Source: Yinghuangia soli
GTDB taxonomy: Bacteria; Actinomycetota; Actinomycetes; Streptomycetales; Streptomycetaceae
Direction of reading: 5' to 3'
Length of the DNA stretch: 63,867 bases
Assembly (NCBI RefSeq): GCF_021502675.1
Contig: NZ_JAKFHA010000047.1
Span: 1-63,867, forward strand
Below the pieces are notes generated by a model. That model worked only from the letters and a program-made list of their open reading frames with translations, had not been told where the DNA came from and ran no database searches. Shown here piece after piece: positions 1 through 63,867 of this stretch; position 1 is the first letter of the stretch; each line of letters starts with the position of its first letter. The position numbers and the translations under genes were made by a program.

Positions 1-120
1 TGGCTCCACGGCTTCCGCCGCCTACGGATCCGCTGGGAACGCCGCGACGACATCCACGAAGCCTTCCTCGCCCTCGCCACCTGCCTCATCACGCTCAGGC
101 ACGTACAACGCCTTTGTTAG
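1..120 (+). mobile_element. IS5-family transposase, C-terminal fragment
   Basis: An open frame enters the window at base 1 and ends at TAG 118-120. The 39 residues read WLHGFRRLRIRWERRD followed by DIHEAFLALATCLI, which is the characteristic end of IS5-family DDE transposases common in Streptomyces (the E of the catalytic triad is normally within this region). Only the end is visible, so intactness cannot be judged. The stop lies 6 bp before the stop codon of the convergent phosphatase gene, so the right IS end must lie within or next to that gene's terminus. Confidence 0.75.
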
Positions 121-126
121 GACCAC

Positions 127-2427
127 TTAGGCGCAGGGCGCCGGGGTCGGGGTCGCCTGGGAGAGGGCGATCAAGGTGATGTCGTCGTTCAAGCGGTGCG
201 TCCAGTTGCGGACGTCGTCGTCGAGGCGGCGGATCAGGTCGTCGGGGTCCGGAGCGGACGGTGCGGACCGGGTCAGGCGGGCGGCGATCGGGTAGAACTC
301 GCCGCTGGCGTTGCGGGCTTCGCTGAGGCCGTCGGTGTAGAGCAGCAGGGTCGTGTCGCCGTCCAGGCGGAGCGGGGCGGGCCGCGGGGCTTCACAGGTC
401 GCGTCGAGGGTGGCGAAGCCGAGCGGCAGCAGGGACGGTACGTCGATCTCCCGGAGGCCGCCCGGGCCGAGCGCGATCGGGGCGACGTGGCCGCAGTTGA
501 CCACTTCGAGCAGGTCCGGGTGGTCGGCCTGCTGGACGAGCAGGGCGGTGGCGAAGAGTTCCTCGTCGCACCCGGCCGCGGCGCGCGCGACCTGCCGGTC
601 CAGGCGGGCGGCGAGTTCGCCGAGTTCCGCGGTTTCGTGGGCCTGGCTGCGGAAGCAGCCGAGCAGGTCGGTGACGGTCTGGACGGTGCCGAGGCCCTTG
701 CCGCGGACGTCGCCGATCAGGATTCGGGTGCCGAACGGCGTGCGCACGGCTTCGAGGAAGTCGCCGCCCACACCGGTGTCGGCGCCGGCCGGGGCGTACA
801 TGCCGGCGAGTCGCAGCAAGCCGAGGGTCCGGGGAATCGGGCGTACGACGGCACGTTGGAGTGCCGCGGCCGATTCCTGCGCCCGGTTGAGGCGCCCGGT
901 CTGCTCGCTGCGCAGCCACACCACGCCGCCGACCAGGGCGCCCATGGCCAGGGCGACCGCGACGGCCATGGCCGGACCGGCGTCCGCCCGGACCAGCAGG
1001 TATTGCAAGCCGGCGGCGGTGGCGACAGAGAGGGCGACGACGGGACGCCCGAGCAGGAGGGCCGCGACGGCGACCACGATGGTGCCCACCCAGAGCAGTT
1101 CGTGCGCGTCGGCGGCGGTCGGCGGGCCGAACAGGCCCGAGGCGGACGGTATGGCGTGGGCCGCGGTCGAGCCGAGCAGGATCGAGCCGGGCAACAAGCC
1201 GACGGACGACCCCAGTTGCCGATGCGGGATCTCGGCGAGGAAGCGCGCGACGAGCGGGGCGAGCGCCAGCATCAGACCGAAGCCGCACAGTGCCAGCGTC
1301 GCCGAAGCGGACAGGGCTGCGGATGCCGCACCGTTCGGGACGATGTGCGTGAGGGCGAGGCCGAGTGCCGTGAGCGGCAGCCCGAGAGACGATGCCGCGA
1401 CCAGGGTCACGGACGCGCGCCGGGCCACCACCGCCCCCAGGACGCCGCCGGCCCCGAACGCCGCCAGCGCAAACGTGGCTTCGGGCCGGCCCCCGCCCTG
1501 GGCCATGACGAGCGTCGGGACGGCGATGATGAGCACCACGAGCGTGAACCCGGTCATGGCCCCGGCCACCGCCATGGGCGCCCACACGCGGTCCGCGACG
1601 TCCGGCCGGCGCTTGGGCGAACGGGCCGCGACCCGGGCCCGGTACCGGGCGAGCAGCGCGGCGAACGCCGCAGCGATGAGCAGCAGCCCGACGCGGTCGT
1701 CCTCCCATCCCCACAGCGGCGCCAGTTGGAGCCCGGCGGCGGCGAGCAGGAGCACGGCGAGGCGGCACAGCGCCCGGACGCGGTCGGGCTTGGCGTACGT
1801 CAGATGCTGCTCCGTGTCCGGCAGGCAGCGGTGCACCAGGAGCAGCACGGCTCCGGTACCTGCCGCGAGGACGGCCATGAGCAGCTGCCAGCGGGCGACC
1901 GAGGTCATCCGGGAAGCCACCACGATCGACACGACGAAGCCGCCCGACATCGCGATCATCCACCCGGCGGTGGTCGCCCTGATGCGGCCCGGCATGTGGA
2001 GTGCGGGGACCATGGACAGCCCGGTGACGGTGAGCGCGATGAGCGCGACCGTGACGAGCAGGCGTCCGGCGAGGTACGACCACAGCTGCACGTGCCCGGC
2101 GAGGAACACCGCTCCGGCGCAGAACAGCGCGAGGCTGCCGGTCAGGATCGCGTGGTGGCCCCAGGCGGCGACGGCCCGGGTCACCACGGCGAGGGCGAGC
2201 ACCGCGGCCGACAGGAGGACGACCCGCAGGCCCAGCGCGTCCTCGCCGTCCAGCCCGAGCTGTTCGCGCAGGAGGGGTTCGACAAGCGCGTTCCCGCCTG
2301 GCACCGCCACATAGAGCGCGGCGACCATGGCCAGCAGTGCCCCCATGAGGCGCAGAGACCTTCGACTCGGCGTCTGCACACCCGAGTCCCCGAGTCCCGC
2401 GCCGTATGCGGCAGCACCGTCCATCAT
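127..2427 (-). CDS. MFS-like membrane protein fused to SpoIIE/PP2C phosphatase
   Basis: This 766-residue protein has two parts. Residues about 25-510 are a polytopic membrane region with roughly a dozen or more hydrophobic helices. A stretch near residue 150 (GRIRATTAGWMIAMSGG) looks like an MFS transporter of the 14-helix drug-efflux type. Residues about 540-755 are a SpoIIE-type PP2C phosphatase: GVGGDF, the metal-binding GDVRGKG, NCGH, YTDGLSEARN and the terminal NDDITLIAL are all present. The family dephosphorylates serine or threonine on anti-sigma-antagonists, so a membrane-sensor role for the transporter-like half is an inference. The start ATG follows AGGAGG at 8 bp spacing. The fusion of these two families is unusual. 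The stop codon sits 6 bp from an IS remnant, so the last few residues may have been altered. Confidence 0.85.
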   Translation of the reverse strand: MMDGAAAYGAGLGDSGVQTPSRRSLRLMGALLAMVAALYVAVPGGNALVEPLLREQLGLDGEDALGLRVVLLSAAVLALAVVTRAVAAWGHHAILTGSLALFCAGAVFLAGHVQLWSYLAGRLLVTVALIALTVTGLSMVPALHMPGRIRATTAGWMIAMSGGFVVSIVVASRMTSVARWQLLMAVLAAGTGAVLLLVHRCLPDTEQHLTYAKPDRVRALCRLAVLLLAAAGLQLAPLWGWEDDRVGLLLIAAAFAALLARYRARVAARSPKRRPDVADRVWAPMAVAGAMTGFTLVVLIIAVPTLVMAQGGGRPEATFALAAFGAGGVLGAVVARRASVTLVAASSLGLPLTALGLALTHIVPNGAASAALSASATLALCGFGLMLALAPLVARFLAEIPHRQLGSSVGLLPGSILLGSTAAHAIPSASGLFGPPTAADAHELLWVGTIVVAVAALLLGRPVVALSVATAAGLQYLLVRADAGPAMAVAVALAMGALVGGVVWLRSEQTGRLNRAQESAAALQRAVVRPIPRTLGLLRLAGMYAPAGADTGVGGDFLEAVRTPFGTRILIGDVRGKGLGTVQTVTDLLGCFRSQAHETAELGELAARLDRQVARAAAGCDEELFATALLVQQADHPDLLEVVNCGHVAPIALGPGGLREIDVPSLLPLGFATLDATCEAPRPAPLRLDGDTTLLLYTDGLSEARNASGEFYPIAARLTRSAPSAPDPDDLIRRLDDDVRNWTHRLNDDITLIALSQATPTPAPCA

Positions 2428-2627
2428 CGCCCTGGCCTCCTAGCCAACTGTGCGTATCCCTCCACGGTCACACGCAGGTAAGGGCCGGATAAGTCGCCGA
2501 ATGCCTCCTTTGTTGTCGCGGAATACCTGATTGAAATGGGATATTCCGGGTATAAAAGTGCGCGTTGCGGCGCAGCTCACACCCTTTGACACTCGGAGCC
2601 GCCCGGCGTCGAGCAGCCCCGCCGGGC

Positions 2628-3275
2628 TCAGAACGGGTACTCGAAGCAGCTTTCGCCGCCGAAGGTGCGCGCGGCGTGGCGGTGCATGCGGCGGGCGTAG
2701 ACCGGGTCGTCCATCATTCCGGTGTACGTCTCGAACTCATGGGCCACGAGGCCTGCCGTATTCCCGAGGTAGACGTCGAACCCCGGGTACATCAGGCCCA
2801 CGAACGGCAGGTCGTCGACGTCCACGGCGAGCACCGGGTACTCGCCTTCCTGGTCCGGCTCGGTGACCGCGAGGATCCGCCGCGAGTCGGAGCCGCCGGG
2901 CAGCAGGAAGCACTCCCCCAGGCGGGCCGCGACCGGCTCGAACAGCTCGCCCCACATGTCGCCGAGCTCGTCGGCGACCAGTTCGTCGAGTGCGCGCGGT
3001 GCGAAGTCGCCGTCGTCGTCGAACCATTCGTGCCGTTCGAACAGACTGGCGTCATACGCCAGCCACGTCCGCACGCTCGGCGGCAGCGGCCGACCGGAAG
3101 GGAACACCGCCGCGGCCAGCACCTCGGCGTCCATCGGCCGGGCGACTCCGCCGTCCACCCAGGGCACGTCCCGATAGGACAGCGCCGACGCCCCCGGATC
3201 CCGCCGCACCTCGGCGATGACCCGCTCGACCAATCCCACCCCATGCACGGCTATCCCGGCACCTTCGGCAACCAT
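2628..3275 (-). CDS. Hypothetical protein
   Basis: A 215-residue soluble protein with no signal peptide or membrane segment. It is acidic and has an aromatic-rich C-terminal half (residues about 145-195: a repeated V-D-V-D-D and G-F-D-V-Y-L-G-N pattern). That pattern recalls SMI1/KNR4 (SUKH) immunity-like proteins, but I cannot see diagnostic residues and do not assign the family. The ATG start has only a weak purine stretch upstream. It faces the same way as the phosphatase gene with a 200-bp gap, so an operon is possible but not shown. Confidence 0.6.
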   Translation of the reverse strand: MVAEGAGIAVHGVGLVERVIAEVRRDPGASALSYRDVPWVDGGVARPMDAEVLAAAVFPSGRPLPPSVRTWLAYDASLFERHEWFDDDGDFAPRALDELVADELGDMWGELFEPVAARLGECFLLPGGSDSRRILAVTEPDQEGEYPVLAVDVDDLPFVGLMYPGFDVYLGNTAGLVAHEFETYTGMMDDPVYARRMHRHAARTFGGESCFEYPF

Positions 3276-3384
3276 GCGCGGGACCGTAGCACCAGCCTCC
3301 GACGCGCCTTTCCGGCAGCTCGACGGCGGTCATGCCTGGCAACCTGGTGCGCGGCAGGACGGTCACCACGCCTTGGCGATCAAC

Positions 3385-4497
3385 TCAGCCCGGGCGGACC
3401 GCGCCGTAGAACGGCATCTGGCTGATCGGGGCGATGTTGACCACGGTGCCCGGGCGCGGCGCGTGGATCATCTGGCCGCCGCCGATGTACAGGCCGACGT
3501 GGCTGATGTCGCTGTAGAAGAACACCAGGTCGCCGGGCTGGAGTTGGGACTTGTCGACGCGGGTGCCCTTGATCTGGTCCCAGGTGGTGCGGGGCAGCTT
3601 GACGCCGGCCGCGGCCCACGCGGACTGGGTGAGGCCGGAGCAGTCGTACGAGCTCGGCCCGGCCTTGCCCCAGCCGTACGGCTTGCCGAGCTGGGCGCGG
3701 GCGAAGGCAATGGCCTGGGCGGCGCGTTCGGACGCGGGGACGTTCGGCAGCTCGGCGCCGGGCTTGGGTTCCGCGGGCTTGTCGCGCGACGGCCGGTCGC
3801 CGGGGCGCGTGTCGGCACCCTCGCCGGTGTCATGGTCGTCGGACTGCAGGACGGCCTGGCGTTCCGCCTCGGAGAGGGTGTTGAGCAGCGCCTGGGCCTT
3901 GTTGAGCTTCTCCTGGATCGCGGTCTTCTGCGCCGTGAGGTCCTTGCGCAGCAGTTCGAGCGCGGCGAGCTGCGCGGAGGCTTCGGCGCGGTCCTGCTGG
4001 AGCACCCGGGCGGCGGCCGCGATCTGCTGCACCCTGGCTGCCTGCTGACTGTCCAACTGGTCGAGCATCTGCGCCTTTTGCAGGTACTCGGCCGGGTCGC
4101 CGCTCAGCGCGAGGCGCAGCTCCGGCGGCATGCCGCCGGTCCGGTACTGCTCGGCGGCGAAGGCACCTATCTGCTCGCGCAGGCGGTTCATCGAGGCCTG
4201 CTCCTCGACGACGCGGGTCTGCGTCGCGTTGGCCTCCTTCTGCAGGGTGTCGATCTTTTCCTGCACGCCGTTGTAGACGTCGGTGGCCTTGGTGACCTCG
4301 CGGTGGAGCTGGTTGATCTGCGCCTGCACCTCGGCCTTCGAGGGGGTGGGCTCGGCGTCCGCCGCAGAGCCGAACGCGATGAGGCCGGTGAGCGTCGCGG
4401 CCGCGGTGGCCAGCGTCGCAGCGCCGCCGGGTCGGGCGAAGGACCCCGGTTTCGCCGTGGTCCGGCGGTGCCGGGCGGCATGACGGCGAGAGGCCAT
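3385..4497 (-). CDS. Secreted NlpC/P60 peptidoglycan hydrolase
   Basis: A predicted cell-wall endopeptidase of the RipA/NlpC-P60 type, cleaving the D-Glu to diaminopimelate bond of stem peptides. Of 370 residues, the first 45 form an arginine-rich signal peptide ending near A-DAEPTPSK. Residues about 50-200 are a heptad-rich coiled coil (QINQLHREVTKAT; LNKAQALLNTL). The C-terminal 110 residues are the catalytic domain, with Cys in YDCSGLTQSAW (about residue 285), His in SHVGLYIGGG (about 332) and a following HAPRPG. I chose the ATG at 4497 over one 41 codons upstream because it has GGGAG at 10 bp and begins a proper signal peptide (MASRRHAARHRR). It is divergent from the DsbA/VKOR operon across a region with two GTAGGAG palindromes. 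Confidence 0.9.
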   Translation of the reverse strand: MASRRHAARHRRTTAKPGSFARPGGAATLATAAATLTGLIAFGSAADAEPTPSKAEVQAQINQLHREVTKATDVYNGVQEKIDTLQKEANATQTRVVEEQASMNRLREQIGAFAAEQYRTGGMPPELRLALSGDPAEYLQKAQMLDQLDSQQAARVQQIAAAARVLQQDRAEASAQLAALELLRKDLTAQKTAIQEKLNKAQALLNTLSEAERQAVLQSDDHDTGEGADTRPGDRPSRDKPAEPKPGAELPNVPASERAAQAIAFARAQLGKPYGWGKAGPSSYDCSGLTQSAWAAAGVKLPRTTWDQIKGTRVDKSQLQPGDLVFFYSDISHVGLYIGGGQMIHAPRPGTVVNIAPISQMPFYGAVRPG

Positions 4498-4583
4498 GGA
4501 CGCGTCACTCCCTGGGCAGAGGTAACGGCCGCCAGGCCGACGGCCGCGCGTGGCTGCGCCGCCTGACGCGCCGACGCCGCCGA

Positions 4584-4600
4584 TCCTACAGTCCGTAGGA
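4584..4600. promoter_or_regulatory. Palindrome TCCTAC-N5-GTAGGA, candidate BlaI-type operator
   Basis: The inverted repeat TCCTAC (4584-4589), AGTCC, GTAGGA (4595-4600) is followed by GTCTGC, as in the second copy at 4666-4702. Its centre is 95 bp upstream of the NlpC/P60 start. The half-site resembles the TACTACA/TGTAGTA half-sites of BlaI/MecI operators, although the CTAC to GTAG spacer here is 5 nt rather than 4. Assignment to the BlaI-like protein encoded at 9414-9800 is inference. Confidence 0.5.
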
Positions 4601-4665
4601 GTCTGCTGGGCAAGCCGCATCCGGCGCCGGGGAGGCGCTCTTGCCGGACCGCGGACCGGGTTAGA

Positions 4666-4702
4666 CTCCGCAGACTCCTACAAGCCGTAGGAGTCTGCGG
4701 AG
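4666..4702. promoter_or_regulatory. Perfect 16-bp inverted repeat upstream of dsbA-like gene
   Basis: CTCCGCAGACTCCTAC (4666-4681) and its exact complement (4687-4702) flank the 5-nt spacer AAGCC. The inner part is the same CTCCTAC-N5-GTAGGAG element found at 4584-4600 and 8141-8159. The centre is 46 bp upstream of the dsbA-like ATG, a position suited to repression. In RNA it would form a stable 16-bp hairpin in the leader, so an RNA role is an alternative. Confidence 0.55.
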
Positions 4703-4729
4703 GCCGTCTCCACGACCGAGAAGGCAGGC

Positions 4730-5383
4730 ATGTCCAAGAACCTGAAGATCTCCCTCGCGCTGGCCCTCGTCGTACTGGCCGTCGTCGGCACCCTGCTCGC
4801 GGTCAAGGGCACCAAGGACGACAAGCCCGAATCGGCGACCGCGCAGTCCGAGATGCTCATGCGCGCGGACAGCCACAAGCTGTCCTCGGCGCCGGACGGC
4901 AAGGTCACCGTCGTCGAGTTCCTGGACCTCGAATGCGAGGCCTGCGGGGCCGCGTTCCCCGTCGTGGAGCGGCTGCGGAAGGAGTACGAGGGCCGCGTCA
5001 CGTTCGTCATGCGGTACTTCCCCATCCCCAGCCACCGCAACGCCGAACTCGCCGCCAAGGCGGTCGAGGCCGCGGGCGCCCAGGGCAAGCTGGAGCCGAT
5101 GTACACGAAGATGTACGAGACCCAGAAGGAGTGGGGCGACCAGCAGGTCTCGCACGAGGAGACGTTCCGCGCCTTCGCCCGCGAACTCGGCCTGGACATG
5201 CCGAAGTTCGAGCAGGACTGGAAGTCGCCGGCCACCGCCGAACGCGTCGACCGGGACCGCCGGGACGGCCTCGCGCTCGGTGTGCAGGGGACGCCGACGT
5301 TCTTCCTCAACGGCGAGCGCCTCAAGGTCGGCTCGTACGAGCAGTTCAAGGCGGCCCTCGACAATGCGCTGGCGGCCCCGTGA
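4730..5383 (+). CDS. Membrane-anchored DsbA-like thiol-disulfide oxidoreductase
   Basis: A 217-residue extracytoplasmic thioredoxin-fold protein. Residues 1-26 form an uncleaved signal anchor. The active-site CxxC is Cys69-E-A-Cys72 in a FLDLECEACG context, and the cis-proline loop is QGTPTFFLNG near residue 188. It should introduce or shuffle disulfides in exported proteins. The ATG has GAAGG 5 bp upstream. Its TGA overlaps the GTG of the VKOR gene (GTGA), so the two are translationally coupled. In actinobacteria VKOR reoxidises DsbA-like proteins, so they form a donor-acceptor pair. Confidence 0.9.
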   Translation: MSKNLKISLALALVVLAVVGTLLAVKGTKDDKPESATAQSEMLMRADSHKLSSAPDGKVTVVEFLDLECEACGAAFPVVERLRKEYEGRVTFVMRYFPIPSHRNAELAAKAVEAAGAQGKLEPMYTKMYETQKEWGDQQVSHEETFRAFARELGLDMPKFEQDWKSPATAERVDRDRRDGLALGVQGTPTFFLNGERLKVGSYEQFKAALDNALAAP

Positions 5384-5976
5384 GCATCGCCCCCGAGCCG
5401 CTGCGGCGGCTGTCGCCGTGGGTCCTTCTGGCCGGCGGGCTCGTCGGCCTCGCCGCGGCGTTCGTCCTCATGGTGGAGAAGATCCGGATCCTGGAGGACC
5501 CGGACTACGTGCCGTCGTGCAGCATCAACCCGGTGCTGAGCTGCGGCTCGGTGATGACCACCGGCCAGGCCGAGGCGTTCGGGTTCCCCAATCCGCTCAT
5601 CGGCATCGCCGGGTTCGCCGCGACCGCGGCGATCGGCGCACTGATGCTGACCGGGGCGCGGCTGCCGCGCCGGTTCCGGCTGTCGCTGCTGGGCGGCACG
5701 GCGTTCGGCATCGGTTTCGTGCACTGGCTGATGTTCCAGAGCCTGTACCGGATCGACGCGCTGTGCCCGTACTGCATGGCGGTGTGGGCCGTGATGATCC
5801 CGGTCTTCTGGTACACCGCGCTGTACGTCCTGGCGCGCGAGCCGCTGCCCGCCGGTGCCGCCCGTGCCGTACGGGCGGCCACCGCGTACCACGGCGTGGT
5901 CCTGACCGCGTGGTACCTGGCCATCGCGCTGCTCATCCTGGAGCGCTTCTGGTCGTACTGGGTCACCCTCGTCTGA
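5380..5976 (+). CDS. Vitamin K epoxide reductase (VKOR) family protein
   Basis: A 198-residue integral membrane protein with about five helices. It carries the VKOR cysteine set: Cys47 and Cys55 in a luminal-type loop (PSCSINPVLSCGSV) and the quinone-side Cys129-P-Y-Cys132 in LCPYCMAVW. VKOR passes electrons from DsbA-like proteins to menaquinone, regenerating oxidised DsbA. The GTG start at 5380 overlaps the dsbA-like stop. The frame is open far upstream of this point, but only this start fits the family length and the coupling. Confidence 0.92.
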   Translation: MSIAPEPLRRLSPWVLLAGGLVGLAAAFVLMVEKIRILEDPDYVPSCSINPVLSCGSVMTTGQAEAFGFPNPLIGIAGFAATAAIGALMLTGARLPRRFRLSLLGGTAFGIGFVHWLMFQSLYRIDALCPYCMAVWAVMIPVFWYTALYVLAREPLPAGAARAVRAATAYHGVVLTAWYLAIALLILERFWSYWVTLV

Positions 5977-6120
5977 CCGCCGACCGGGCTCGGGCTCGAC
6001 GTCGGGCGCGACCACCCGCCCGCGGCGACGACGCCGACGGATCCGGCGGTGTCGGCGACCAATTCGAGGTAGGCGCCCGTGACGTCGAGGCTGTCCGACG
6101 CACCGGGTGTCCGTGTCCCA

Positions 6121-8016
6121 TCAGGGGGTTCCTCCGTCGTTCGCGGTGCGGTGGTGCGGCGGGGGCGGCGCGGCGGCCTGGCCGCGGGGTGTCGCGGCGG
6201 CCGTGCGGTGCAGCGATATGCCATGGCGGCGCAGGAGTTGCTGCAGGGACGCGACGTTCCGCGGACGGCTGGGCGGTCGGCCCGGCAGCAGGTAGTCCGG
6301 CGCGACGCCCGGCATCGCGAGGATCGATGTGCGGGGCGCGCGTTCGATCCGGCCGCGTATGAGGGCGGCGAGCGGCGCGGGCAGGACCGTCGCTTCGTCG
6401 CCGTCGGCCGCCAGGCTCATGCCGTGCGGCCCGTGCCGGAAGTCGTCGTGCGTGAGCCGGCAGATCTGCGCGGCGGTGAGGCCGCACGCCTGGGCCAGTC
6501 CGGCGATGATCCGCACGTCGACCGGCAGGCCGGGGTCCTCCGCGGTCCGGCCGGTGGCCGCGGCGAGGCGGGCCGGGCGCGGTACGGGGTCCGCGGCCGC
6601 CTGCTGCGGCACGCGGACGGTCTTGCTGCGGCCGGTGTCCGCGGTCCAGCGCAGGAAGGCCGGTACCGCGCGGCGGCGTCCCGGGGTGGTGCCCGCGCTC
6701 CAGGCGGCCATGAACGCGGGGTCGAGGTCGGCGAGGTCGAGGCCTGCGGCGTCGAGCCAGGCGAGCAGGTCGGCCGCGGCGCGGATGGCGGCGCGGTCTC
6801 GGGTGGCGCGTTCGGCGGTGTGGCGTCCGGCGCCGCGGTCGAGGGCGTCGTCGGCGAAGGCGAGCAGGGTGTCCCGGTGGTGGCGCGGCCAGCACCGGCT
6901 GGCTGCCCGCAGCCACTGCGCGCTGCGCGCGAGGTATTCGTCGCGCCGCGGCAACGTGCCCGTGGCGACGAGCATTTCCCGGACGCAGCGGGTGCTGTGG
7001 TCGTTCGGGAACGCGTCGAGCCGCTCGTGGGTGAGCGGGGCGGGGTCGGCCGCCAGGGACGCGAGGAGCGCGGCGCTCGCTCCGCGGCGCAGCCAGGTGA
7101 GGACGGAGTGGGGCTGGACCGCGTTCTCGAGCGCGGCGGCGAGCGGGACGAGGTCCGGGTGGACTCCGGGGGCGGCCGGGTCGCGGGGGTCGGCAGCGGC
7201 CGGGTCGCGAGGGTCGGGGTCAGCCGGGTCGCGAGGGTCGGGGTCAGCCGGGTCGCGGGGGTCGCGTCCGGTGGAGGTGAGGAGTTCGCGGATGCAGCGG
7301 CGGGTGAGGCAGCGGACGCACAGGCCGTCCGCGTAGACGTCCTGCATCGTGTCGCAGCCCTGGCACGTGCCGGCGGGCGGCGCGGCGGGCCGAGCCGGGC
7401 CTTCCCGAACGTTGTGCGGGGCGCGGCACGCATCGCACTCGGTGCGCTCGCGGGGCGCCTCCGCCCGGCCGCACACGCGGCAGCGCCGCGGAGCGTCGGC
7501 ATGGCAGCCGCGGCACACGGGCCCGCCGGTGTGGCGTCCGGCGGCGAGCGGCAAGCGGCGGCCGCAGCGTGCGCAGGGCCGGGCGTACGGCTGGGAAAGG
7601 CACCACTGGCAGCAGCGGCCGTCCTCGGTGGTCCGCGGCAGCGCGACGTCGTCGCGGCCGCAACGGGCACATGCGGGCTGGGTGACCAGGGCGCCGAGGC
7701 CGCGGTGTTCGAGGTGCCGGGCGAGGCGTACGAGTGCGAGCGGGCAGTCGGGGCGCGGGGCGGTGAACGCGTCGGGGTAGTCGGCCAGGTGCGCGGCGAG
7801 GGCCCGGGCGGCGCGCGTGGACCAGAGCCCGGCGTCCCGCAGCAGGGCCTCGGCCCATGCCGGGCCGCGGTCCGGTGTCCCGGCCAGGTGCACGATGCTG
7901 TCGACGAGGAACTTCCTTGCCTCGTCCGCGGTTTCGGTCCTCAGTCGGGCCGCGCTGTCGCCGGAGTCGGCGGTGCGCGTGGGCGGCTCGGAGCCGGTGC
8001 CCGGATCGTGTGCCAC
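6121..8016 (-). CDS. Zinc-finger protein with tyrosine-recombinase-like C-terminal region
   Basis: A 631-residue protein with a GTG start that has AAAGGAC 8 bp upstream. Residues about 110-245 contain at least eight Cys pairs (CARCGRDD, CCQWC, CARCGRR, CRVCGRAE, CQGCDTM, CVRCLTRRC), suggesting serial zinc ribbons. Residues about 250-285 are a low-complexity RDP-ADPDP repeat encoded by a 24-bp DNA repeat. The C-terminal 250 residues resemble the core-binding and catalytic start of phage-type recombinases found in Streptomyces (GLTAAQICRLTHDD; YLLPGRPPSRPR). However, the region normally following PGRPPSRP looks cut short and ends in Pro/Ala/His-rich sequence, and I see no catalytic Arg-His-Tyr set. 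It may be a DNA-binding protein or a decayed recombinase. Confidence 0.65.
   Translation of the reverse strand: MAHDPGTGSEPPTRTADSGDSAARLRTETADEARKFLVDSIVHLAGTPDRGPAWAEALLRDAGLWSTRAARALAAHLADYPDAFTAPRPDCPLALVRLARHLEHRGLGALVTQPACARCGRDDVALPRTTEDGRCCQWCLSQPYARPCARCGRRLPLAAGRHTGGPVCRGCHADAPRRCRVCGRAEAPRERTECDACRAPHNVREGPARPAAPPAGTCQGCDTMQDVYADGLCVRCLTRRCIRELLTSTGRDPRDPADPDPRDPADPDPRDPAAADPRDPAAPGVHPDLVPLAAALENAVQPHSVLTWLRRGASAALLASLAADPAPLTHERLDAFPNDHSTRCVREMLVATGTLPRRDEYLARSAQWLRAASRCWPRHHRDTLLAFADDALDRGAGRHTAERATRDRAAIRAAADLLAWLDAAGLDLADLDPAFMAAWSAGTTPGRRRAVPAFLRWTADTGRSKTVRVPQQAAADPVPRPARLAAATGRTAEDPGLPVDVRIIAGLAQACGLTAAQICRLTHDDFRHGPHGMSLAADGDEATVLPAPLAALIRGRIERAPRTSILAMPGVAPDYLLPGRPPSRPRNVASLQQLLRRHGISLHRTAAATPRGQAAAPPPPHHRTANDGGTP
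7200..7262. repeat. 24-bp tandem repeat inside the zinc-finger gene
   Basis: The unit GGGTCGCGAGGGTCGGGGTCAGC recurs about 2.5 times in frame (24 = 8 codons), encoding the RDPADPDP peptide repeat on the minus strand. A fourth, degenerate copy lies just before it (7176-7200). Such exact short repeats are prone to copy-number change. Confidence 0.75.
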
Positions 8017-8140
8017 GAGGCGAAGTCCTTTGCGCGACGGGCGCCCAGGAGCCGATCCGGCCCGGTCCGCCGGTGTTCGCGCAGGCCGGAGGCAGGCGTG
8101 TACGGGAAGGCGCAGGCCCGCATGCCGTGCTTCACCCTAG

Positions 8141-8159
8141 CTCCTACAGATCGTAGGAG
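8141..8159. promoter_or_regulatory. Palindrome CTCCTAC-N5-GTAGGAG, third copy
   Basis: CTCCTAC (8141-8147), AGATC, GTAGGAG (8153-8159), flanked by a further A/T pair. Its centre is 134 bp upstream of the zinc-finger gene start. With 4584-4600 and 4666-4702, every one of the three transcription units next to the BlaI/M56 pair has one copy of this element. Confidence 0.5.
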
Positions 8160-8171
8160 TTCATGGGGTGC

Positions 8172-8417
8172 GGGGTGCGCCACCGAATCCGGAGGGTGCT
8201 GCCGGGCCGTCCCGCCTGGCAGCCGGGCTCGGGGGGCCCGACCGGGTCTCGCGAAGCCGCCGCGGTCAACGGACCGGTCAGGGCGCTTCCTTCGGGGTGC
8301 GTGGCACCGCACCTGATCCGGAAGCTGCTTCCCGGCGATCCTGCTTCTTGGCGATGCTGCTCCCCGGCAATCATCCTTGGCGGCCGGAAACGGGCAGGGT
8401 CTCGCGAACCCGCCGCG
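8172..8417. repeat. Imperfect direct repeat in the 8017-8418 intergenic region
   Basis: Two related blocks, about 8172-8265 and 8294-8417, share a left part (GGGGTGCG, then CACCG, then TCCGGA and GCTGC) and a right part (GGGTCTCGCGAA, then CCGCCGCG). The second block has an inserted 30-bp stretch. No ORF in the gap looks coding. The 402-bp gap otherwise holds only the palindrome at 8141-8159. Confidence 0.5.
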
Positions 8418-8418
8418 C

Positions 8419-9417
8419 CTAAGGGGCCGGCCGGGCTGCTTCCTGTGCCGACGCCGTGCACGCGTGCGGCGCGGCGCACTCGGCCAGTCCCGCGCCGACG
8501 TGGCTGAGCGTGGCAGCACCCGCGGCCACCGTCAGGGCCAGCAGCGCGGACGCGACCAGGCGCACCGCGGCATTGCGCCTGGCGGTGCCGGTCGGGCAGC
8601 CGTCCAGGAGCAGCCGTACGCGGCGGGTCACGTGCCCCGCGCCCGCCCCGGCCAGCGCCCGCGCCGCGCCCCGGGCACCGCCGGTGCCGTGCTCGGCATC
8701 GTCCAGGGCGGCCTTGCAGACCGCCGCGGCAAGCGCGTTCGGGTCGTGGCAGCGGCGTACCGCCCACCAGTCGGCGTCGCGTTCGAGGTGGAAGCCGAGC
8801 TCGCGGTGCGCGTACCGGGTGCCCGGCAGCCACCGCGCGAGCAGCAGGCAGACCTCGGCCCCGGCGACCACCCAGCGATGCGCGCGGCGGATGTGGCCCT
8901 GCTCGTGGGCGAGCGCGGCGTCCAGCTCGGCGTCGTCGAGCGCGCCGAGTGCCCCGGCGCTGACCACGACGCGCGGCCGGCGGAGGCCGACCGCGGCCAG
9001 CAGGATCCGCGAGTCGGCGACCACGACCGAGCCGCCCGGCCCCTTGATGGGCAGCGGCCGCATCCGGGCGCCCATTTCGCGGTCCGCGGCCCGGAACCGC
9101 CGGGCGAGCACGACCAGCGCCGCGCCGGTGAGGGCGAGCAGCATGGTGGAGGTGGCCGCGAGGTCCGAGCCGAACCCGGTCGGCAGGTCGTGCAGTCCAC
9201 GCGGGATCCGGGGCGTGTGCGGCAGGCAGACCACCGCCAGCAGCACGATCGCCACCGCGGCGACCGCCCGCAGCACCATGCCGGCGGCCCAGACCGCGAC
9301 CGCGGCCATCGGCCGGACCCGGTCGAGCTGGAAGCACCGGGCGGCAGCATGCGGCGCCATCGCGCCCGCGCCCACCAGGGCCGCCCAGAACACCGCCTGA
9401 GCCCCGAACCACGTCAC
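8419..9417 (-). CDS. M56-family (BlaR1/MecR1-like) membrane metalloprotease
   Basis: A 332-residue membrane protein with N-terminal helices (about 8-25, 37-65, 85-106), a cytosolic-type catalytic loop with the zinc motif H171-E-Q-G-H175 (ALAHEQGHIRRAHRW), a downstream ERDADWWAV metal-ligand segment, and a final helix near residue 300. M56 proteases cleave BlaI-type repressors after sensing. This one lacks the roughly 250-residue penicillin-binding sensor domain of BlaR1, so the signal must enter another way. The GTG start overlaps the BlaI-like stop (GTGA), giving a coupled pair. Confidence 0.85.
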   Translation of the reverse strand: MTWFGAQAVFWAALVGAGAMAPHAAARCFQLDRVRPMAAVAVWAAGMVLRAVAAVAIVLLAVVCLPHTPRIPRGLHDLPTGFGSDLAATSTMLLALTGAALVVLARRFRAADREMGARMRPLPIKGPGGSVVVADSRILLAAVGLRRPRVVVSAGALGALDDAELDAALAHEQGHIRRAHRWVVAGAEVCLLLARWLPGTRYAHRELGFHLERDADWWAVRRCHDPNALAAAVCKAALDDAEHGTGGARGAARALAGAGAGHVTRRVRLLLDGCPTGTARRNAAVRLVASALLALTVAAGAATLSHVGAGLAECAAPHACTASAQEAARPAP

Positions 9418-9800
9418 GGCGTACCGCGTTCTTCCCGGGCCTGCTGGGCCAGCGCCCGCAACTCCTCGACCTCGGCGGGGTCCATGCGGTCCACGAGCCG
9501 CGCCAGCGCAAGCCGCCGCGCGGAACTGGACGCGGAGTCCAGCGTCGCGGTCAGCGCACCGCCGACGTAGTCGGCCTCGCTCATCGCCGGGCGGTAGACG
9601 ATGGTGTTGCGCTCCCGCTCCCGGGTCAGCAGGCCCCGCTCCGCGAGCCGGTTCAGCACCGTCTGGATCGTGGTGTACGCGCCGGCGGACCCCTCGGGAA
9701 GGCCGCTGCGGACCTGCTCCACCGTGCCCGCGCCGATCCGCCACAGCACCGTCATGATCTCGGCCTGGAGCTCGCCCTGCACCCGCGGTGCCTCACCCAC
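9414..9800 (-). CDS. BlaI/MecI-family transcriptional repressor
   Basis: A 128-residue winged-helix repressor. The recognition helix region contains TTIQTVLNRLAERGLL followed by the wing and TIVYRPAMSEADYV, the hallmark of BlaI/MecI/CopY regulators. The C-terminal half is a dimerisation helix rich in Arg/Leu. I chose GTG at 9800 because GGAGG lies 5 bp upstream and the length fits the family (120-130). An ATG at 9896 with GGGGGA upstream would add 32 atypical residues. The partner protease follows with overlap. No GTAGGAG palindrome is visible at its own promoter, so autoregulation through that element is not supported. Confidence 0.88.
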   Translation of the reverse strand: MGEAPRVQGELQAEIMTVLWRIGAGTVEQVRSGLPEGSAGAYTTIQTVLNRLAERGLLTRERERNTIVYRPAMSEADYVGGALTATLDSASSSARRLALARLVDRMDPAEVEELRALAQQAREERGTP

Positions 9801-10065
9801 CGCCGCCTCCGTCTCACCCGTCCGCGTACGACCGGCGCTGCGCCGGACATCAACCCAGACGTTACCGGGCCACGTACACGCGCCGCGCGTCCGCATCGCG
9901 GTGTCCCCCACTGCACGAGACGTCCGGGCAGGCCCTTGCACGGATAGTCCCGGGCAGGGCCTCTCGCCGACGTCCACCCGGCACCTTGCTCCCGTCGAAA
10001 TGAGGTGAGCCGGGAAGCGGCAGCATGCAAGGATGCCGTGCTTTCGGGGATAGGAGTGCACCGCC

Positions 10066-11055
10066 ATGTCGACCGCGACACCACCGCCAACCGCCCGGCC
10101 CGGGCTTCCGGCGTACCCCGAACTCCTCGGCAGCAAGCACCCGTTCCGGCAGTGGAAGACGTGCCGGATCCCCGGCACCGACCTGACGCTTTCGGGCTAT
10201 TCGCGGGCCAACGACAAGACGTTCTTCCACATCCCCGAACTGCGCTGCAGCCTCGACGCGGGGCTGTGCGAGGGGCGGCAGGTCGACACGGTGTTCCTCA
10301 CCCATACGCACCACGACCACGCCAAGGACCTGGACTTCCTGGCCGCGAAAGCCGGGGGCACGGACATCTACCTGCCCACCGCGGCGGTGCCGTACGCCGA
10401 GTCCTACCTGCGGGCCAGCGCCGAGCTCAACCACGGCGCCGCGTTCGATCCCGCGCTGGCCGGGCACCGGCTGCACGGGGTCGGCCAGGACGACGAGTTC
10501 ACCTTCGGCCGCCAGGGGCACCACGTTCGGGTGGTCGACTGCGCGCACAAGGTCCCGTGCGTGGGCTACGCCTTCTCCGAGCGCCGCAAGGCCCTGCGCC
10601 CCCAGTTCGAGCAGCTCCGCCGCGAGTTGGCGGACCAGGGCCGCGGCGCCGAGTTCGGCCGCGTCATGGCGGAGCAGCGCAAGCAGGGCGTCGAGGTGGA
10701 CGAGGAGGTCCGGCGCCCGTTGTTCGCCTTCCTGGGCGACACCCGCGTCGACGTGTTCGAACGGAACCCGTGGCTGTTCACGTACCCGGTCGTCATCACC
10801 GAGTGCACGTTCCTCGACGACGCGGAACTGGAGCGGGCCGAACGCATCGGCCACACAGTCTGGAGCCGCCTCGCACCGGTGATCGAGTCCCACCCGGAGA
10901 CGCAGTTCATCCTGACCCACTTCAGCCTGCGCCACTCGGACCGCGAGATCCTGGACTTCTTCGCCGGACTGGTGGATGGAATACCCCCGAACGTGATGCT
11001 TTGGGCACACCCGGAGAGCTGCCTCCCCGAGCAGCACCAACACCGCAGCGCCTGA
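10066..11055 (+). CDS. Metallo-beta-lactamase fold hydrolase, RNase Z-like
   Basis: A 329-residue soluble protein with the MBL signature TH-T-HHDH (LTHTHHDHAKDL, about residues 83-94), a second His in VVDCAHKVP, an Asp in AFLGDTR, and a late THFSLRHSD metal-ligand segment. The layout (short exosite-free, histidine near residue 285) fits the RNase Z/ElaC-like branch, which cuts tRNA 3' trailers, but actinomycetes carry several paralogues and the substrate of this one is unknown. AGGAG lies 9 bp before the ATG. It stands alone, divergent from the BlaI pair. Confidence 0.8.
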   Translation: MSTATPPPTARPGLPAYPELLGSKHPFRQWKTCRIPGTDLTLSGYSRANDKTFFHIPELRCSLDAGLCEGRQVDTVFLTHTHHDHAKDLDFLAAKAGGTDIYLPTAAVPYAESYLRASAELNHGAAFDPALAGHRLHGVGQDDEFTFGRQGHHVRVVDCAHKVPCVGYAFSERRKALRPQFEQLRRELADQGRGAEFGRVMAEQRKQGVEVDEEVRRPLFAFLGDTRVDVFERNPWLFTYPVVITECTFLDDAELERAERIGHTVWSRLAPVIESHPETQFILTHFSLRHSDREILDFFAGLVDGIPPNVMLWAHPESCLPEQHQHRSA

Positions 11056-11107
11056 CCAGTGCGGACGGCCGTACATGCGGATCGCGGCCGACGCCGGTCG
11101 GCAGCGA

Positions 11108-11614
11108 TCAGGCGTTTTGCCAGGAGACGACCGCGTGGCCGGCCTTCGCCGCTTCCCGGAAGTAACTGCTGACCGCGAGCAGGTTCTCCACCAGGTAATC
11201 CGCCCAGTCCTGGTTGAAGGCGCCGGAGAACCCGAGCTCCCTCGCCCGCTCACGGAGCAAGGGGTCGTGCTCGGCCACCCACTGCTCCAACGGCGCCCGC
11301 TCCAGGAAGTCGGCCGCGCTTCGGACGTCGTCCGGAGTCAGCGCGAACAGTTCCACACCGACGAATCCGTACTCGGGGTGCTCGGCTCCTTCGCGGAGCA
11401 GGCCGCCGCCGAAGAGCGGCAACTCGGCCGCGGGATCGTCGGGGGCGGCCGTAGCGAGCAGGTAGTGCATCAGCGAGCAACTGCTCTGCACGCTGATGGC
11501 TCGCGGCACCGCGTCATCCGTGACGCGCCCCATGAGCACGTCCCACAGTTGCCGAGGCGACTTCGAGCCCAGCCAGTCGCCCGGTACACGCTGCCAGTAG
11601 TAGCGGACGCTCAC
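11108..11614 (-). CDS. DUF1877 family protein
   Basis: A 168-residue soluble protein that matches the DUF1877 layout: an N-terminal YYWQRVP, a central LMHYLLAT, a V-E-L-F-ALTPDDVRSAA block and a C-terminal DYLVENLLAVSSYFREAAKAG helix. Function is unknown; members often occur singly next to unrelated genes. I chose GTG at 11614 (GAAAGG 6 bp upstream), because the 26 upstream residues are unlike the family. It converges on the MBL gene. Confidence 0.75.
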   Translation of the reverse strand: MSVRYYWQRVPGDWLGSKSPRQLWDVLMGRVTDDAVPRAISVQSSCSLMHYLLATAAPDDPAAELPLFGGGLLREGAEHPEYGFVGVELFALTPDDVRSAADFLERAPLEQWVAEHDPLLRERARELGFSGAFNQDWADYLVENLLAVSSYFREAAKAGHAVVSWQNA

Positions 11615-11821
11615 GTGAGACCTTTCGGGTACGAGGACCAGCCGCGCCGCAGGGTACGCTCCGCCACTGACTTTCGGTCCTGCACCGGCCACCGGCTGAA
11701 CCGCTCCGCGGGATCACCATCCGACGCGACCGGGTCGCTCCTCGGAACTGGCGGCGGTGGTGGACCGATCCGGCCGGCTTCGGCGTCTTTCGTGACGGGT
11801 TCGGGGCGGCGGTACGGACAG

Positions 11822-12733
11822 TCATAGTGCTTCGGCGGGTTCTCGGTCCCGGCCCTCGCTCTTGGCCTCGATACCGAACAGGGCGAGGAACGCGTTGGCT
11901 GCCGGGTGGCAGGTGTCGCGGCTCCAGATGACGTACTCGGCGCGGGTCGGGGCGTCCGTGACCTCGATCGTGGTGACTCCGCCGAGCCCCGCGGCGTAGC
12001 TGGGCGGGAGGAGGGCCACGCCCAGGCCGGCGGCGACGAGGCGGGCCAGGTAGTCGGCGTTGCTCACCTCGAAGACCACGTCGCGGGTCAGGCCGGCCGC
12101 AGCGAATGCCAGGTCGGATTGGCTCCGGCCGGCCGTCTTGGCCGGGAGGTCGATGAACTCCTCGGTGGCCAGGCGGCGTAGGTCGGCCGAGGGTTCGGCG
12201 GCGAGCGGGTGGTCGGGGGCGACCACCGCGACCAGGCGTTCCCGTGCGAGTTCGCGGGCCATGACGCCGCGCGGGCGGGAGGTCGTGGGGACGCCCAGGA
12301 AGGCGACTTCGATCTCGCCTTGGCGTACCTGCTCGGTGAGTTCGTCGCTCGCGCCCACGCTGAGGCTGACCCTCGCGTGTGGGTGGCGGTGGTGGAACTC
12401 GCGCAGGGTCGCGGGGACGTCGACCGCGGCGACGGTGGGGATCAGTCCCACGTTCAGGCGTCCGCGTACCTCGCCGATCGTCGCCGCGACTTCGGCGGCG
12501 GCGAGTTCCGCAGCGTTGAGACAGGCTCGGGCGGCAGGGAGGAAGGCCGCCCCGGCCGGGGTCAGGCGGACCCGGCGGCTGGTGCGGTCGAAGAGCCGCG
12601 CGCCCAGCTCCTTTTCCAGCCGGGCGATCTGGTGGCTGAGGGCGGATTGCACGACGAGGCAGCGCTGGGCCGCCCGCGTGAAGCTGTTCGTCTCGGCCAC
12701 GGCGATCACGTAGCGCATCTGCTGGAGCTCCAT
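11822..12733 (-). CDS. LysR-family transcriptional regulator
   Basis: A 303-residue LysR regulator. Residues 1-60 form the winged helix-turn-helix (MRYVIAVAETNSFTRAA, LSHQIARLEKELGARLFDR). The rest is a periplasmic-binding-like effector domain (LNVGLIPTV, SLSVGASDELTEQVRQGEI). It is divergent from the DsbA-like and MFS genes, which it probably controls. A perfect 9-bp palindrome begins 2 bp before its start codon (12735-12757), fitting autoregulation. Confidence 0.92.
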   Translation of the reverse strand: MELQQMRYVIAVAETNSFTRAAQRCLVVQSALSHQIARLEKELGARLFDRTSRRVRLTPAGAAFLPAARACLNAAELAAAEVAATIGEVRGRLNVGLIPTVAAVDVPATLREFHHRHPHARVSLSVGASDELTEQVRQGEIEVAFLGVPTTSRPRGVMARELARERLVAVVAPDHPLAAEPSADLRRLATEEFIDLPAKTAGRSQSDLAFAAAGLTRDVVFEVSNADYLARLVAAGLGVALLPPSYAAGLGGVTTIEVTDAPTRAEYVIWSRDTCHPAANAFLALFGIEAKSEGRDREPAEAL

Positions 12734-13034
12734 GGATCGATCGTTCTACACGATCGATGGAGTGACAAGCATGTGTTGGACTCATTGATGGAGTGGCGCC
12801 GAGACTGGTCGCGGACGGAAGGCCGGTGGCCTCTGCCCGGTGCCTGCCGGCCTTCCGCTTCCTTCTCGCCCTGTGCGTGCGTTTCGTCTCCGTCCCCCGC
12901 TTCCCTGCAGTCCGCGGCCGGTCCGGCCGCGGCTTCGGCGTGCGTCTGCGTGCGTCTGCGTACGCCCGTGACTCCTGCCCTCCTGCCTGAACACGACATA
13001 CGACATACGACATACGGAAGGGCGTGCCGCCGTC
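12734..13034. other. Divergent intergenic region with 7-bp tandem repeat
   Basis: A 301-bp gap between lysR and the DsbA-like gene. Besides the palindrome it holds a (TGCGTC)n-type run near 12940-12965 and three exact copies of ACGACAT (about 12994-13015) immediately before the GGAAGGG ribosome-binding region of the downstream gene. No coding sequence is seen. Confidence 0.55.
12735..12757. promoter_or_regulatory. LysR operator candidate, 9-bp inverted repeat
   Basis: ATCGATCGT (12735-12743) and ACGATCGAT (12749-12757) are exact complements around TCTAC. It touches the LysR start codon and lies between two divergent units. The sequence GATGGAGTG at its right edge (12755-12763) recurs 31 bp further at 12786-12794, a pattern seen when LysR proteins bind a recognition and an activation site. 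Confidence 0.6.
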
Positions 13035-13676
13035 ATGAGCATCGCGCCGAGCACCACCGGCCTCACCCCCGTCGACATCTGGGTCGACCCGCGCTGCCCC
13101 TGGGCCTGGATCACCTCCCGCTGGCTGCTGGAGGCCGAGCAAGTCCGGGCGCTGAACGCCCGGTTCCACATCATGAGCCTGTCCGTCCTGAACGAGGGCC
13201 GCGAGGTCCCGGAGCAATACCGCCAGGGCATGATCGACGGCTGGGCCTGTGTACGCGTGTGCGTCGCGGCCCGGCAGCGGCTCGGGGACGACGCAGTACG
13301 GCCCCTCTATCTCGCCATGGGCCGCCTCATCCACCACGAGAAGGCCGGGCTCGGCGACGCCATGATCCGGGACGCGCTGACCGAGGCGGGCCTGCCCGCG
13401 GATCTGATCGCGGCCGCGGACGACACCGCATGGGACGCCCCGCTGCGCGCCGAGCACCACGCGGGCATGGACCCCGTCGGTTCGGAGGTCGGCACTCCCG
13501 TCATCCACGTACCGGGCCCGGACGGGAGGCGGTTGGCCTTCTTCGGTCCCGTCCTCACGCCCGCGCCGCGCGGCGAGGAGGCCGGGCGGCTCTGGGACGC
13601 CGTGCTGGCGGCCGCAAACGTAGACGGCTTCTTCGAGCTCAAGCGCGGCCGCGACCGCGGCCCGCAGTTCGAGTGA
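13035..13676 (+). CDS. DsbA-like thioredoxin-fold oxidoreductase (Rv2466c-like)
   Basis: A 213-residue soluble protein with the N-terminal beta strand and active site WVDPRCPWAWITSRW (about 16-30), which is the pattern of the mycothiol-dependent nitroreductase/DsbA-like Rv2466c group. It also has a helical insert, the cis-Pro loop GTPVIHVPG and a C-terminal helix. The family usually has CPWC; here the second Cys is Ala (C-P-W-A), so a monothiol mechanism with a low-molecular-weight thiol is inferred. It precedes an MFS transporter by 56 bp in the same direction and is divergent from LysR. Confidence 0.8.
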   Translation: MSIAPSTTGLTPVDIWVDPRCPWAWITSRWLLEAEQVRALNARFHIMSLSVLNEGREVPEQYRQGMIDGWACVRVCVAARQRLGDDAVRPLYLAMGRLIHHEKAGLGDAMIRDALTEAGLPADLIAAADDTAWDAPLRAEHHAGMDPVGSEVGTPVIHVPGPDGRRLAFFGPVLTPAPRGEEAGRLWDAVLAAANVDGFFELKRGRDRGPQFE

Positions 13677-13732
13677 GCCGCGGAGAACCCGCCTGATATC
13701 CCCGAACATCCATATCCGTACCGAGAGTTGAC

Positions 13733-14941
13733 ATGACGCTGCAAGAAGAGACCCAGCCGTCCACAACCCCCGCCGAGCGCATATCCCCCACCCGCGGCTG
13801 GCTGGGCGTGGCGGCCATCACCGCGAGCCTGTTCGTCTTCCTCACCACCGAGCTGATGCCCATCGGCCTGCTCACCCCGCTCAGCGAGAGCCTGGACGTC
13901 TCCGTCGGCGCGGCCGGCCTCATGGTCACCGCGCAGGGGGTCGCGGCCGGCCTCGGGGTGCCGTTCATCGTGGCGTGGACGCGGCGCGTCGACCGGCGCC
14001 GCCTGCTGACCGCGCTGCTCGCGGTCCTGGCGGTCGGCAATCTGGTGACCGCGGTCGCCCCGAACTACCCGCTGATCCTGGGTACCCGCATGCTCATGGG
14101 CTTCGCCAGCGGTGTCTTCTGGGCTATCGGGGTGAGCATGGCCATGCGCATCGTCCCGGAGAAGCACGCCAACCGGGCCGCCGCGGTGGTGATGTCGGGC
14201 ATCTCGATCGCCACCGTCGTCGGCATTCCGATCGGCACGCTGCTCGAGGACGCGGGCGGCTGGCGTACGACGTTCCTGATCTGGTCCGGGCTCAGCGCGG
14301 TGGTCCTCGTGGCGGTCGCGGCGGCGATCCCGTCGCTGCCGTCCTCGAACGCCGTTTCGGTCCGCGAGGTCTTCGAACTCCCGCTTCGGAACAGCTCGTT
14401 GCGTATCGTGCTGGCGATGGTCGTGCTGTTCGTCCTGGGCCACTTCGGGGCGTACACCTTTGTACGCCCGTACCTCGAGGAGAACGCCTCTGCGGGCGTC
14501 GGCTTCGTCACGGTCGTCCTGATCGTGTTCGGCATCGGCGGCGCGCTGGGCAACTTCGTCGGCGGCCAGACGGTGAGCCGGAACCTGAACGGCAGCTTCG
14601 TGGCCGGCGGCCTGGCCCTGGTCGCGGCGCTCGTCCTGCTGCTTGCGGTGGGCACGAACAAGGCCGGTGTCGTGGCGGCGATGGCGCTGTGGGGTGTCGC
14701 GTTCGGGGTCGTCCAGCTCAGCCAGATCAACATGACGCTCGCGGCCGCCCCCGAGACCTTCGAGGCCGCGATGTCGCTCAACACCATGGCGTACAACACC
14801 TGCATCGCACTCGGGGCCCTGATCGGCGGCCTGTTCGCCGACCACACGGGTGTCGGCAGCGTGGTGTGGTTCGGCATCGTGCTGGTCGGTCTCGCAGTCG
14901 TGCTCCGCGCCGCCGTGGGCCGCGGACCCGCCGTCAAGTAG
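13733..14941 (+). CDS. MFS transporter, DHA1-like
   Basis: A 402-residue transporter with 12 predicted helices. It has the MFS motif region VAWTRRVDRRRL between helices 2 and 3, MLMGFASGVFWAIG in helix 4, and a gating PIGTLLEDAGGWRTTF in helix 5. The sequence is typical of drug or sugar-efflux H+ antiporters (AraJ/YdhP-like). It likely exports a product or toxin related to the LysR/DsbA-like neighbours. Sits 56 bp after the DsbA-like gene. Confidence 0.88.
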   Translation: MTLQEETQPSTTPAERISPTRGWLGVAAITASLFVFLTTELMPIGLLTPLSESLDVSVGAAGLMVTAQGVAAGLGVPFIVAWTRRVDRRRLLTALLAVLAVGNLVTAVAPNYPLILGTRMLMGFASGVFWAIGVSMAMRIVPEKHANRAAAVVMSGISIATVVGIPIGTLLEDAGGWRTTFLIWSGLSAVVLVAVAAAIPSLPSSNAVSVREVFELPLRNSSLRIVLAMVVLFVLGHFGAYTFVRPYLEENASAGVGFVTVVLIVFGIGGALGNFVGGQTVSRNLNGSFVAGGLALVAALVLLLAVGTNKAGVVAAMALWGVAFGVVQLSQINMTLAAAPETFEAAMSLNTMAYNTCIALGALIGGLFADHTGVGSVVWFGIVLVGLAVVLRAAVGRGPAVK

Positions 14942-15089
14942 GACGTCCTCGCACCCGGCAGCGAGTGCCCCTCGCCCGACACCGCGCGTTCATGTCGCGC
15001 AGGGATCGCTGTTTCCCCGGCCGCACCTGGCGTTTCGGCGACGCGTCACGACCGAGTCCACCCGCTTCTCCTCCCTCAGGAGTTCGTCG

Positions 15090-16253
15090 ATGGAACGCCG
15101 CAACTTCCTCCGCTCGTCCGTGCTCGGTGCCGGGGCACTCGCCTTCTCCGGTTCGCTGTGGCAGCAGGCCGCCTCCGCTGCGCCCGCGCAGCTCGCCCCC
15201 GGCCCGTACGGGGCCCTCCTCGCCGCGGACGCCAACGGCATCCAGCTGCCGGCCGGCTTCACCAGCCAGGTCGTGGCGCGCTCGGGGCAGACGGTGCCCG
15301 GCACTTCGTACACCTGGCACAGCGCACCCGACGGCGGCGCGTGCTTCGCCGACGGCACGGGGTGGATCTACGTGTCCAACGCGGAGACCTCCAGCGGCTC
15401 CGGCGGCGGCGCGTCCATGATCCGCTTCGACTCCGCAGGGACGCCCACCGCAGCGTCCCGGATCCTCTCCGGCACCAACTCCAACTGCGCGGGCGGCAAG
15501 ACGCCCTGGAACACCTGGCTGTCCTGCGAGGAGACGTCGACCGGGCGGGTCTGGGAGACCTACCCGTTCGGCGGCACCGCGGTCGCGCGCCCCGCGATGG
15601 GCCGCTTCAAGCACGAGGCCGCGGCCGCCGACCCGGTGCGGCAGGTCATCTACCTGACCGAGGACGAGAGCAACGGCTGCCTCTACCGGTTCGTCCTGAC
15701 GACCTGGGGCAACCTCGCGTCCGGCACGCTCCAGGTCCTGAAGGCCGGCACCGCCACCTCCGGCTCGTTCACCTGGGCAAACGTCCCCGACCCGGACGGC
15801 TCCCCCACCGCGACCCGCAGCCAGGTCTCGGGCGCGAAGCGCTTCAACGGCGGCGAGGGCTGCCACTACGCCGACAACACCCTGTGGTTCACCACCAAGG
15901 GCGACAACCGCGTGTGGCAGCTGAACCTGGCCGCCAACACGTACGAACTCGCCTACGACGACGGCCTGGTCAGCCCGGGCCCGGCCCCGCTGACCGGCGT
16001 CGACAACATCACCGGTGCCACGTCCGGCGACCTCTACGTCGCCGAAGACGGCGGCAACATGGAGATCTGCATGATCACCCCGGACGACAAGATCTCGGTC
16101 TTCCTGCGCATCAGCGGCCAGAGCTCCTCCGAGATCACCGGCCCGGCCTTCAGCCCGGCCGGCAACCGCCTCTACTTCTCCTCCCAGCGGGGTACGAGCG
16201 GCTCCTCGACCGGCGGCATCACCTACTGCGTGACGGGTCCGTTCCGCACCTGA
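15090..16253 (+). CDS. Tat-exported PhoX-like (DUF839) protein
   Basis: A 387-residue exported protein with a twin-arginine signal (MERRNFLRSSVLGAG, cleavage near residue 32). The mature part has PhoX/DUF839 features: NCAGGKTPWNTWLSCEET, RFKHEAAAADP, YLTEDESNGCLYRF and NGGEGCHYADNTLWFTTKG, which carry the Ca2+/Fe3+ ligands in true PhoX phosphatases. It is shorter than classical PhoX (over 600), so phosphatase activity is likely but unproven. AGGAG lies 8 bp before the ATG; the in-frame upstream ORF extension is not used. A strong terminator follows. Confidence 0.85.
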   Translation: MERRNFLRSSVLGAGALAFSGSLWQQAASAAPAQLAPGPYGALLAADANGIQLPAGFTSQVVARSGQTVPGTSYTWHSAPDGGACFADGTGWIYVSNAETSSGSGGGASMIRFDSAGTPTAASRILSGTNSNCAGGKTPWNTWLSCEETSTGRVWETYPFGGTAVARPAMGRFKHEAAAADPVRQVIYLTEDESNGCLYRFVLTTWGNLASGTLQVLKAGTATSGSFTWANVPDPDGSPTATRSQVSGAKRFNGGEGCHYADNTLWFTTKGDNRVWQLNLAANTYELAYDDGLVSPGPAPLTGVDNITGATSGDLYVAEDGGNMEICMITPDDKISVFLRISGQSSSEITGPAFSPAGNRLYFSSQRGTSGSSTGGITYCVTGPFRT

Positions 16254-16263
16254 CCTCACAAGA

Positions 16264-16297
16264 CCGGGCGGCAGGAATGAAGTTGCCTGCCGCCCGG
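16264..16297 (+). terminator. Terminator of the PhoX-like gene
   Basis: A perfect 12-bp stem, CCGGGCGGCAGG / CCTGCCGCCCGG, with a 10-nt loop, 10 bp after the PhoX-like stop. It lacks a U-tract, as usual in high-GC actinobacteria, and also serves the convergent gene at 16300. Confidence 0.75.
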
Positions 16298-16299
16298 GA

Positions 16300-16614
16300 T
16301 CAGCGGAACCGAGTCGGGAGCCGGCACCTCAGCCGACCGAACCAGGTTCCACCGGAAGATCCTCGTTCCGCTGGAAAATCCTCGTTCCAAGGTATCTGCC
16401 GGATGGCGCCGGTACGGAGATTCACGGCCACTGGAGGAAGGCCGACTGCGCTATGCCTGGGGTTCCGTGTTTCATGGAATCGCCGGGTGTTCAAAGGCAC
16501 GTAGAGCGTGCGCCCGACCCGGCGGACGCGATCTTCGATCACGACGAAGTCGTGGTCACCGAAACGCGAATCCACGTACGCACGGACCCTGCTCAGAGCT
16601 TCGGCCTCCGTCAC
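16300..16614 (-). CDS. Small protein resembling YrhB/Imm35-type
   Basis: A 104-residue protein with an N-terminal helix (EALSRVRAYVDSRF) and a central beta-rich core (FVVIEDRVRRVG, LYVPLNTRRF, AVGLPPVAVNLRTGAI). The pattern recalls the YrhB/Imm35 fold found in contact-dependent immunity and metal or substrate-binding small proteins. I see no linked toxin. GTG at 16614 is preferred to an upstream ATG, because the 14 residues before it are Arg-rich and non-conserved in appearance. Confidence in the family is low. Confidence 0.5.
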   Translation of the reverse strand: MTEAEALSRVRAYVDSRFGDHDFVVIEDRVRRVGRTLYVPLNTRRFHETRNPRHSAVGLPPVAVNLRTGAIRQIPWNEDFPAERGSSGGTWFGRLRCRLPTRFR

Positions 16615-16684
16615 GCCACCCTCACTTCGCTCGCGCCTACGCCAAGCATTCTGCATTCAGCGGATTCCCCGTGGGGTGGCACGT

Positions 16685-17431
16685 TCAGGGCCGGGGTCCG
16701 GAGGACGGGCTGCGCCGGGTACGCCAATCCTGGACGACGGCGACGATGCCTTCGACCACGAACCGGAGGCCTACCAGGTACAGGCCGATCGTGATGAACA
16801 GGGCAACTCCCGGCCCCAGGCCCTTGAAGAACTTCCCGTGTTCGACGTCGGCGCCGAAGAAAAGGCCGAAGGGAAGGAGGGCGATCCACAGCGCCAAGCC
16901 CAACCCGACCATGACTCCGAGAAGGAATTCGATCAGCAGGAACGGCAGGGCCACGATGAAGCCCAGGCATCCGCTGACCGCGAAGGCCGCATCCGACGAT
17001 CCCCAGGCCAGGATGAACGCCGCCAGGACAGCGGCGACGCACAGAGCGAGGTATCCCTGCGCGGGGTCCGTGGCGATCAGTTCGCCGACTTCATCGTGGC
17101 GGTCGTGGCCGATGTGGTCGTCGGACTCCGTCGCCCAGTAGCGCAGCGCCGCGAACCATGCCGCAGCGAATACCGAGGCGGTCAACCAGGCCGCTGTCGC
17201 GAGGGCGACGACGAGCGGGAAGTAGTCTCTCCGGCCGGGCCGGCCCAGAGCAGGTGGCACCGCAGTGGCGGCAGCACGTCGGCGGCGCCACCAGCCGCGA
17301 CCGGTACCGCCCCACCGGATCAAGGTGAGCAGCAGCGACAACCACCCGACGACGGCGATGATCGTCCCCGCCAGGGTTCCGCCGCCGACGATCACGAGCA
17401 GGACATCGCTGGGATCGCGCATCGTCGGCAC
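16685..17431 (-). CDS. Polytopic membrane protein, hypothetical
   Basis: A 248-residue protein with about six hydrophobic segments (near residues 9-38, 75-95, 128-145, 155-178, 180-203 and 210-230). Long Gly/Leu/Phe helices (ALPFLLIEFLLGVMVGLGLA) separate a short Arg-rich loop (WWRRRRAAA) and an Asp/His-rich loop (SDDHIGHDRHDE). No domain is recognised. Stands apart from its neighbours. Confidence 0.65.
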   Translation of the reverse strand: MPTMRDPSDVLLVIVGGGTLAGTIIAVVGWLSLLLTLIRWGGTGRGWWRRRRAAATAVPPALGRPGRRDYFPLVVALATAAWLTASVFAAAWFAALRYWATESDDHIGHDRHDEVGELIATDPAQGYLALCVAAVLAAFILAWGSSDAAFAVSGCLGFIVALPFLLIEFLLGVMVGLGLALWIALLPFGLFFGADVEHGKFFKGLGPGVALFITIGLYLVGLRFVVEGIVAVVQDWRTRRSPSSGPRP

Positions 17432-17496
17432 CCCCGTGCGCCATGGCGACGTGCATCGGCACTTGTCCGCATGGTAGCCACATGCCGGGCCGGTGA

Positions 17497-17595
17497 ATCC
17501 CCGCGCAGGTGGATCCGGCGAAGCTGACGAGCGTCACCATCTGGTGCGACCGCTTCGACGTGTCCTTCGGGGCGGCGCAGCTCGTCCGGGTGTGA
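17497..17595 (+). pseudogene. DM13-domain gene remnant (C-terminal end)
   Basis: Thirty-two codons read [20 protein letters not shown], then [12 protein letters not shown] and stop. The V-x-IWC-x-x-F-x-V-x-FGAA-x-L pattern is typical of the end of DM13 domains, which are redox-associated extracellular domains with a conserved Cys. A stop codon (17494-17496) lies directly upstream in the same frame and no N-terminal part is seen, so this is a decayed fragment. The short length makes the family call tentative. Confidence 0.45.
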
Positions 17596-17623
17596 CCGAG
17601 CAGGCGATGACCGGAGGCAAAAG

Positions 17624-17983
17624 TCAGCGGCCGGCGCGCAGTTGCTGGACCCAGTCCGCCGGTACGCGCTCGGCCGGGCCCGGGGCGGTCTGGTCGGCCG
17701 GGTGGGCGACGGGCGGCGCGAGTTCGGGGCCGGACTCGTACATCTGGGACGTCGAGTAGTCCCAGAACCACGCCTCGCCCGGCTCGAAGCTGCGGATGAC
17801 CGGGTGGCCCGTCTCCTCGGCGTGCGCGGTGGCGTGCTTGGAGAGCGAGTCGTCGCAGCACCCGATGTGCCCGCACAGGGTGCAGCGGCGCAGGTGGAAC
17901 CACCAGCCGCTGCTCGCCTCGCATTCGACGCAGCCGGTGCCGCTCGGGGGGACGTTGGGGTCGATCGCGTTCTCGGTGTTCAC
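17624..17983 (-). CDS. UBP-type zinc-finger domain protein
   Basis: A 119-residue protein made of one UBP zinc finger: [41 protein letters not shown] and the [12 protein letters not shown] aromatic tail. In bacteria these small UBP-ZnF proteins often sit beside the fused response regulator/thioredoxin-reductase-like gene. Its GTG overlaps the stop of the histidine kinase (GTGA) and has GGAGG upstream, so it is the third gene of a coupled operon. Its partner or ligand is unknown. Confidence 0.88.
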
Positions 17984-19572
17984 GGTCGTTCCTCCGGGGT
18001 GCCGGGTTCGGGGACGAAATCGGGGGCGAATTCGGGTTCGGAAGCGGGTGCGGGTGCGGAAGCGGGTTCGGATCCGGGTTCGGGTTCGGGAGCAAGTTCG
18101 GGAACAGGGGAAGCCGGCTCGGGGACGGGGGCCGACTCGGCCCCGTCGAGCGGCAGGCGTACCCGGAACCGCGTGTCGCCCGGCTCGGACTGCACCGTCA
18201 GGTCTCCCCCGTGCTTGCCGACCACGATGCGCCACGAGATGTCCAGGCCCAGCCCGGTGCCTTCGCCCACCGCCTTGGTGGTGAAGAACGGGTCGAAGAT
18301 GCGGTCCCGGATCTCGGCCGGCACGCCGGGGCCGGTGTCGGCCACCTCGACGATCAGGTGCCCGTCGTCGCGATATGTGCGCAGCGTGAGCGTGCCACCC
18401 GCCCCCGCCCCCGGCCCGGCCATCGCGCCGAGCGCGTTGTCGATCAGGTTGGTCCACACCTGGTTGAGCTCGCTCGGGTACGCCGGGATATCCGGCAGGT
18501 CCCGGTCGTACTCCTTGACCACGCGGACGTCCGGTCCGATCTTCTTCGCCAGCATCACAAGCGTGCTGTCGAGCAGATCGTGCACGTCCACCTGCCGGTA
18601 CGGCGCCCGGTCCAGCTGCGCGTAGCTCTTCGCGGCGTCGACCAGCGCGGAGATGCGGCGTGTCGCGTCCTCGATCTCGCTGAGCAGGAGTTCGGTCTCG
18701 ACCGTCGAGTCGAGCCAGCGCAGGGCGGGGCCCAGGACGTCCGCGGGCAGCGCGTCGGCGACCCGGTCCAGCCACTCGGTCCCGACTCCGGCCTGGACGA
18801 ACGCCGGGGCCATGCGCCAGCCGTCCTCGACGCCGCGGTCGTCGAGCCAGTCGGCGGCGGCGTCCTCCCGGTCGGAGGCTTCCAGGGGGCTCAAGGAAGG
18901 GGCGTGCGAGGCAAGTTCGGCGGCCTCGTCCTGGAACTTGGCGAGCGCGTCGACGTAGTCGCGGCGCAGCGGGTCGGCCGCGATGACGCCGAGCTTGTGG
19001 CGCATGGCCGCGACGCGCTCGCGCAGTTCGGCGGCGGCCCGCACCGCCGCGGCCGCCGGGTTGTTGAGTTCGTGGGTCAGGCCGGCGGTCAGCGAGCCGA
19101 GGGCGAGGAGGCGTTCGCGCTGGCCGATGGCCTGCTGGGTGCTCTTGGTGCCGAAGAACAGGCCTTCGAGCAGGTGCACGGCGAGCGGGAACCACTCGTG
19201 CATGATGCCCGCGAAGGTCTCCGCGGGCAGGATGAAGAACCGGGAGCGTTCGGTGACGCGCATCGAGTTGTTGTAGACCTGCGGCACCTGGTCGCCGAGG
19301 TAGGCCTGGAAGGCGCCCGCGTACACGCCGCGCATGGACGTCCGGTTGACGTCGACGTCCTCGCCGCCCACCCGCCGCGACAGTACGACGGTGCCTTCGA
19401 AGAGGACGTAGAAGCAGGTGGCCGGTTCGCCTTCGCGGTAGACGGGCCCGGCGTCGAACCATTCCACGCGCCCGTCCCGGCACAGGCAGGCGAGTTGGTC
19501 GTCGGTGAGCTTCTCGAAGAGGAACAGCGTGCGCAGTTCGTCCGCCTCGCAGCGGATCCAGGGGACGCTCAC
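17980..19572 (-). CDS. Cyclic-nucleotide-binding domain histidine kinase
   Basis: A 530-residue cytosolic kinase. Residues about 10-140 form a cNMP-binding (CRP-like) domain ([19 protein letters not shown]). The HisKA-type helix carries the H box [16 protein letters not shown] (about 160-175). The HATPase has the N box [17 protein letters not shown]1 VADTGPGVP, and the F/G2 [18 protein letters not shown]. The last 50 residues are a Pro-Glu repeat ([15 protein letters not shown]). Its GTG overlaps the upstream response regulator-reductase stop. That gene offers the receiver domain, so together they form an unusual two-component pair. Confidence 0.9.
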
Positions 19573-21251
19573 GACTGCTCCAGGTAGCGGTGCACGAGCA
19601 TGACGGCCATCGCGCCCTCGCCGACCGCGGAGGCGACGCGCTTGGCCGATTCGGCGCGTACGTCGCCGGCCGCGAACACGCCGGGCACGCTGGTCTCCAG
19701 GTGGTACGGCAGCCGGTCGAGCGTCCATCCGGCGGGCGGGCGCCCGTCGGGCGAAAGGTCGGGGCCGGTGCACACGAAGCCGCGGGCGTCGCGCTGCACG
19801 GTGCCGTCGAGCCAGTCGGTGAGCGGGGCCGCCCCGATGAAGACGAACATCCACTGCGTCTCGACGGTCTCGGTCTCGCCGGTGGCCGTGTTGCGCAGCG
19901 TCAGCTTTTCGAGGTGGTCGGTGCCGTGCACGGCGTCCACGACGGTGTCGGTGCGCACCCACACCACCGGCGGCTCCTCGATGCGCTGCAGCAGGGAGTG
20001 CGACCTGGTGGCGGGCGCCGACGGTCCGCGGACCAGGAGGGTGACCGAGCGGGCGCTGCGGGACAGGAACATCGCGGCCTGCCCGGCCGAGTTGGCGCCG
20101 CCCACGATGTAGACGTCCTGGCCCTGGCAGGACGGGGTCTCGGTGAGTGCCGAGCCGTAGTAGACGCCGCGCCCGGTCAGGTCGTCGACGCCCGCGACAT
20201 CGAGCCTGCGGTACGACACGCCGGTCGCGAGGATCACGCAGTGCGCCGACACCTCGGTGCCGTCGGAGAACCGCACGGTACGGGCGGCGCCGCGCACTTC
20301 CAGCCCGGTGACCTGGCGTGCGGTGAGGAGTTCGGCGCCGAACTTGGTGGCCTGGCGGCGAGCCCGGTCGGTGAGCTGGGCGCCGGAGACGCCGTCCGGG
20401 AAGCCGAGGTAGTTCTCGATGCGCGAGCTCTGCCCGGCCTGGCCGCCGGTCGCCTCGCGCTCGACCAGCACGGTGCGCAGGCCCTCGGACGCGCCGTACA
20501 CCGCCGCCCCGAGGCCGGCCGGGCCCCCACCGACCACCACGAGGTCGTAGAAGTCGGCCTCGGGGGTGGTGGACAGGCCGACCCGGTCGGCCAGTTCGCG
20601 TTCGTCCGGTTCGACCAGCGTGCCGCCGTCGGCGGTGACGACGAGCGGCAGCCGGAGGCCGTCCTCGCCCGCGGCGGCAAGCAGCCGGGCGCCTTCGGGC
20701 TCGTCGGACGAGTACCAGCGGTACGGCACCTGGTTGCGGGCCAGGAACTCGCGGATCTGCGAGGACCGCGCCGACCAGCGGTGCCCGACGACCTTGGCGA
20801 TGCCCGCGTCCTTGCCGTCGGTGACCCGCCAGGCGTCGAGCAGGTCGTCGACGACCGGGTAGAGCTTCTCCTCGGGCGGCGACCAGGGCTTGAGGAGGTA
20901 GTGGTCGAGGTCGACGACATTGATGGCGTCGATCGCGGCACCGGTGTCGGAGTAGGCGGTCAGCAGCACGCGCCGGGCGCCGGGGAACAGGTCGAGGGCC
21001 TGCTCCAGGAATTCGACGCCGTTCATGCGCGGCATGCGGTAGTCGGCCAGCAGGACGGCGACGTGGCTGCCGCGGAGCTTGAGTTCGCGCAGCGCCTCCA
21101 GCGCCGACTCGCCGGACTCCGCGCGCACCACGCGGTAGCGGTCGCCGTAGCGCCGTCGCAGGTCGCGCGCCACGGCCCGGGACACGGCCGGGTCGTCGTC
21201 CACGGTCAGGATCACCGTGCGCGCTGCATCGACGGCCTCGGCCATCGCCAC
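19569..21251 (-). CDS. Response regulator fused to thioredoxin-reductase-like FAD domain
   Basis: A 560-residue fusion. Residues 12-130 are a receiver domain (TVDDDPAVS, LLADYRMPRMNG with the phospho-acceptor Asp, TAYSDTG, YLLKPWSP with Lys). After a 110-residue linker, residues about 245-555 form a thioredoxin-reductase-like FAD/NAD oxidoreductase (VVVGGGPAGLGAA, GGQAGQSSRIENYLGFP, ATGVSYRRLDV, VFAAGDV). The CxxC normally after ATG is replaced by YYGSALTE, so it cannot act as a classical TrxR. The family is annotated in other actinobacteria as fused response regulator/TrxR. First gene of the trio; a shared 18-bp element lies 80 bp upstream. Confidence 0.92.
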   Translation of the reverse strand: MAMAEAVDAARTVILTVDDDPAVSRAVARDLRRRYGDRYRVVRAESGESALEALRELKLRGSHVAVLLADYRMPRMNGVEFLEQALDLFPGARRVLLTAYSDTGAAIDAINVVDLDHYLLKPWSPPEEKLYPVVDDLLDAWRVTDGKDAGIAKVVGHRWSARSSQIREFLARNQVPYRWYSSDEPEGARLLAAAGEDGLRLPLVVTADGGTLVEPDERELADRVGLSTTPEADFYDLVVVGGGPAGLGAAVYGASEGLRTVLVEREATGGQAGQSSRIENYLGFPDGVSGAQLTDRARRQATKFGAELLTARQVTGLEVRGAARTVRFSDGTEVSAHCVILATGVSYRRLDVAGVDDLTGRGVYYGSALTETPSCQGQDVYIVGGANSAGQAAMFLSRSARSVTLLVRGPSAPATRSHSLLQRIEEPPVVWVRTDTVVDAVHGTDHLEKLTLRNTATGETETVETQWMFVFIGAAPLTDWLDGTVQRDARGFVCTGPDLSPDGRPPAGWTLDRLPYHLETSVPGVFAAGDVRAESAKRVASAVGEGAMAVMLVHRYLEQS

Positions 21252-21331
21252 CTCCGGGTTTGTCGGCGTGCGGGTCGGTCTCCGCCTTCAGGCTAGGCGG
21301 CGGGCGGAGATCCGGCCTTGCGGGACGCGGC

Positions 21332-21349
21332 CGAGGTGGCGTCCCTTTC
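21332..21349 (-). promoter_or_regulatory. 18-bp element upstream of the response regulator-reductase
   Basis: CGAGGTGGCGTCCCTTTC (plus-strand reading) recurs at 22440-22457 as CGAGGTGACGCCCCTTTC (16 of 18 identical), both upstream of minus-strand genes, and both are followed by TAC and an A/G-rich tail. Shared by two neighbouring units; identity of the binder is unknown. Confidence 0.4.
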
Positions 21350-21362
21350 GACTCGGGTACGC

Positions 21363-22250
21363 CTAAGGGACCTCGGGCCGGGTGGGCGGGGCAGGCCGGT
21401 TGCCGGGCTGGGCGGCGCCCGGACGCAACCGGGACGCGGGAGTGTCGGGGTGGGCCGGGGCGTGGTGGACGGTGACGGGCACGTACGGCCAGGCAGGGGT
21501 GAAACGGGCGAGCGCGGCGCGGACGACGGTGCGCACCCGGGTGTAGGTGGTGGCGGACGGGGCCGCGGCGACGGTGACGTCGGCGACGACGGTGTGGTCG
21601 CGTAACTCGAGGCTGACCGCGACCGGCGGCGGGTCGCCGAGCCCGGCCAGCGCGGCGCGCAGCGCCTGCTCGACGCTCCGGCGCGCGGTGGCGCCGACCG
21701 GCGACAGGGCCGAGACGCAGGCCAGTTGCAGGCGGTCGGGATGGCAGACCACGTCGGCGCGCAGGAGCATGCTGTTGGACGTGTCGGTCGGCCCGCAGAC
21801 CACGAGCGGCACGCCGGCGAGCTGCGCGCACATCGCGCCCTGCTCGCGCGTGGTCTCGGGGCCGTGCGCGGTGCGGACGTCGAGGACGAGGTCGATGTCG
21901 GCGATGGTGAGCGGGCAGCGGCTGCCGGGCTCCCAGGCGACGCAGGAGGCGGGCCTGTCCGGCCGGCCGGCCTGGTCCACCCGGTCCGGCCGGTCCGTGC
22001 AGTTCCCCTGGTCCGCCCGGCCGGTTCCGTCGGATGCCGGCCGCCCGCCTATCGGCCGCCCGTCGCCGTCCCTCCCGGCGGCCTGCTCCCCCGCCTCGGT
22101 GGCGAAGACCTCCGCGGCGTCCCCTTCGCCCGCGGTCCTCGGGTGGCACCGGTACACCTGATGGCCCGCCTCGACCAGGCGGGCCGCGGCGGCGTCGCTG
22201 TCGCCGGGCCGGGCTTCCGTGACCAGGACCTTGAGTTCGTGGTACTGCAC
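21363..22250 (-). CDS. Hypothetical protein with Asp23-like C-terminal part
   Basis: A 295-residue protein of unknown function. Residues 1-55 look like a Rossmann-type strand-helix (KVLVTEARPGDSDAAAARLV). Residues about 60-115 are a Gly/Asp/Arg-rich low-complexity linker. The middle part has LTIADIDLVLDVRTAHG and VPLVVCGPTDTSNS. The last 90 residues (VADVTVAAAPS, VRTVVRAALARF) resemble the Asp23/alkaline-shock fold. GTG at 22250 has GAGGAGG upstream. A GGGCCGAACGGCCC palindrome lies 65 bp before it, linking it to the Dos-like set. Confidence 0.65.
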   Translation of the reverse strand: MQYHELKVLVTEARPGDSDAAAARLVEAGHQVYRCHPRTAGEGDAAEVFATEAGEQAAGRDGDGRPIGGRPASDGTGRADQGNCTDRPDRVDQAGRPDRPASCVAWEPGSRCPLTIADIDLVLDVRTAHGPETTREQGAMCAQLAGVPLVVCGPTDTSNSMLLRADVVCHPDRLQLACVSALSPVGATARRSVEQALRAALAGLGDPPPVAVSLELRDHTVVADVTVAAAPSATTYTRVRTVVRAALARFTPAWPYVPVTVHHAPAHPDTPASRLRPGAAQPGNRPAPPTRPEVP

Positions 22251-22314
22251 GTGCCCCTCCTCGGTCGACCGGCCGCTCGGCACCACAGTGGCCATGTCGA
22301 GGAGTCCCGGCACA

Positions 22315-22328
22315 GGGCCGAACGGCCC
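22315..22328. promoter_or_regulatory. Dos/Osd-box-like palindrome
   Basis: GGGCCGAACGGCCC is a near-perfect dyad (GGGCCG, AA, CGGCCC). It sits 65 bp upstream of the hypothetical gene start at 22250. The same sequence or a close relative occurs twice more at 23612-23646. The DevR/OsdR half-site type (GGG-C... and ...G-CCC) is similar, but the assignment is inference. Confidence 0.5.
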
Positions 22329-22439
22329 GCCGGTGGTCGACCGTTCGGGTGATGGCGAACCTGGGGTGGCGGAGACCGGGACGGCTTGCGGATCCGTCCC
22401 GGCCGGCCCGATCGGGCGTACCGCGGCAAGGGGCATCAC

Positions 22440-22457
22440 CGAGGTGACGCCCCTTTC
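22440..22457 (-). promoter_or_regulatory. Second copy of the shared 18-bp element
   Basis: CGAGGTGACGCCCCTTTC, 16 of 18 bases as in 21332-21349. It is 190 bp upstream of the gene starting at 22250. The gap 22251-22532 holds this, the palindrome at 22315 and no coding sequence. Confidence 0.4.
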
Positions 22458-22532
22458 CCGCGTACCCCAGGGGCTCCCCGGGCCCGGGGCCGCCGCGGCC
22501 GGTCGGCTCCCGGACCGCCGGCGTACGCCGCC

Positions 22533-23525
22533 CTAAGCCCGTACTCCCGCGTCCTCGGCGCGCAGCACGGCCGGCAGGGGGCGGCGCGGCGCGGCCGGGA
22601 CGTCCCGGCCCACGCCCATGCGCAGCACCATCTGGGCGGTGCCGTAGTGCGCGGCCTCCGAGCCGACCTCGTCGCGCAGCTCGCGGTCCTCCAGGGGCTG
22701 GTTCGCGAACGAGGCGGAGACACCGTGCCGGGCCGCGGTGACCAGGACCCGCATGAGGCCCTGCCCCGCGGTCAGCCAGGCCTCGGGGGTGTCGTCGCGG
22801 GTCTCCAGGACGGCGAGCAGCGGGCGGCGTTCGAAGGCGATCGTGCCGCGGCCGGGGATGACGCGGCCCACGGCCAGGTCCCGGACCGCGCCGGTGGGCT
22901 CCGCGGGTACGGGGCCGACGCTGCCGGCCGGTACCCCGTCGCGCCGGTGGACGGCGTCGGGGGCGTCGACCCAGCGGGCGCGTTCCTCGCGGAGTTGCTC
23001 GTCTTCGAGGCCGGTGGCCTCCCGGACGAGGGTGAGCAGGTGCTCGTAGGCGGGCTCGGCGTCGACCACGCGCAGCCACGTCCCCTCGTCGCGGGCTGCG
23101 TCGCGCAGTTGCTCGACGACCAGGCCCGGTACGGCGATGTCGCGGAACGGCGCGCGGTTGGTACGCCGACTCGGCAGGCTCCAGTAGAGCGTCTCGAACG
23201 GGGCCTCGGGGGCGGCCTCGGGGACGAGCCGCACGCGCGCGGCGAACCCGGGGTCGCCGGCGTCCGGCAGCAGGTCGACGGCCGTTCCGAGGCCCAGCGA
23301 GGCGTACCCCAGCCGGGCGGCGAACGCGGCCGCGCCGCAGGCGATGTGCGCCTCGCGGCCGTCCGGGTCGCCGTGCGCGAGGACCCGCTCGGGGTCGACG
23401 TGCACGTCGAGGTCGCCGCCGGACCAGCGGAACCACCACGGCTGGGTGTTGTGCTTGGACGGAGCCGAGATCGCGGCCTGCAGGATCCGATCGCGCTGCT
23501 CCGGGGTCAGGGCGGACGTGGTCAT
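22533..23525 (-). CDS. Acg-family nitroreductase-like protein
   Basis: A 330-residue protein made of two half-nitroreductase folds, as in the Acg group (M. tuberculosis Acg is DosR-regulated). Visible marks include LQAAISAPSKHNTQPWWF at the start (FMN-binding Arg/Ser region), LYWSLPSRRTNRAPF, and RVLVTAARHGVSASFANQPLE. Acg proteins bind FMN but often lack a catalytic site and may store flavin in hypoxia. It is divergent from the GAF-domain kinase, with two Dos-like boxes in the 317-bp gap between them. Confidence 0.85.
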   Translation of the reverse strand: MTTSALTPEQRDRILQAAISAPSKHNTQPWWFRWSGGDLDVHVDPERVLAHGDPDGREAHIACGAAAFAARLGYASLGLGTAVDLLPDAGDPGFAARVRLVPEAAPEAPFETLYWSLPSRRTNRAPFRDIAVPGLVVEQLRDAARDEGTWLRVVDAEPAYEHLLTLVREATGLEDEQLREERARWVDAPDAVHRRDGVPAGSVGPVPAEPTGAVRDLAVGRVIPGRGTIAFERRPLLAVLETRDDTPEAWLTAGQGLMRVLVTAARHGVSASFANQPLEDRELRDEVGSEAAHYGTAQMVLRMGVGRDVPAAPRRPLPAVLRAEDAGVRA

Positions 23526-23611
23526 GTCGCATCTCCGATGAGCGTCGCGGGCGGGGCCACGGCCGTGCGCCGTGCCCTTCCAGCATCGGTCCGTACGCCC
23601 GGGTGCCCCCA

Positions 23612-23646
23612 GGGCCGAGTGGCCCTCCGGCCGGGCCGAACGGCCC
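23612..23646. promoter_or_regulatory. Tandem pair of Dos/Osd-box-like palindromes
   Basis: GGGCCGAGTGGCCC (23612-23625) and GGGCCGAACGGCCC (23633-23646), 21 bp apart from start to start, so on the same face of the helix two turns apart. Pairs with this spacing are typical for DevR/OsdR dimers. They are about 90 bp upstream of the Acg start and 200-230 bp upstream of the kinase start. This is the main content of the 23526-23842 gap. Confidence 0.6.
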
Positions 23647-23842
23647 GCGGGCGGCGTGGTGCCGGTCACCCTGCGCGGGCGGGAGTCGGAACCGGAGCCG
23701 GCCGGCCTGGTCGCAGGTGGACAGGGAACTGCCTTCGTCACTTTGGGTGTCCGGCTCGCACGGCAGCGTGTCGCCACGGCAGAATGGCGGCAGCCGATCA
23801 TGGCGGGACTGCGATGCCGTCTCCGTCCCCTGGGGAGGGGTC

Positions 23843-25591
23843 ATGCCGGACAAAGCCGAACCGGCCGGACCGGCCGTACCGCGCGCACATGCACCGATTC
23901 CGCGGATGCGCCTGGACGAGTTACTGGACGAACTGCAGGCGCACATCGGTGTGGTGCGCTCCTCGCGGGACCGGGTCCACACCCTCCTGGAAGCCGTCCT
24001 GGCCGTCGGCAGCGATCTCGACCTGGAGACCGTTCTGCGGCGCATCGTCGAGTCCGCGGTGTCCCTCGTCGACGCGCAGTACGGGGCGCTCGGTGTCATC
24101 GGCGACGAGGAGAGCCTGTCGCGGTTCCTGCCGGTGGGCATGGACCCGCAGACCATCACCAACATCGGCCCGTTCCCCGCCGGGCGGGGCATCCTGGGCC
24201 TGGTCATCCGCGACCCGCACCCGGTGCGGCTGCACGAACTCGCTCAGCACGCCGACTCGTACGGCTTCCCGTCCAACCATCCCCCGATGCACACGTTCCT
24301 CGGTGTGCCGGTCCGGATCCGCGACGAGGTCTTCGGCAACCTCTACTTGACCGAAAAGCGCGGTGGCGCGGACTTCGACGAGGACGACGAAGCAGTACTC
24401 CGCACCCTTGCCGCGGCTGCGGGCGTCGCCATCGACAACGCACGCCTGTACGACGAGGCCCGGCGCCGCGAGCAGTGGCTGTCGGCCGCGTCCGAACTGA
24501 CCCGCAGCCTGCTGTCCGGGGCGGCCCCGTCCGATGTGCTGGAGAATTTCGCCGCGACGGTCCGCGAAATGGCGGGCGCCGACCTGGTCGCGATCGCGGT
24601 CCCGGTACCCGGCACCGACGAGCTGGTCGTGGACGCGGCGGACGGCGAGACCGCCGACAACGTCCGCGGTCTGGTCCTCACCGGCGGCGCCACACTGGCC
24701 GGAAAGGTATACGTCTCGGGCGAGACGGCGGTGTGCGACAACCTGGCCGTGGACCCGCGCGTGCAGGACCAGGGGATCAGCGAGATCTACGGGGAGTTCG
24801 GTCCGGCGTTCATGCTGCCACTCGGCACGACGGAAAACGTGCGCGGCGTGCTGCAGGTCATGTCGCGGCAGGGGCGAGCACCTTTTCCGGACGGCATCGT
24901 GGCCATGGTCACGGGCTTCGCGGGGCACGCCGGCCTGGCGCTGGAGATCGCGGAACGCCGCCGCGACGCAGAACTGCTGACGGTCTTCCAGGACCGCGAC
25001 CGCATCGCCCGCGACCTGCACGACGTCGCCATCCAGCGCCTGTTCGCATCCGGCATGACCCTGCAAGGCGTCACCCGCATCGTCGGCCGCGCCGACGCCG
25101 CCGAAATGATCATGAAGACCGTCGACGACCTCGACGAGACCATCCGCCTCATCCGGTCCACGATCTTCTCCCTCAAAGCCCGCGAACGCACCGCGGGCAC
25201 GGGGCTGCGCGCCCGCATACTCCAACTCGCCGACGAGGCGGTCGGATCGCTCGGCTTCGCGCCGACGCTGCGCTTGGAGGGCCTGCTGGACACCCGCGTA
25301 CCGGAGGAACTCGCGGATCACGTCATGTCGGTGCTGGGCGAGGCCCTGTCCAACACGGCCCGGCACGCGCAGGCCACCCGCGTCGAGGTGTCCGTCGAGG
25401 CCACCGCGGACCAGGTGACGGTACGCGTGACCGACAACGGCACCGGAATCCCCGCCGAACGCACCCGCAGCAGCGGCCTGGCGAACCTCGAGACCCGCGC
25501 CGCGGAACTGGCCGGATCCTTCACGGTCGGCAGCGCCTCGGCCGACAGCGGGACGCTGCTGACCTGGCAGGCGCTCTACCCGAAGCCGTGA
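23843..25591 (+). CDS. DevS/DosT-like GAF-domain histidine kinase
   Basis: A 582-residue sensor kinase. Two GAF domains (about 50-200 and 220-385) precede a HisKA_3 helix with DRIARDLHDVAIQRLFASG (phospho-His) and a HATPase (N box ALSNTARHAQATRVEV, VTDNGTGIP, SSGLANLETRA). The motif NHPPMHTFLGVPVRIRDEVF in GAF1 followed by GNLYLTEK is the hallmark of the DevS/DosT group, in which a His of GAF1 ligates heme to sense O2, NO or CO. Heme binding here is inferred. GGGGAGGGG lies just before the ATG. No DevR-type response regulator is adjacent. Confidence 0.9.
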   Translation: MPDKAEPAGPAVPRAHAPIPRMRLDELLDELQAHIGVVRSSRDRVHTLLEAVLAVGSDLDLETVLRRIVESAVSLVDAQYGALGVIGDEESLSRFLPVGMDPQTITNIGPFPAGRGILGLVIRDPHPVRLHELAQHADSYGFPSNHPPMHTFLGVPVRIRDEVFGNLYLTEKRGGADFDEDDEAVLRTLAAAAGVAIDNARLYDEARRREQWLSAASELTRSLLSGAAPSDVLENFAATVREMAGADLVAIAVPVPGTDELVVDAADGETADNVRGLVLTGGATLAGKVYVSGETAVCDNLAVDPRVQDQGISEIYGEFGPAFMLPLGTTENVRGVLQVMSRQGRAPFPDGIVAMVTGFAGHAGLALEIAERRRDAELLTVFQDRDRIARDLHDVAIQRLFASGMTLQGVTRIVGRADAAEMIMKTVDDLDETIRLIRSTIFSLKARERTAGTGLRARILQLADEAVGSLGFAPTLRLEGLLDTRVPEELADHVMSVLGEALSNTARHAQATRVEVSVEATADQVTVRVTDNGTGIPAERTRSSGLANLETRAAELAGSFTVGSASADSGTLLTWQALYPKP

Positions 25592-25629
25592 CCCGAGGGC
25601 CTGGCCTGGCGCGCTGTCCGGTCGCCGCC

Positions 25630-25664
25630 TGCGTCGACGCCTACCTCGCCGCCTACCTCGCCGC
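25630..25664. repeat. 12-bp tandem repeat GCCTACCTCGCC
   Basis: GCCTACCTCGCC occurs twice with a third partial copy (GCCTACGAGGC) between the convergent kinase and ArsR genes. The last copy forms a short dyad with the ArsR 3' end. Probably neutral, possibly part of a bidirectional terminator. Confidence 0.5.
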
Positions 25665-26075
25665 CTACGAGGCGACCACGCGCCCCGCCGGCTCCCGTTC
25701 GGCCAGGGCGTCCTCGTCGGCCGTACCACCCGCCTCGGCCGGTACGTCGGCCTCGCGGAGCTGGATCAGCAAGTCCTGCTGACCGGCCAGCAGTTCGGTC
25801 AGGATGCGGCGCGCGGCGCGGAGGAGTTCGGCGACGTCCGGGCCGGCCAGCGCGTACACGACGGTGTCCGCCTCACGGCTGGACGTGACGATCCCGGAGC
25901 GGCGCAGGACCGCGAGCTGCTGCGACAGGTTGGACCGCTCGACGTCGATCGCCGCGAGCAGATCGCGGACCGGCATCGGGCCGTCCTGGAGGAGTTCGAG
26001 CACCCGGATGCGCACGGGGTGCCCGAGCATGCGGAAGAACTCCGCCTTCGCCTGGTACAGCGGAACCGGCACCAC
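25665..26075 (-). CDS. ArsR-family winged-helix regulator
   Basis: A 136-residue ArsR/SmtB-type repressor (FRMLGHPVRIRVLELLQDG; VERSNLSQQLAVLRRSGIV; ADTVVYALA). There is no cysteine in the recognition helix or elsewhere in the core, so classic As/Cd sensing is unlikely. The C-terminal 45 residues are an acidic extension. The GTG pair at 26075 follows AGGTGACGT. A perfect inverted repeat ATCCTTCA-N10-TGAAGGAT lies 170-190 bp upstream, before the roadblock gene, and may be its operator. Confidence 0.88.
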   Translation of the reverse strand: MVPVPLYQAKAEFFRMLGHPVRIRVLELLQDGPMPVRDLLAAIDVERSNLSQQLAVLRRSGIVTSSREADTVVYALAGPDVAELLRAARRILTELLAGQQDLLIQLREADVPAEAGGTADEDALAEREPAGRVVAS

Positions 26076-26236
26076 ACGTCACCTGCCCATCCGTTCGTCC
26101 CGACCTCGCTCGACGTGCCTCCCCCGTCCGGCATCGGAGCCGCGGGCCGCGGGATGCCGGCGCATCCGCAGGACATTCTCGCCTGCCCGCCGCGCGGCGT
26201 CCGGAAGTTCCCGCCAAAGCCCGCCATCGGGCGAAA

Positions 26237-26268
26237 TGAAGAATCCTTCAATTCGCTACATGAAGGAT
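26237..26268. promoter_or_regulatory. ArsR-type operator candidate
   Basis: TGAAG (26237-26241), ATCCTTCA (26243-26250) and TGAAGGAT (26261-26268): an outer perfect 8-bp inverted repeat with a 10-nt spacer, nested with a second TGAAG half-site that pairs with CTTCA. This AT-rich island stands out in the 26076-26423 gap (348 bp), which otherwise shows no gene. Confidence 0.6.
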
Positions 26269-26423
26269 GGCGCAGTCGGTCACGGAGCCTAGCCGTCAAT
26301 CGGCTCCGCAGGGCGGGTTCGGATTTCTTCGCGCATCCCTCGCCGCGGATGTGCGAGACCTATGCCGTGCGCACGTTCCGCAACCGACCGAGACAGCAGT
26401 CGAAGACCGAGGGGAATCGGCCC

Positions 26424-26798
26424 ATGACGACAGGCCTGGAGCAGGCTCTCAAGGAGGCGATGGCGATCGACGGGGCCGTGGGGGCCGCGATCGTCGACTA
26501 CACCAGCGGCATGGCGCTGGCCGCCCAGGGCACCTCCAAGGATCTGGACCTGACCGTGGCGGCCGCCGGGAACACCGACGTGCTGCGTGCGAAGGCCCGC
26601 ACCATGGAGATGCTCGAGATCAACGAGCGGATCGAGGACATCCTCATCACGCTCGACTCCCAGTACCACCTGATCCGCCCGCTCGGCGGACGCGCGGGCC
26701 AGGGGCTGTTCCTGTACCTCGTCCTCAGCAAGAACCGCGCGAATCTGGCCATGGCCCGACACCAACTCCGGCGGGTGGAGGCCGAAATCAAGGTCTGA
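26424..26798 (+). CDS. Roadblock/LC7 domain protein
   Basis: A 124-residue roadblock/LC7 protein (AIVDYTSGMALAAQG, EMLEINERIEDILITLDSQYHLIRPL, LFLYLVLSKNRANLAMAR). In actinomycetes these act in conservon (Cvn) sets with a kinase, a DUF742 protein and an Ras-like GTPase as G-protein regulators. Here none of those partners is adjacent, so it may be orphaned or function with another locus. GAGGGG is 9 bp before the ATG. Two overlapping hairpins follow. Confidence 0.88.
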   Translation: MTTGLEQALKEAMAIDGAVGAAIVDYTSGMALAAQGTSKDLDLTVAAAGNTDVLRAKARTMEMLEINERIEDILITLDSQYHLIRPLGGRAGQGLFLYLVLSKNRANLAMARHQLRRVEAEIKV

Positions 26799-26825
26799 CC
26801 CGCAGCCCGCCCGGCCCGTCGCGGC

Positions 26826-26880
26826 CGCTGCCCGCCGTCACCGACCCGAGCGGCGGGCAGCGACCGCCGCTCGGGTCGGT
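26826..26880 (+). terminator. Overlapping alternative hairpins after the roadblock gene
   Basis: Hairpin A pairs 26826-26837 with 26851-26862 (CGCTGCCCGCCG / CGGCGGGCAGCG). Hairpin B pairs 26840-26854 with 26866-26880 (15 bp perfect, ACCGACCCGAGCGGC). They share bases 26851-26854, so only one can form at a time. Simplest reading is a terminator, but the geometry also fits attenuation of the small gene at 27040. Confidence 0.6.
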
Positions 26881-27039
26881 ACGGCGCGGGGAGCGCGTCC
26901 CGTGACAGGGATGCGTCAGGGGTGCAGGAGCCGGCGTCAACGCCGCGTCAAGGCGGGCCGGCCCGGCCGGTACGCGGCATAGCGTCGCGCAAGAGGAGCC
27001 CGGAACCGCGGGCTCCGCCCCTCCCCAGAGGACCGGACC

Positions 27040-27258
27040 GTGACCACGACCGCCTTCCTGACCCTGCTGTTCACCCTCGCCGTCGCGGCCCGCATCCTGG
27101 GCACGTGGCGTTTGTCGGCCCGCCTGCGGGAGGCCGGCGACGCAGCGAGGACCGAGGACGGCTCGGCCACTGCCGGGCAGCCTGACGAACCGGGCGACGC
27201 TGTCGTCCCGGTGAGCCCGGAAGTGGCCGAGCACGGTCGGCGGCTTTCCGTCGCGTAG
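27040..27258 (+). CDS. Small single-pass membrane protein
   Basis: A 72-residue ORF with GTG start and AGAGGA 7 bp upstream. Residues 3-22 form a transmembrane segment (TTAFLTLLFTLAVAARILG), and the rest is charged. No family is recognised. It is short, but start, spacing and codon bias support it. Confidence 0.5.
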   Translation: MTTTAFLTLLFTLAVAARILGTWRLSARLREAGDAARTEDGSATAGQPDEPGDAVVPVSPEVAEHGRRLSVA

Positions 27259-27360
27259 CCGCGGATCCTTCGTCGCGGACGGCTTCGTCCGCATCCCGGT
27301 GGCCGTGCCCGCGGTCCGCGACCGACTCCCCGCGTCGCCACGGCGTCGGATCCGTACCTG

Positions 27361-27924
27361 TCAGGAACGGGGTCCGGCAGCCAGGCGGTACAGGGCGTGG
27401 CGGCGGACCGGGTGGCCTTCCGGCACGCGGGGATGGTCGAAGTCCTCGCCCGGGTCGTGCGTCATGCCGAGGCGGTCCATGACCGCGCGGGAGCGAAGGT
27501 TGCCGACGGCGGTGAAGGCGACGATGCCGGGCAGCTCCAGTTCGTCGAAGGCGAACCCTGCTGCGGCGGTGGCCGCTTCGGTGGCGTAGCCGTATCCCCA
27601 GGCGGACCGGGTCAGCCGCCAACCGATCTCGACCGCGGGCAGGAATGCCGCCGCGAAGCTGGGCCGCGCGAGGCCGGTGAAGCCGATGAACTCGCCGGTG
27701 GCCCGTACCTCGACGGCCCATGGGCCCCAGCCTTCGGTGGCGATCATGTCCGCGCACCGCGCGGCCAGCGCGTCGCTTTCCGTACGGCTAAGGCATGCCG
27801 GGAAGTACTCCATGACCTCCGGGTCGGCGTTGAGGCGGGCGAACGGCTCCGCATCGGATGCCTGCCAATTCCGCAGCAGCAGACGCTCCGTCACCAACCC
27901 GACGGCACCGCCGTCTTCCGCCAC
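27361..27924 (-). CDS. GNAT acetyltransferase, RimJ/RimL-like
   Basis: A 187-residue acetyltransferase (TERLLLRNWQASDAEPF; IGWRLTRSAWGYGYATEA; NLRSRAVMDRLGM). It fits the Acetyltransf_3 group that modifies N-terminal amines or small molecules, with acetyl-CoA bound at the Gly-rich W-G-Y-G-Y-A-T-E-A turn. The substrate is not predictable. Transcribed toward the small membrane gene. Confidence 0.85.
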   Translation of the reverse strand: MAEDGGAVGLVTERLLLRNWQASDAEPFARLNADPEVMEYFPACLSRTESDALAARCADMIATEGWGPWAVEVRATGEFIGFTGLARPSFAAAFLPAVEIGWRLTRSAWGYGYATEAATAAAGFAFDELELPGIVAFTAVGNLRSRAVMDRLGMTHDPGEDFDHPRVPEGHPVRRHALYRLAAGPRS

Positions 27925-27992
27925 GCGGGCCTCCTCGCCTCGTCGTCCCCCGCTTCACGCCCCGGGGCCGGCGTCGCCGAGGGCGTCCCAGG

Positions 27993-28571
27993 CTATTCGG
28001 GGTCCATCCCGAGCATGATCCGCGCGGCACTGCGCTGGTCGGCGTACTGGTCGGGGCGAAGCCACTTCCAGCGCCGGACGCGCACCAAGCGGCCTACCGC
28101 CTTCACGAACGCTTCAGGGTCCGCCACCGGCCCGCCGCCGAGGTTGGCGTGGCCGGCCGCCGTCCACTCCCCCAGAACGGTCGCGTCGGCGCTGGCCTCG
28201 CTGACGGTCCGTTCGAGCGTGAAGTACCGGGCCTTGAAGCTCCGGTCGAAGAACACGGCAGCGAAGTGCGCTTCGGTGGCCTTCTGCGGAGGCGGGAAGG
28301 TGATGAGAACCAGCTGCTGCTTCTTGCGTCCCCAGAAGAGCCGGAATCCGAGCCCGTCCGGCGCGACGCGCTTCCCGCGCGGGACGACGGAGGCGGCCTC
28401 CGCCCACATCTCGTGCAGAACGCTTTCGAGCCGCCCGCTGAGCGCGAACGTCGCGAACACCATGCCGTGCTCCAGGACGAACTTCGGCAGGATGACGTGC
28501 GCGACGCCGTAATGGTGCTGGCGCGGCATCTGTCCGGCGAGCTCCTCCGGCATGTTCGACGACTGCGACAC
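27993..28571 (-). CDS. Hypothetical protein
   Basis: A 192-residue soluble protein without recognisable domain. It has a basic N-terminal segment (MPRQHHYGVAHVILPKF), a beta-strand-rich centre (LGFRLFWGRKKQQLVLITF; FKARYFTLERTV) and a C-terminal basic helix (LVRVRRWKWL). The GTG at 28571 has GGAGG upstream and removes 36 unlikely residues. Unlinked to neighbours except for being downstream-adjacent to GNAT. Confidence 0.55.
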   Translation of the reverse strand: MSQSSNMPEELAGQMPRQHHYGVAHVILPKFVLEHGMVFATFALSGRLESVLHEMWAEAASVVPRGKRVAPDGLGFRLFWGRKKQQLVLITFPPPQKATEAHFAAVFFDRSFKARYFTLERTVSEASADATVLGEWTAAGHANLGGGPVADPEAFVKAVGRLVRVRRWKWLRPDQYADQRSAARIMLGMDPE

Positions 28572-28809
28572 TGTGGCCTCCCCCGAGTAGCACCGTGTCG
28601 TGCGGACAGTACAAGCTCCGTGCGCGTTTGACGATGCTCCGCCAGGCACCGGACCGGCTGCGCACAGCGTCTGAAGCACCGCGCGGACGACCAGGCCCGC
28701 TGTGACCGCTCAGCCGTTTTGCGTACCCGGCACGGCGTCGGACGGATTGTTCGGGGTATCGGAAGATAGGCCCTGGTCAGGACTTTTGGCGTGATGCCAT
28801 GATGCCGCC

Positions 28810-29355
28810 GTGCAATTCATGACTCCTTCCTTCGAACTGTGGCAGCGGCGTTCCGCCTCCGACCTGTTCGTTCCGCTGTTCGGCGTCGGGTTGATCGTCG
28901 TCGCCGTGGCCTTTTGGGGCCGACCGCTCGCGGTGGCCGGGTGGGGCTCCGGGGGCGTCCTCGTGCTCGGCCTCGGGACCTGGACATTCTGGCGCGAGCA
29001 CAAGCACCCGCTCCTGCGGCTGAACCAGTTCGGCGTGACGGTAAACCCCGGCAGCCGGCCCGGCCGCGGCGTGGGCCGTGTCATCACGTGGCAGGACATC
29101 GAGGCAGTGGTCTGCTGGAAGGCCGGCAACGGCAACAACTCCTATTGGGTGGGCGTCTCGGCGTCTGCCGCGTTCCGTAGGCAGGCTGGCCTGGACAAGT
29201 CCCGGCTCAACAAGGCGTTCAACGAGAGCATCGGCATGCCGGTCATGGGGACCGTCGTGCGCTGGACAGGCCCCGAGGAAGAACTCCACCGACTGCGCGA
29301 GACGGCAGCCCGCGTGTCACCCCAGACCCCGTTCCTCGACCCCCACCAGCAATAG
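28810..29355 (+). CDS. Membrane protein with PH-like domain, hypothetical
   Basis: A 181-residue protein with two N-terminal helices (about 18-38 and 42-62), followed by a beta-rich part (LRLNQFGVTVNPGSRPGRG; VITWQDIEAVVCWKAG; NNSYWVGV). The strand pattern and W-Q-D-I-E-A-V match the bacterial PH-domain style of short membrane proteins. GTG start at 28810. A strong terminator is shared with the convergent protease. Confidence 0.6.
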   Translation: MQFMTPSFELWQRRSASDLFVPLFGVGLIVVAVAFWGRPLAVAGWGSGGVLVLGLGTWTFWREHKHPLLRLNQFGVTVNPGSRPGRGVGRVITWQDIEAVVCWKAGNGNNSYWVGVSASAAFRRQAGLDKSRLNKAFNESIGMPVMGTVVRWTGPEEELHRLRETAARVSPQTPFLDPHQQ

Positions 29356-29466
29356 GCCACCGACCCGAACACCTGACCTGGAACTGACCCGGTCCGCAAG
29401 CAGCAGCCATGACGGTCGCTGCCTTGGCGCTCGGAGTTGCGCGGGCGCACGCGTGCACTCGGGTGC

Positions 29467-29493
29467 GGGCGGGGCCGGGGTTCGGCCCCGCCC
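29467..29493. terminator. Bidirectional terminator
   Basis: A perfect 11-bp stem (GGGCGGGGCCG / CGGCCCCGCCC) with the 5-nt loop GGGTT, between convergent genes at 28810 and 29514. Confidence 0.75.
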
Positions 29494-29513
29494 GGGCGGT
29501 GGGGGTCGGCGGG

Positions 29514-30872
29514 TCATGCGGCGAGGCCGCCTGCGTTGGCTTCCAGGGTCTTCACGATCTCCTTGACCTTGTTGATCGGGATCGAGAAGCCGAGGCCTAC
29601 GCTTCCTGCCTCGCCGCCCGAAGTCGGCGAGTAGATGGCCGAGTTGATGCCGATGACGCGGCCGTTCATGTCGAGCAGCGGGCCGCCGGAGTTGCCGGGG
29701 TTGATGGACGCGTCGGTCTGGAGGGCCTGGTACTTGGTGGCGCCCGTGTCCTGGCCGCTGTTCGTGCCGTCGGCGGAGTTGCCGAACGGGGAGCCGCCGT
29801 ACGGGGAATCGCCGAAGGGCGAGCCGCCGCCGTAGCCGGGCGGGAGTTGTCCCTGGCCCTGCCCCTGCTGCTCTCCGGCGACCTTCACCTCGCGGTTCAG
29901 TGCGCTGATGATGCCTGAGGTGACCGTTCCGGTCAGGCCTTCGGGCGAGCCGATCGCGACGACCTGGTCGCCGACCTTCACCTGGGACGAGTCGCCGAGG
30001 ACGGCCGGCTTGAGCCCGTCCACGCCGTCGATCTTGACGAGGGCGATGTCGCTGGCCTTGTCGCTGCCGATCACGCGGCCGGTGACCTCGCGGCCGTCGG
30101 CGAGCTTGACGGTCACCTTGCCGCCCACGGCGCCGGACACGACGTGCGCGTTGGTGATGATCTTGCCGTCCGCGGTGTAGACGACGCCGGAGCCGGTGCC
30201 CTTGCCGTTCGGCGTCTGGACGGAGATCTCGACGACACTGGGGCTTGCGGCGTCCGCGACTGCGGGGATGCCGGAGAGGCCCTTCTTGTCGGCGGCGTTC
30301 TGGACGGGTGCCCCGGATTGCGATCCGGACGCCGAGTTGTCGATCCGTCCGCTGATCAGGCCGCCCGCGACACCGCCCGTCAGACCTGCCGCCACGGCGG
30401 CCGCGACGGCGACGGTCACGAGGCGCGGCACGCGCGGCTTGGTACGCCCGTGCCCGGGGCCGGACGCGTCGGCCGGGCCGGACGGGGACGGTGTGGAGTG
30501 CGGCGGTTCTCCGCCGGAGCCGTCGCCGGCGCTCGGCGCTTCCCCGTGCCCGGTTCCGAAGCCGGCGGACTCCGGGGCCGGGACCTGCTCGGCCGGTGCG
30601 CCCCAGGCCATCGGGCCCTGGCCGGACGTCTCCGGCTGAGCCGGGGCGTACCCCGGAGGCTGCGGCGGTGCGGGCGGGATCGTGGGCATCGGAGGCGGAG
30701 GCGGGACGGAGCCTTCTCCGGGGCTCCCGGGGCGGAAGCTGTAGAGCGGCTCGTTGCCAGGTCGCGGCGGCTGCGGCGGATGCGGGGGTTGCGGCGGCCG
30801 TGGCGGCTGCTGCGGCGACCGGGGGTCCTGCGGGTCCGGCAAGTCCTGCGGGTTCTGCGGGTGCGTTTCCAT
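29514..30872 (-). CDS. HtrA/DegP-like trypsin-type membrane serine protease
   Basis: A 452-residue membrane protease. Residues 1-150 are Pro/Gln/Gly-rich and cytosolic, a transmembrane helix (about 153-178) follows, and the extracellular S1C domain has the triad His in TNAHVV (about 235), Asp in SDIALVKI (about 267) and Ser in PGNSGGPLL (about 385). A Gly/Pro/Ser-rich loop (GSPFGDSPYGGSPFGNS) is inserted before the Ser. There is no PDZ domain, so oligomer and substrate recognition differ from DegP. ATG at 30872 has a weak ribosome site (CAGAG); the upstream frame has no better start. Confidence 0.88.
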   Translation of the reverse strand: METHPQNPQDLPDPQDPRSPQQPPRPPQPPHPPQPPRPGNEPLYSFRPGSPGEGSVPPPPPMPTIPPAPPQPPGYAPAQPETSGQGPMAWGAPAEQVPAPESAGFGTGHGEAPSAGDGSGGEPPHSTPSPSGPADASGPGHGRTKPRVPRLVTVAVAAAVAAGLTGGVAGGLISGRIDNSASGSQSGAPVQNAADKKGLSGIPAVADAASPSVVEISVQTPNGKGTGSGVVYTADGKIITNAHVVSGAVGGKVTVKLADGREVTGRVIGSDKASDIALVKIDGVDGLKPAVLGDSSQVKVGDQVVAIGSPEGLTGTVTSGIISALNREVKVAGEQQGQGQGQLPPGYGGGSPFGDSPYGGSPFGNSADGTNSGQDTGATKYQALQTDASINPGNSGGPLLDMNGRVIGINSAIYSPTSGGEAGSVGLGFSIPINKVKEIVKTLEANAGGLAA

Positions 30873-31103
30873 GCTCTGATCATTGAGGGCGAAGCGTGAG
30901 GAAACGGTTAGTAAGGGCAGCGTCAGGACCAAACGGGACGCACATGCGGAGCCCCCGAGGCCGCTGGTGAACCGGGTCGGCCGCAACCGTCGCGGCGGCG
31001 GGGCGAAGACCAGGGCGAGGGCCGCCAAACCATTACGGCCGCGCAGGGCGCGTGGGCTACATTCGGACCCGGTTCAGGTGCGAAGCGGCTCCATACTTCT
31101 GAC

Positions 31104-31134
31104 CTCAAAGGTCTCGCGGGTTCGAATCCCGCCG
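31104..31134 (+). other. tRNA T-arm-like remnant (possible attachment-site relic)
   Basis: GCGGG-TTCGAAT-CCCGC forms a perfect T-arm (5-bp stem, 7-nt loop), preceded by an anticodon-like GAC-CTCAAAG-GTC. No matching acceptor or D-arm is found within 70 bp upstream, so it is not a functional tRNA. Such 3' halves often mark integration sites of mobile elements. The region 30873-31235 (363 bp) otherwise holds only a GC-rich hairpin at 31135-31152. Confidence 0.3.
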
Positions 31135-31152
31135 CCGGTCCTTCGGGGCCGG
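31135..31152 (+). terminator. TTCG-tetraloop hairpin
   Basis: CCGGTCC-TTCG-GGGCCGG: a 7-bp stem with one U-G pair and a UUCG loop, immediately after the tRNA-like piece. It could terminate a transcript entering from the left or mark the end of the relic. Confidence 0.4.
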
Positions 31153-31235
31153 TGTGGGCGAGCGGCCGAAGCCACCAAGCAGGATCCGCGCTTCCGATCT
31201 CTGAACCGCCCTGCCCGCATGCGGACCCGTCCGGG

Positions 31236-31649
31236 CTATCCGGTCGGGCCGGGCGCGCGGTGCCGCCGGGTCTGCCAGCGGGCGATTGCGGTGGCGAACA
31301 CGCCGGTCGCGGCTGCGCAGCCGAACATGATCATGCCTACGCCGATGACGAAGAGCCCGCTCCCGTCGTCCGCCGACCAGTCGTAGTACGCGGCGACCGA
31401 CAGCCCCGCGCTCGTGCCGACCACCGCGGCCGCGACGTACTGCCGCGACGCCGCCGCGAACACCGGCAGTGCCAAGGTCAGCACGAGTCCGATGACCTGC
31501 CACTGCGCGTAGGAAACCGCTTCCCTGCCGTCGGCCAGATCCCGCGGCTGGTCCCAGCCGAGCCACGCAGCCCAGGCGCCTGCCGACACCGCGGCCAGCA
31601 CGGCGGTGGTGAACAGTTGGTTGTCGAATATCCGCGGCAGCTTGCTCAT
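31236..31649 (-). CDS. Small membrane protein, four helices
   Basis: A 137-residue protein with four hydrophobic segments (about 14-30, 50-66, 71-88, 103-125), a conserved-looking WDQPRDLADGREAVSYAQW loop and a basic tail. No family is recognised. ATG at 31649 is chosen over one 7 codons upstream, because MSKLPRIF fits a normal start. Confidence 0.6.
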   Translation of the reverse strand: MSKLPRIFDNQLFTTAVLAAVSAGAWAAWLGWDQPRDLADGREAVSYAQWQVIGLVLTLALPVFAAASRQYVAAAVVGTSAGLSVAAYYDWSADDGSGLFVIGVGMIMFGCAAATGVFATAIARWQTRRHRAPGPTG

Positions 31650-31875
31650 GGACTCAGCGTCGCGGAGCACACCGTCTCCGCCGCAGAGCGCAGGTACTCA
31701 GCACCGCCTGAGTACCTGGGCGACCGAGTAACTGGGTGCACGCGAGGGCGGGCCCGGCGCCTGCAGCCCGGCCCGCCCTCGTGCGTCTCGCGCATCCGGC
31801 GCATCTCGCGCGCCCGGCGAAACAGTTCGCGTCCCGCGCAAGCTGGCGCGTCCAGCGCGTCTTCGTAGGCCCGCG

Positions 31876-33396
31876 CTATGCGGACATCGCGGCGCTCAGC
31901 TCCGATTCGCGGGCGAAGACCGCCCCCGCGCGCGACGTGCGGTCGAACACCATGCCCTGGCGTCCCTTCGTGTCGTACGCCGCCCAGCCCGGGTCGCCGT
32001 CGCGGATGAACGCGACCCACGCGGCGTGTGTCGTGTCGGCCAGGTCCTGCGGCGGGTTGGCACCGGTATTGGCCAGGACGTTCTCGCTGTCCAGGCAGTC
32101 CCAGGCGAACGGCAGCTCGATGCAGTGCCCGGCGAGGCCGTTCTCGGCGCTGGTGAAGCGGAAGTCGTAGGCGAAGGTGCCGGCTTCCTCCTTCTTGGCG
32201 CGCGCCGCGAGCGTGTCGGCGACGAAGAAGCGGAACACGAAGTCGGTCATGATCTTGCCGAACAGCAGGCGGGGCTTGCCTACAGTCGCCGCGCCGTAGA
32301 TACGTCCCCGCGCGCCGGAGAACCCGGCGAGGCGCAGCGCCAGGCGGCGCGGCAGCCAGTCCAGGGCGGCGGGCATCATCGTCGACGCCATCTCGAACTC
32401 GCCGGCGGTCGCGCCGATCAGCAGTGCCTTGTCGGCGCCGATGCCGCGTTCGAGGGCCTCGTCCAGGCCGTACGGCAGCAGGTCGCCGTCGACGAACGGC
32501 GCCCACCCCGACAGCCCGGTGCCCTGGCGCGTCAGGCTCTTCATCATCTGCGGGCCGAGTTCCTCGTCGCTGAGCTTGGCCTGCTCGGTGAAGACGGCCT
32601 TCTCCTCGAGCGCCGCGAATGCCGCGCGCGTGGGCGCGATCCCGAGGCGCTTCGCGAACGCCGCGGACCGTGCGGCGGCCGTCGCGGGGTCACTGGCGAA
32701 CGCGCCCGGGGACTCCGCGATCACGGCCCGGAACAGGTGCTGGGCCTTGGGCATCGACAGCAGCGTCAGCACCGCGGTGCCGCCTGCGCTCTGGCCGCCG
32801 ATGGTGACCTGGTCCGGGTCGCCGCCGAAGGCGGTGATGCTCTCCTGCACCCATTCCAGGGCCATCAGCCAGTCCAGCACCGCCCGGTTGTCGGGCGCGC
32901 ACTCGAGGCGGCCGAAGCCGTCGACGCCGAGCCGGTACGACACCGACACGACCACGACGCCGTCGCGCGGGAACGCCCCGCCCTCGTACCAGGGTGACGA
33001 CGGCGACCCGCTCATGAAGCCGCCGCCGTGGATCCACACGAACACCGGCAGCTTGGCCGTGGTGTCGCCCGGCTTGGGCGTGAAGACGTTGACCAGCAGC
33101 GTGTCGTCGCCGGGGTACGACGGCTCGGGGATCAGCGTCACGCCCATCATGTAGTCGCGCAGGGGCGTGGCCCCATAGGCGACCGCGTCCCGTACGCCCT
33201 CCCACGGCGCGCGCTTGACCGGCGCCGCAAAGCGCAGGTCGCCGACCGGCGCCTCGGCGAACGGTATGCCGAGGTACGCGGCGTTCGAGTCGCCGAGCAT
33301 GATCCCGCGGACGTCTCCGGCCGGGGTCCGGACGACGGGCGCCTCGCCGTGCGGCTCCGAGGGCCGGGTGTCCTGGCCGAGCTCGATGGAAGACAT
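31876..33396 (-). CDS. Type B carboxylesterase/lipase family protein
   Basis: A 506-residue alpha/beta hydrolase: oxyanion-hole HGGGF (about 123-127), nucleophile Ser203 in GQSAGG, acid in the EEL/DEEL region and late His not clearly located. Carboxylesterases of this type hydrolyse aromatic or long-chain esters. A perfect 6-bp inverted repeat TACCGA-N4-TCGGTA lies 55 bp upstream, overlapping the probable promoter, suggesting repression by a TetR-like protein not encoded next door. No signal peptide is seen. Confidence 0.88.
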   Translation of the reverse strand: MSSIELGQDTRPSEPHGEAPVVRTPAGDVRGIMLGDSNAAYLGIPFAEAPVGDLRFAAPVKRAPWEGVRDAVAYGATPLRDYMMGVTLIPEPSYPGDDTLLVNVFTPKPGDTTAKLPVFVWIHGGGFMSGSPSSPWYEGGAFPRDGVVVVSVSYRLGVDGFGRLECAPDNRAVLDWLMALEWVQESITAFGGDPDQVTIGGQSAGGTAVLTLLSMPKAQHLFRAVIAESPGAFASDPATAAARSAAFAKRLGIAPTRAAFAALEEKAVFTEQAKLSDEELGPQMMKSLTRQGTGLSGWAPFVDGDLLPYGLDEALERGIGADKALLIGATAGEFEMASTMMPAALDWLPRRLALRLAGFSGARGRIYGAATVGKPRLLFGKIMTDFVFRFFVADTLAARAKKEEAGTFAYDFRFTSAENGLAGHCIELPFAWDCLDSENVLANTGANPPQDLADTTHAAWVAFIRDGDPGWAAYDTKGRQGMVFDRTSRAGAVFARESELSAAMSA

Positions 33397-33450
33397 GGTG
33401 GTCCCTTTCAAACGGCACGGGTCCGCGACGGCGGCAAGGCAGGGTGAGAA

Positions 33451-33466
33451 TACCGAGTGATCGGTA
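33451..33466. promoter_or_regulatory. TetR-type operator candidate at the esterase promoter
   Basis: TACCGA-GTGA-TCGGTA is a perfect 6+6 dyad, 55 bp before the esterase ATG and just upstream of a TTGACA-like box on the plus strand. No regulator gene is adjacent. The 33397-33641 region shows no gene. Confidence 0.5.
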
Positions 33467-33641
33467 GGTTTTGACATACGCCGCTGCCACAACCTGCCCA
33501 CGCCGCCTTGCACCCGCCGCCGGACGCCCCGGCCCGAGCCCGAAACCCGGGGAGTCACGCCACCGAAAGGCTCCCGACGCGAGCCCGAAGCCCGCGCCGG
33601 CAGGCCTCAGGCAGCCCGTACCGCGCTCGACCCCAAGACCG

Positions 33642-34172
33642 TCAGGCCTGCACCGGCACCGGGCTCGCCCGGCGGTAGAGGATCGTGCCGCCGAGCAGGA
33701 ACGCGACGCCGACCACGGCCAGCCCGGCGGTCTGCGCACCGGCGCCGGTCTCCGCGAGCCGGGCCTGCGGGACGGGCGCGTTCCACTTCTGCACCGGGGC
33801 GGGCTCCTCGACCACCGGCGCGGCGGGCGGCACGTACGCGGCCTGCACCTCAGGCGCCTCCGGCTTCACGCGCGGCGTCGGCGTCCACGACGGCGGGCAG
33901 GGGGTCTCCGGCGGAGCCTCGACCGGGGCCGCGTTGGCGCACACGCCGCCGAAGACCGGGTTCAGCAGGCCCACCACACTGACGCCGTTGTCGCACAGGT
34001 TCACCGGGACCTGGACGGGGAGCTGCGCGGCGTTGCCGCTCAGCACGCCGGGCGAGTCCGCGGCAGCTCCGTCGGCATTGCTGTCGGCGTGCGCGACGCC
34101 CCCGGCACAGGCGGCCAGCGCGCCCGACGCGGCGACAGCAACCAACAGGCTCTTACTCGAAATGCGCTGCAC
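33642..34172 (-). CDS. Long chaplin with sortase signal (ChpA-C type)
   Basis: A 176-residue secreted protein. After a signal peptide (cleavage near A-HADS, residues 28-30), residues about 38-80 are a chaplin domain (SPGVLSGNAAQLPVQVPVN, Cys60, Cys78). A Pro/Glu-rich wall-spanning spacer follows, then the sortase motif LAETG (139-143), a transmembrane helix and an RR tail. Chaplins are surfactant amyloids that let aerial hyphae leave the aqueous phase. Long chaplins (ChpA-C) usually have two domains; this one has a single domain. The gene supports a Streptomyces-like life cycle. Confidence 0.9.
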   Translation of the reverse strand: MQRISSKSLLVAVAASGALAACAGGVAHADSNADGAAADSPGVLSGNAAQLPVQVPVNLCDNGVSVVGLLNPVFGGVCANAAPVEAPPETPCPPSWTPTPRVKPEAPEVQAAYVPPAAPVVEEPAPVQKWNAPVPQARLAETGAGAQTAGLAVVGVAFLLGGTILYRRASPVPVQA

Positions 34173-34350
34173 GGAACGCCGGTCCCTTCGTTCGCAGAGG
34201 GCGGGACCTGTTCCCGCGAAGACGTTAACGTCGCCAGTGGGGTCAAGTTACTCAAATTGAACATTGATGACCTCTACCGGATTTCGGGTCATTTTCATTT
34301 CTTCGCCACCAGATAACCCAAATGGCCGCACCCCCACGCCGACCTCGGCA

Positions 34351-34974
34351 TCAGTCGGAGCCGCCGGTCCGGTGGCGACGGTAATGGCGTGCGGAGCGGG
34401 CCCGGTTGCCGCAGGACGGCGAGCACCATTCGCGGCGCGGGTGGTCCTTGACGAAGTAGAGGACGCAGCCCGGCGCCAGGCAGGCCCGCAGCCCCGCCTC
34501 GTCGCCCCTGCTGAACATGCCGATGGCCTCCTCGGCAATGGCCGAGACGGCCGCCCCGGCGGCATGGCCCTGGGTGCGGACGTGCCGGACCGGCGCCTCC
34601 CCCGCGACCCAGGTGAGCGCGGACCAGGTCGGGACCGCGCCGGCAGCCTGGTTGACGGCGGCGATGGCGGCGTCCCGTTCGCGGATGGCCGAGGCCGCCG
34701 CGGTGCGCGGGTCGCCGGTGGCCTCGGCGGCGAGCCGGCGCAAGGCGTCGCGCAGAAGCACCAGGCGTCCGGCGAGGTCCGCAGTGTCGGCCGCGGTGAT
34801 GCCTGCCAGGTCGTGGTCGGCGAGCAGCGCGATACGCGGGGCCACGGCGCGCAGCCAGGCGCGGGTGCCGTCGGGGTCGGCGAGCGCGTCGTGGACGCCG
34901 TCGCGGTCCGCCCAGATGGTGTTCATCAATTCGACGGGCAGGGGTTCGCCCAGTAGTTGCGCGGTGGTCTCCAT
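34351..34974 (-). CDS. CGNR zinc-finger transcriptional regulator
   Basis: A 207-residue regulator of the CGNR family. The N-terminal ABATE-like region (MNTIWADRDGVHDALADP) leads to a helical middle and the zinc finger FVKDHPRREWCSPSCGNRARSARHY at the end, with Cys pairs and the CGNR signature. It is divergent from the CMD/AhpD-like gene across the inverted repeat at 35049-35082, its likely operator. Confidence 0.88.
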   Translation of the reverse strand: METTAQLLGEPLPVELMNTIWADRDGVHDALADPDGTRAWLRAVAPRIALLADHDLAGITAADTADLAGRLVLLRDALRRLAAEATGDPRTAAASAIRERDAAIAAVNQAAGAVPTWSALTWVAGEAPVRHVRTQGHAAGAAVSAIAEEAIGMFSRGDEAGLRACLAPGCVLYFVKDHPRREWCSPSCGNRARSARHYRRHRTGGSD

Positions 34975-34992
34975 GGATTCACTGTATCTCGC

Positions 34993-35082
34993 TTCTAACG
35001 GTTGCAGTCCGTTCCAAGCGTTGACATCCGAGAAGCGACGGGTCATGATTCTGACGGTTGAACACGCACTCAACCGTTAGAA
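34993..35082. promoter_or_regulatory. CGNR operator candidate: three TTCTAACGGTTG half-sites
   Basis: TTCTAACGGTTG at 34993-35004, TTCTGACGGTTGA at 35049-35061 and its inverted partner TCAACCGTTAGAA at 35070-35082 (one mismatch, spacer ACACGCAC). The three copies fill the divergent region between the CGNR regulator and the CMD-like gene, near both promoters. Confidence 0.65.
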
Positions 35083-35122
35083 CTACCGCAAGCACCGCAA
35101 CTGATGAAGGAGCTCTGTCCCC

Positions 35123-35671
35123 ATGTCCGGTTTCCCCCTCGTCGACCCCGCCACGGCCACCGGCAAGGCCGCGCAGCTGCTCGCCGACGTCCAGAAGGCG
35201 CTCGGCGTCACGCCCAACATGACCAAGGCGATGGCGAACAGCCCAGCACTGCTGGAGGGTTACCTGGCGCTGTCCGGCGCGCTCGGCCGCGGCGCCCTGC
35301 CCGCCGCGGTCCGCGAGCGGCTCGCCCTGGCCACCGCGGAGTACAACGGCTGCGAGTACTGCCTGTCCGCGCACACCTACATCGGCGCGAACATAGCCAA
35401 GGTCGACGCCGATGAGCTGGACGCGGCCCGCGACGCCAAGTCGTCGGACCCGCACGCGGCGGCGCTGCTGGCGCTGTCGGACGCCTTGGCCCGAGGACGC
35501 GGCACGGTCGACGGCAGCGTCGTGCGCGAGGCCCGCGAAGCCGGGGCCACCGACGCCGAGATCGGCGAAGTCGTCGGCCACGTCGCCCTCAACGTCCTGA
35601 CCAACTACTTCAACATCCTCGCGGAGGTCGCGAACGACTGGCCGGCCGTCAGCCCGCGCACCGCCGCCTGA
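35123..35671 (+). CDS. AhpD/CMD-like peroxidase-related protein
   Basis: A 182-residue carboxymuconolactone-decarboxylase/AhpD-family protein. The redox centre CEYC (Cys77-E-Y-Cys80) with His84 (NGCEYCLSAHTYIGAN) is intact, giving disulfide-reductase or alkylhydroperoxidase potential. GGAG lies 9 bp before the ATG. Divergent from the CGNR regulator and probably induced by alkylating or oxidising compounds through it. Confidence 0.88.
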   Translation: MSGFPLVDPATATGKAAQLLADVQKALGVTPNMTKAMANSPALLEGYLALSGALGRGALPAAVRERLALATAEYNGCEYCLSAHTYIGANIAKVDADELDAARDAKSSDPHAAALLALSDALARGRGTVDGSVVREAREAGATDAEIGEVVGHVALNVLTNYFNILAEVANDWPAVSPRTAA

Positions 35672-35677
35672 TCCCCC

Positions 35678-35775
35678 TGGACACCCTGCTCACCTGACAC
35701 CCTGCTCAGCTGACACCCTGCTCACCCGAACGCCGGCTCGCCCGACCGCCGGACGGTCGAACGGTCGGACGGTCG
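35678..35775. repeat. Two tandem repeat blocks in the 35672-35976 gap
   Basis: Block 1 (35678-35726) has three copies of a 16-17-bp unit TGACACCCTGCTCACC, the first with an extra G. Block 2 (35752-35775) has three copies of (A/G)ACGGTCG. No gene is seen in this 305-bp gap. They look like slippage repeats, and block 2 could be a binding array. Confidence 0.55.
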
Positions 35776-35976
35776 GATCCGGCAGGTGAACGCACGGTCC
35801 CGGCCGCCACCCGGCGGCCGGGACCGCCGCGCGGCGAGGCGACCCCTGGGCGCTTCCGAGCCCACTGCCGCGCGGCACCGCACAGCCGCCCGGACGAACC
35901 GGACCGGCGCCCTCCGCCTCTTTGAATGGCGATCTTTCTCCTATATGACTGGGGAAAACTTCGCGGGAGGTGGCGC

Positions 35977-37707
<1,731 letters not shown>

Positions 37708-37834
37708 CCCCGCCGCCCTTCACCACGCGTCCCCGATGCCCTGGAACTCGCGGCCCTGACGCCCTTCGCCAAACGCCCCTGACGCCTTTGCCCCCGCGCC
37801 TCTGACGCCCTCGACCCCGCGGAGCCGAACTCCC

Positions 37835-38737
37835 ATGTCCGACGCACCCATCTCCACACCCGTCATCATCGAGGCCGCGATCAACGGTGTGACGTCCCGC
37901 GACCGCAACCCGCACGTCCCGATCACCCCCGCCGAGATAGCCGAGGACGCACTCGCCTGCTTCGCGGCCGGCGCGGCGGTCGTGCACAACCACATCGACC
38001 GCTACGGCCGTACCGAAGCCGAAGCCGCCGAGCGCTACCTGGAAGGCTGGCGCCCGATCCTCGCGGCCCGCCCGGACGCACTCGTCTACCCGACGGTCCA
38101 CGCCTCCCCCACGCCGGGCTACGAGCACCAAGTGCTCCTCGCCGAAAGCGGCTTGGCCCGCATCGGGATCGTCGACCCGGGGTCGGTCAACCTGGGCGGC
38201 GTCGACAAGGACGGTGTCCCGGCCGGCTCGTTCGTCTACGCCAACTCGTACGACAAGATCGCCCGGGCGTTCGAGATCTGCGCCGACCACCGCCTCGGCC
38301 CCAGCATGGCCATCTACGAACCGGGCTTCCTGCGCACCGTGGTCGCGTGGTGGCGCGCCGGCCGCCTGCCCGCCGGCTCCATGGTCAAGCTCTACTTCTC
38401 CACCGAACGCGGCTACATGGGCGCCCCGTTCGGCCTCCCCCCGACCGCCGCCGCGCTGGATGCGTACCTGGAGATCCTCGACGGCTGCGACATCCCCTGG
38501 GCAGTCTCCGTGGTCGGGGGCGACGTCATCGCCGAGGAGGTCGCCCGCCTCGCCCTCGCCCGCGGCGGCCACCTGCACCTGGGCCTGGAGTTCTACGCGG
38601 GCGACCGGCAACCGACCAACGCCGAACTCGTCACCGAGGCCGTCCGCCTCTGCGAAAAAGCCGGCCGCCCCGTAGCCACCCCCGACGAAACCGCCACCCT
38701 CCTCAACCTCCCCCGCCCGCGCCCCGACCAGGCCTGA
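37835..38737 (+). CDS. BKACE (beta-keto acid cleavage enzyme, DUF849)
   Basis: A 300-residue TIM-barrel enzyme of the 3-keto-5-aminohexanoate cleavage family, which condenses a beta-keto acid with acetyl-CoA to give acetoacetate and an acyl-CoA. Zinc ligands appear as VVHNHID (His-x-His, about 48-54) and GGHLHLGLE. The substrate pocket differs among subfamilies, so the beta-keto acid is unknown. It follows the amidohydrolase by 127 bp. Confidence 0.9.
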   Translation: MSDAPISTPVIIEAAINGVTSRDRNPHVPITPAEIAEDALACFAAGAAVVHNHIDRYGRTEAEAAERYLEGWRPILAARPDALVYPTVHASPTPGYEHQVLLAESGLARIGIVDPGSVNLGGVDKDGVPAGSFVYANSYDKIARAFEICADHRLGPSMAIYEPGFLRTVVAWWRAGRLPAGSMVKLYFSTERGYMGAPFGLPPTAAALDAYLEILDGCDIPWAVSVVGGDVIAEEVARLALARGGHLHLGLEFYAGDRQPTNAELVTEAVRLCEKAGRPVATPDETATLLNLPRPRPDQA

Positions 38738-38816
38738 CGCTCGCCTCCACCACCGTCCCCCTCCCCGGCGACCGCGAGCCGCGCAGCTCGTACATCAGCG
38801 CTCCAGGCAGACGAAG

Positions 38817-39587
38817 TTGAGGTTATATACTTTCTACTTCTGCCCAGCACCCGATGCTGCCGTCGCCGGGGAGGCCACCATCGCCAGCCGGTTCCACGCT
38901 TCCGGCCCCGGTACCGCCGCTCTGGTCACGGGCCCCGAAGGCCTGTCGCGGCCGACGAGTTCGCAGCAGGTGGCGGAGTACATCCGGCGGCTGATCTTCG
39001 ACAAGACGCTCCGCACCGGCGACCGCATCCCCCAGGACGAGATCGCCGCCGACCTGCGCGTCAGCCGCGTCCCGGTCCGCGAGGCCGTGATCGCCCTGGA
39101 CCGCGAAGGCTGGGTGACCCTGGAGCCGCACCGCGGCGCCTTCGCCAACGGCCTGGACGAGAACTCCACGCGCGACCACTACGGCATGCTCGGCCAGCTC
39201 TACGGCTACGCCGCCGCGCGCGCCGCAGAGCGCGGCAGCGACGAGTCCTTCGCCGAACTCCAGTCTCTGCACCGCATGTTGCAGGCCGCCACCGACCCCG
39301 GCGAGTTCTTCCACCGCAACACCGCCTACCTGCGTCAGCTCGTCGCCATGGCCCAGTCCCGCCGCATCGAGACCATGACGCGCGTCTTCACGACCAACCT
39401 CGTCCCCGGCAACTTCTTCGAAGAAGTCCCCGGCGTCATGCGCATCCAAAAGCGCAGTCTCAAGGCCGTCACGAAGGCCGTCACCACCCGCAACGCCGAC
39501 GCAGCACAAACAGAACTAGCCACGATGCTCCGCACCCAGGCCGACAACGTCGTGACGCTACTCCGGTCACGAGACCTCCTGGCCTGA
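38817..39587 (+). CDS. GntR-family regulator (FadR/FCD type)
   Basis: A 256-residue regulator. The N-terminal winged helix (SSQQVAEYIRRLIFDKTLR; RVSRVPVREAVIALDREGWV) is followed by an FCD-like all-helical effector domain with possible metal ligands (FFHRNTAYLRQL). The ORF begins with TTG at 38817, which lies next to an AT-rich promoter-like stretch (TTATATACTT), so the true start may be further in. It probably controls the preceding BKACE/amidohydrolase genes. Confidence 0.8.
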   Translation: MRLYTFYFCPAPDAAVAGEATIASRFHASGPGTAALVTGPEGLSRPTSSQQVAEYIRRLIFDKTLRTGDRIPQDEIAADLRVSRVPVREAVIALDREGWVTLEPHRGAFANGLDENSTRDHYGMLGQLYGYAAARAAERGSDESFAELQSLHRMLQAATDPGEFFHRNTAYLRQLVAMAQSRRIETMTRVFTTNLVPGNFFEEVPGVMRIQKRSLKAVTKAVTTRNADAAQTELATMLRTQADNVVTLLRSRDLLA

Positions 39588-39693
39588 CCCGGCCACTCTT
39601 CCTTGCGCCGACGACACAACGGTCGGATCGGGCGCGGCGTCCGGCGTCCGGCGTCCGCGATGGTGTCCAGGTACTCGTGCTTCACCAAGACGG

Positions 39694-40518
39694 TCAGCGC
39701 GGGCGGTCTCCGGCGATGGTCACTCTGTGGAGGACTCGTTCGGCGCCTCCTGTGTCCCCCACCACCGCGTGCTGGGTGCAGCGGTTGTCCCAGATGACCA
39801 GGTCGCCTACCTGCCAGCGGTGCCGGTAGACCAGTTCGGGGCGGGCCACCTGGGCGTACAGGTACTCCAGCAGCGGGGCGCTTTCCTCGATGGTCCAGCC
39901 TTCGAAGTGGGAGGTGTAGTCGCCGTTGACGAAGAGGGCCTTGCGGCCGGTCAGCGGATGGGTGCGGACGACCGGGTGGGTCTGGGTGACGGCGTCGCGC
40001 TCCAGGCCGGCCTGGCCGGCGAGTTCGGTGCCGCGGTGGACAGCACGGAGGCCGTCGAGGGTGTGCCGCAGGCCGGGTGAGAGTTGTTCGTAGGCGCCGT
40101 ACGCGTCGGCCCACATGGTGTCGCCGCCGAGGGGCGGGAGGACGCGGGCCAGGAGCATGGTGAGCGCGGGCGGGCAGGGGGCGTGGGTGGTGTCGGCGTG
40201 CCAGCGCTGGGTGACCGGGGTGGGGTCGTGGATCTTCATCAGGCCCGGGTAGCCCTCGATGCTCGGGACGTACGGGTGCACGGACACCTCGCCCCACTGC
40301 GCGGCGAACGCGAGCTGGCGGCTCGGCGTCACGGCCGACTGGCCGCGGATGCACAGGACTTGGTGTTCGAGGAAGAGGTCTTGGAGGCAGCGTACGGTCG
40401 CCTCGGTGGTGTCCTCGGCGAGGTCGATCCCGGTGACGAGGGCGCCGAGGGCGGTGGAGAGCCGCTGGACGTTCAGCCCCGGCGCAGGGGCGGCGGGCTG
40501 GGTCGTTTCGGCGGTCAT
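39694..40518 (-). CDS. TauD/TfdA-type Fe(II)/2-oxoglutarate dioxygenase
   Basis: A 274-residue dioxygenase. The metal triad is His107-x-Asp109 in WHADTTH plus the distal His (about 252) in RCTQHAVVGD, and HPLTGRKALFVN and the terminal RVTI match the 2-oxoglutarate-binding Arg region. It may oxidise sulfonates, phenoxy acids or carnitine-like substrates. GGAGG lies before the ATG, and the gene follows the LDH2-type gene by 31 bp, so it is third in the ligase operon. Confidence 0.9.
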   Translation of the reverse strand: MTAETTQPAAPAPGLNVQRLSTALGALVTGIDLAEDTTEATVRCLQDLFLEHQVLCIRGQSAVTPSRQLAFAAQWGEVSVHPYVPSIEGYPGLMKIHDPTPVTQRWHADTTHAPCPPALTMLLARVLPPLGGDTMWADAYGAYEQLSPGLRHTLDGLRAVHRGTELAGQAGLERDAVTQTHPVVRTHPLTGRKALFVNGDYTSHFEGWTIEESAPLLEYLYAQVARPELVYRHRWQVGDLVIWDNRCTQHAVVGDTGGAERVLHRVTIAGDRPR

Positions 40519-40549
40519 GGCACCTCCGGATCTGGGGGGACGAACGCGG

Positions 40550-41650
40550 TCAGTCGAGGCCAGGTACGCCGAGTTCGGCGGCGTGGCGGTCTATTTCGTC
40601 GCGGAGTGCGGCCGGAAGGGGGATGCCGTGGGCTTCTCGGTGGGCGCGGCGTTCGTTTTCGAGTTGGCCGGGGACGAGGACACGGTCGACGCCGGCTGCG
40701 GTCTCGGAGCCGGTGATGTCGTCGATGAGGGTGCTGGTTCGGATGCCGAACTCACCGGCGGGGAGGAAACGTTCGGGGTCGAGGCCGAGGAAGACGAAGC
40801 CCTTGGCGACCCGGTCGCGGCCGTGTGCCGGGGACGCGGTGTGCTCGGTGCGCCCGAAGCTGCTGCCGGTCAAGACGCCGGCCAGCAGTTCGACCAGGAC
40901 GGCGAGGCCGAAGCCCTTGTGGCCGCCGAACCACTGCAGGTGTGCGATCGACGCGGCGTCGGGGTCGGTCGTCGGCCGGCCCTGCTCGTCGTTCGCCCAG
41001 CCGTCGGGGATCGCGGTGTCGCCGCGCTTCTTGGCCAGCAGCAGCTTGTTGCCGGCGACCGCGGTGGTGGCGACGTCGTAGACGATCGGCGGCTTGTCGC
41101 CCGCGGGCACGGCGTACGAGAGCGGGTTGGTCGAGAACAGCTGGGTGATGCCGCCGTACGGAGGCACGATGGTCGGGCCGTTCTGGAAGCAGAGGCAGAT
41201 CAGCCCGGCCTGCGCGGCGCGCTCGGTGTACGCGGCCAGCGCGCCCAGGTGGGTGCCCTCGCGGACCGCGACCGCGGCGATGCCGTGCTGCCGGGTCCGC
41301 TCGGCGAGCAGGCGGACGGCTTCGAGACCGGTGATCTGCCCGAAGCCCAGGCCGCCGTCGAGCAGCAGGGTGCTCCCCCGGTCTTCGACGAGCCGCGGCT
41401 GGGCGGCCGGGTCGAGATGGCCGGCGCGGATGCGGGCGACGTACAGGCCGAGCAGGTGCGCGCCGTGCGAGTCGACGCCGCGCAGGTCGGCCTCGACGAG
41501 CAGTTCCGCTACGGTCGCGGCGTCGGCGGCCGGTGCACCGAGGGCTTGCAGGACGCCGCCGAGCACCTTGCGCAGGTGCTCCGCGGCGACGGGGGGCGGT
41601 ACGGCCACGTCGGTGGGCTCCTCGCTCGCGTCGGACGGGGCAGTGCTCAT
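40550..41650 (-). CDS. LDH2/MDH2-family malate/lactate dehydrogenase-like oxidoreductase
   Basis: A 366-residue NAD(P)-dependent dehydrogenase of the Ldh2 fold (VDSHGAHLLGLYVARIRAG; FSTNPLSYAVPAGDKPP; GGHKGFGLAVLVELLAGVL). Members act on malate, sulfolactate, ureidoglycolate or imines such as delta-piperideine-2-carboxylate. The ATG overlaps the ligase stop (ATGA), so they are translationally coupled and belong to one pathway. Confidence 0.9.
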   Translation of the reverse strand: MSTAPSDASEEPTDVAVPPPVAAEHLRKVLGGVLQALGAPAADAATVAELLVEADLRGVDSHGAHLLGLYVARIRAGHLDPAAQPRLVEDRGSTLLLDGGLGFGQITGLEAVRLLAERTRQHGIAAVAVREGTHLGALAAYTERAAQAGLICLCFQNGPTIVPPYGGITQLFSTNPLSYAVPAGDKPPIVYDVATTAVAGNKLLLAKKRGDTAIPDGWANDEQGRPTTDPDAASIAHLQWFGGHKGFGLAVLVELLAGVLTGSSFGRTEHTASPAHGRDRVAKGFVFLGLDPERFLPAGEFGIRTSTLIDDITGSETAAGVDRVLVPGQLENERRAHREAHGIPLPAALRDEIDRHAAELGVPGLD

Positions 41651-43377
41651 GAGGTCTCCGCTCGGGTGTCCGCTCGGTTCTCGACTCGGGTGTCCGCTGG
41701 GTTCTCCACCCGGGCCGCCTGGCTCTCCGCTGCGCGGTCCCACGTCCCGGCCGTGACGCCGCGCTCGCGGAGCACGTGCTTCTGGATCCGCAACGACGTG
41801 GTGTTGCGCGGAAGTTGCTCGACCACGTCGATGTAGCGCGGCACCATGTAGCCCGGCATGCGGTCGGCGAGGTGCTGTGCCAGTACGGCGGGGTCGACCT
41901 TGTCGCCGTCGGCCGGGACGACGGCGATCATCACTTCGTCGCCGCCGAACGATCCCGGGACCGCGAACGCCGCGCACTCGGCGACCGAGGGGGCGTCCAG
42001 CACGAAGGCCTCCACCTCGAACGAGGAGATGTTCTCCCCGCGGCGGCGGATTGCGTCTTTCATGCGGTCGACGAAGTAGAAGCGGCTGTCCTCGTCCTGG
42101 CGGAACGCATCGCCGGTGTGGAACCACCCGTTGCGCCAGGCCCGCGCGGTTGCCTCGGGCATTTTGTAGTAGCCGGCGTTCAGCGCCCAGGGGGCCCCGG
42201 CTCGGACGACCAGTTCGCCGGTGGCGCCGACCGGGACGGGCACGTCGTGTTCGTCGACGACGCGCACCTCCGCCCAGGGGTAGCCGGTGCGGACCCGCCC
42301 GCTGGTCTGCCAGGGGCCGTGGTCCCAGCCGGTGACGACCAGCGGCGGCACCTCGGTCATGCCGTACGACGTGGCCACTCGGACCCCGAATCGCGCCTCG
42401 AAGGCGGCGATCTCGGCGATCATCGGGCCCAGGACGATGCCGCGCAGCGGGTTGTCGGCGTCGTCGGGCCGCGCGGGGAGCGAGTGCAGCAGCGCGGTCA
42501 TGGGTCCGACCAGCCCGGCCGCGACGGCTCCGGCGGCGCGTACGTCGTCCCAGAAGGCGGTGCCGCTGAACTTGTCGCGGGTGACGAAGCGTCCGCCGCG
42601 CGACAGCGTGTAGTGCAGCGCTCCGAGACCGGATATGTGGAACAGCGGCATCGGGCAGTAAAGCGCCTCACCAGTGGTGAGCGTGTCGTCCGGAACCCAG
42701 GACCAGTAGCCGTGCATGGCCGCCCAGGGCGTGACGACCCCCTTGGACGGGCCGGTCGTCCCGGACGTGTAGAGGATCGCCGCAGTGTCGTACCCCTCTA
42801 CTTCGTGTCCCTCTCCTTCGTCCCCCTCTACGCCGCACGCCGCGTCGGCGACCTCGGGAACGGAGTCGGGCAACCGGCCGCCCGAGGACACAACTGCCTG
42901 CCCGAGTGTGCCGGATGCGTCCGATTCCCCGACGATCACGACGTTCCGCAGGCCCGGCAGCCCGTCCGCCACCTCGGCCAGCCGGTCCAGGAACCCCGCC
43001 GCGACCACCACCGCCACCGCGTCGGAGTCGTCCAGGACGTGCGCGAGCATGCGCCCGAAGTACGCGCTGTTCACCGGCACCGCGACGTTCCCCGCGGCTG
43101 CGGCACCGAGCCACACGAGTGCGCTGTCGAGCGGGTCCGCGATCAGGTACGCGACGTGCTCGCCCGGCGCCACGCCCGCGCTGCGCAGCGCCGCCGCCCA
43201 GCGCTCCGCCGCGGCCGACGCGGCCCGGTAGGTCAGGCGGCGCCCGTCGACATGTTCGAGGAAGACCGCGTCGGGCGTGGCCGCGGCCCAGTGCCGTAGC
43301 GCGTTCGGCAGGAGGAGGCGGCGGTCCGGCAGCATGCTGCCGGGGTCGGGCGGCTGCGCACTAGTGCGGTCGGACAA
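41647..43377 (-). CDS. Acyl-CoA synthetase / AMP-dependent ligase
   Basis: A 576-residue adenylating enzyme with the P-loop-like TAAILYTSGTTGPSKGV, A4 YGMTEVPPL, A7 region GWFHTGDAF, A8 RMKDAIRRRGENISSFEVE, and a late catalytic Lys region (LRIQKHVLRERG). The C-terminal tail is an Asn/Arg/Asp/Glu repeat (RVENPADT). It activates an unknown carboxylic acid to CoA thioester. The start is TTG at 43377, with AGGAG 8 bp before. Divergent from the TetR gene across the TTGTATATT motif. Confidence 0.88.
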   Translation of the reverse strand: MSDRTSAQPPDPGSMLPDRRLLLPNALRHWAAATPDAVFLEHVDGRRLTYRAASAAAERWAAALRSAGVAPGEHVAYLIADPLDSALVWLGAAAAGNVAVPVNSAYFGRMLAHVLDDSDAVAVVVAAGFLDRLAEVADGLPGLRNVVIVGESDASGTLGQAVVSSGGRLPDSVPEVADAACGVEGDEGEGHEVEGYDTAAILYTSGTTGPSKGVVTPWAAMHGYWSWVPDDTLTTGEALYCPMPLFHISGLGALHYTLSRGGRFVTRDKFSGTAFWDDVRAAGAVAAGLVGPMTALLHSLPARPDDADNPLRGIVLGPMIAEIAAFEARFGVRVATSYGMTEVPPLVVTGWDHGPWQTSGRVRTGYPWAEVRVVDEHDVPVPVGATGELVVRAGAPWALNAGYYKMPEATARAWRNGWFHTGDAFRQDEDSRFYFVDRMKDAIRRRGENISSFEVEAFVLDAPSVAECAAFAVPGSFGGDEVMIAVVPADGDKVDPAVLAQHLADRMPGYMVPRYIDVVEQLPRNTTSLRIQKHVLRERGVTAGTWDRAAESQAARVENPADTRVENRADTRAETS

Positions 43378-43523
43378 CGCGGTTCTCCTCTGCGGTGCGG
43401 TCAGGTGCCGTGCAGTGCGGAGTGGAACGCGGTTCAGGTGAGCGGCCGTCGAGTCCGAGCGGGTCCGAGCGGGTCAGTTCGGGTCCGGTCGGGATCCGCG
43501 GGGCGCGAACGGTCAGCGTACAA

Positions 43524-43532
43524 AATATACAA
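43524..43532. promoter_or_regulatory. TTGTATATT motif, copy 1 (TetR/ligase divergent promoter)
   Basis: AATATACAA (plus strand; TTGTATATT on the minus) lies between TACA and TGTA arms (43519-43538), an AT-rich island in GC-rich DNA. The same 9-mer is at 48014-48022 upstream of the CoA-transferase. Likely a TetR operator shared by the pathway. Confidence 0.5.
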
Positions 43533-43601
43533 TCTGTAACCCGAGGTCGAGGCTCGAGCAGCGCCCGGGATCGGGCCGCGGCCCGCGGATAGAATGCGGC
43601 C

Positions 43602-44225
43602 GTGCCGACACATGAGCTGCCTCCACGAGCCGTGGACACGATGACGCGCTCGCAGCTCGCACGCCACCGCCGCGTCACGGACGCCGTCATCGACCTGATC
43701 GGCGAGATGGATCCGGCCAGTCTGCAGATGCGCGACGTCGCGGAGCGGTCCGGCGTCTCGCTCGCGACGATCTACCGCTACTTCTCGTCCAAGGACCACC
43801 TGCTCGCGGCCGCGGTCGCGGATTGGCAGGCCCGGCTGACCGAGCGCGTGCTGGGCGAGATGAGCCTGGGCCGTACGCGCCTGCCCGCGGAGGCGACCGC
43901 CGAGGAGCGGGTGCTGCGGTTCGCGCAGCGCGAGCTGCGGGCGTTCCAACGCCAGCCGAACTTCGGGCACTTGGCGGTGTCGCTGATCGCCTCGTCGGAC
44001 CCGTACGCGAGCGAGACGATCGCGCGCATGCAGACGTCGTCGCGCCAGGCGATGCACGCGCTGATGGCGGACCTGCCGCCGGAGACCGCGGAGACCATCC
44101 AGATCGCCGTGCAGGGTGTCGTGCTCTCCAGCCTGATCGCCTGGATGACGGGACGGAAGGCGTGGCCGGAGATCCTGGCGGACGTCGAGCGCGTCACGCG
44201 CCTGGTCTTCTCCGCGCTGCGCTGA
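43602..44225 (+). CDS. TetR-family regulator
   Basis: A 207-residue regulator with the N-terminal HTH (MRDVAERSGVSLATIYRYFSSKDHLL) and an all-helical ligand domain. It is divergent from the acyl-CoA ligase operon with an AT-rich operator-like sequence between, so an acyl-CoA or acid inducer from this pathway is likely. GTG start at 43602. A perfect terminator hairpin follows. Confidence 0.9.
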   Translation: MPTHELPPRAVDTMTRSQLARHRRVTDAVIDLIGEMDPASLQMRDVAERSGVSLATIYRYFSSKDHLLAAAVADWQARLTERVLGEMSLGRTRLPAEATAEERVLRFAQRELRAFQRQPNFGHLAVSLIASSDPYASETIARMQTSSRQAMHALMADLPPETAETIQIAVQGVVLSSLIAWMTGRKAWPEILADVERVTRLVFSALR

Positions 44226-44349
44226 CCGCGCCGCAGACATACGCAAGGCACGTGCACGGATCGCGGGCCTGCGAACGCCCCGGCTCGGCGGCGGCCGTCC
44301 TCCCTGGTGCGGGCGGCCGCCGCCGGCCGGGCCGGCGTGTTGCGTCGGC

Positions 44350-44406
44350 ATCCCCCCCGGGGGGGGGGCGGGGGCGTGCGCGCGGGGGGGGGGCGCCCCC
44401 CCCCGG
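44350..44406. repeat. Poly-G/C homopolymer tract and duplicated segment
   Basis: Runs of up to 10 identical G or C, with alternating strands. A 35-bp segment beginning GGCCGGGC, then GGCGTG, TGCGTCGGCATC, is present at 44328-44360 (degenerate) and again at 44405-44440. Such runs could form G-quadruplexes and are difficult to sequence; the exact count is uncertain. Confidence 0.6.
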
Positions 44407-44413
44407 CCGGGCA

Positions 44414-44437
44414 GGCGTGATGCGTCGGCATCACGCC
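44414..44437. terminator. Terminator between TetR and LLM genes
   Basis: A perfect 10-bp stem GGCGTGATGC / GCATCACGCC with the loop GTCG. It separates the convergent regulator and oxidoreductase genes. Confidence 0.75.
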
Positions 44438-44457
44438 GGGGCAAGGAACCGTGTGCG

Positions 44458-45624
44458 TCAGTTCCCCGTGACTCCGGTGGACCCGGTGGTCCCGGTGGTC
44501 CCGTTGGTCGCAGCCCGGCGGAACACCGTCGTGCGGTGCTCGGCCTCGGTGTCCAGCTTCGGGATGATGTGCTCCCCGAAGAGCCGGATGGTCTCCAGCG
44601 TGCCCTCGCGCGTGTCCGGCCCCAGCCCGAGGACGAGCTGGTCGACGCCGGCCGCCTCGTACCGCTTCACGGCGGCGAGCGCGGCGTCCGGGTCGCCGAC
44701 GATCATGGCGCCTTCGCCGGCGGCGAACTCCACCATGTCCGCGTTGATGTCGGGCACCAGTTCGGGCCAGTGCGGCAGCCCTTCCGGGTGCGGGAAGGTG
44801 TCGTGGTACCGGTACACGTTGCTGATCAGGTACGACGGGCGCGACGCGACCGCCCGCTCGACCGCGTCCCGCCGCTCGTTCGCGACGAAGCCGGTCGAGA
44901 CGCACAGCACGTTGTCGTTGACGAACGCCCCGATCGGCTCGGCACTCGCGATGGCCTGCTTGTACTTCGCGGTCAGCTTCTCCGCGGACTCGAGGTCGCC
45001 GATCGAGAAGCCGAGGACGCCGAGGCCCAGGCGCGCAGCCATCTCGTACGACGGCGGGCTGCCCGCGGCGTACCACATCGCCGGGTGGGCCTGCCCGTAC
45101 GGCTTGGGCAGGATGCGGCGCGGCGGCAGCGACCAGAACTTGCCGTTGTAGCCCTCGTATTCGTCCTGGAGCCACATCTTGGGGAACTCGCGGATGACGT
45201 CTTCCCAGATCTCTTTGGTCTGGTTCATGTCCTCGATGCCGGGCAGGAAGCCGAGGATCTCGTGGCTGCCTGCGCCGCGGCCGGTGCCGAACTCGAACCG
45301 CCCTTGGGAGAGGTGGTCGAGCATCGCGACGCGCTCGGCGACCTTGGCCGGGTGGTTGACCTGCGGCAGCGGGTTGAAGATGCCGGAGCCGATGTGGATC
45401 CGCTCGGTCGCGTGCGCGAGGTAGCCGCACATGACGTCGTTGGCGGACAGGTGCGAGTACTCGTCGAGGAAGTGGTGCTCGCTCAGCCAGACGTACTTGA
45501 AGCCGGCCTTGTCGGCGGCGATCGCGTACGCCATGTCGTTCATCAGGGCCTCGTGCTCGGCGTCAGGGTTGCCCTGCCGCCGGTAGCCGGGGTTGTAGCC
45601 CTGCAGGAAGATGCCGAACTCCAC
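44458..45624 (-). CDS. LLM-class flavin-dependent oxidoreductase
   Basis: A 388-residue luciferase-like monooxygenase (FGIFLQGYNPGYRRQ; YVWLSEHHFLDEYSH; ERVAMLDHLSQGRFEFGTGRGAG; ADMVEFAAGEGAMIVG), using FMNH2 and O2, often for C-C or C-N cleavage or hydroxylation. GTG start with AAGGAA upstream. C-terminus is a Gly/Thr repeat from CCCGGTGGT DNA repeats. Third in the amidohydrolase operon. Confidence 0.9.
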   Translation of the reverse strand: MEFGIFLQGYNPGYRRQGNPDAEHEALMNDMAYAIAADKAGFKYVWLSEHHFLDEYSHLSANDVMCGYLAHATERIHIGSGIFNPLPQVNHPAKVAERVAMLDHLSQGRFEFGTGRGAGSHEILGFLPGIEDMNQTKEIWEDVIREFPKMWLQDEYEGYNGKFWSLPPRRILPKPYGQAHPAMWYAAGSPPSYEMAARLGLGVLGFSIGDLESAEKLTAKYKQAIASAEPIGAFVNDNVLCVSTGFVANERRDAVERAVASRPSYLISNVYRYHDTFPHPEGLPHWPELVPDINADMVEFAAGEGAMIVGDPDAALAAVKRYEAAGVDQLVLGLGPDTREGTLETIRLFGEHIIPKLDTEAEHRTTVFRRAATNGTTGTTGSTGVTGN

Positions 45625-45657
45625 GGGATTCCTTACTTGTTGCGTGCCAGAGGGGTC

Positions 45658-45684
45658 GTGCGGGCCGTGCGGGCCGTGCGGGCC
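45658..45684. repeat. 9-bp tandem repeat GTGCGGGCC
   Basis: Three exact copies of GTGCGGGCC between the LLM gene and the upstream amidohydrolase. Short slippage repeat in an intra-operon gap. Confidence 0.6.
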
Positions 45685-45700
45685 GTAGGGATGACGAGGG

Positions 45701-46567
45701 TCAGGCGAGGTCCAGCTTGAGCAGGCGCGCCGCGTTCCCGGACAGGAACTGCGGCCAGACCTCGTCCTTGAAACCGACGCCGGGCAGCTCACCGAAAATG
45801 CGGTCGAGGGTGAGGCCCATCGGGAAGTAGCCCGCGTACAGGATCTTGTGGGCGCCGCGGGTGTTGGCGTAGTCGACGATCGCCTGCGGGTAGTAGCGCG
45901 GTGCGAACGCGGACGTCGAGTAGTACAGGTTGGGCCACTTGAGCATCAGCTTGACGGCGAGATCCACCCACGGTTCGCACCCGTGCCGGGTCACCATCAG
46001 GAGTTCAGGGAAGTCGTACATGACCTCGTCGATGAGCTCGACGTGCTGGGCAGCGGCCTTCAGGCGCGGTCCGGGGACGCCGGCGCAGACGAAGACGGGG
46101 ATGTCGAGTTCCACGCACTTGGCGTAGAACGGGTACATCTTCTTGTCGTCGATCGGCACCTGCGGGAAGGCACCCGCCGGGAAGACCCCGGCCGCCCGGA
46201 CTCCGAACTCCTCATGCTCCCCGACGAGTTGGCGTACGCCGTCCATCCCGGTGTTGGGATCGATGTTCGACGAGGCGACGAACCGGTCCGGATGCTTGCG
46301 CAGTGCGGTGCGCGATGTCTCGTCGCCGACCCCGATCATGCCGTGGCGGATGCCGAAGCGGTCCATCTCGTGCAGCGTGAACGCGACCGGGTCGTCGGTC
46401 GGCAGGTCCTTCGGCACGCCTTTGAACATGTACTCGGCGGGGAACTCGAACTCCTCGCGCGACTGGCGGTCCTTGGTCTGCCGGCGGATGAAGTCGTACT
46501 GGTCCCAGCCCTCGTGCGGGAAGCCGATCATCGTGTCGACGACGGGGACGTCCGTGGGGAACGGCAT
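45701..46567 (-). CDS. Amidohydrolase-2-type TIM-barrel protein
   Basis: A 288-residue metal-dependent hydrolase or decarboxylase-like protein of the amidohydrolase_2 group, with VPVVDTMIGFPHEGWDQYD, MVTRHGCEPW and KILYAGYFPMGL as the barrel-strand ends. The usual first His-x-His is not visible here (VVDTMIG), so metal binding is uncertain. ATG at 46567 is preferred, but a TTG at 46615 would couple it to the upstream gene stop. The pairing with the next gene suggests a two-enzyme step. Confidence 0.8.
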   Translation of the reverse strand: MPFPTDVPVVDTMIGFPHEGWDQYDFIRRQTKDRQSREEFEFPAEYMFKGVPKDLPTDDPVAFTLHEMDRFGIRHGMIGVGDETSRTALRKHPDRFVASSNIDPNTGMDGVRQLVGEHEEFGVRAAGVFPAGAFPQVPIDDKKMYPFYAKCVELDIPVFVCAGVPGPRLKAAAQHVELIDEVMYDFPELLMVTRHGCEPWVDLAVKLMLKWPNLYYSTSAFAPRYYPQAIVDYANTRGAHKILYAGYFPMGLTLDRIFGELPGVGFKDEVWPQFLSGNAARLLKLDLA

Positions 46568-46611
46568 GCGGTGCTGGCCTTTCGTCCGGTCCAAGTACGG
46601 TGCGATGCCTG

Positions 46612-47790
46612 TCAATCGAGACGCTGGACGAGGGCCTCGGCGTTGGTCTTCATGACCTGGACCTGCTCGGCGTCGGAGAAGCCGGCCTGCTCGAGGTCCT
46701 TCGCGAAGTTGAGCGGCTGGGCGATGCCCTCGGTGTGCGGCCAGTCCGAGCCCATCATGATGCGGTCCACGCCGATCACTTCACGCAGTTCGGTGAGGTC
46801 GTTCTCGTGGAAGGGCGAGACCCAGAGCTGCCGGCGGAGCGTCTCGCGCGGGTCCTCCGCCCAGGCGTGCGGCTGCTGGGCGTACGACTTCTTCAGGCGC
46901 GCGAACAGCGGCGCGACCCAGTCGGCGCCGGTCTCGATGGCGGCGAAGCGCAGGCGCGGGTGGCGCGCGAGGACGCCGTACGAGAGCAGCGCGGCCATGG
47001 TGTCCGCGATCGGCTCGGGGCTGATGAGGCCGCGCATCGGGGTCGCGCGGAACGCCTCCATCTCGTGCGACTCGCCCCACCACGAGATCAGCCGGCCGTA
47101 TGCGCTGTTGCCGCCGTGGTAGACGACGGTGATGCCGGCCTCGGCGGCCAGTGCCCAGAACGGCTCGAACACCGGGTCGCCGGGCGAGGTCCACCCGGAG
47201 GCGGTGCTGATCGGGCCGTACTGCATGACGACGAGCCGGGCGTCCTGGCCGAGCGCCCACTCCAGTTCCGCGACGGCGTTCCGCGGGTCGGCGAGGGTGA
47301 TGTACGGCGCGGCGTAGATGCGCTCCTGGTAGGCGAAGCCCCAGTCCTCCGCCAGCCAGCGGTTGAACGCGCGGAACGCGGCGGTCAGCGCAGGAATGTC
47401 GGGGAGCAGGGCCTGCTCCATGCCGACCCCGAGGGTCGGGAAGAACATCGCACCGTCCAGGCCGAGTTCGTCCATCGCCTCCAGACGCGCGTCGCGTTCC
47501 CGGTACTCCGCCCGGGTCGGCTCCAACTCGCCGAACTGCTCGATGAGCGAGCCCTTGGCGGTGCCCCGGAACCACTTCTCCAGCACCCCCGGCTTGGCGA
47601 GGCGCGAGAACGTGGGGTCCGGGATGAACTTGTTGACCTTGCCCCCGACCAGCAGCCGGGTCTTGCCGTCCACCTGTGCCCACTGCATGCATCGCTTGCG
47701 GAACTCGGGCTCGATGTGCCGGGTGAAGGCATCGAGCGCTTCGTAGTAGTGGTTGTCGGCGTCGAACGCACGGAAACCGGGAGGCAACAT
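46612..47790 (-). CDS. Amidohydrolase-2 family metal-dependent hydrolase
   Basis: A 392-residue member of the amidohydrolase_2 (ACMSD, gamma-resorcylate decarboxylase, o-pyrocatechuate decarboxylase) group. The start has FDADNHYYEALDAF with the D-x-D/N-H pattern, then VVYHGGNSAYG, FAAIETGADWV and the terminal MMGSDWPHTEG carrying the last Asp. Members decarboxylate or hydrolyse aromatic acids. First gene of an operon with the second amidohydrolase and the LLM enzyme; divergent from the CaiB gene. Confidence 0.88.
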   Translation of the reverse strand: MLPPGFRAFDADNHYYEALDAFTRHIEPEFRKRCMQWAQVDGKTRLLVGGKVNKFIPDPTFSRLAKPGVLEKWFRGTAKGSLIEQFGELEPTRAEYRERDARLEAMDELGLDGAMFFPTLGVGMEQALLPDIPALTAAFRAFNRWLAEDWGFAYQERIYAAPYITLADPRNAVAELEWALGQDARLVVMQYGPISTASGWTSPGDPVFEPFWALAAEAGITVVYHGGNSAYGRLISWWGESHEMEAFRATPMRGLISPEPIADTMAALLSYGVLARHPRLRFAAIETGADWVAPLFARLKKSYAQQPHAWAEDPRETLRRQLWVSPFHENDLTELREVIGVDRIMMGSDWPHTEGIAQPLNFAKDLEQAGFSDAEQVQVMKTNAEALVQRLD

Positions 47791-47801
47791 GCGCCCAAAC
47801 T

Positions 47802-47820
47802 AAAACCTGATTCTTGTTTT
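47802..47820. promoter_or_regulatory. AAAAC-N9-GTTTT inverted repeat upstream of the amidohydrolase
   Basis: AAAAC (47802-47806) and GTTTT (47816-47820) flank CTGATTCTT in the 327-bp gap 47791-48117. It is 12 bp before the amidohydrolase start codon. A second AT-rich motif (TTGTATATT at 48014) lies nearer the CaiB gene. No gene in between. Confidence 0.4.
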
Positions 47821-48013
47821 GGTCAATGGACCGCCCGCCGCCTCCGGGGCCGCCCGCCGGCAGCCGGCCGGCCAATCTCCCGTAAACCGCATGCAGGTAC
47901 TCACTCCGCCATCACCAGGAGCCCCCCACCCGGCAGCACCGCCCCTCCCCACCGAAAACTGAGTTACCACTCTCCGCGCACCGCGCCGAGCCCCCTCCCC
48001 TCGGCTGTGCATC

Positions 48014-48022
48014 TTGTATATT
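48014..48022 (+). promoter_or_regulatory. TTGTATATT motif, copy 2 (CaiB promoter)
   Basis: TTGTATATT, identical to the minus-strand reading at 43524-43532, in an otherwise GC-rich gap, about 95 bp before the CaiB-like ATG. Shared motif suggests co-regulation by the TetR protein at 43602. Confidence 0.5.
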
Positions 48023-48117
48023 GTCCGCAATCCGATGGTCATCTTCGGCAAGTTCGGCGCGGCCCCGTACGACGTCCGACCCGACAGGCACCGACCCTCC
48101 CCAGGAGCGTGCAGCCG

Positions 48118-49434
48118 ATGGCCTCCGCCCCGCACGACACCGCCCCCGACCCTGGCCCCGTTCCGGCCCCCGCGCCCCGGCCGCTGGACGGCATCCGCGT
48201 CCTCGCCCTGGAGCAGATGCAGGCGGCACCCTTCGCGACGCTGATGCTGGCCCGGCTCGGCGCGGAGGTCATCAAGGTCGAGTCCCCGTCCGGGGAGTCG
48301 GGGCGCGCCGCCAGGCCCGCGGTGCTCGACGCGTCCGGGCGCCCGGCCGGCGCCACGTTCCTGCGGTACAACCTCGGCAAGCGCAGCATCGCCGTCGACC
48401 TGAAGTCCGAACGCGGCCGCGACCTGGTCCACGGGCTGTCCCGCTCCTGCGACGTCGTCGTGGAGAACCTCGGCCCGGGCCGCGCCGCCCGTCTGGGCCT
48501 CGGGTATCCGCATGTCTCCGCCGAACACCCGTCCGTCGTCTACCTGTCCATCACCGGCTTCGGCGCCGACGGCGCATCGCCGTACGCCGACTGGCCTGCC
48601 TACGCCGGGGTCGCCGAGGCGATGTCGGGCATCTACGAGCATGCCCGCCGCCCGGGGCAGCCGCCCGTCATCAACCCGATGGGCGGCCTCGGCGACACCG
48701 GTTCCGGGCTGTTCGGGGTGATCGGCGTCCTGGCCGCGCTACGCCAGCGCGAGCACACCGGCCGGGGGCAGCTGGTCGACGTCGCGATGTTCGACGCGAT
48801 GGTCGCCATCTGCGACATCGTCCCGAACTTCTGGTCGCTGGGCGTACGCCGCGACGCCGACCCGGACGGCGAGACCGGGTCCGATGCCGGCCTGCGGATG
48901 CCGTACATCCTCTCCGCGTTCCAGGTCGGCGGACGCTGGTGCTACATCCAGGTCAGCCGCGAGCACCAGTTCGAACGCCTGGCCCGCCTCCTCGATCGCG
49001 AAAGCTGGCTGTCCGACCCGCGTTTCGCGGACCGCTTCGGCTGGCACGACCACTGGCCCGACGTGATCCGCCCCGCGCTCGAGCAGTGGTCCAAGGACAT
49101 GTCGGCCCTCACCGCCGCCGGGCACCTCGCCGAGGCGGGCATCACGGCCGCGCCCTGCAACTCCGCCGAGGACGTCGTCGGCGACCCCCATCTCGCGCAG
49201 CGCAACATGCTCGTGCCCATCCCCCGCACCGACGGCCCCGCGGAACCGGTCCTGGTCGCCGGCAACCCCGTCAAGCTGAGCGAGGCCCCCGAACTCCCGG
49301 AAACCGCACCGCCGCTGGTCGGCCAGGACACCCGCACCGTCCTCACCGAGCTCCTTCGCCTGCCCCCGCACGACCTGGACGCCCTCGAAGCGGCAGGCGT
49401 CATCGCCGCTCCCGACCTCGACCGGCGGACTTGA
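48118..49434 (+). CDS. CaiB/BaiF (family III) CoA-transferase
   Basis: A 438-residue family III CoA-transferase (LEQMQAAPFATLMLARLGAEVIKVE; VVENLGPGRAARLGLGY; GQLVDVAMFDAMVAI). The catalytic Asp of the family falls in VDVAMFDA. It transfers CoA from a donor to an organic acid and can serve as a ligase alternative to the AMP-ligase of the cluster. AGGAG is 10 bp before the ATG. Shares a divergent promoter region with the amidohydrolase operon. Confidence 0.92.
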   Translation: MASAPHDTAPDPGPVPAPAPRPLDGIRVLALEQMQAAPFATLMLARLGAEVIKVESPSGESGRAARPAVLDASGRPAGATFLRYNLGKRSIAVDLKSERGRDLVHGLSRSCDVVVENLGPGRAARLGLGYPHVSAEHPSVVYLSITGFGADGASPYADWPAYAGVAEAMSGIYEHARRPGQPPVINPMGGLGDTGSGLFGVIGVLAALRQREHTGRGQLVDVAMFDAMVAICDIVPNFWSLGVRRDADPDGETGSDAGLRMPYILSAFQVGGRWCYIQVSREHQFERLARLLDRESWLSDPRFADRFGWHDHWPDVIRPALEQWSKDMSALTAAGHLAEAGITAAPCNSAEDVVGDPHLAQRNMLVPIPRTDGPAEPVLVAGNPVKLSEAPELPETAPPLVGQDTRTVLTELLRLPPHDLDALEAAGVIAAPDLDRRT

Positions 49435-49494
49435 GCACCTCCTCGATGACCTCGGCTGTCGATCTCCGGAGCGGCAACCGGTGGACCGGGGGGT

Positions 49495-50430
49495 TCAACC
49501 ACCCGCTTGTGCCAGGTCGAGGGAGCGGAGAGTCCGGGACGCGTCGTCGCTCAGAGCCACGCCGCACCAGGACACCGCCCCCGGCTCCCCGGCACCGTAG
49601 ACGTCCCGGAGCGCGCTGACGACAAGTTGGCCCATCCAGTCGAAGTACCCGTTGGTCGAGGGCAGTTCGCCCGCGTACCAGTAGTTCTGCGTGTTGGGCT
49701 GCCCCGGGTACTCCTCGCCCTCGGGTGAGAAGAAGCCCATTTCCAGGAGCGCACTGCGCTGCGCCGGCGACAGTTCCACCGGTGTGATGGAGTCATCCGG
49801 ACCGGTGGCAAGAATCCAGAGGACGTCAGCCGCGCGACTGATGTCCACGACTGGGGTTCCCCGTACCAGAAGCTCGATCCGATCAAGGTCGGACAGCACG
49901 CTCATGAGGCGACCGAGCCCGCGAGCGGTCTCCCGCCATGGGTCACGCTCCGCGCCGGAATCCACGGCCGGCGTCGGGGAGTCGCCCCTGGATTCGACGA
50001 CAACGCCTACCTGATCCGCTGCCCTCGACAGCGAGACGTCATAGCAGGCGCCCGGCCACGTGATCCTCTGCCCGTGCTGCCGGTGCGGTCCGGGAATCAG
50101 GCGGGGGACTTCGGCGAAGAGCCGACGGGCAAGCTCGGTCAACTGCGCTTGGCCGTCCTCGTCGTCCTCGTCGACCGATTCGGTCACGGGCAGGTCGATA
50201 TAGACGAGCGCGCCACTCTCCACGCTTGCCTCGGCCCTGCCCAGCAACTCCGGATGGGCATGGGCTTCCACCCAGTAGACGGGAGGACTGGCCTCACGCT
50301 CCTGCACGCGCCAGCCCAGGGATCCCAGGAGGGACTCGAACTCGCCTTCGGTGAGCGGCGCCGGGACCGCCAGGAAGCGGATGATGGTCTCGCCGATGGT
50401 TCCAGGGGCCGTACTGAACAACTTTGCCAA
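49495..50430 (-). CDS. Hypothetical protein
   Basis: A 311-residue soluble protein, not recognised. N-terminal half has mixed alpha/beta (LAVPAPLTEGEFESLLGSL); a central acidic stretch (VTESVDEDDEDGQAQ) and a C-terminal aromatic block (NTQNYWYAGELP; TNGYFDWMG). It somewhat resembles actinobacterial YbjN/TY-Chap-type proteins, without certainty. TTG start at 50430, preceded by GGAGGGGGAG. Confidence 0.55.
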   Translation of the reverse strand: MAKLFSTAPGTIGETIIRFLAVPAPLTEGEFESLLGSLGWRVQEREASPPVYWVEAHAHPELLGRAEASVESGALVYIDLPVTESVDEDDEDGQAQLTELARRLFAEVPRLIPGPHRQHGQRITWPGACYDVSLSRAADQVGVVVESRGDSPTPAVDSGAERDPWRETARGLGRLMSVLSDLDRIELLVRGTPVVDISRAADVLWILATGPDDSITPVELSPAQRSALLEMGFFSPEGEEYPGQPNTQNYWYAGELPSTNGYFDWMGQLVVSALRDVYGAGEPGAVSWCGVALSDDASRTLRSLDLAQAGG

Positions 50431-50556
50431 CCCGACTCCCCCTCCGGAAAAGGCCGGACGATCCGACGACCACCCGTAGGCCGCCTATTCTGCCCGCCCA
50501 AGGTGTGTGGCGATCTTGGGGCGGGGTCAGGGACCTGCCGTGCTGCTGCCGGTCCT

Positions 50557-51348
50557 CTACCAGGTCGGGTGGGTGCTCATGCCGCCGTCGACGACCAGGT
50601 CCTGGCCGGTGAGCCATGCGGCGCCCGGGGATGCGAGGAACACGCAGGCGGCGCCGATGTCTTCGGGGGTGCCCAGGCGTCCGAGGGGGGCCGCGCGGTG
50701 CCAGCGTTCGACGCCTTCGGGCCACTGGTCCGCAAGGCCCGGGCGGTCGATGAGGCCGGGCGAGACGGTGTTGACGCGTACGCCGCGCGGCCCGTACTCG
50801 AGGGCTGCGGCGCGGGCGAACATGATCAGTGCGGCCTTGGCCGAGCTGTAGTGGGCGTGCCCGGCCGCGGGCTGGGAGCCCTCGATCGAGGCGATGTGCG
50901 TGATACTGCCTCCGCCGTCCTGGTCCGCCATGAGCCGCGCGGCGGCCTGGGTGCAGACGAACGCTCCGGTGGCGTCTGCGCGGAGGACCGCGTCCCAGTC
51001 GGCGGCGGTCATCGCGGCAAGCGGCTGGACGGGCTGGATCCCGGCGGCGTTGACGACCGCATCAAGGCGGCCGCGCCACGCAGCAGCCTCGCCGACCAGT
51101 CGTGCGCAGTCCTGCTCGTCGGCGAGGTCGCCGGTGACGACGAGCGCGTCGCCGCCTGCGTCGGTGATGAGCTGCGCGGTGCGCTCGGCGGCTTTGCGGT
51201 CGCGGTGCCCATGGACGACTACCGCCGCGCCGGCCTGGGCGAACGTCGCTGCGATACCCGCGCCGATGCCGCCCGAGGCACCCGCGACGAGCGCGACCGT
51301 CCCGGCGAGGGACGGGTAGCGGGGGTCCGGACGGCTCGCGTCGGTCAT
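50557..51348 (-). CDS. Short-chain dehydrogenase/reductase
   Basis: A 263-residue classical SDR. Rossmann Gly motif VAGASGGIGAGIAA (about 22-33), NAAG, catalytic Ser in HIASIEG, Tyr-x-x-x-Lys in HYSSAKAAL, and PGLIDRPG substrate cap. It reduces a ketone or oxidises an alcohol using NAD(P)H. His-Arg-Asp after strand 2 (VHGHRDRKAA) suggests NADP preference. Head of a unit with the next gene. Confidence 0.88.
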   Translation of the reverse strand: MTDASRPDPRYPSLAGTVALVAGASGGIGAGIAATFAQAGAAVVVHGHRDRKAAERTAQLITDAGGDALVVTGDLADEQDCARLVGEAAAWRGRLDAVVNAAGIQPVQPLAAMTAADWDAVLRADATGAFVCTQAAARLMADQDGGGSITHIASIEGSQPAAGHAHYSSAKAALIMFARAAALEYGPRGVRVNTVSPGLIDRPGLADQWPEGVERWHRAAPLGRLGTPEDIGAACVFLASPGAAWLTGQDLVVDGGMSTHPTW

Positions 51349-51394
51349 CGTGCTCCTTTGGTGCGGCTCGGTTCCGTCCGGTGATGCGTTCGGT

Positions 51395-51931
51395 TCAGTG
51401 CGGGTCCTCGGTCATCGCAAGCGGCGCGTCCGCGCGGCACAGGGCGCGGATGGCCGCCGCGTACTCGGGGAAGCGGGCGGCCAGTTCGTCGGCGTCCCCG
51501 CCCTCGTAGTCGGCGGGCATGAAGCCGGGGGCCATGGTCGTACCGCACAGCGCCCACGTACCGCCGTCGGCCAGCCGCGCGCCCATCCACGTTCCGGCGG
51601 GGACGACGGACTGCACGGTCGGGTAGGTGTCAGGCCCGCCCAGGGTCTCGACACGGCCGGTGCCGTCCGGGGCGAGCAGCAGCAACTCGACGGCGTCGCC
51701 GCGGTAGAAGTGCCAGACCTCGTCGATGGGCAGCCGGTGCATGGCCGAGAAGCCGTCCTCGGCGTCCGTGAACAGCACCATGATCGCGCTGCCTGCCGGG
51801 CGCCCTTCGGCGTCGGCGGGGCCGGCCCAGGTACGCCGGAAGAGACCGCCCTCCACCGGCAGCGGAGCCAGTCCGTAGGCAGCGGCGAGACCGCGGAGAT
51901 CGGGGCGCGGTGCTTCCGGCGGGTCGGGCAT
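51395..51931 (-). CDS. Cupin, DUF985 family
   Basis: A 178-residue cupin with FSAMHRLPIDEVWHFYRGDA and later TWMGARLADGGTWALCGTTMAPGF, matching the DUF985 (cupin_5) pattern. The His-x-x-x-x-x-E-x-x-H metal ligand set is intact. Biochemical role unknown. 46 bp from SDR in the reverse order, so not obviously coupled. Confidence 0.85.
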   Translation of the reverse strand: MPDPPEAPRPDLRGLAAAYGLAPLPVEGGLFRRTWAGPADAEGRPAGSAIMVLFTDAEDGFSAMHRLPIDEVWHFYRGDAVELLLLAPDGTGRVETLGGPDTYPTVQSVVPAGTWMGARLADGGTWALCGTTMAPGFMPADYEGGDADELAARFPEYAAAIRALCRADAPLAMTEDPH

Positions 51932-52013
51932 GCAACCGACTCTAAGCCGTGTCCCGCGGATCAGTACGCAACCGCATGGGTGTCGTCGGTCGCGGTCGAC
52001 TGCGTCCGCTTGG

Positions 52014-52337
52014 TCACCGGCCCAGCGCGCGCTGCAGCTCCGCCTTGCGCATCGAGGAGCGCCCCTTGATGCCGCGGCGCTTCGCCTCGTTGTAGAGCTG
52101 GTCGTAGGTGGGGCCGCCGGAGCCCGAGTGCGAGCGCTGTCCGCCGCGCCGCGACGACGACGTGTCGTGCGTCGACGAACGGCTCGCCGTCTTGGACTCT
52201 CCGGAGCGGGCGCGTTCCTTGTTCACGGTCCGCGCCGCGATCTCCTTCGCCCGGCCGGTGCTGGCGCCGCGCTTCTTGGCGCTGTCCTTGATGTGCTCGT
52301 ACTGCCGCTTCCGCTTCGGGCTGGAACCGCGGGGCAT
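52014..52337 (-). CDS. Small basic DNA-binding-like protein (plasmid-stabilisation type)
   Basis: A 107-residue very basic protein (MPRGSSPKRKRQYEHIKDSA; IAARTVNKERARSGES) ending in a SAP/Rho-N-like helix motif (TYDQLYNEAKRRGIKGRSSM, RKAELQRALGR). Similar Streptomyces proteins are annotated as plasmid stabilisation proteins. A GTG at 52343 with AAGG is an alternative start two codons earlier. Confidence 0.8.
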   Translation of the reverse strand: MPRGSSPKRKRQYEHIKDSAKKRGASTGRAKEIAARTVNKERARSGESKTASRSSTHDTSSSRRGGQRSHSGSGGPTYDQLYNEAKRRGIKGRSSMRKAELQRALGR

Positions 52338-52456
52338 CTCCACCACACACCTTGAGTCGATCTTCACCGTCCTGCGGCGGCTACCCGCGCCCGCACGAAG
52401 CACACGCCCGACGGCCCGGCCGCATCGCATCCTGAGGCCCCGGGTAGCGGCGCGGC

Positions 52457-53004
52457 ATGCGGCTGCGGCACAGCGACATCCACACGCCCGGAATCCGGCG
52501 GCTGCGCCACGGGCGCGGGTTCCGGTACGTCGACCGGGGCGGCAGGCCGCTCGGCGCTGACGAACGTGACCGGATCAAGGCGCCGGCAATCCCGCCGGCC
52601 TGGTCGGATGCGCGGCGCGGCTCATCGACCTCGGCCTGTTCCGCATCGGCAACGCGGGTTACACCCGGGACAACGCCTCGTACGGCCTGACCACGCTGGT
52701 GCGCGAGCACGTCACCATGCGGCGCGGCGAGATCGCGGTCACCTATCCGGGCAAATCCAGCCGGACGCAGGCCGTCGAGATCGCCGACGAGGACACCTGC
52801 CGGGCGTCGTACATCAGTCCGCGGGTGATCGAGCTGTTCGAAGACGGCGTCACCATCGCCCCGGTACTCGGCGACCTCGGCGCCGGCACACCGGACGGCA
52901 CGCCCGCCACACGCGGTGCGGCCGAGGACGCCGTACGCGCACTGCTCGCCCGACCGCAGCACCTGCGGCCAGGTGGCCTGTGTCTGTTCTGCGTTGCCGG
53001 GTAG
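52457..53004 (+). pseudogene. Type IB topoisomerase pseudogene
   Basis: Two frames carry pieces of a bacterial topoisomerase IB. Frame 2 (52457 to about 52606) has MRLRHSDIHTPGIRRLRHGR and the IPPAW start. Frame 1 (about 52600-53004) has ARLIDLGLFRIGNAGYTRDN, REHVTMRRGEI, and the active-site tyrosine segment CRASYISPRVIELF. The middle of the enzyme, including the pentad Arg/Lys region, is missing twice, and a frame change joins the pieces. So at least two internal deletions inactivated the gene. Confidence 0.8.
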
Positions 53005-53084
53005 CCGCCGCGCATGAACGGCACGAAGCGCGTCGCGGCACTCGGCGCCGGGCAGGTCCGCTCAAGACGAGAACGGAGATCGCC

Positions 53085-53543
53085 ATGACCAAGGTGACCC
53101 AGTCCATCCAGGTCGACGTGCCCGTGCGCACCGCCTACGACCAATGGACGCAGTTCGAGGAGTTCCCCGACTTCATGGAAGGCGTCGACGAGGTCCGCCA
53201 GCTCGACGCCCGGCACAACCACTGGAAGACCTCGATCGGCGGTGTCCACCGCGAGTTCGACACCGAGATCGTCGACCAGATGCCCGACGAGCGCATCACC
53301 TGGCGGACCATCGGCGGATCCCCTGACCAGCGCGGCATGGTGGTGTTCCGCCCCGTCGACGACACGTGCACCAGGATCGACCTGACCATGGAGGTGGCCC
53401 CGGAGGGCGCCGTGGAGAAGGCGGCCGCCGCGCTGCGCGTCCTGGACCTGCGCATCAAGGGCGACCTGAAGCGCTTCAAGGAGTTCATCGAGTTGCGCGG
53501 CACGGCCTGGGGCGGCTGGCGCGGACGCGTCACACCCGGCTGA
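53085..53543 (+). CDS. SRPBCC-fold (START-like) protein
   Basis: A 152-residue protein of the polyketide cyclase/SRPBCC group (SIQVDVPVRTAYDQWTQFEEF; DERITWRTIGG; CTRIDLTMEVAPEG; LKRFKEFIELRG). It likely binds a hydrophobic ligand or acts in coenzyme or lipid handling; members with this sequence are common single genes in actinobacteria. GGAG lies 7 bp before the ATG. Confidence 0.85.
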   Translation: MTKVTQSIQVDVPVRTAYDQWTQFEEFPDFMEGVDEVRQLDARHNHWKTSIGGVHREFDTEIVDQMPDERITWRTIGGSPDQRGMVVFRPVDDTCTRIDLTMEVAPEGAVEKAAAALRVLDLRIKGDLKRFKEFIELRGTAWGGWRGRVTPG

Positions 53544-55961
<2,418 letters not shown>

Positions 55962-56293
55962 GCCGCCCCCTCACCTGGCACCTTCCGAGTCCGGCGCCGC
56001 CCCGCCCGAAGCGCCCGGGGGCGGGGCCCTGCCGGAATGCAGCCCGGCGCCCCTGGCCCCGGCTGTCGATCCGGTCAGCCTCTGGCATCGCTCGCAGCGG
56101 TACGCCGCGGGCACCGCCTGCCGGTCGGACACGTCTCGGCCCGGGGGCTACCCGAACGGGGTGCGCCGACACGGGACCGGCGTGCTCCGCACCTGTGATG
56201 ACGGGCCGCGACGCGCGCCTGCAACTGCCGCATGCGCTGCTGCTGCTCGGGTAACGACGCAGGGCACCGCCGCGACGCATCCGGGGAGAGAGC
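55962..56293. other. Intergenic region after katG
   Basis: 332 bp without a supported gene. A strong stem GCCCCGCCC/GGGCGGGGC (55999-56007 and 56019-56027, 11-nt loop) 38 bp after the katG stop is a likely terminator. The rest is GC-rich without clear motifs up to the kinase start. Confidence 0.6.
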
Positions 56294-57571
56294 ATGACGG
56301 CATTGCCACGCCGAATACCGTCCCCTGTCCCCCGCAGCGGGGCGGTCCTCGGTGACCGGTACCGCCTGATCGAGCTGCTGGGCGCGGGTGGGACCGCCGA
56401 TGTCTTCCGGGGCTTGGACATGCGGCTGCACCGGAACGTCGCGGTGAAGGTGTTCCGGCCGGGCGCCTCCGCGGTGACCGCCGAACGGTTCTGCCAGGAA
56501 GCGGAATTGCTGGGCCGGTTGGCGCACCCGGCGCTTGTCGAGGTCCACGACGTGGGCGGCGAGGCCGGCCACGTCTACGTCGTGATGCGCCTGGTCGAGG
56601 GCGCCACGTTGCAGGAGCACATCCTCGACGGCCCGCTGCCCGCCGAGCGCGTGGCCCGGCTGGGCGTGCGGTTGGCGTCGGCGTTGGAGCACGTGCACGC
56701 CGCCGGTGTGGTGCATCGCGATGTGAAACCGTCCAATGTCCTCGTCGGGCTCGACGACTCCCCGTACTTGGCGGACTTCGGGATCTCCCGCCTTGTCGAC
56801 GAACCCACCCGCACCGCGCCCGGCACCTTGGTCGGCACCATCCCGTACCTGGCGCCCGAGCAGCTGCTCGGCCGGGGGTCGGGACCGGCCAGCGACATCC
56901 ACGCACTGGGGCTGGTCCTCCTCGAAGCCGTGAAGGGCGAGAAGGAGTACCCCGGGGGCCCGCTGGCAGCGGGAAAGGGACGCGCGCTGCGGGCACCGCA
57001 CATCCCGGCGTGGGTGCCGGCCGAACTCGCTTCTGCCATCGACGCCATGACCCGATCCGAACCCGCCGACCGGCCCGACGCCGGTGATTGCGTCCGCCTC
57101 CTGGAAAGCGCCGCCGCAGGTACGGCATCGGCCTCGCCCCGCAAGGGCGCGGCCCACAGCGCGGCCCGCTCGGTCGAGTCCACGAACGTCGCGTCGACCG
57201 CGGTGGCGATGCGTCGGCGGCGGCATCACGTCGCGGCCCTGGCTCTGGTGGCCGGTCTCGTCCTGGGGGCGGGCGGGGCCACCGTGCCGTTCCTGCTCGC
57301 GGTGGGCGGCCACGAAACTGAAGGCACCCCGGTCCCACCCGCGCCGGTCCCTGTACTCCCCGGGCGGACCGCGGCCACAGACAGCCCGAGCACACCGTCC
57401 GGTACGCCGCCCACCACGCCGATCCCGCAGCTGCCCGCGCAGACGCCGCAGGTCACCACGTCGCCTCCCACGACCGCCGCCGAGCGGGGCACGCCCGGCC
57501 GCGACGACAAGGGCAAGAGCACCGACCGCCCCGGCGACAAAGGAAAGGGCAACAAGCCCGACAAGGACTGA
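56294..57571 (+). CDS. Membrane-anchored Ser/Thr protein kinase (PknB-like)
   Basis: A 425-residue kinase: glycine loop LGAGGTADVFRG, Lys52 in VAVKVF, catalytic HRDVKPSN, DFG in LADFGIS and the activation-loop end TIPYLAPEQLL. A juxtamembrane segment leads to one helix (about 310-335) and a Pro/Thr-rich extracellular tail ending in a Lys/Asp repeat, without PASTA domains. It should phosphorylate cytosolic substrates in response to an extracellular cue. Confidence 0.93.
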   Translation: MTALPRRIPSPVPRSGAVLGDRYRLIELLGAGGTADVFRGLDMRLHRNVAVKVFRPGASAVTAERFCQEAELLGRLAHPALVEVHDVGGEAGHVYVVMRLVEGATLQEHILDGPLPAERVARLGVRLASALEHVHAAGVVHRDVKPSNVLVGLDDSPYLADFGISRLVDEPTRTAPGTLVGTIPYLAPEQLLGRGSGPASDIHALGLVLLEAVKGEKEYPGGPLAAGKGRALRAPHIPAWVPAELASAIDAMTRSEPADRPDAGDCVRLLESAAAGTASASPRKGAAHSAARSVESTNVASTAVAMRRRRHHVAALALVAGLVLGAGGATVPFLLAVGGHETEGTPVPPAPVPVLPGRTAATDSPSTPSGTPPTTPIPQLPAQTPQVTTSPPTTAAERGTPGRDDKGKSTDRPGDKGKGNKPDKD

Positions 57572-57631
57572 ATCGACAGTTACCACCAGCTCGGAGTGCC
57601 CGGCGCGGTCCGCGGTGAGCCTGTGCCAAGC

Positions 57632-58150
57632 TCAGGCGACCTCACCTTGTACGGCCGGATCCGCGAGGTCGCGCCGGTACCACGTACCTGGCTCGCCGCC
57701 GAGGTCGGCCGGCTCGGCCGGGCCGAGCGCGACGAACCCTGCTTTGAGCAGGACCTTCTGGGACGCGGTGTTCCGGTGGGTCACGCCTGCCCGCAGTGTG
57801 CGCAGGCCGTGCTGTGCTGCTGCCAGTCGGCACAGCTCGTGGACGGTGGCGGTCGCCAGGCCGCGGCCCGTCGCGGCCTGGGCGACCCGGTAGCCGAGGT
57901 CCGCAGTGTTGCCCGTGATGTCGACCAGGTTGAACCTGCCGAGCACCGAGCCGTCGTCGGCGACGAGCAGGTAGAAGGCGCAGGTTCCCGCCTCCTGCTC
58001 GGCGAGCAGGGCGTCGTAGCGCTCGGCGAACTGCGCGAAGAAGGCGTCGCCGCGGTCCGGGACCGAGGCGGCGAAGTAGTCCCGGTTCGCCACCTCGAAG
58101 TCCAGCACCGCCGGGGCGTAGGCGATATGCAGCGGCATCAGCGTGGGCAC
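57632..58150 (-). CDS. GNAT acetyltransferase
   Basis: A 172-residue GNAT (GRFNLVDITGNTADLGYRVA; GRGLATATVHELCRLAA; NTASQKVLLKAGFVALG). The acetyl-CoA-binding Gly motif is R-V-A-Q-A-A-T-G-R-G. Substrate unknown; related to RimJ-like enzymes and to streptothricin-type small-molecule acetylases. Convergent with the kinase. Confidence 0.85.
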   Translation of the reverse strand: MPTLMPLHIAYAPAVLDFEVANRDYFAASVPDRGDAFFAQFAERYDALLAEQEAGTCAFYLLVADDGSVLGRFNLVDITGNTADLGYRVAQAATGRGLATATVHELCRLAAAQHGLRTLRAGVTHRNTASQKVLLKAGFVALGPAEPADLGGEPGTWYRRDLADPAVQGEVA

Positions 58151-58224
58151 CGGTCGACCCTATCCGCGCGCAGAAGGCGTCAGAGCTTTGACGCGTTTAT
58201 CGGACAAATGATCTACTCCCGGCC

Positions 58225-59127
58225 ATGACGACCCCGCCGAAGATTCCGCCCGCCCCGGTCATCGACGAGACGGTCCGACTGCTGACCGAGAACTACGTGT
58301 TCCCCGAGGTGGCCGAGCAGTTGGCCGGCCTGCTGCGGAAGCGCCTCGCCGAGGGGGCGTACGACGTCGACGCCGAGGAACTCGCCGGGCTCGTCACGGC
58401 GGACCTGCAGTCCGCCAACGGCGACCGGCACCTGCGGCTCAGGTACTACGCGGACGAGGTTCCCCCGAAGCGCGGCGCGGCCATGATGGAGACCATGCGC
58501 GAGCAGTTCGACTCCTCGCTCGGCGGCGTGCCCCGGGTGGAGCTGCTCGACGGCGGCGTCGCCGTGATCGAGATGGCACCGATGCTGTTCCCGCTGGACT
58601 GGGCCGCCGAGCCGCTCGGCGCCGCGCTCACGTTGGCGTCCCGCGCCGACGCGCTGATCGTGGACCTCCGCGCGAACCTCGGCGGCGACCCGGACTCGGT
58701 CGCGTACGTCTGCAGCCACCTGCTCGACGAGCGCACCCATCTCAACACCATGTCCTGGCGCGGCGACCGCAGCAGCGAGCAGTCCTGGAGCCTGCCGCAC
58801 GTCCCCGGCGCGCGCTTCGGCGGCGCCAAGCCGCTGTACATCCTGACCAGCGAAAGCACCTTCTCGGCGGCCGAGGAGCTGTCGTACAACCTGCAGCAGC
58901 TCGGCCGCGCCGTCATCGTCGGCGAGCCGACCCGCGGCGGTGCGCACCCCTGCGACGGCTGGACGGTGGACCCGCACCTGGAGGTCACCGTCCCGGTCGG
59001 GCGTGCGGTCAACCCCGTCTCCGGCACGAACTGGGAGGGCACCGGCGTGCAGCCGGACGTCCCCTGCCCGGCCGCCGAGGCCCTTGACCGGGCCCGCACG
59101 CTGGCGCTCGCCCGCCTGAACGGCTGA
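58225..59127 (+). CDS. S41-family peptidase
   Basis: A 300-residue tail-specific-protease-like enzyme (S41). N-terminal helix bundle (LLTENYVFPEVAEQLAGLL), core LIVDLRANLGGDPDS, and nucleophile region TSESTFSAAEELSYNLQ with a following GEPTRGGAHP. No PDZ and no signal peptide, so probably a cytosolic member of the interphotoreceptor-retinoid-binding-like type. A strong terminator follows. Confidence 0.88.
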   Translation: MTTPPKIPPAPVIDETVRLLTENYVFPEVAEQLAGLLRKRLAEGAYDVDAEELAGLVTADLQSANGDRHLRLRYYADEVPPKRGAAMMETMREQFDSSLGGVPRVELLDGGVAVIEMAPMLFPLDWAAEPLGAALTLASRADALIVDLRANLGGDPDSVAYVCSHLLDERTHLNTMSWRGDRSSEQSWSLPHVPGARFGGAKPLYILTSESTFSAAEELSYNLQQLGRAVIVGEPTRGGAHPCDGWTVDPHLEVTVPVGRAVNPVSGTNWEGTGVQPDVPCPAAEALDRARTLALARLNG

Positions 59128-59148
59128 CCGGCTGACGACCGCCTTGCC

Positions 59149-59180
59149 CGGTTCCCTCGGCGACATCACCGAGGGAACCG
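59149..59180. terminator. Terminator between convergent genes
   Basis: A perfect 12-bp stem CGGTTCCCTCGG / CCGAGGGAACCG with an 8-nt loop, 22 bp after the S41 stop and 26 bp before the convergent gene stop. Confidence 0.8.
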
Positions 59181-59205
59181 CAGCCGGTACGCCGGGCAGG
59201 TGCGA

Positions 59206-60384
59206 TCAGGGGCCGGCCACCGCCCGCGGGCCCAGCTCCGCCGGCCACGGCGTGCCGACCGGGTCCTTCTTCAGCTGCGCTTCCACGGCATCCACCCAGT
59301 GCGTGGCATCGGGCTCCGTAATGGTGGCCACTTCGGTAAAGGCCCAGAGCAGCACCTGCTCGCCGGTGCCCTGCGGGAAGATCCTGCAGAACTTCGAGAC
59401 CGTGGAAATCCGGGCATCGTCGGGCCGCAGCCTGTCGTATGTCGGATCCAGGATTTCGGGGATACGGATGGCCTCGTCCCGGGGTATCGCAAGGATTGCC
59501 CGGAGCATCGGCAATCCGTAGAAGCCGAAGAGGACTTCGAAAGCAGCGAAGGGGTCGCCCCACCGGGGCCTGATCCACCGGCCCTCGTAGGCCGCGAGCA
59601 TGGCTCCATAGGATGCCGAAGCCGGGGCAAGACGGGCCATCGCCTCCTGCACGCCGGCGTTCGCGGCGTTGAACGGGGCTGCCAGCGCCCGGTATTGCTC
59701 GCCGAGCGACTTGCCGAGTGTGTCGCGTACGCCCCGCTCGGCCTCGCGGTCGACGCGTACGACGTCGGGCACCGCGGCCCGGGCCGCGACGCCGGCGGCC
59801 GTCTCGTTCTCCAGTAGGGGCAGGAGCTTCGCGGCGTGCGTGCCGGTGAGGTGGGCTTCGGCCTGGTCGAACGGTGCCAGGTGCGCACGCAAGGCGTCGC
59901 GGGCGACGCCGAGTTCGACGGTCTTGGCGGCGCGCAGGTCGTCGAGTACGGGCGCGCGCTCGATGAATTGCGCGGTTGCCGCTTCGCCGGCGGCGGCCAG
60001 CGCCGCGAGCACGGCCCCCGCCTCGGTGCGGGCGGGCAGGCCGTCCACCATCGTTTTGACGGGTGCGGGCTGCTGCATCACGTCGCGGTCGGTCAGGCGG
60101 GGTTCGGCGGCCCGCAGCAGCGCGAACGCCTGGGCGGCAAGCTCGGTGCGCCGCGGGACGGCCGCCTTGCGGAATGCCTCCGCGCCCGTCCGGGCGAGCT
60201 GCTGGACGAGGTCGCGCCATCGTGGACGGCGCTGCTCGGGGATGGCGGCGAAGGGCTGGACCAGCGCCTGCGGATGGTCCCACGCCGACCGCAGGCGGCG
60301 GTCGGTCTCGTCGATCCAGCGGTCGGTGCGTTCGGCTGCCAGACGCCGCAGTTGATCGTCGGTGGCGAGTATCGGCTCGGCCAT
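59206..60384 (-). CDS. Hypothetical helical protein
   Basis: A 392-residue, Ala/Arg-rich, mostly helical soluble protein, with Trp/Pro segments (RWIRPRWGDPFAAFEVLFGF; EPDATHWVDAVEAQLKKDP). No domain is recognised. ATG at 60384 has GGGGGAGG 4 bp upstream; the 7 residues before it are excluded for that reason. Neighbours give no hint. Confidence 0.6.
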   Translation of the reverse strand: MAEPILATDDQLRRLAAERTDRWIDETDRRLRSAWDHPQALVQPFAAIPEQRRPRWRDLVQQLARTGAEAFRKAAVPRRTELAAQAFALLRAAEPRLTDRDVMQQPAPVKTMVDGLPARTEAGAVLAALAAAGEAATAQFIERAPVLDDLRAAKTVELGVARDALRAHLAPFDQAEAHLTGTHAAKLLPLLENETAAGVAARAAVPDVVRVDREAERGVRDTLGKSLGEQYRALAAPFNAANAGVQEAMARLAPASASYGAMLAAYEGRWIRPRWGDPFAAFEVLFGFYGLPMLRAILAIPRDEAIRIPEILDPTYDRLRPDDARISTVSKFCRIFPQGTGEQVLLWAFTEVATITEPDATHWVDAVEAQLKKDPVGTPWPAELGPRAVAGP

Positions 60385-60508
60385 GGATCCTCCCCCAAGG
60401 TTCATCGCCTCGCGCGCGGGCGACTTCCGCGCGCCTTTGGGGAGTGTGCCACCGCGGACTGGTCCGGATCAGGAGAAATCCGCATCTCGGATCCTGACTG
60501 GAGCGCCG

Positions 60509-61489
60509 TCAAGGCAGGGTCAGGACGAGCTTTCCGGGAGCGGTCCTGGCGGCGACCTGCGCCAGCGCGCCCGGGAGTTCGGCGAACGGCACGGGGACGG
60601 TACCGGTGTCCGCGAGCCGGCCGCGGGACAGCAGTTCGGCAAGGCGGGCGTGCACGGCTTCGCGTTCCGCACGGGAGTAGCCGCCGGTGTAGACGCCGAC
60701 CAGCGAGGCGTTGCGCCGGACCAGGTGGTCGGCCGGGATCTCCGCCCACGAGCCGCTCGCGTTCCCGACGGCGAGCAGCCGCCCGCCGCGGGACAGTGCC
60801 TCGGCGGCGCCGGCAGCCAGGGCCCCGCCGACCGGGTCGTAGATGACGTCGACGCCGCGTCCGCCGGTGAGTTCGTGCAGTGCCGGGGCCAGGGCGCCCG
60901 TACGGTGGTCGAGCACCGCTTCCGCGCCGAGCCTGCGGCACTGCTCGGCGCGCCGGTCGTCCCCGACCACGGCGACGACGCGTGCGCCGAGCGCTTTTCC
61001 CAGCTGCACGGCGGCGAGTCCGCTGCCGCCCGCGGCTCCGAGGACGACCAGCCATTCGCCGTCGGCCAGCCGTCCGCGGTCGACGAGCCCGAGCCACCCG
61101 GTCAGGTGCGGGATCCAGAAACCTGCGGCGGCCGTGGCGTCCAGTCCGGGCGGCACGGGGAACACCGAATCGGCTTTGGCGAGGCACTCGCCGGCGAACG
61201 CGCCGTGGCCGGACGGGAAGGCCGTGACCGCCATGACCGCGGCTCCGAGCGGCACGTCCACGCCACTCCCGGCGGCGGTGACGACACCGGCCGCTTCCTG
61301 ACCGGGCGTGAAGGGGATTGCGGGTGCAAAGGCGTACGCCCCGCGGCACATGAGCAGGTCCGGCAGCCCGATTCCCGCGGCGGATACGCGGATGCGCACC
61401 TGCCCCGGGCCCGGCTCCGGCACCTCCACGTCGGCCAGGCGCAGAACGTCCGCAGGCTCGCCGACCCCGACCACCCGCCATGCGCGCAA
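60509..61489 (-). CDS. Zinc-independent quinone oxidoreductase / MDR dehydrogenase
   Basis: A 326-residue medium-chain dehydrogenase. N-terminal GroES-like part (VEVPEPGPGQVRIRVSAAGI), the NADP motif VLGAAGGSGLAAVQLGK (A-A-x-G-x-x-G), and C-terminal VYTGGYSRAERE. No zinc cysteines are visible. Members reduce quinones or enoyl groups. TTG at 61489 is preferred, because the residues before it are low-complexity; GAGG lies 9 bp before. Confidence 0.82.
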   Translation of the reverse strand: MRAWRVVGVGEPADVLRLADVEVPEPGPGQVRIRVSAAGIGLPDLLMCRGAYAFAPAIPFTPGQEAAGVVTAAGSGVDVPLGAAVMAVTAFPSGHGAFAGECLAKADSVFPVPPGLDATAAAGFWIPHLTGWLGLVDRGRLADGEWLVVLGAAGGSGLAAVQLGKALGARVVAVVGDDRRAEQCRRLGAEAVLDHRTGALAPALHELTGGRGVDVIYDPVGGALAAGAAEALSRGGRLLAVGNASGSWAEIPADHLVRRNASLVGVYTGGYSRAEREAVHARLAELLSRGRLADTGTVPVPFAELPGALAQVAARTAPGKLVLTLP

Positions 61490-61688
61490 CAGCCTCGACC
61501 TCCCGCACGTGTACGCGTCGCCGTGCCTTGCGCGCTGTGCCGCGCGCTGCCCGGACCCTGCATGGGCTCGACCCGGCCCGGCCCGGCCCGCCCCGGCCCG
61601 GCCCGGCACCGGAGTTCGGCCGGCGGTCCGGTCGGACAACTTCAGCAGCGTCCGAACGATTTCGATACCCCGAGCCGTGTACGTCGGC

Positions 61689-62162
61689 TCACACGTCCGA
61701 TTCGCCCAGGTCCTGGAAGAGAGTGAGCTGGAGGCCTGCGGGGCCCTCCAGGCGGGCGTTCGAGGAGTTCCAGGGCGTCACGACCGGTTCGGCGAGGATT
61801 TCCAGGCCCGCGTCCTCGGCGCGGCGGGTGGCCGCGGCCGCGTCCGGTACGCGGAAGGCGATGCGGATGTGGCCCGCTACGCGGCGGCCGACCTCGACGT
61901 CGTCGATGTACGCGGCGTGCGGAGGGTCGGCGATCTCCAGGGTCGCGCGTCCGGCGTCCAGGATGGTGACCCGGCCGCCCTCGGATGCAAAGGCGCCCAG
62001 CTCTCCGAGGCCGAGAACGTCACGGTAGTACGCGAGGGCCGCCTCGTAGTCGGCTGCGGTGACGACGAGGCGCAGTTCCGCGACCGCGCCGGGTGATGCG
62101 GCCTCGGCACCGGCGATCTCGTCCGCGGTCCCGCTCGTGGTCTCGTTCGTGGTCTCGTCCAT
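61689..62162 (-). CDS. VOC-superfamily (glyoxalase-like) protein
   Basis: A 157-residue VOC protein (AELRLVVTAADYEAALAYYRD; GRVTILDAGRATLEIADPP; HIRIAFRVPDAAAATRRAE; LQLTLFQDL). Metal ligands are weak, because the first His position is replaced by Val/Ala. It may bind rather than transform a ligand. N-terminal 28 residues are a Thr/Glu-rich extension. Confidence 0.85.
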   Translation of the reverse strand: MDETTNETTSGTADEIAGAEAASPGAVAELRLVVTAADYEAALAYYRDVLGLGELGAFASEGGRVTILDAGRATLEIADPPHAAYIDDVEVGRRVAGHIRIAFRVPDAAAATRRAEDAGLEILAEPVVTPWNSSNARLEGPAGLQLTLFQDLGESDV

Positions 62163-62284
62163 GTGGCGGCTCCGATGGCGTGTCCGAGGGAATGCTGCGT
62201 GTCCGGGCATCCTGCCCTGGATGGCGGCGACTGCTCGGTATTTGTCCGCATTCCGCCGCGGCCGCGCGGACGTAGGCTGCTCCT

Positions 62285-63190
62285 ATGGCCCACCTGCGCG
62301 AAGCCGAGGCGTCCCTGACGCGCCGACCCTCGGTGCCCGCGCTCCGGCCGCTGATCCACGCCATCGGCTACACGGACGCCCAGTACGCGCACGCGGCCGA
62401 GCTGGCCCTGCCGAACGGCGGTGTGCAGCTGCTGGTGAACCTGGACGGGGACGTGCTCAGCTCGACCCGGCTGCGCGACGGTTCGGACGCGGGCCCGGAC
62501 GGTCCGTCAGGCCACGCACACAGCGGCCCGGGAACCCGGCCTCCCGCAGTGACCTCCGTCGGCGGCGGCGCGCTGCAGGGGCCGTACACCGGTCCCGCGG
62601 TGATCGACCCGGCGCAGCAGCGCGCAATCGTCTGGGTGGCGTTCCGTACCGCCGGGGCGCACCCGTTCCTCGGCGATCCGCTGGCCGCGGTGCGCGACCG
62701 GCTCGTCGGCCTGGACGACCTGTGGGGCCGGTCCGGTGCCACGCTGCGCGAGCGCCTGCTGCATGCGATGGAGGACGGCGGCCCGGCGGCCTGCCTGGCG
62801 GCACTCGAAGCCGCGCTCCTCGACGCCGCGGAGCCCGATCGGCTGCCCGATCCTGCCGTCCTGGCCTGTGCCGCGCGGCTCGATGCGGGCGCGACGGTGG
62901 CCGAGGCCGCGGACAGTGTCGGCTGGACGACCCGGCGCCTGTCCGAGCGGTTCGGCGCGCATGTCGGGCTCGCGCCGAAGCAATATGCCCGGGTACGGCG
63001 ATTCCAGCGGCTTCTGGCGCAGGTCAATGCCGGTCCGCAGAGCCCGGACTGGGCGCTGCTCGCGGCCGACTGCGGCTATCACGATCAGGCGCATCTGATC
63101 CACGAGTTCCGGGCGCTGGCCGGGATGACGCCGACGGCGTACGCGCCGCGCTCGGCGGCCGAGCCCAACCACGTCCCGCTCGGCGGCTGA
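62285..63190 (+). CDS. AraC-family regulator
   Basis: A 301-residue regulator with an N-terminal effector domain (PLIHAIGYTDAQYAHAAELAL) and a C-terminal double HTH (VAEAADSVGWTTRRLSERFGAHVGLAPKQYARVRRFQRLL; ADCGYHDQAHLIHEFRALAGMTPTAY). It resembles the regulators of VOC or phenolic genes; the VOC gene 90 bp downstream on the same strand is a likely target. Confidence 0.9.
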   Translation: MAHLREAEASLTRRPSVPALRPLIHAIGYTDAQYAHAAELALPNGGVQLLVNLDGDVLSSTRLRDGSDAGPDGPSGHAHSGPGTRPPAVTSVGGGALQGPYTGPAVIDPAQQRAIVWVAFRTAGAHPFLGDPLAAVRDRLVGLDDLWGRSGATLRERLLHAMEDGGPAACLAALEAALLDAAEPDRLPDPAVLACAARLDAGATVAEAADSVGWTTRRLSERFGAHVGLAPKQYARVRRFQRLLAQVNAGPQSPDWALLAADCGYHDQAHLIHEFRALAGMTPTAYAPRSAAEPNHVPLGG

Positions 63191-63275
63191 ACACGGCGGC
63201 GCGAGCAGGCACGTCACCCGAACCGCCGCCGATTCTTACAATCCCCGCGGCGGGCCTCGTGCCGATCATGGAGGC

Positions 63276-63773
63276 ATGACGAACACCAGCGACACCACTC
63301 CGACTCCAGGCGGTTCCGACGGCTCCGGCGGCTCCGGCACGTCCGGCGTACGCCGGGTCTACGCCCGCCTCGTGGTCTCCGACGGGCCGCGCGCCATCGA
63401 CTTCTACCGTGCCGCGCTCGGCGCCGAGGAGGTCGAGCGCTACACCGATCCGGACGGGAAGATCGTGCACGCGATGATCACAGTCGGCGGCACGCCCATC
63501 GCGGTCAAGGACGAGGACGATGCGGACCCGGCGCCCACCACGCTGGGCGGGAGCCCGGTCGTCATCGCCTTGGACGTCGAGGACGCCGACGCTGTGGCCG
63601 ACGCCCTGCTGAGCAACGGCGCCACCGTCGTCTACCCGGTCGCGGACCAGCCGTACGGACAGCGCGGCGGGCGTGTGGCGGACCCGTTCGGGCACCTGTG
63701 GATGATCTCCCAGGACATCGAGGCGCTCACCCCCGAGGAGATCCAGGAGCGCACGACCGCGATGTTCACCTGA
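63276..63773 (+). CDS. VOC-superfamily protein (PhnB/glyoxalase-like)
   Basis: A 165-residue VOC protein (YARLVVSDGPRAIDFYRAALGAE; EERYTDPDGKIVHAMITVGGTP; PYGQRGGRVADPFGHLWMIS). The PhnB-like metal-binding set (His in KIVHAM, H in FGHLW, and E/Q) is present. Detoxification of a small electrophile is possible. It follows the AraC gene by 85 bp. No gene between 63774 and the window end. Confidence 0.85.
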   Translation: MTNTSDTTPTPGGSDGSGGSGTSGVRRVYARLVVSDGPRAIDFYRAALGAEEVERYTDPDGKIVHAMITVGGTPIAVKDEDDADPAPTTLGGSPVVIALDVEDADAVADALLSNGATVVYPVADQPYGQRGGRVADPFGHLWMISQDIEALTPEEIQERTTAMFT

Positions 63774-63867
63774 TGCCTCCCCCCTGGCTCCGCTCCCCGT
63801 TTCCGGAGGCCTGACCGTCGGCGAACGGCCCCGCGTGCCGCGGCGGTTCGGGCCTGCACAACGCGTT

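Follow-up and report, generated by a model that had tools for sequence, protein, structure and literature searches.

The staphylococcal BlaI/MecI operator is the dyad TACTACA-NN-TGTAGTA, and the CopY copper repressors carry a C-terminal cysteine metal site. BlaI genes are common in actinobacteria, and most of them, to our knowledge, have no assigned signal or targets. The closest described systems are BlaR1-BlaI and MecR1-MecI of Staphylococcus and Bacillus, in which a BlaI repressor stands beside an HExxH...ExxxD membrane protease and dyads with TAC..GTA half-sites are found. The available text of PMC9834060 describes BlaR1 as a membrane protease of this HExxH...ExxxD kind. According to the available text of PMC12565901, Mycobacterium tuberculosis Rv1846c binds the promoters of an ATP-synthase-linked gene and of Rv2151c, which indicates that actinobacterial BlaIs do control more than a lactamase; no disulfide genes are named among its targets in that text. 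No report of a BlaI controlling DsbA or VKOR was found in the literature searched.

Here, a BlaI-protease pair next to three palindromes was analyzed in a window of 63,867 nucleotides from Yinghuangia soli, the window being the whole stretch of DNA under study. Like the actinobacterial DsbA-VKOR pathway, the locus has a DsbA and VKOR operon for extracytoplasmic disulfide bonds. It differs from BlaR1-BlaI and MecR1-MecI in that no penicillin-binding sensor domain was found by Pfam in the window protease, the window dyad is 17 bp with no operator at the window blaI, and its neighborhood links dsbA-vkor, nlpC, and a gene for a CxxC-rich protein to blaI. Other genomes, contigs, and loci are given below as G, C, and L numbers.

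Palindromes and gene content of the locus

The initial annotation had described three copies of CTCCTAC-N5-GTAGGAG, and a check of the window sequence found all three palindromes in place (Table 1). The motif was exact at sites 2 and 3, and site 1 carried one mismatch (ATCCTAC-N5-GTAGGAG). The core common to all three sites is TCCTAC-N5-GTAGGA, 17 bp long and starting at 4584, 4676, and 8142. The window holds no further copies, as had been claimed, since TMCTA-Nx-TAGKA with x from 2 to 12 matched at these three places only.

Table 1. Features of the Yinghuangia soli locus, in window coordinates
Feature	Position	Strand	Description
nlpC	3385..4497	-	NlpC/P60 peptidoglycan hydrolase, 370 aa; Pfam cut-off passed
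Operator 1 (putative)	4583..4601 (core 4584-4600)	.	ATCCTAC-AGTCC-GTAGGAG; 85 bp upstream of chosen nlpC start (4497)
Operator 2 (putative)	4675..4693	.	CTCCTAC-AAGCC-GTAGGAG; 36 bp upstream of dsbA
dsbA	4730..5383	+	DsbA-like thiol oxidase, 217 aa, N-terminal hydrophobic stretch, CEAC; Pfam cut-off passed
vkor	5380..5976	+	VKOR membrane oxidase, 198 aa, overlaps dsbA end; PF07884, 148.9 bits, Pfam cut-off passed
CxxC-rich protein gene	6121..8016	-	631 aa
Operator 3 (putative)	8141..8159	.	CTCCTAC-AGATC-GTAGGAG; 124 bp upstream of CxxC-rich gene
Protease gene	8419..9417	-	Membrane metalloprotease, M56/M48 kind, 332 aa; HEQGH (171-175), E212-xxx-D216
blaI	9414..9800	-	BlaI/Penicillinase_R repressor, helix AYTTIQTVLNRL, overlaps protease gene

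On the minus strand, the right half of operator 1 reads as the -10-like TAGGAT, 19 bases after TTGCCC, and may belong to a promoter. A -10-like TAGACT lies 7 bases ahead of operator 2, and the -10-like TAGGGT follows immediately 3′ of operator 3 on the minus strand. The nlpC start at 4497 was our choice and is followed by a signal-peptide-like stretch; the longest frame, from 4620, would include site 1. Scanning positions 4490-4740 with the E. coli promoter consensus returned no promoter, and no terminator was detected there.

Site 2 forms the middle of a longer inverted repeat (4666-4702) whose 16-bp arms match perfectly, and the stretch containing this site folds at -42.1 kcal/mol (z -7.1), as would suit an element acting mainly as RNA or terminator, with a hairpin before dsbA that attenuates or protects the transcript. 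This explanation is highly improbable. The arms of sites 1 and 3 are only 6-7 bp long, unlike those of site 2, no T run or terminator-like site was present in the scanned interval, and site 2 lies between divergent genes. Moreover, the fixed spacing common to BlaI loci, described below, is more readily explained by a dimeric protein than by a hairpin.

The nlpC product reached 146.6 bits against the RipC model, for which the cut-off is 425. The third gene had been labeled as a zinc-finger gene. Its product, although rich in CxxC motifs, had no match in Pfam, NCBIfam, or PHROGs and fell into no known regulator family. In the 10 plasmid records listed out of 93, it was 31-41% identical to proteins of which several carry an XRE/HTH regulator annotation.

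Frequency of the palindrome

The exact core did not occur in 200 simulated Markov-1 windows. The 9.7-Mb genome contained four exact copies of TCCTAC-N5-GTAGGA, three at the locus and one in a tandem repeat, and none of the reversed pattern. Three of the four exact sites of the genome fall inside 3.6 kb, 1.3-4.8 kb from blaI. The fourth, on contig C3, has further copies around it at 25-bp intervals, and we regarded it as unrelated. Scattering of the motif away from promoters, which the initial annotation had named as evidence against its reading, was not observed, the exact core occurring elsewhere only in this repeat.

Mismatch-tolerant matching was less informative. With up to three mismatches, the window gave five matches against a mean of 1.57, a count barely above chance that 3 of 100 shuffles reached, and this matching was dropped for the exact core. 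With up to one mismatch, the genome gave eight matches against 16 for the reversed pattern; given this higher control, the matches elsewhere (C3:33454, C45:183445, and the neighbors in the C3 repeat) were also dropped. On these counts, weight was placed only on the exact core and its clustering. The looser 17-bp form TMCTA-N7-TAGKA was rarer in the genome than its reversed control (4 versus 19), a point against the operator reading. The palindromes are confirmed as real and nearly private to the locus.

Across 200 genomes of the family, the 19-bp form was found at 10 places in seven genomes, and at five of these places a BlaI gene lay within 5 kb. It was no more common than its reversed control (eight places in eight genomes), which counts against the BlaI reading.

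The BlaI protein and its membrane protease

The window BlaI (128 aa, with the start placed at the domain although the frame stays open further upstream) scored 90.1 bits against PF03965 Penicillinase_R (cut-off 22.6). Its best structure-database match was 2g9w (E 2.7e-10), which we take to be the M. tuberculosis BlaI, Rv1846c; 1p6r was also matched. The helix region of 2g9w reads AYTTVMAVLQRL, compared with AYTTIQTVLNRL in the window BlaI. Membership of blaI in an autoregulated unit was not supported, as no operator was found upstream of the gene in the window or in genome G030, and this speaks against the operator reading. The best candidate in the window had two mismatches in 10 and was separated by 27 bp from the divergent gene that starts at 10066, and the best one in G030 had four in 10.

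The neighboring gene had been described as encoding an M56 protease. An HExxH...ExxxD membrane protein does stand beside BlaI; in Pfam it scored 24.4 bits against M56, below the cut-off of 31, and 27.4 bits against M48, above the cut-off of 20.3. H171, E172, H175, E212, and D216 were invariant in all 21 aligned proteins. The best fold matches of the protease model were a putative Zn-peptidase (3c37), Ste24p, ZMPSTE24, and BlaR1, all of them with E above 0.001.

The CopY/TcrY copper repressors belong to the same superfamily as the window BlaI, and CopY_TcrY was its top NCBIfam match, at 41.5 bits far below the cut-off of 121.95. DUF305 genes are often linked with copper, and TMCTA-N7-TAGKA sites lie ahead of such genes in L073 (0.4 kb) and L116. 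The second site of G030 has a DUF3105 gene 0.65 kb downstream, beyond one intervening ORF; a DUF305 gene lies at a distance of 3.1 kb, also separated from the site by other genes. These points favor a metal-responsive, CopY-like system, for which disulfide formation would be a plausible copper-stress target. We consider such a system unlikely. The window BlaI contains no cysteine and hence no CopY-type metal site, no metal transporter is among the three window targets, and the L073 stretch yielded no BlaI.

Predicted operator form and recurrent linkage to dsbA

In 51 loci retrieved through similarity to BlaI, many of them close kin and some already viewed, with dsbA loci, when the pattern was drawn, TMCTA-Nx-TAGKA occurred 14 times with x = 7 (13 loci), twice with x = 4, and three times with x = 10, and never at any other spacing from 2 to 12. 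The N10 spacer also gave five and two matches in the dsbA-locus counts. With CTAC/GTAG half-sites alone, spacers of 5, 6, and 8 were all common in the BlaI loci (16, 13, and 16). When six genomes were scanned whole for the 17-bp form, 9 of 11 places had a BlaI gene within 5 kb. On these comparisons, the 17-bp TMCTA-N7-TAGKA is a predicted BlaI-family operator form. In line with the half-site resemblance to BlaI operators noted in the initial annotation, the palindromes share both form and spacing with BlaI loci.

Among 28 other dsbA loci, BlaI was present in the available flanks of nine and NlpC/P60 in those of seven, and several loci stop at contig ends, where absence of BlaI is no proof. The dyad was found in 9 of the 10 dsbA loci with BlaI, the window counted, versus 2 of the 19 without; this contrast is partly circular because the pattern was drawn from overlapping loci, the spacing control being less so. 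The L062 locus has BlaI, NlpC, and dsbA and no dyad. In Saccharopolyspora L071, dyads stand ahead of NlpC/P60 and in the interval that separates blaI from dsbA; no protease was found in that stretch.

A reverse search of 394 class genomes (E-value limit 1e-15, weaker relatives being uncounted) returned G376, G414, and G342 as the top three BlaI matches outside the family. In all three, blaI is divergent from dsbA (54-58% identical), with TACTAT-N5-ATAGTA in between. Sites of this type between blaI and dsbA accounted for the only one in G376 and for one of two in both G414 and G342, and the other two were 3-4 kb from another BlaI. The suggested tie of dsbA and an NlpC/P60 hydrolase to BlaI was therefore seen as linkage in several actinobacterial lineages. 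In the BlaI tree, dsbA-linked BlaIs fall in at least four places and the window pair sits on a long branch; this tree, which has weak deep joins and carries a long-branch warning, led us to reject the idea that the dsbA-linked BlaIs form one orthologous group.

Candidate reader of the sites

A BlaI relative was found in 200 of 200 family genomes, and the only close relative of the window BlaI among them was in G030 (63%). G030 has two cores, one of them 1.6 kb from its blaI, and the siblings G001, G018, G004, G020, and G037 have neither a close relative nor a core. The adjoining BlaI, which the initial annotation had put forward, is the most likely candidate reader, as the core follows the window-type BlaI, and the palindromes are probably its operators. 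The G030 sites have other neighbors (HATPase_c_2, DUF1918/Usp; DUF3105), and control of dsbA is therefore not common even to the nearest BlaI.

The genome has four BlaI genes, and the sites, while BlaI-type, might be read by another of these proteins, most likely that of contig C52 (L021). The C52 BlaI groups in a large clade with proteins of G088, G197, and G131, in which the 19-bp sequence lies at the blaI genes or 2.9 kb from them; in G088 and G197 it lies at their own promoters, about 110 bp ahead of the BlaI domain. G030 also has BlaIs of the C52-type clade (L090, L094). We judge this rather unlikely, as C52-group or sister-group BlaIs are present in G018, G004, G020, and G037, all of which lack TCCTAC-N5-GTAGGA. 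In addition, no dyad was found upstream of the C52 blaI, and the sites adjoin the window BlaI, not the C52 BlaI.

Proposed regulation

As wiring, the predicted control by the BlaI/M56 pair over DsbA-VKOR and a wall hydrolase has good support; the sequence itself shows the sites, how nearly unique they are, that their form is of the BlaI type, and that BlaI, dyad, dsbA, and nlpC are linked repeatedly. For the proposed switch, we infer binding, repression, cleavage, and signal as follows. A BlaI dimer would occupy each 17-bp dyad at or beside a promoter, keeping nlpC, dsbA-vkor, and the CxxC-rich gene down. Upon an extracytoplasmic signal, the adjoining membrane metalloprotease would cleave BlaI, as BlaR1 does, and the freed promoters would yield more DsbA/VKOR for oxidative folding, plus wall hydrolase. 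A redox or metal signal is as possible as the envelope stress suggested initially. The 17-bp form would allow BlaI targets to be read from sequence and would connect one BlaI target set with wall hydrolysis and the formation of extracytoplasmic disulfide bonds.

A further, doubtful reading is that the locus is a Gram-positive disulfide-homeostasis switch, in which DsbA would act on the cysteine pair of the protease tail as one of its substrates, giving a feedback loop on oxidative folding. The C-terminal tail, taken as extracellular as in BlaR1, would have its pair kept oxidized by DsbA-VKOR; when it is not, the protease would become active and cleave BlaI, and dsbA-vkor and the wall hydrolase would rise. 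BlaI/M56 pairs would have given rise to such a loop on several occasions. This reading is weakened by the modeled end of the protease, which is a single helix (279-328) with no sign of a disulfide bond. The tail cysteines form C-x5-C in the window (C314, C320) and G030, C-x3-C in L113-L115, and CC in two Nocardioides. The pair was a poor mark of dsbA linkage, since such pairs are present in proteases that are not near dsbA as well (G030, G088, G197). The dsbA-linked proteases of Amycolatopsis and L062 have one cysteine in the tail.

Locus layout and the three palindromes

The source genome was 9.7 Mb in size with a completeness of 96%, and the window, its complete contig C42 (63,867 bp), carried all six genes of interest between 3.4 and 9.8 kb. 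The closest named relatives of its DsbA were from Streptomyces (67-71%).

Features of the palindrome-bearing locus
Feature	Position	Strand	Remark
NlpC/P60 hydrolase (nlpC)	3385-4497	-	start chosen by us
dsbA	4730-5383	+	
vkor	5380-5976	+	
CxxC-rich gene	6121-8016	-	631 aa
membrane metalloprotease gene	8419-9417	-	
blaI	9414-9800	-	

One palindrome with the core TCCTAC-N5-GTAGGA stood before each unit, as the initial annotation had claimed. The distance to the gene start was 85 bp for nlpC, 36 bp for dsbA and 124 bp for the CxxC-rich gene; the first distance assumes the nlpC start at 4497, while a start at 4620 (longest frame) would place the site inside the gene. By eye, a -10-like TANNNT could be read inside or a few bases from each dyad. 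The site before dsbA formed the centre of a perfect 37-bp inverted repeat (4666-4702) with 16-bp arms, which was far longer than the operator core and had an RNA fold of -42.1 kcal/mol (z -7.1).

The CxxC-rich protein had no family match. It matched 93 actinobacterial plasmid records, 61 of them from Streptomyces, with 7 of the 93 covering at least 80% of it; the 10 matches listed had 31-41% identity, several being annotated as XRE family regulators. A further thiol-redox gene, encoding a mycothiol-dependent nitroreductase (Rv2466c-like, 265 bits), lay 3.2 kb from blaI at 13035-13676 (+), without the operator.

Frequency and spacing of the motif

A genome scan of the kind proposed in the initial annotation returned four exact cores and none for the reversed pattern. 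Three of the four lay in the window, inside a single 3.6-kb stretch, each ahead of a gene, which is the striking point; the fourth lay amid 25-bp repeats on contig C3 (117262-117328; L001, L006, L007), where TCCTACTGCAGGTAGGA-like copies at 25-bp intervals mimicked the core. The looser dyad TMCTA-N7-TAGKA is rare rather than enriched in this genome, since it occurred at the identical four places versus 19 for the reversed control. Of 200 family genomes, 7 contained the 19-bp form CTCCTAC-N5-GTAGGAG, at 10 places altogether, and the reversed control had 8 places, spread over 8 genomes. Five of the 10 were at most 5 kb from a BlaI gene, two were at 14 and 22 kb, and three had no BlaI nearby. The count of the 19-bp form is thus unremarkable, its position less so.

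When the spacer of TMCTA-Nx-TAGKA was varied from 2 to 12 in 51 loci chosen as encoding BlaI relatives, two of which (L041, L055) had earlier been found by motif, 14 dyads were obtained at x = 7 (13 loci), two at x = 4, three at x = 10 and none elsewhere, the palindromes of several further loci having been known before the pattern was fixed. Among 29 dsbA loci (the window and 28 found by DsbA), the 10 BlaI-bearing loci together had 16 N7 dyads and the 19 lacking BlaI had 3, and x = 10 gave 5 and 2, respectively, with 0 at the remaining spacings; these counts were neither blind nor independent, because the pattern was partly drawn from the same loci and many were close kin (five Amycolatopsis, two Nocardioides). 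The half-sites CTAC/GTAG alone were common at spacers 5, 6 and 8 (16, 13 and 16, with 0-1 at others from 2 to 9), and therefore other BlaI groups seem to use different spacings. Two other BlaI loci of the source genome had their own palindromes upstream of the BlaI domain, ATCTACTAAGTAGAT in L019 and TCACTAC-N11-GTAGTGA in L022.

The probable BlaI reader of the sites

The source genome encoded four BlaI proteins. The window BlaI had a single close relative among the 200 family genomes, in G030 (63%; next best 41%), a 12.1-Mb genome. Of the two cores there, the first was situated 1.6 kb downstream of the gene for this relative and the second on a different contig. No core was found in three genus siblings of G030, and two siblings from the window's own genus had neither core nor close relative, while G018, G004, G020 and G037 had a BlaI from the group of the source genome's C52 BlaI, or from its sister group, and lacked the core. 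Since core and BlaI were together in G030 and both missing from siblings, and C52-type BlaIs occurred without the core, the core goes with the window BlaI. However, the larger clade including the C52 BlaI, which also has members in G030, had the same sequence at promoters in G088 and G197 (exact 19-bp form, about 110 bp upstream of the BlaI domain; in G131 it was 2.9 kb from BlaI), and neither the window nor G030 had an operator before blaI itself.

Recurrence of the wiring

Within flanks of up to 8 kb, BlaI was encoded at 9 of the 28 dsbA loci (Streptomyces LHD-70, Saccharopolyspora, five Amycolatopsis and two Nocardioides) and NlpC/P60 at 7 of them. Dyads stood upstream of nlpC-blaI-protease in Amycolatopsis and upstream of dsbA in Nocardioides; in Saccharopolyspora, two adjoining dyads preceded NlpC/P60 and one lay between blaI and dsbA, with neither protease nor VKOR found at that locus. 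No dyad was present in the dsbA locus L062. The best three BlaI matches outside the family (394 class genomes) were each encoded divergently from a dsbA of 54-58% identity, and TACTAT-N5-ATAGTA lay in the intervening stretch. Such sites numbered 1, 2 and 2 in the three genomes; the two remaining dyads were 3-4 kb from another BlaI. VKOR and NlpC were not found around these three pairs, and the next-ranked matches (L116-L120) did not adjoin dsbA. Because the dsbA-linked BlaIs occupied at least four places in the BlaI tree, the linkage appears to have formed or re-formed on several occasions.

Mechanism and signal

The BlaI/M56 wiring of the window locus is well supported. HExxH and ExxxD were invariant across 21 aligned proteases, and the protease model (mean pLDDT 83) best matched a putative Zn-peptidase, Ste24p, ZMPSTE24 and BlaR1, none at E ≤ 0.001. 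We infer that BlaI would repress nlpC, dsbA-vkor and the CxxC-rich gene until cleavage by the protease lifted repression, as in BlaR1-BlaI (PMC9834060).

The window protease had no sensor domain. A C-x5-C close to its C-terminus, as in the G030 protein, was located in the model at the end of one long helix; a redox signal via this Cys pair is attractive, but the pair agreed poorly with dsbA linkage. The envelope-stress signal of the initial annotation is a plausible candidate. A metal signal is possible, because related dyads elsewhere also stand before DUF305 genes, and a wider gene set for wall and metal functions may lie under BlaI-type dyads. Such dyads were observed upstream of Ig-domain L,D-transpeptidase and DUF305 genes (L116, 6519 and 14631; L073, 13557) and near DUF3105 in G030 (L100, 4479).
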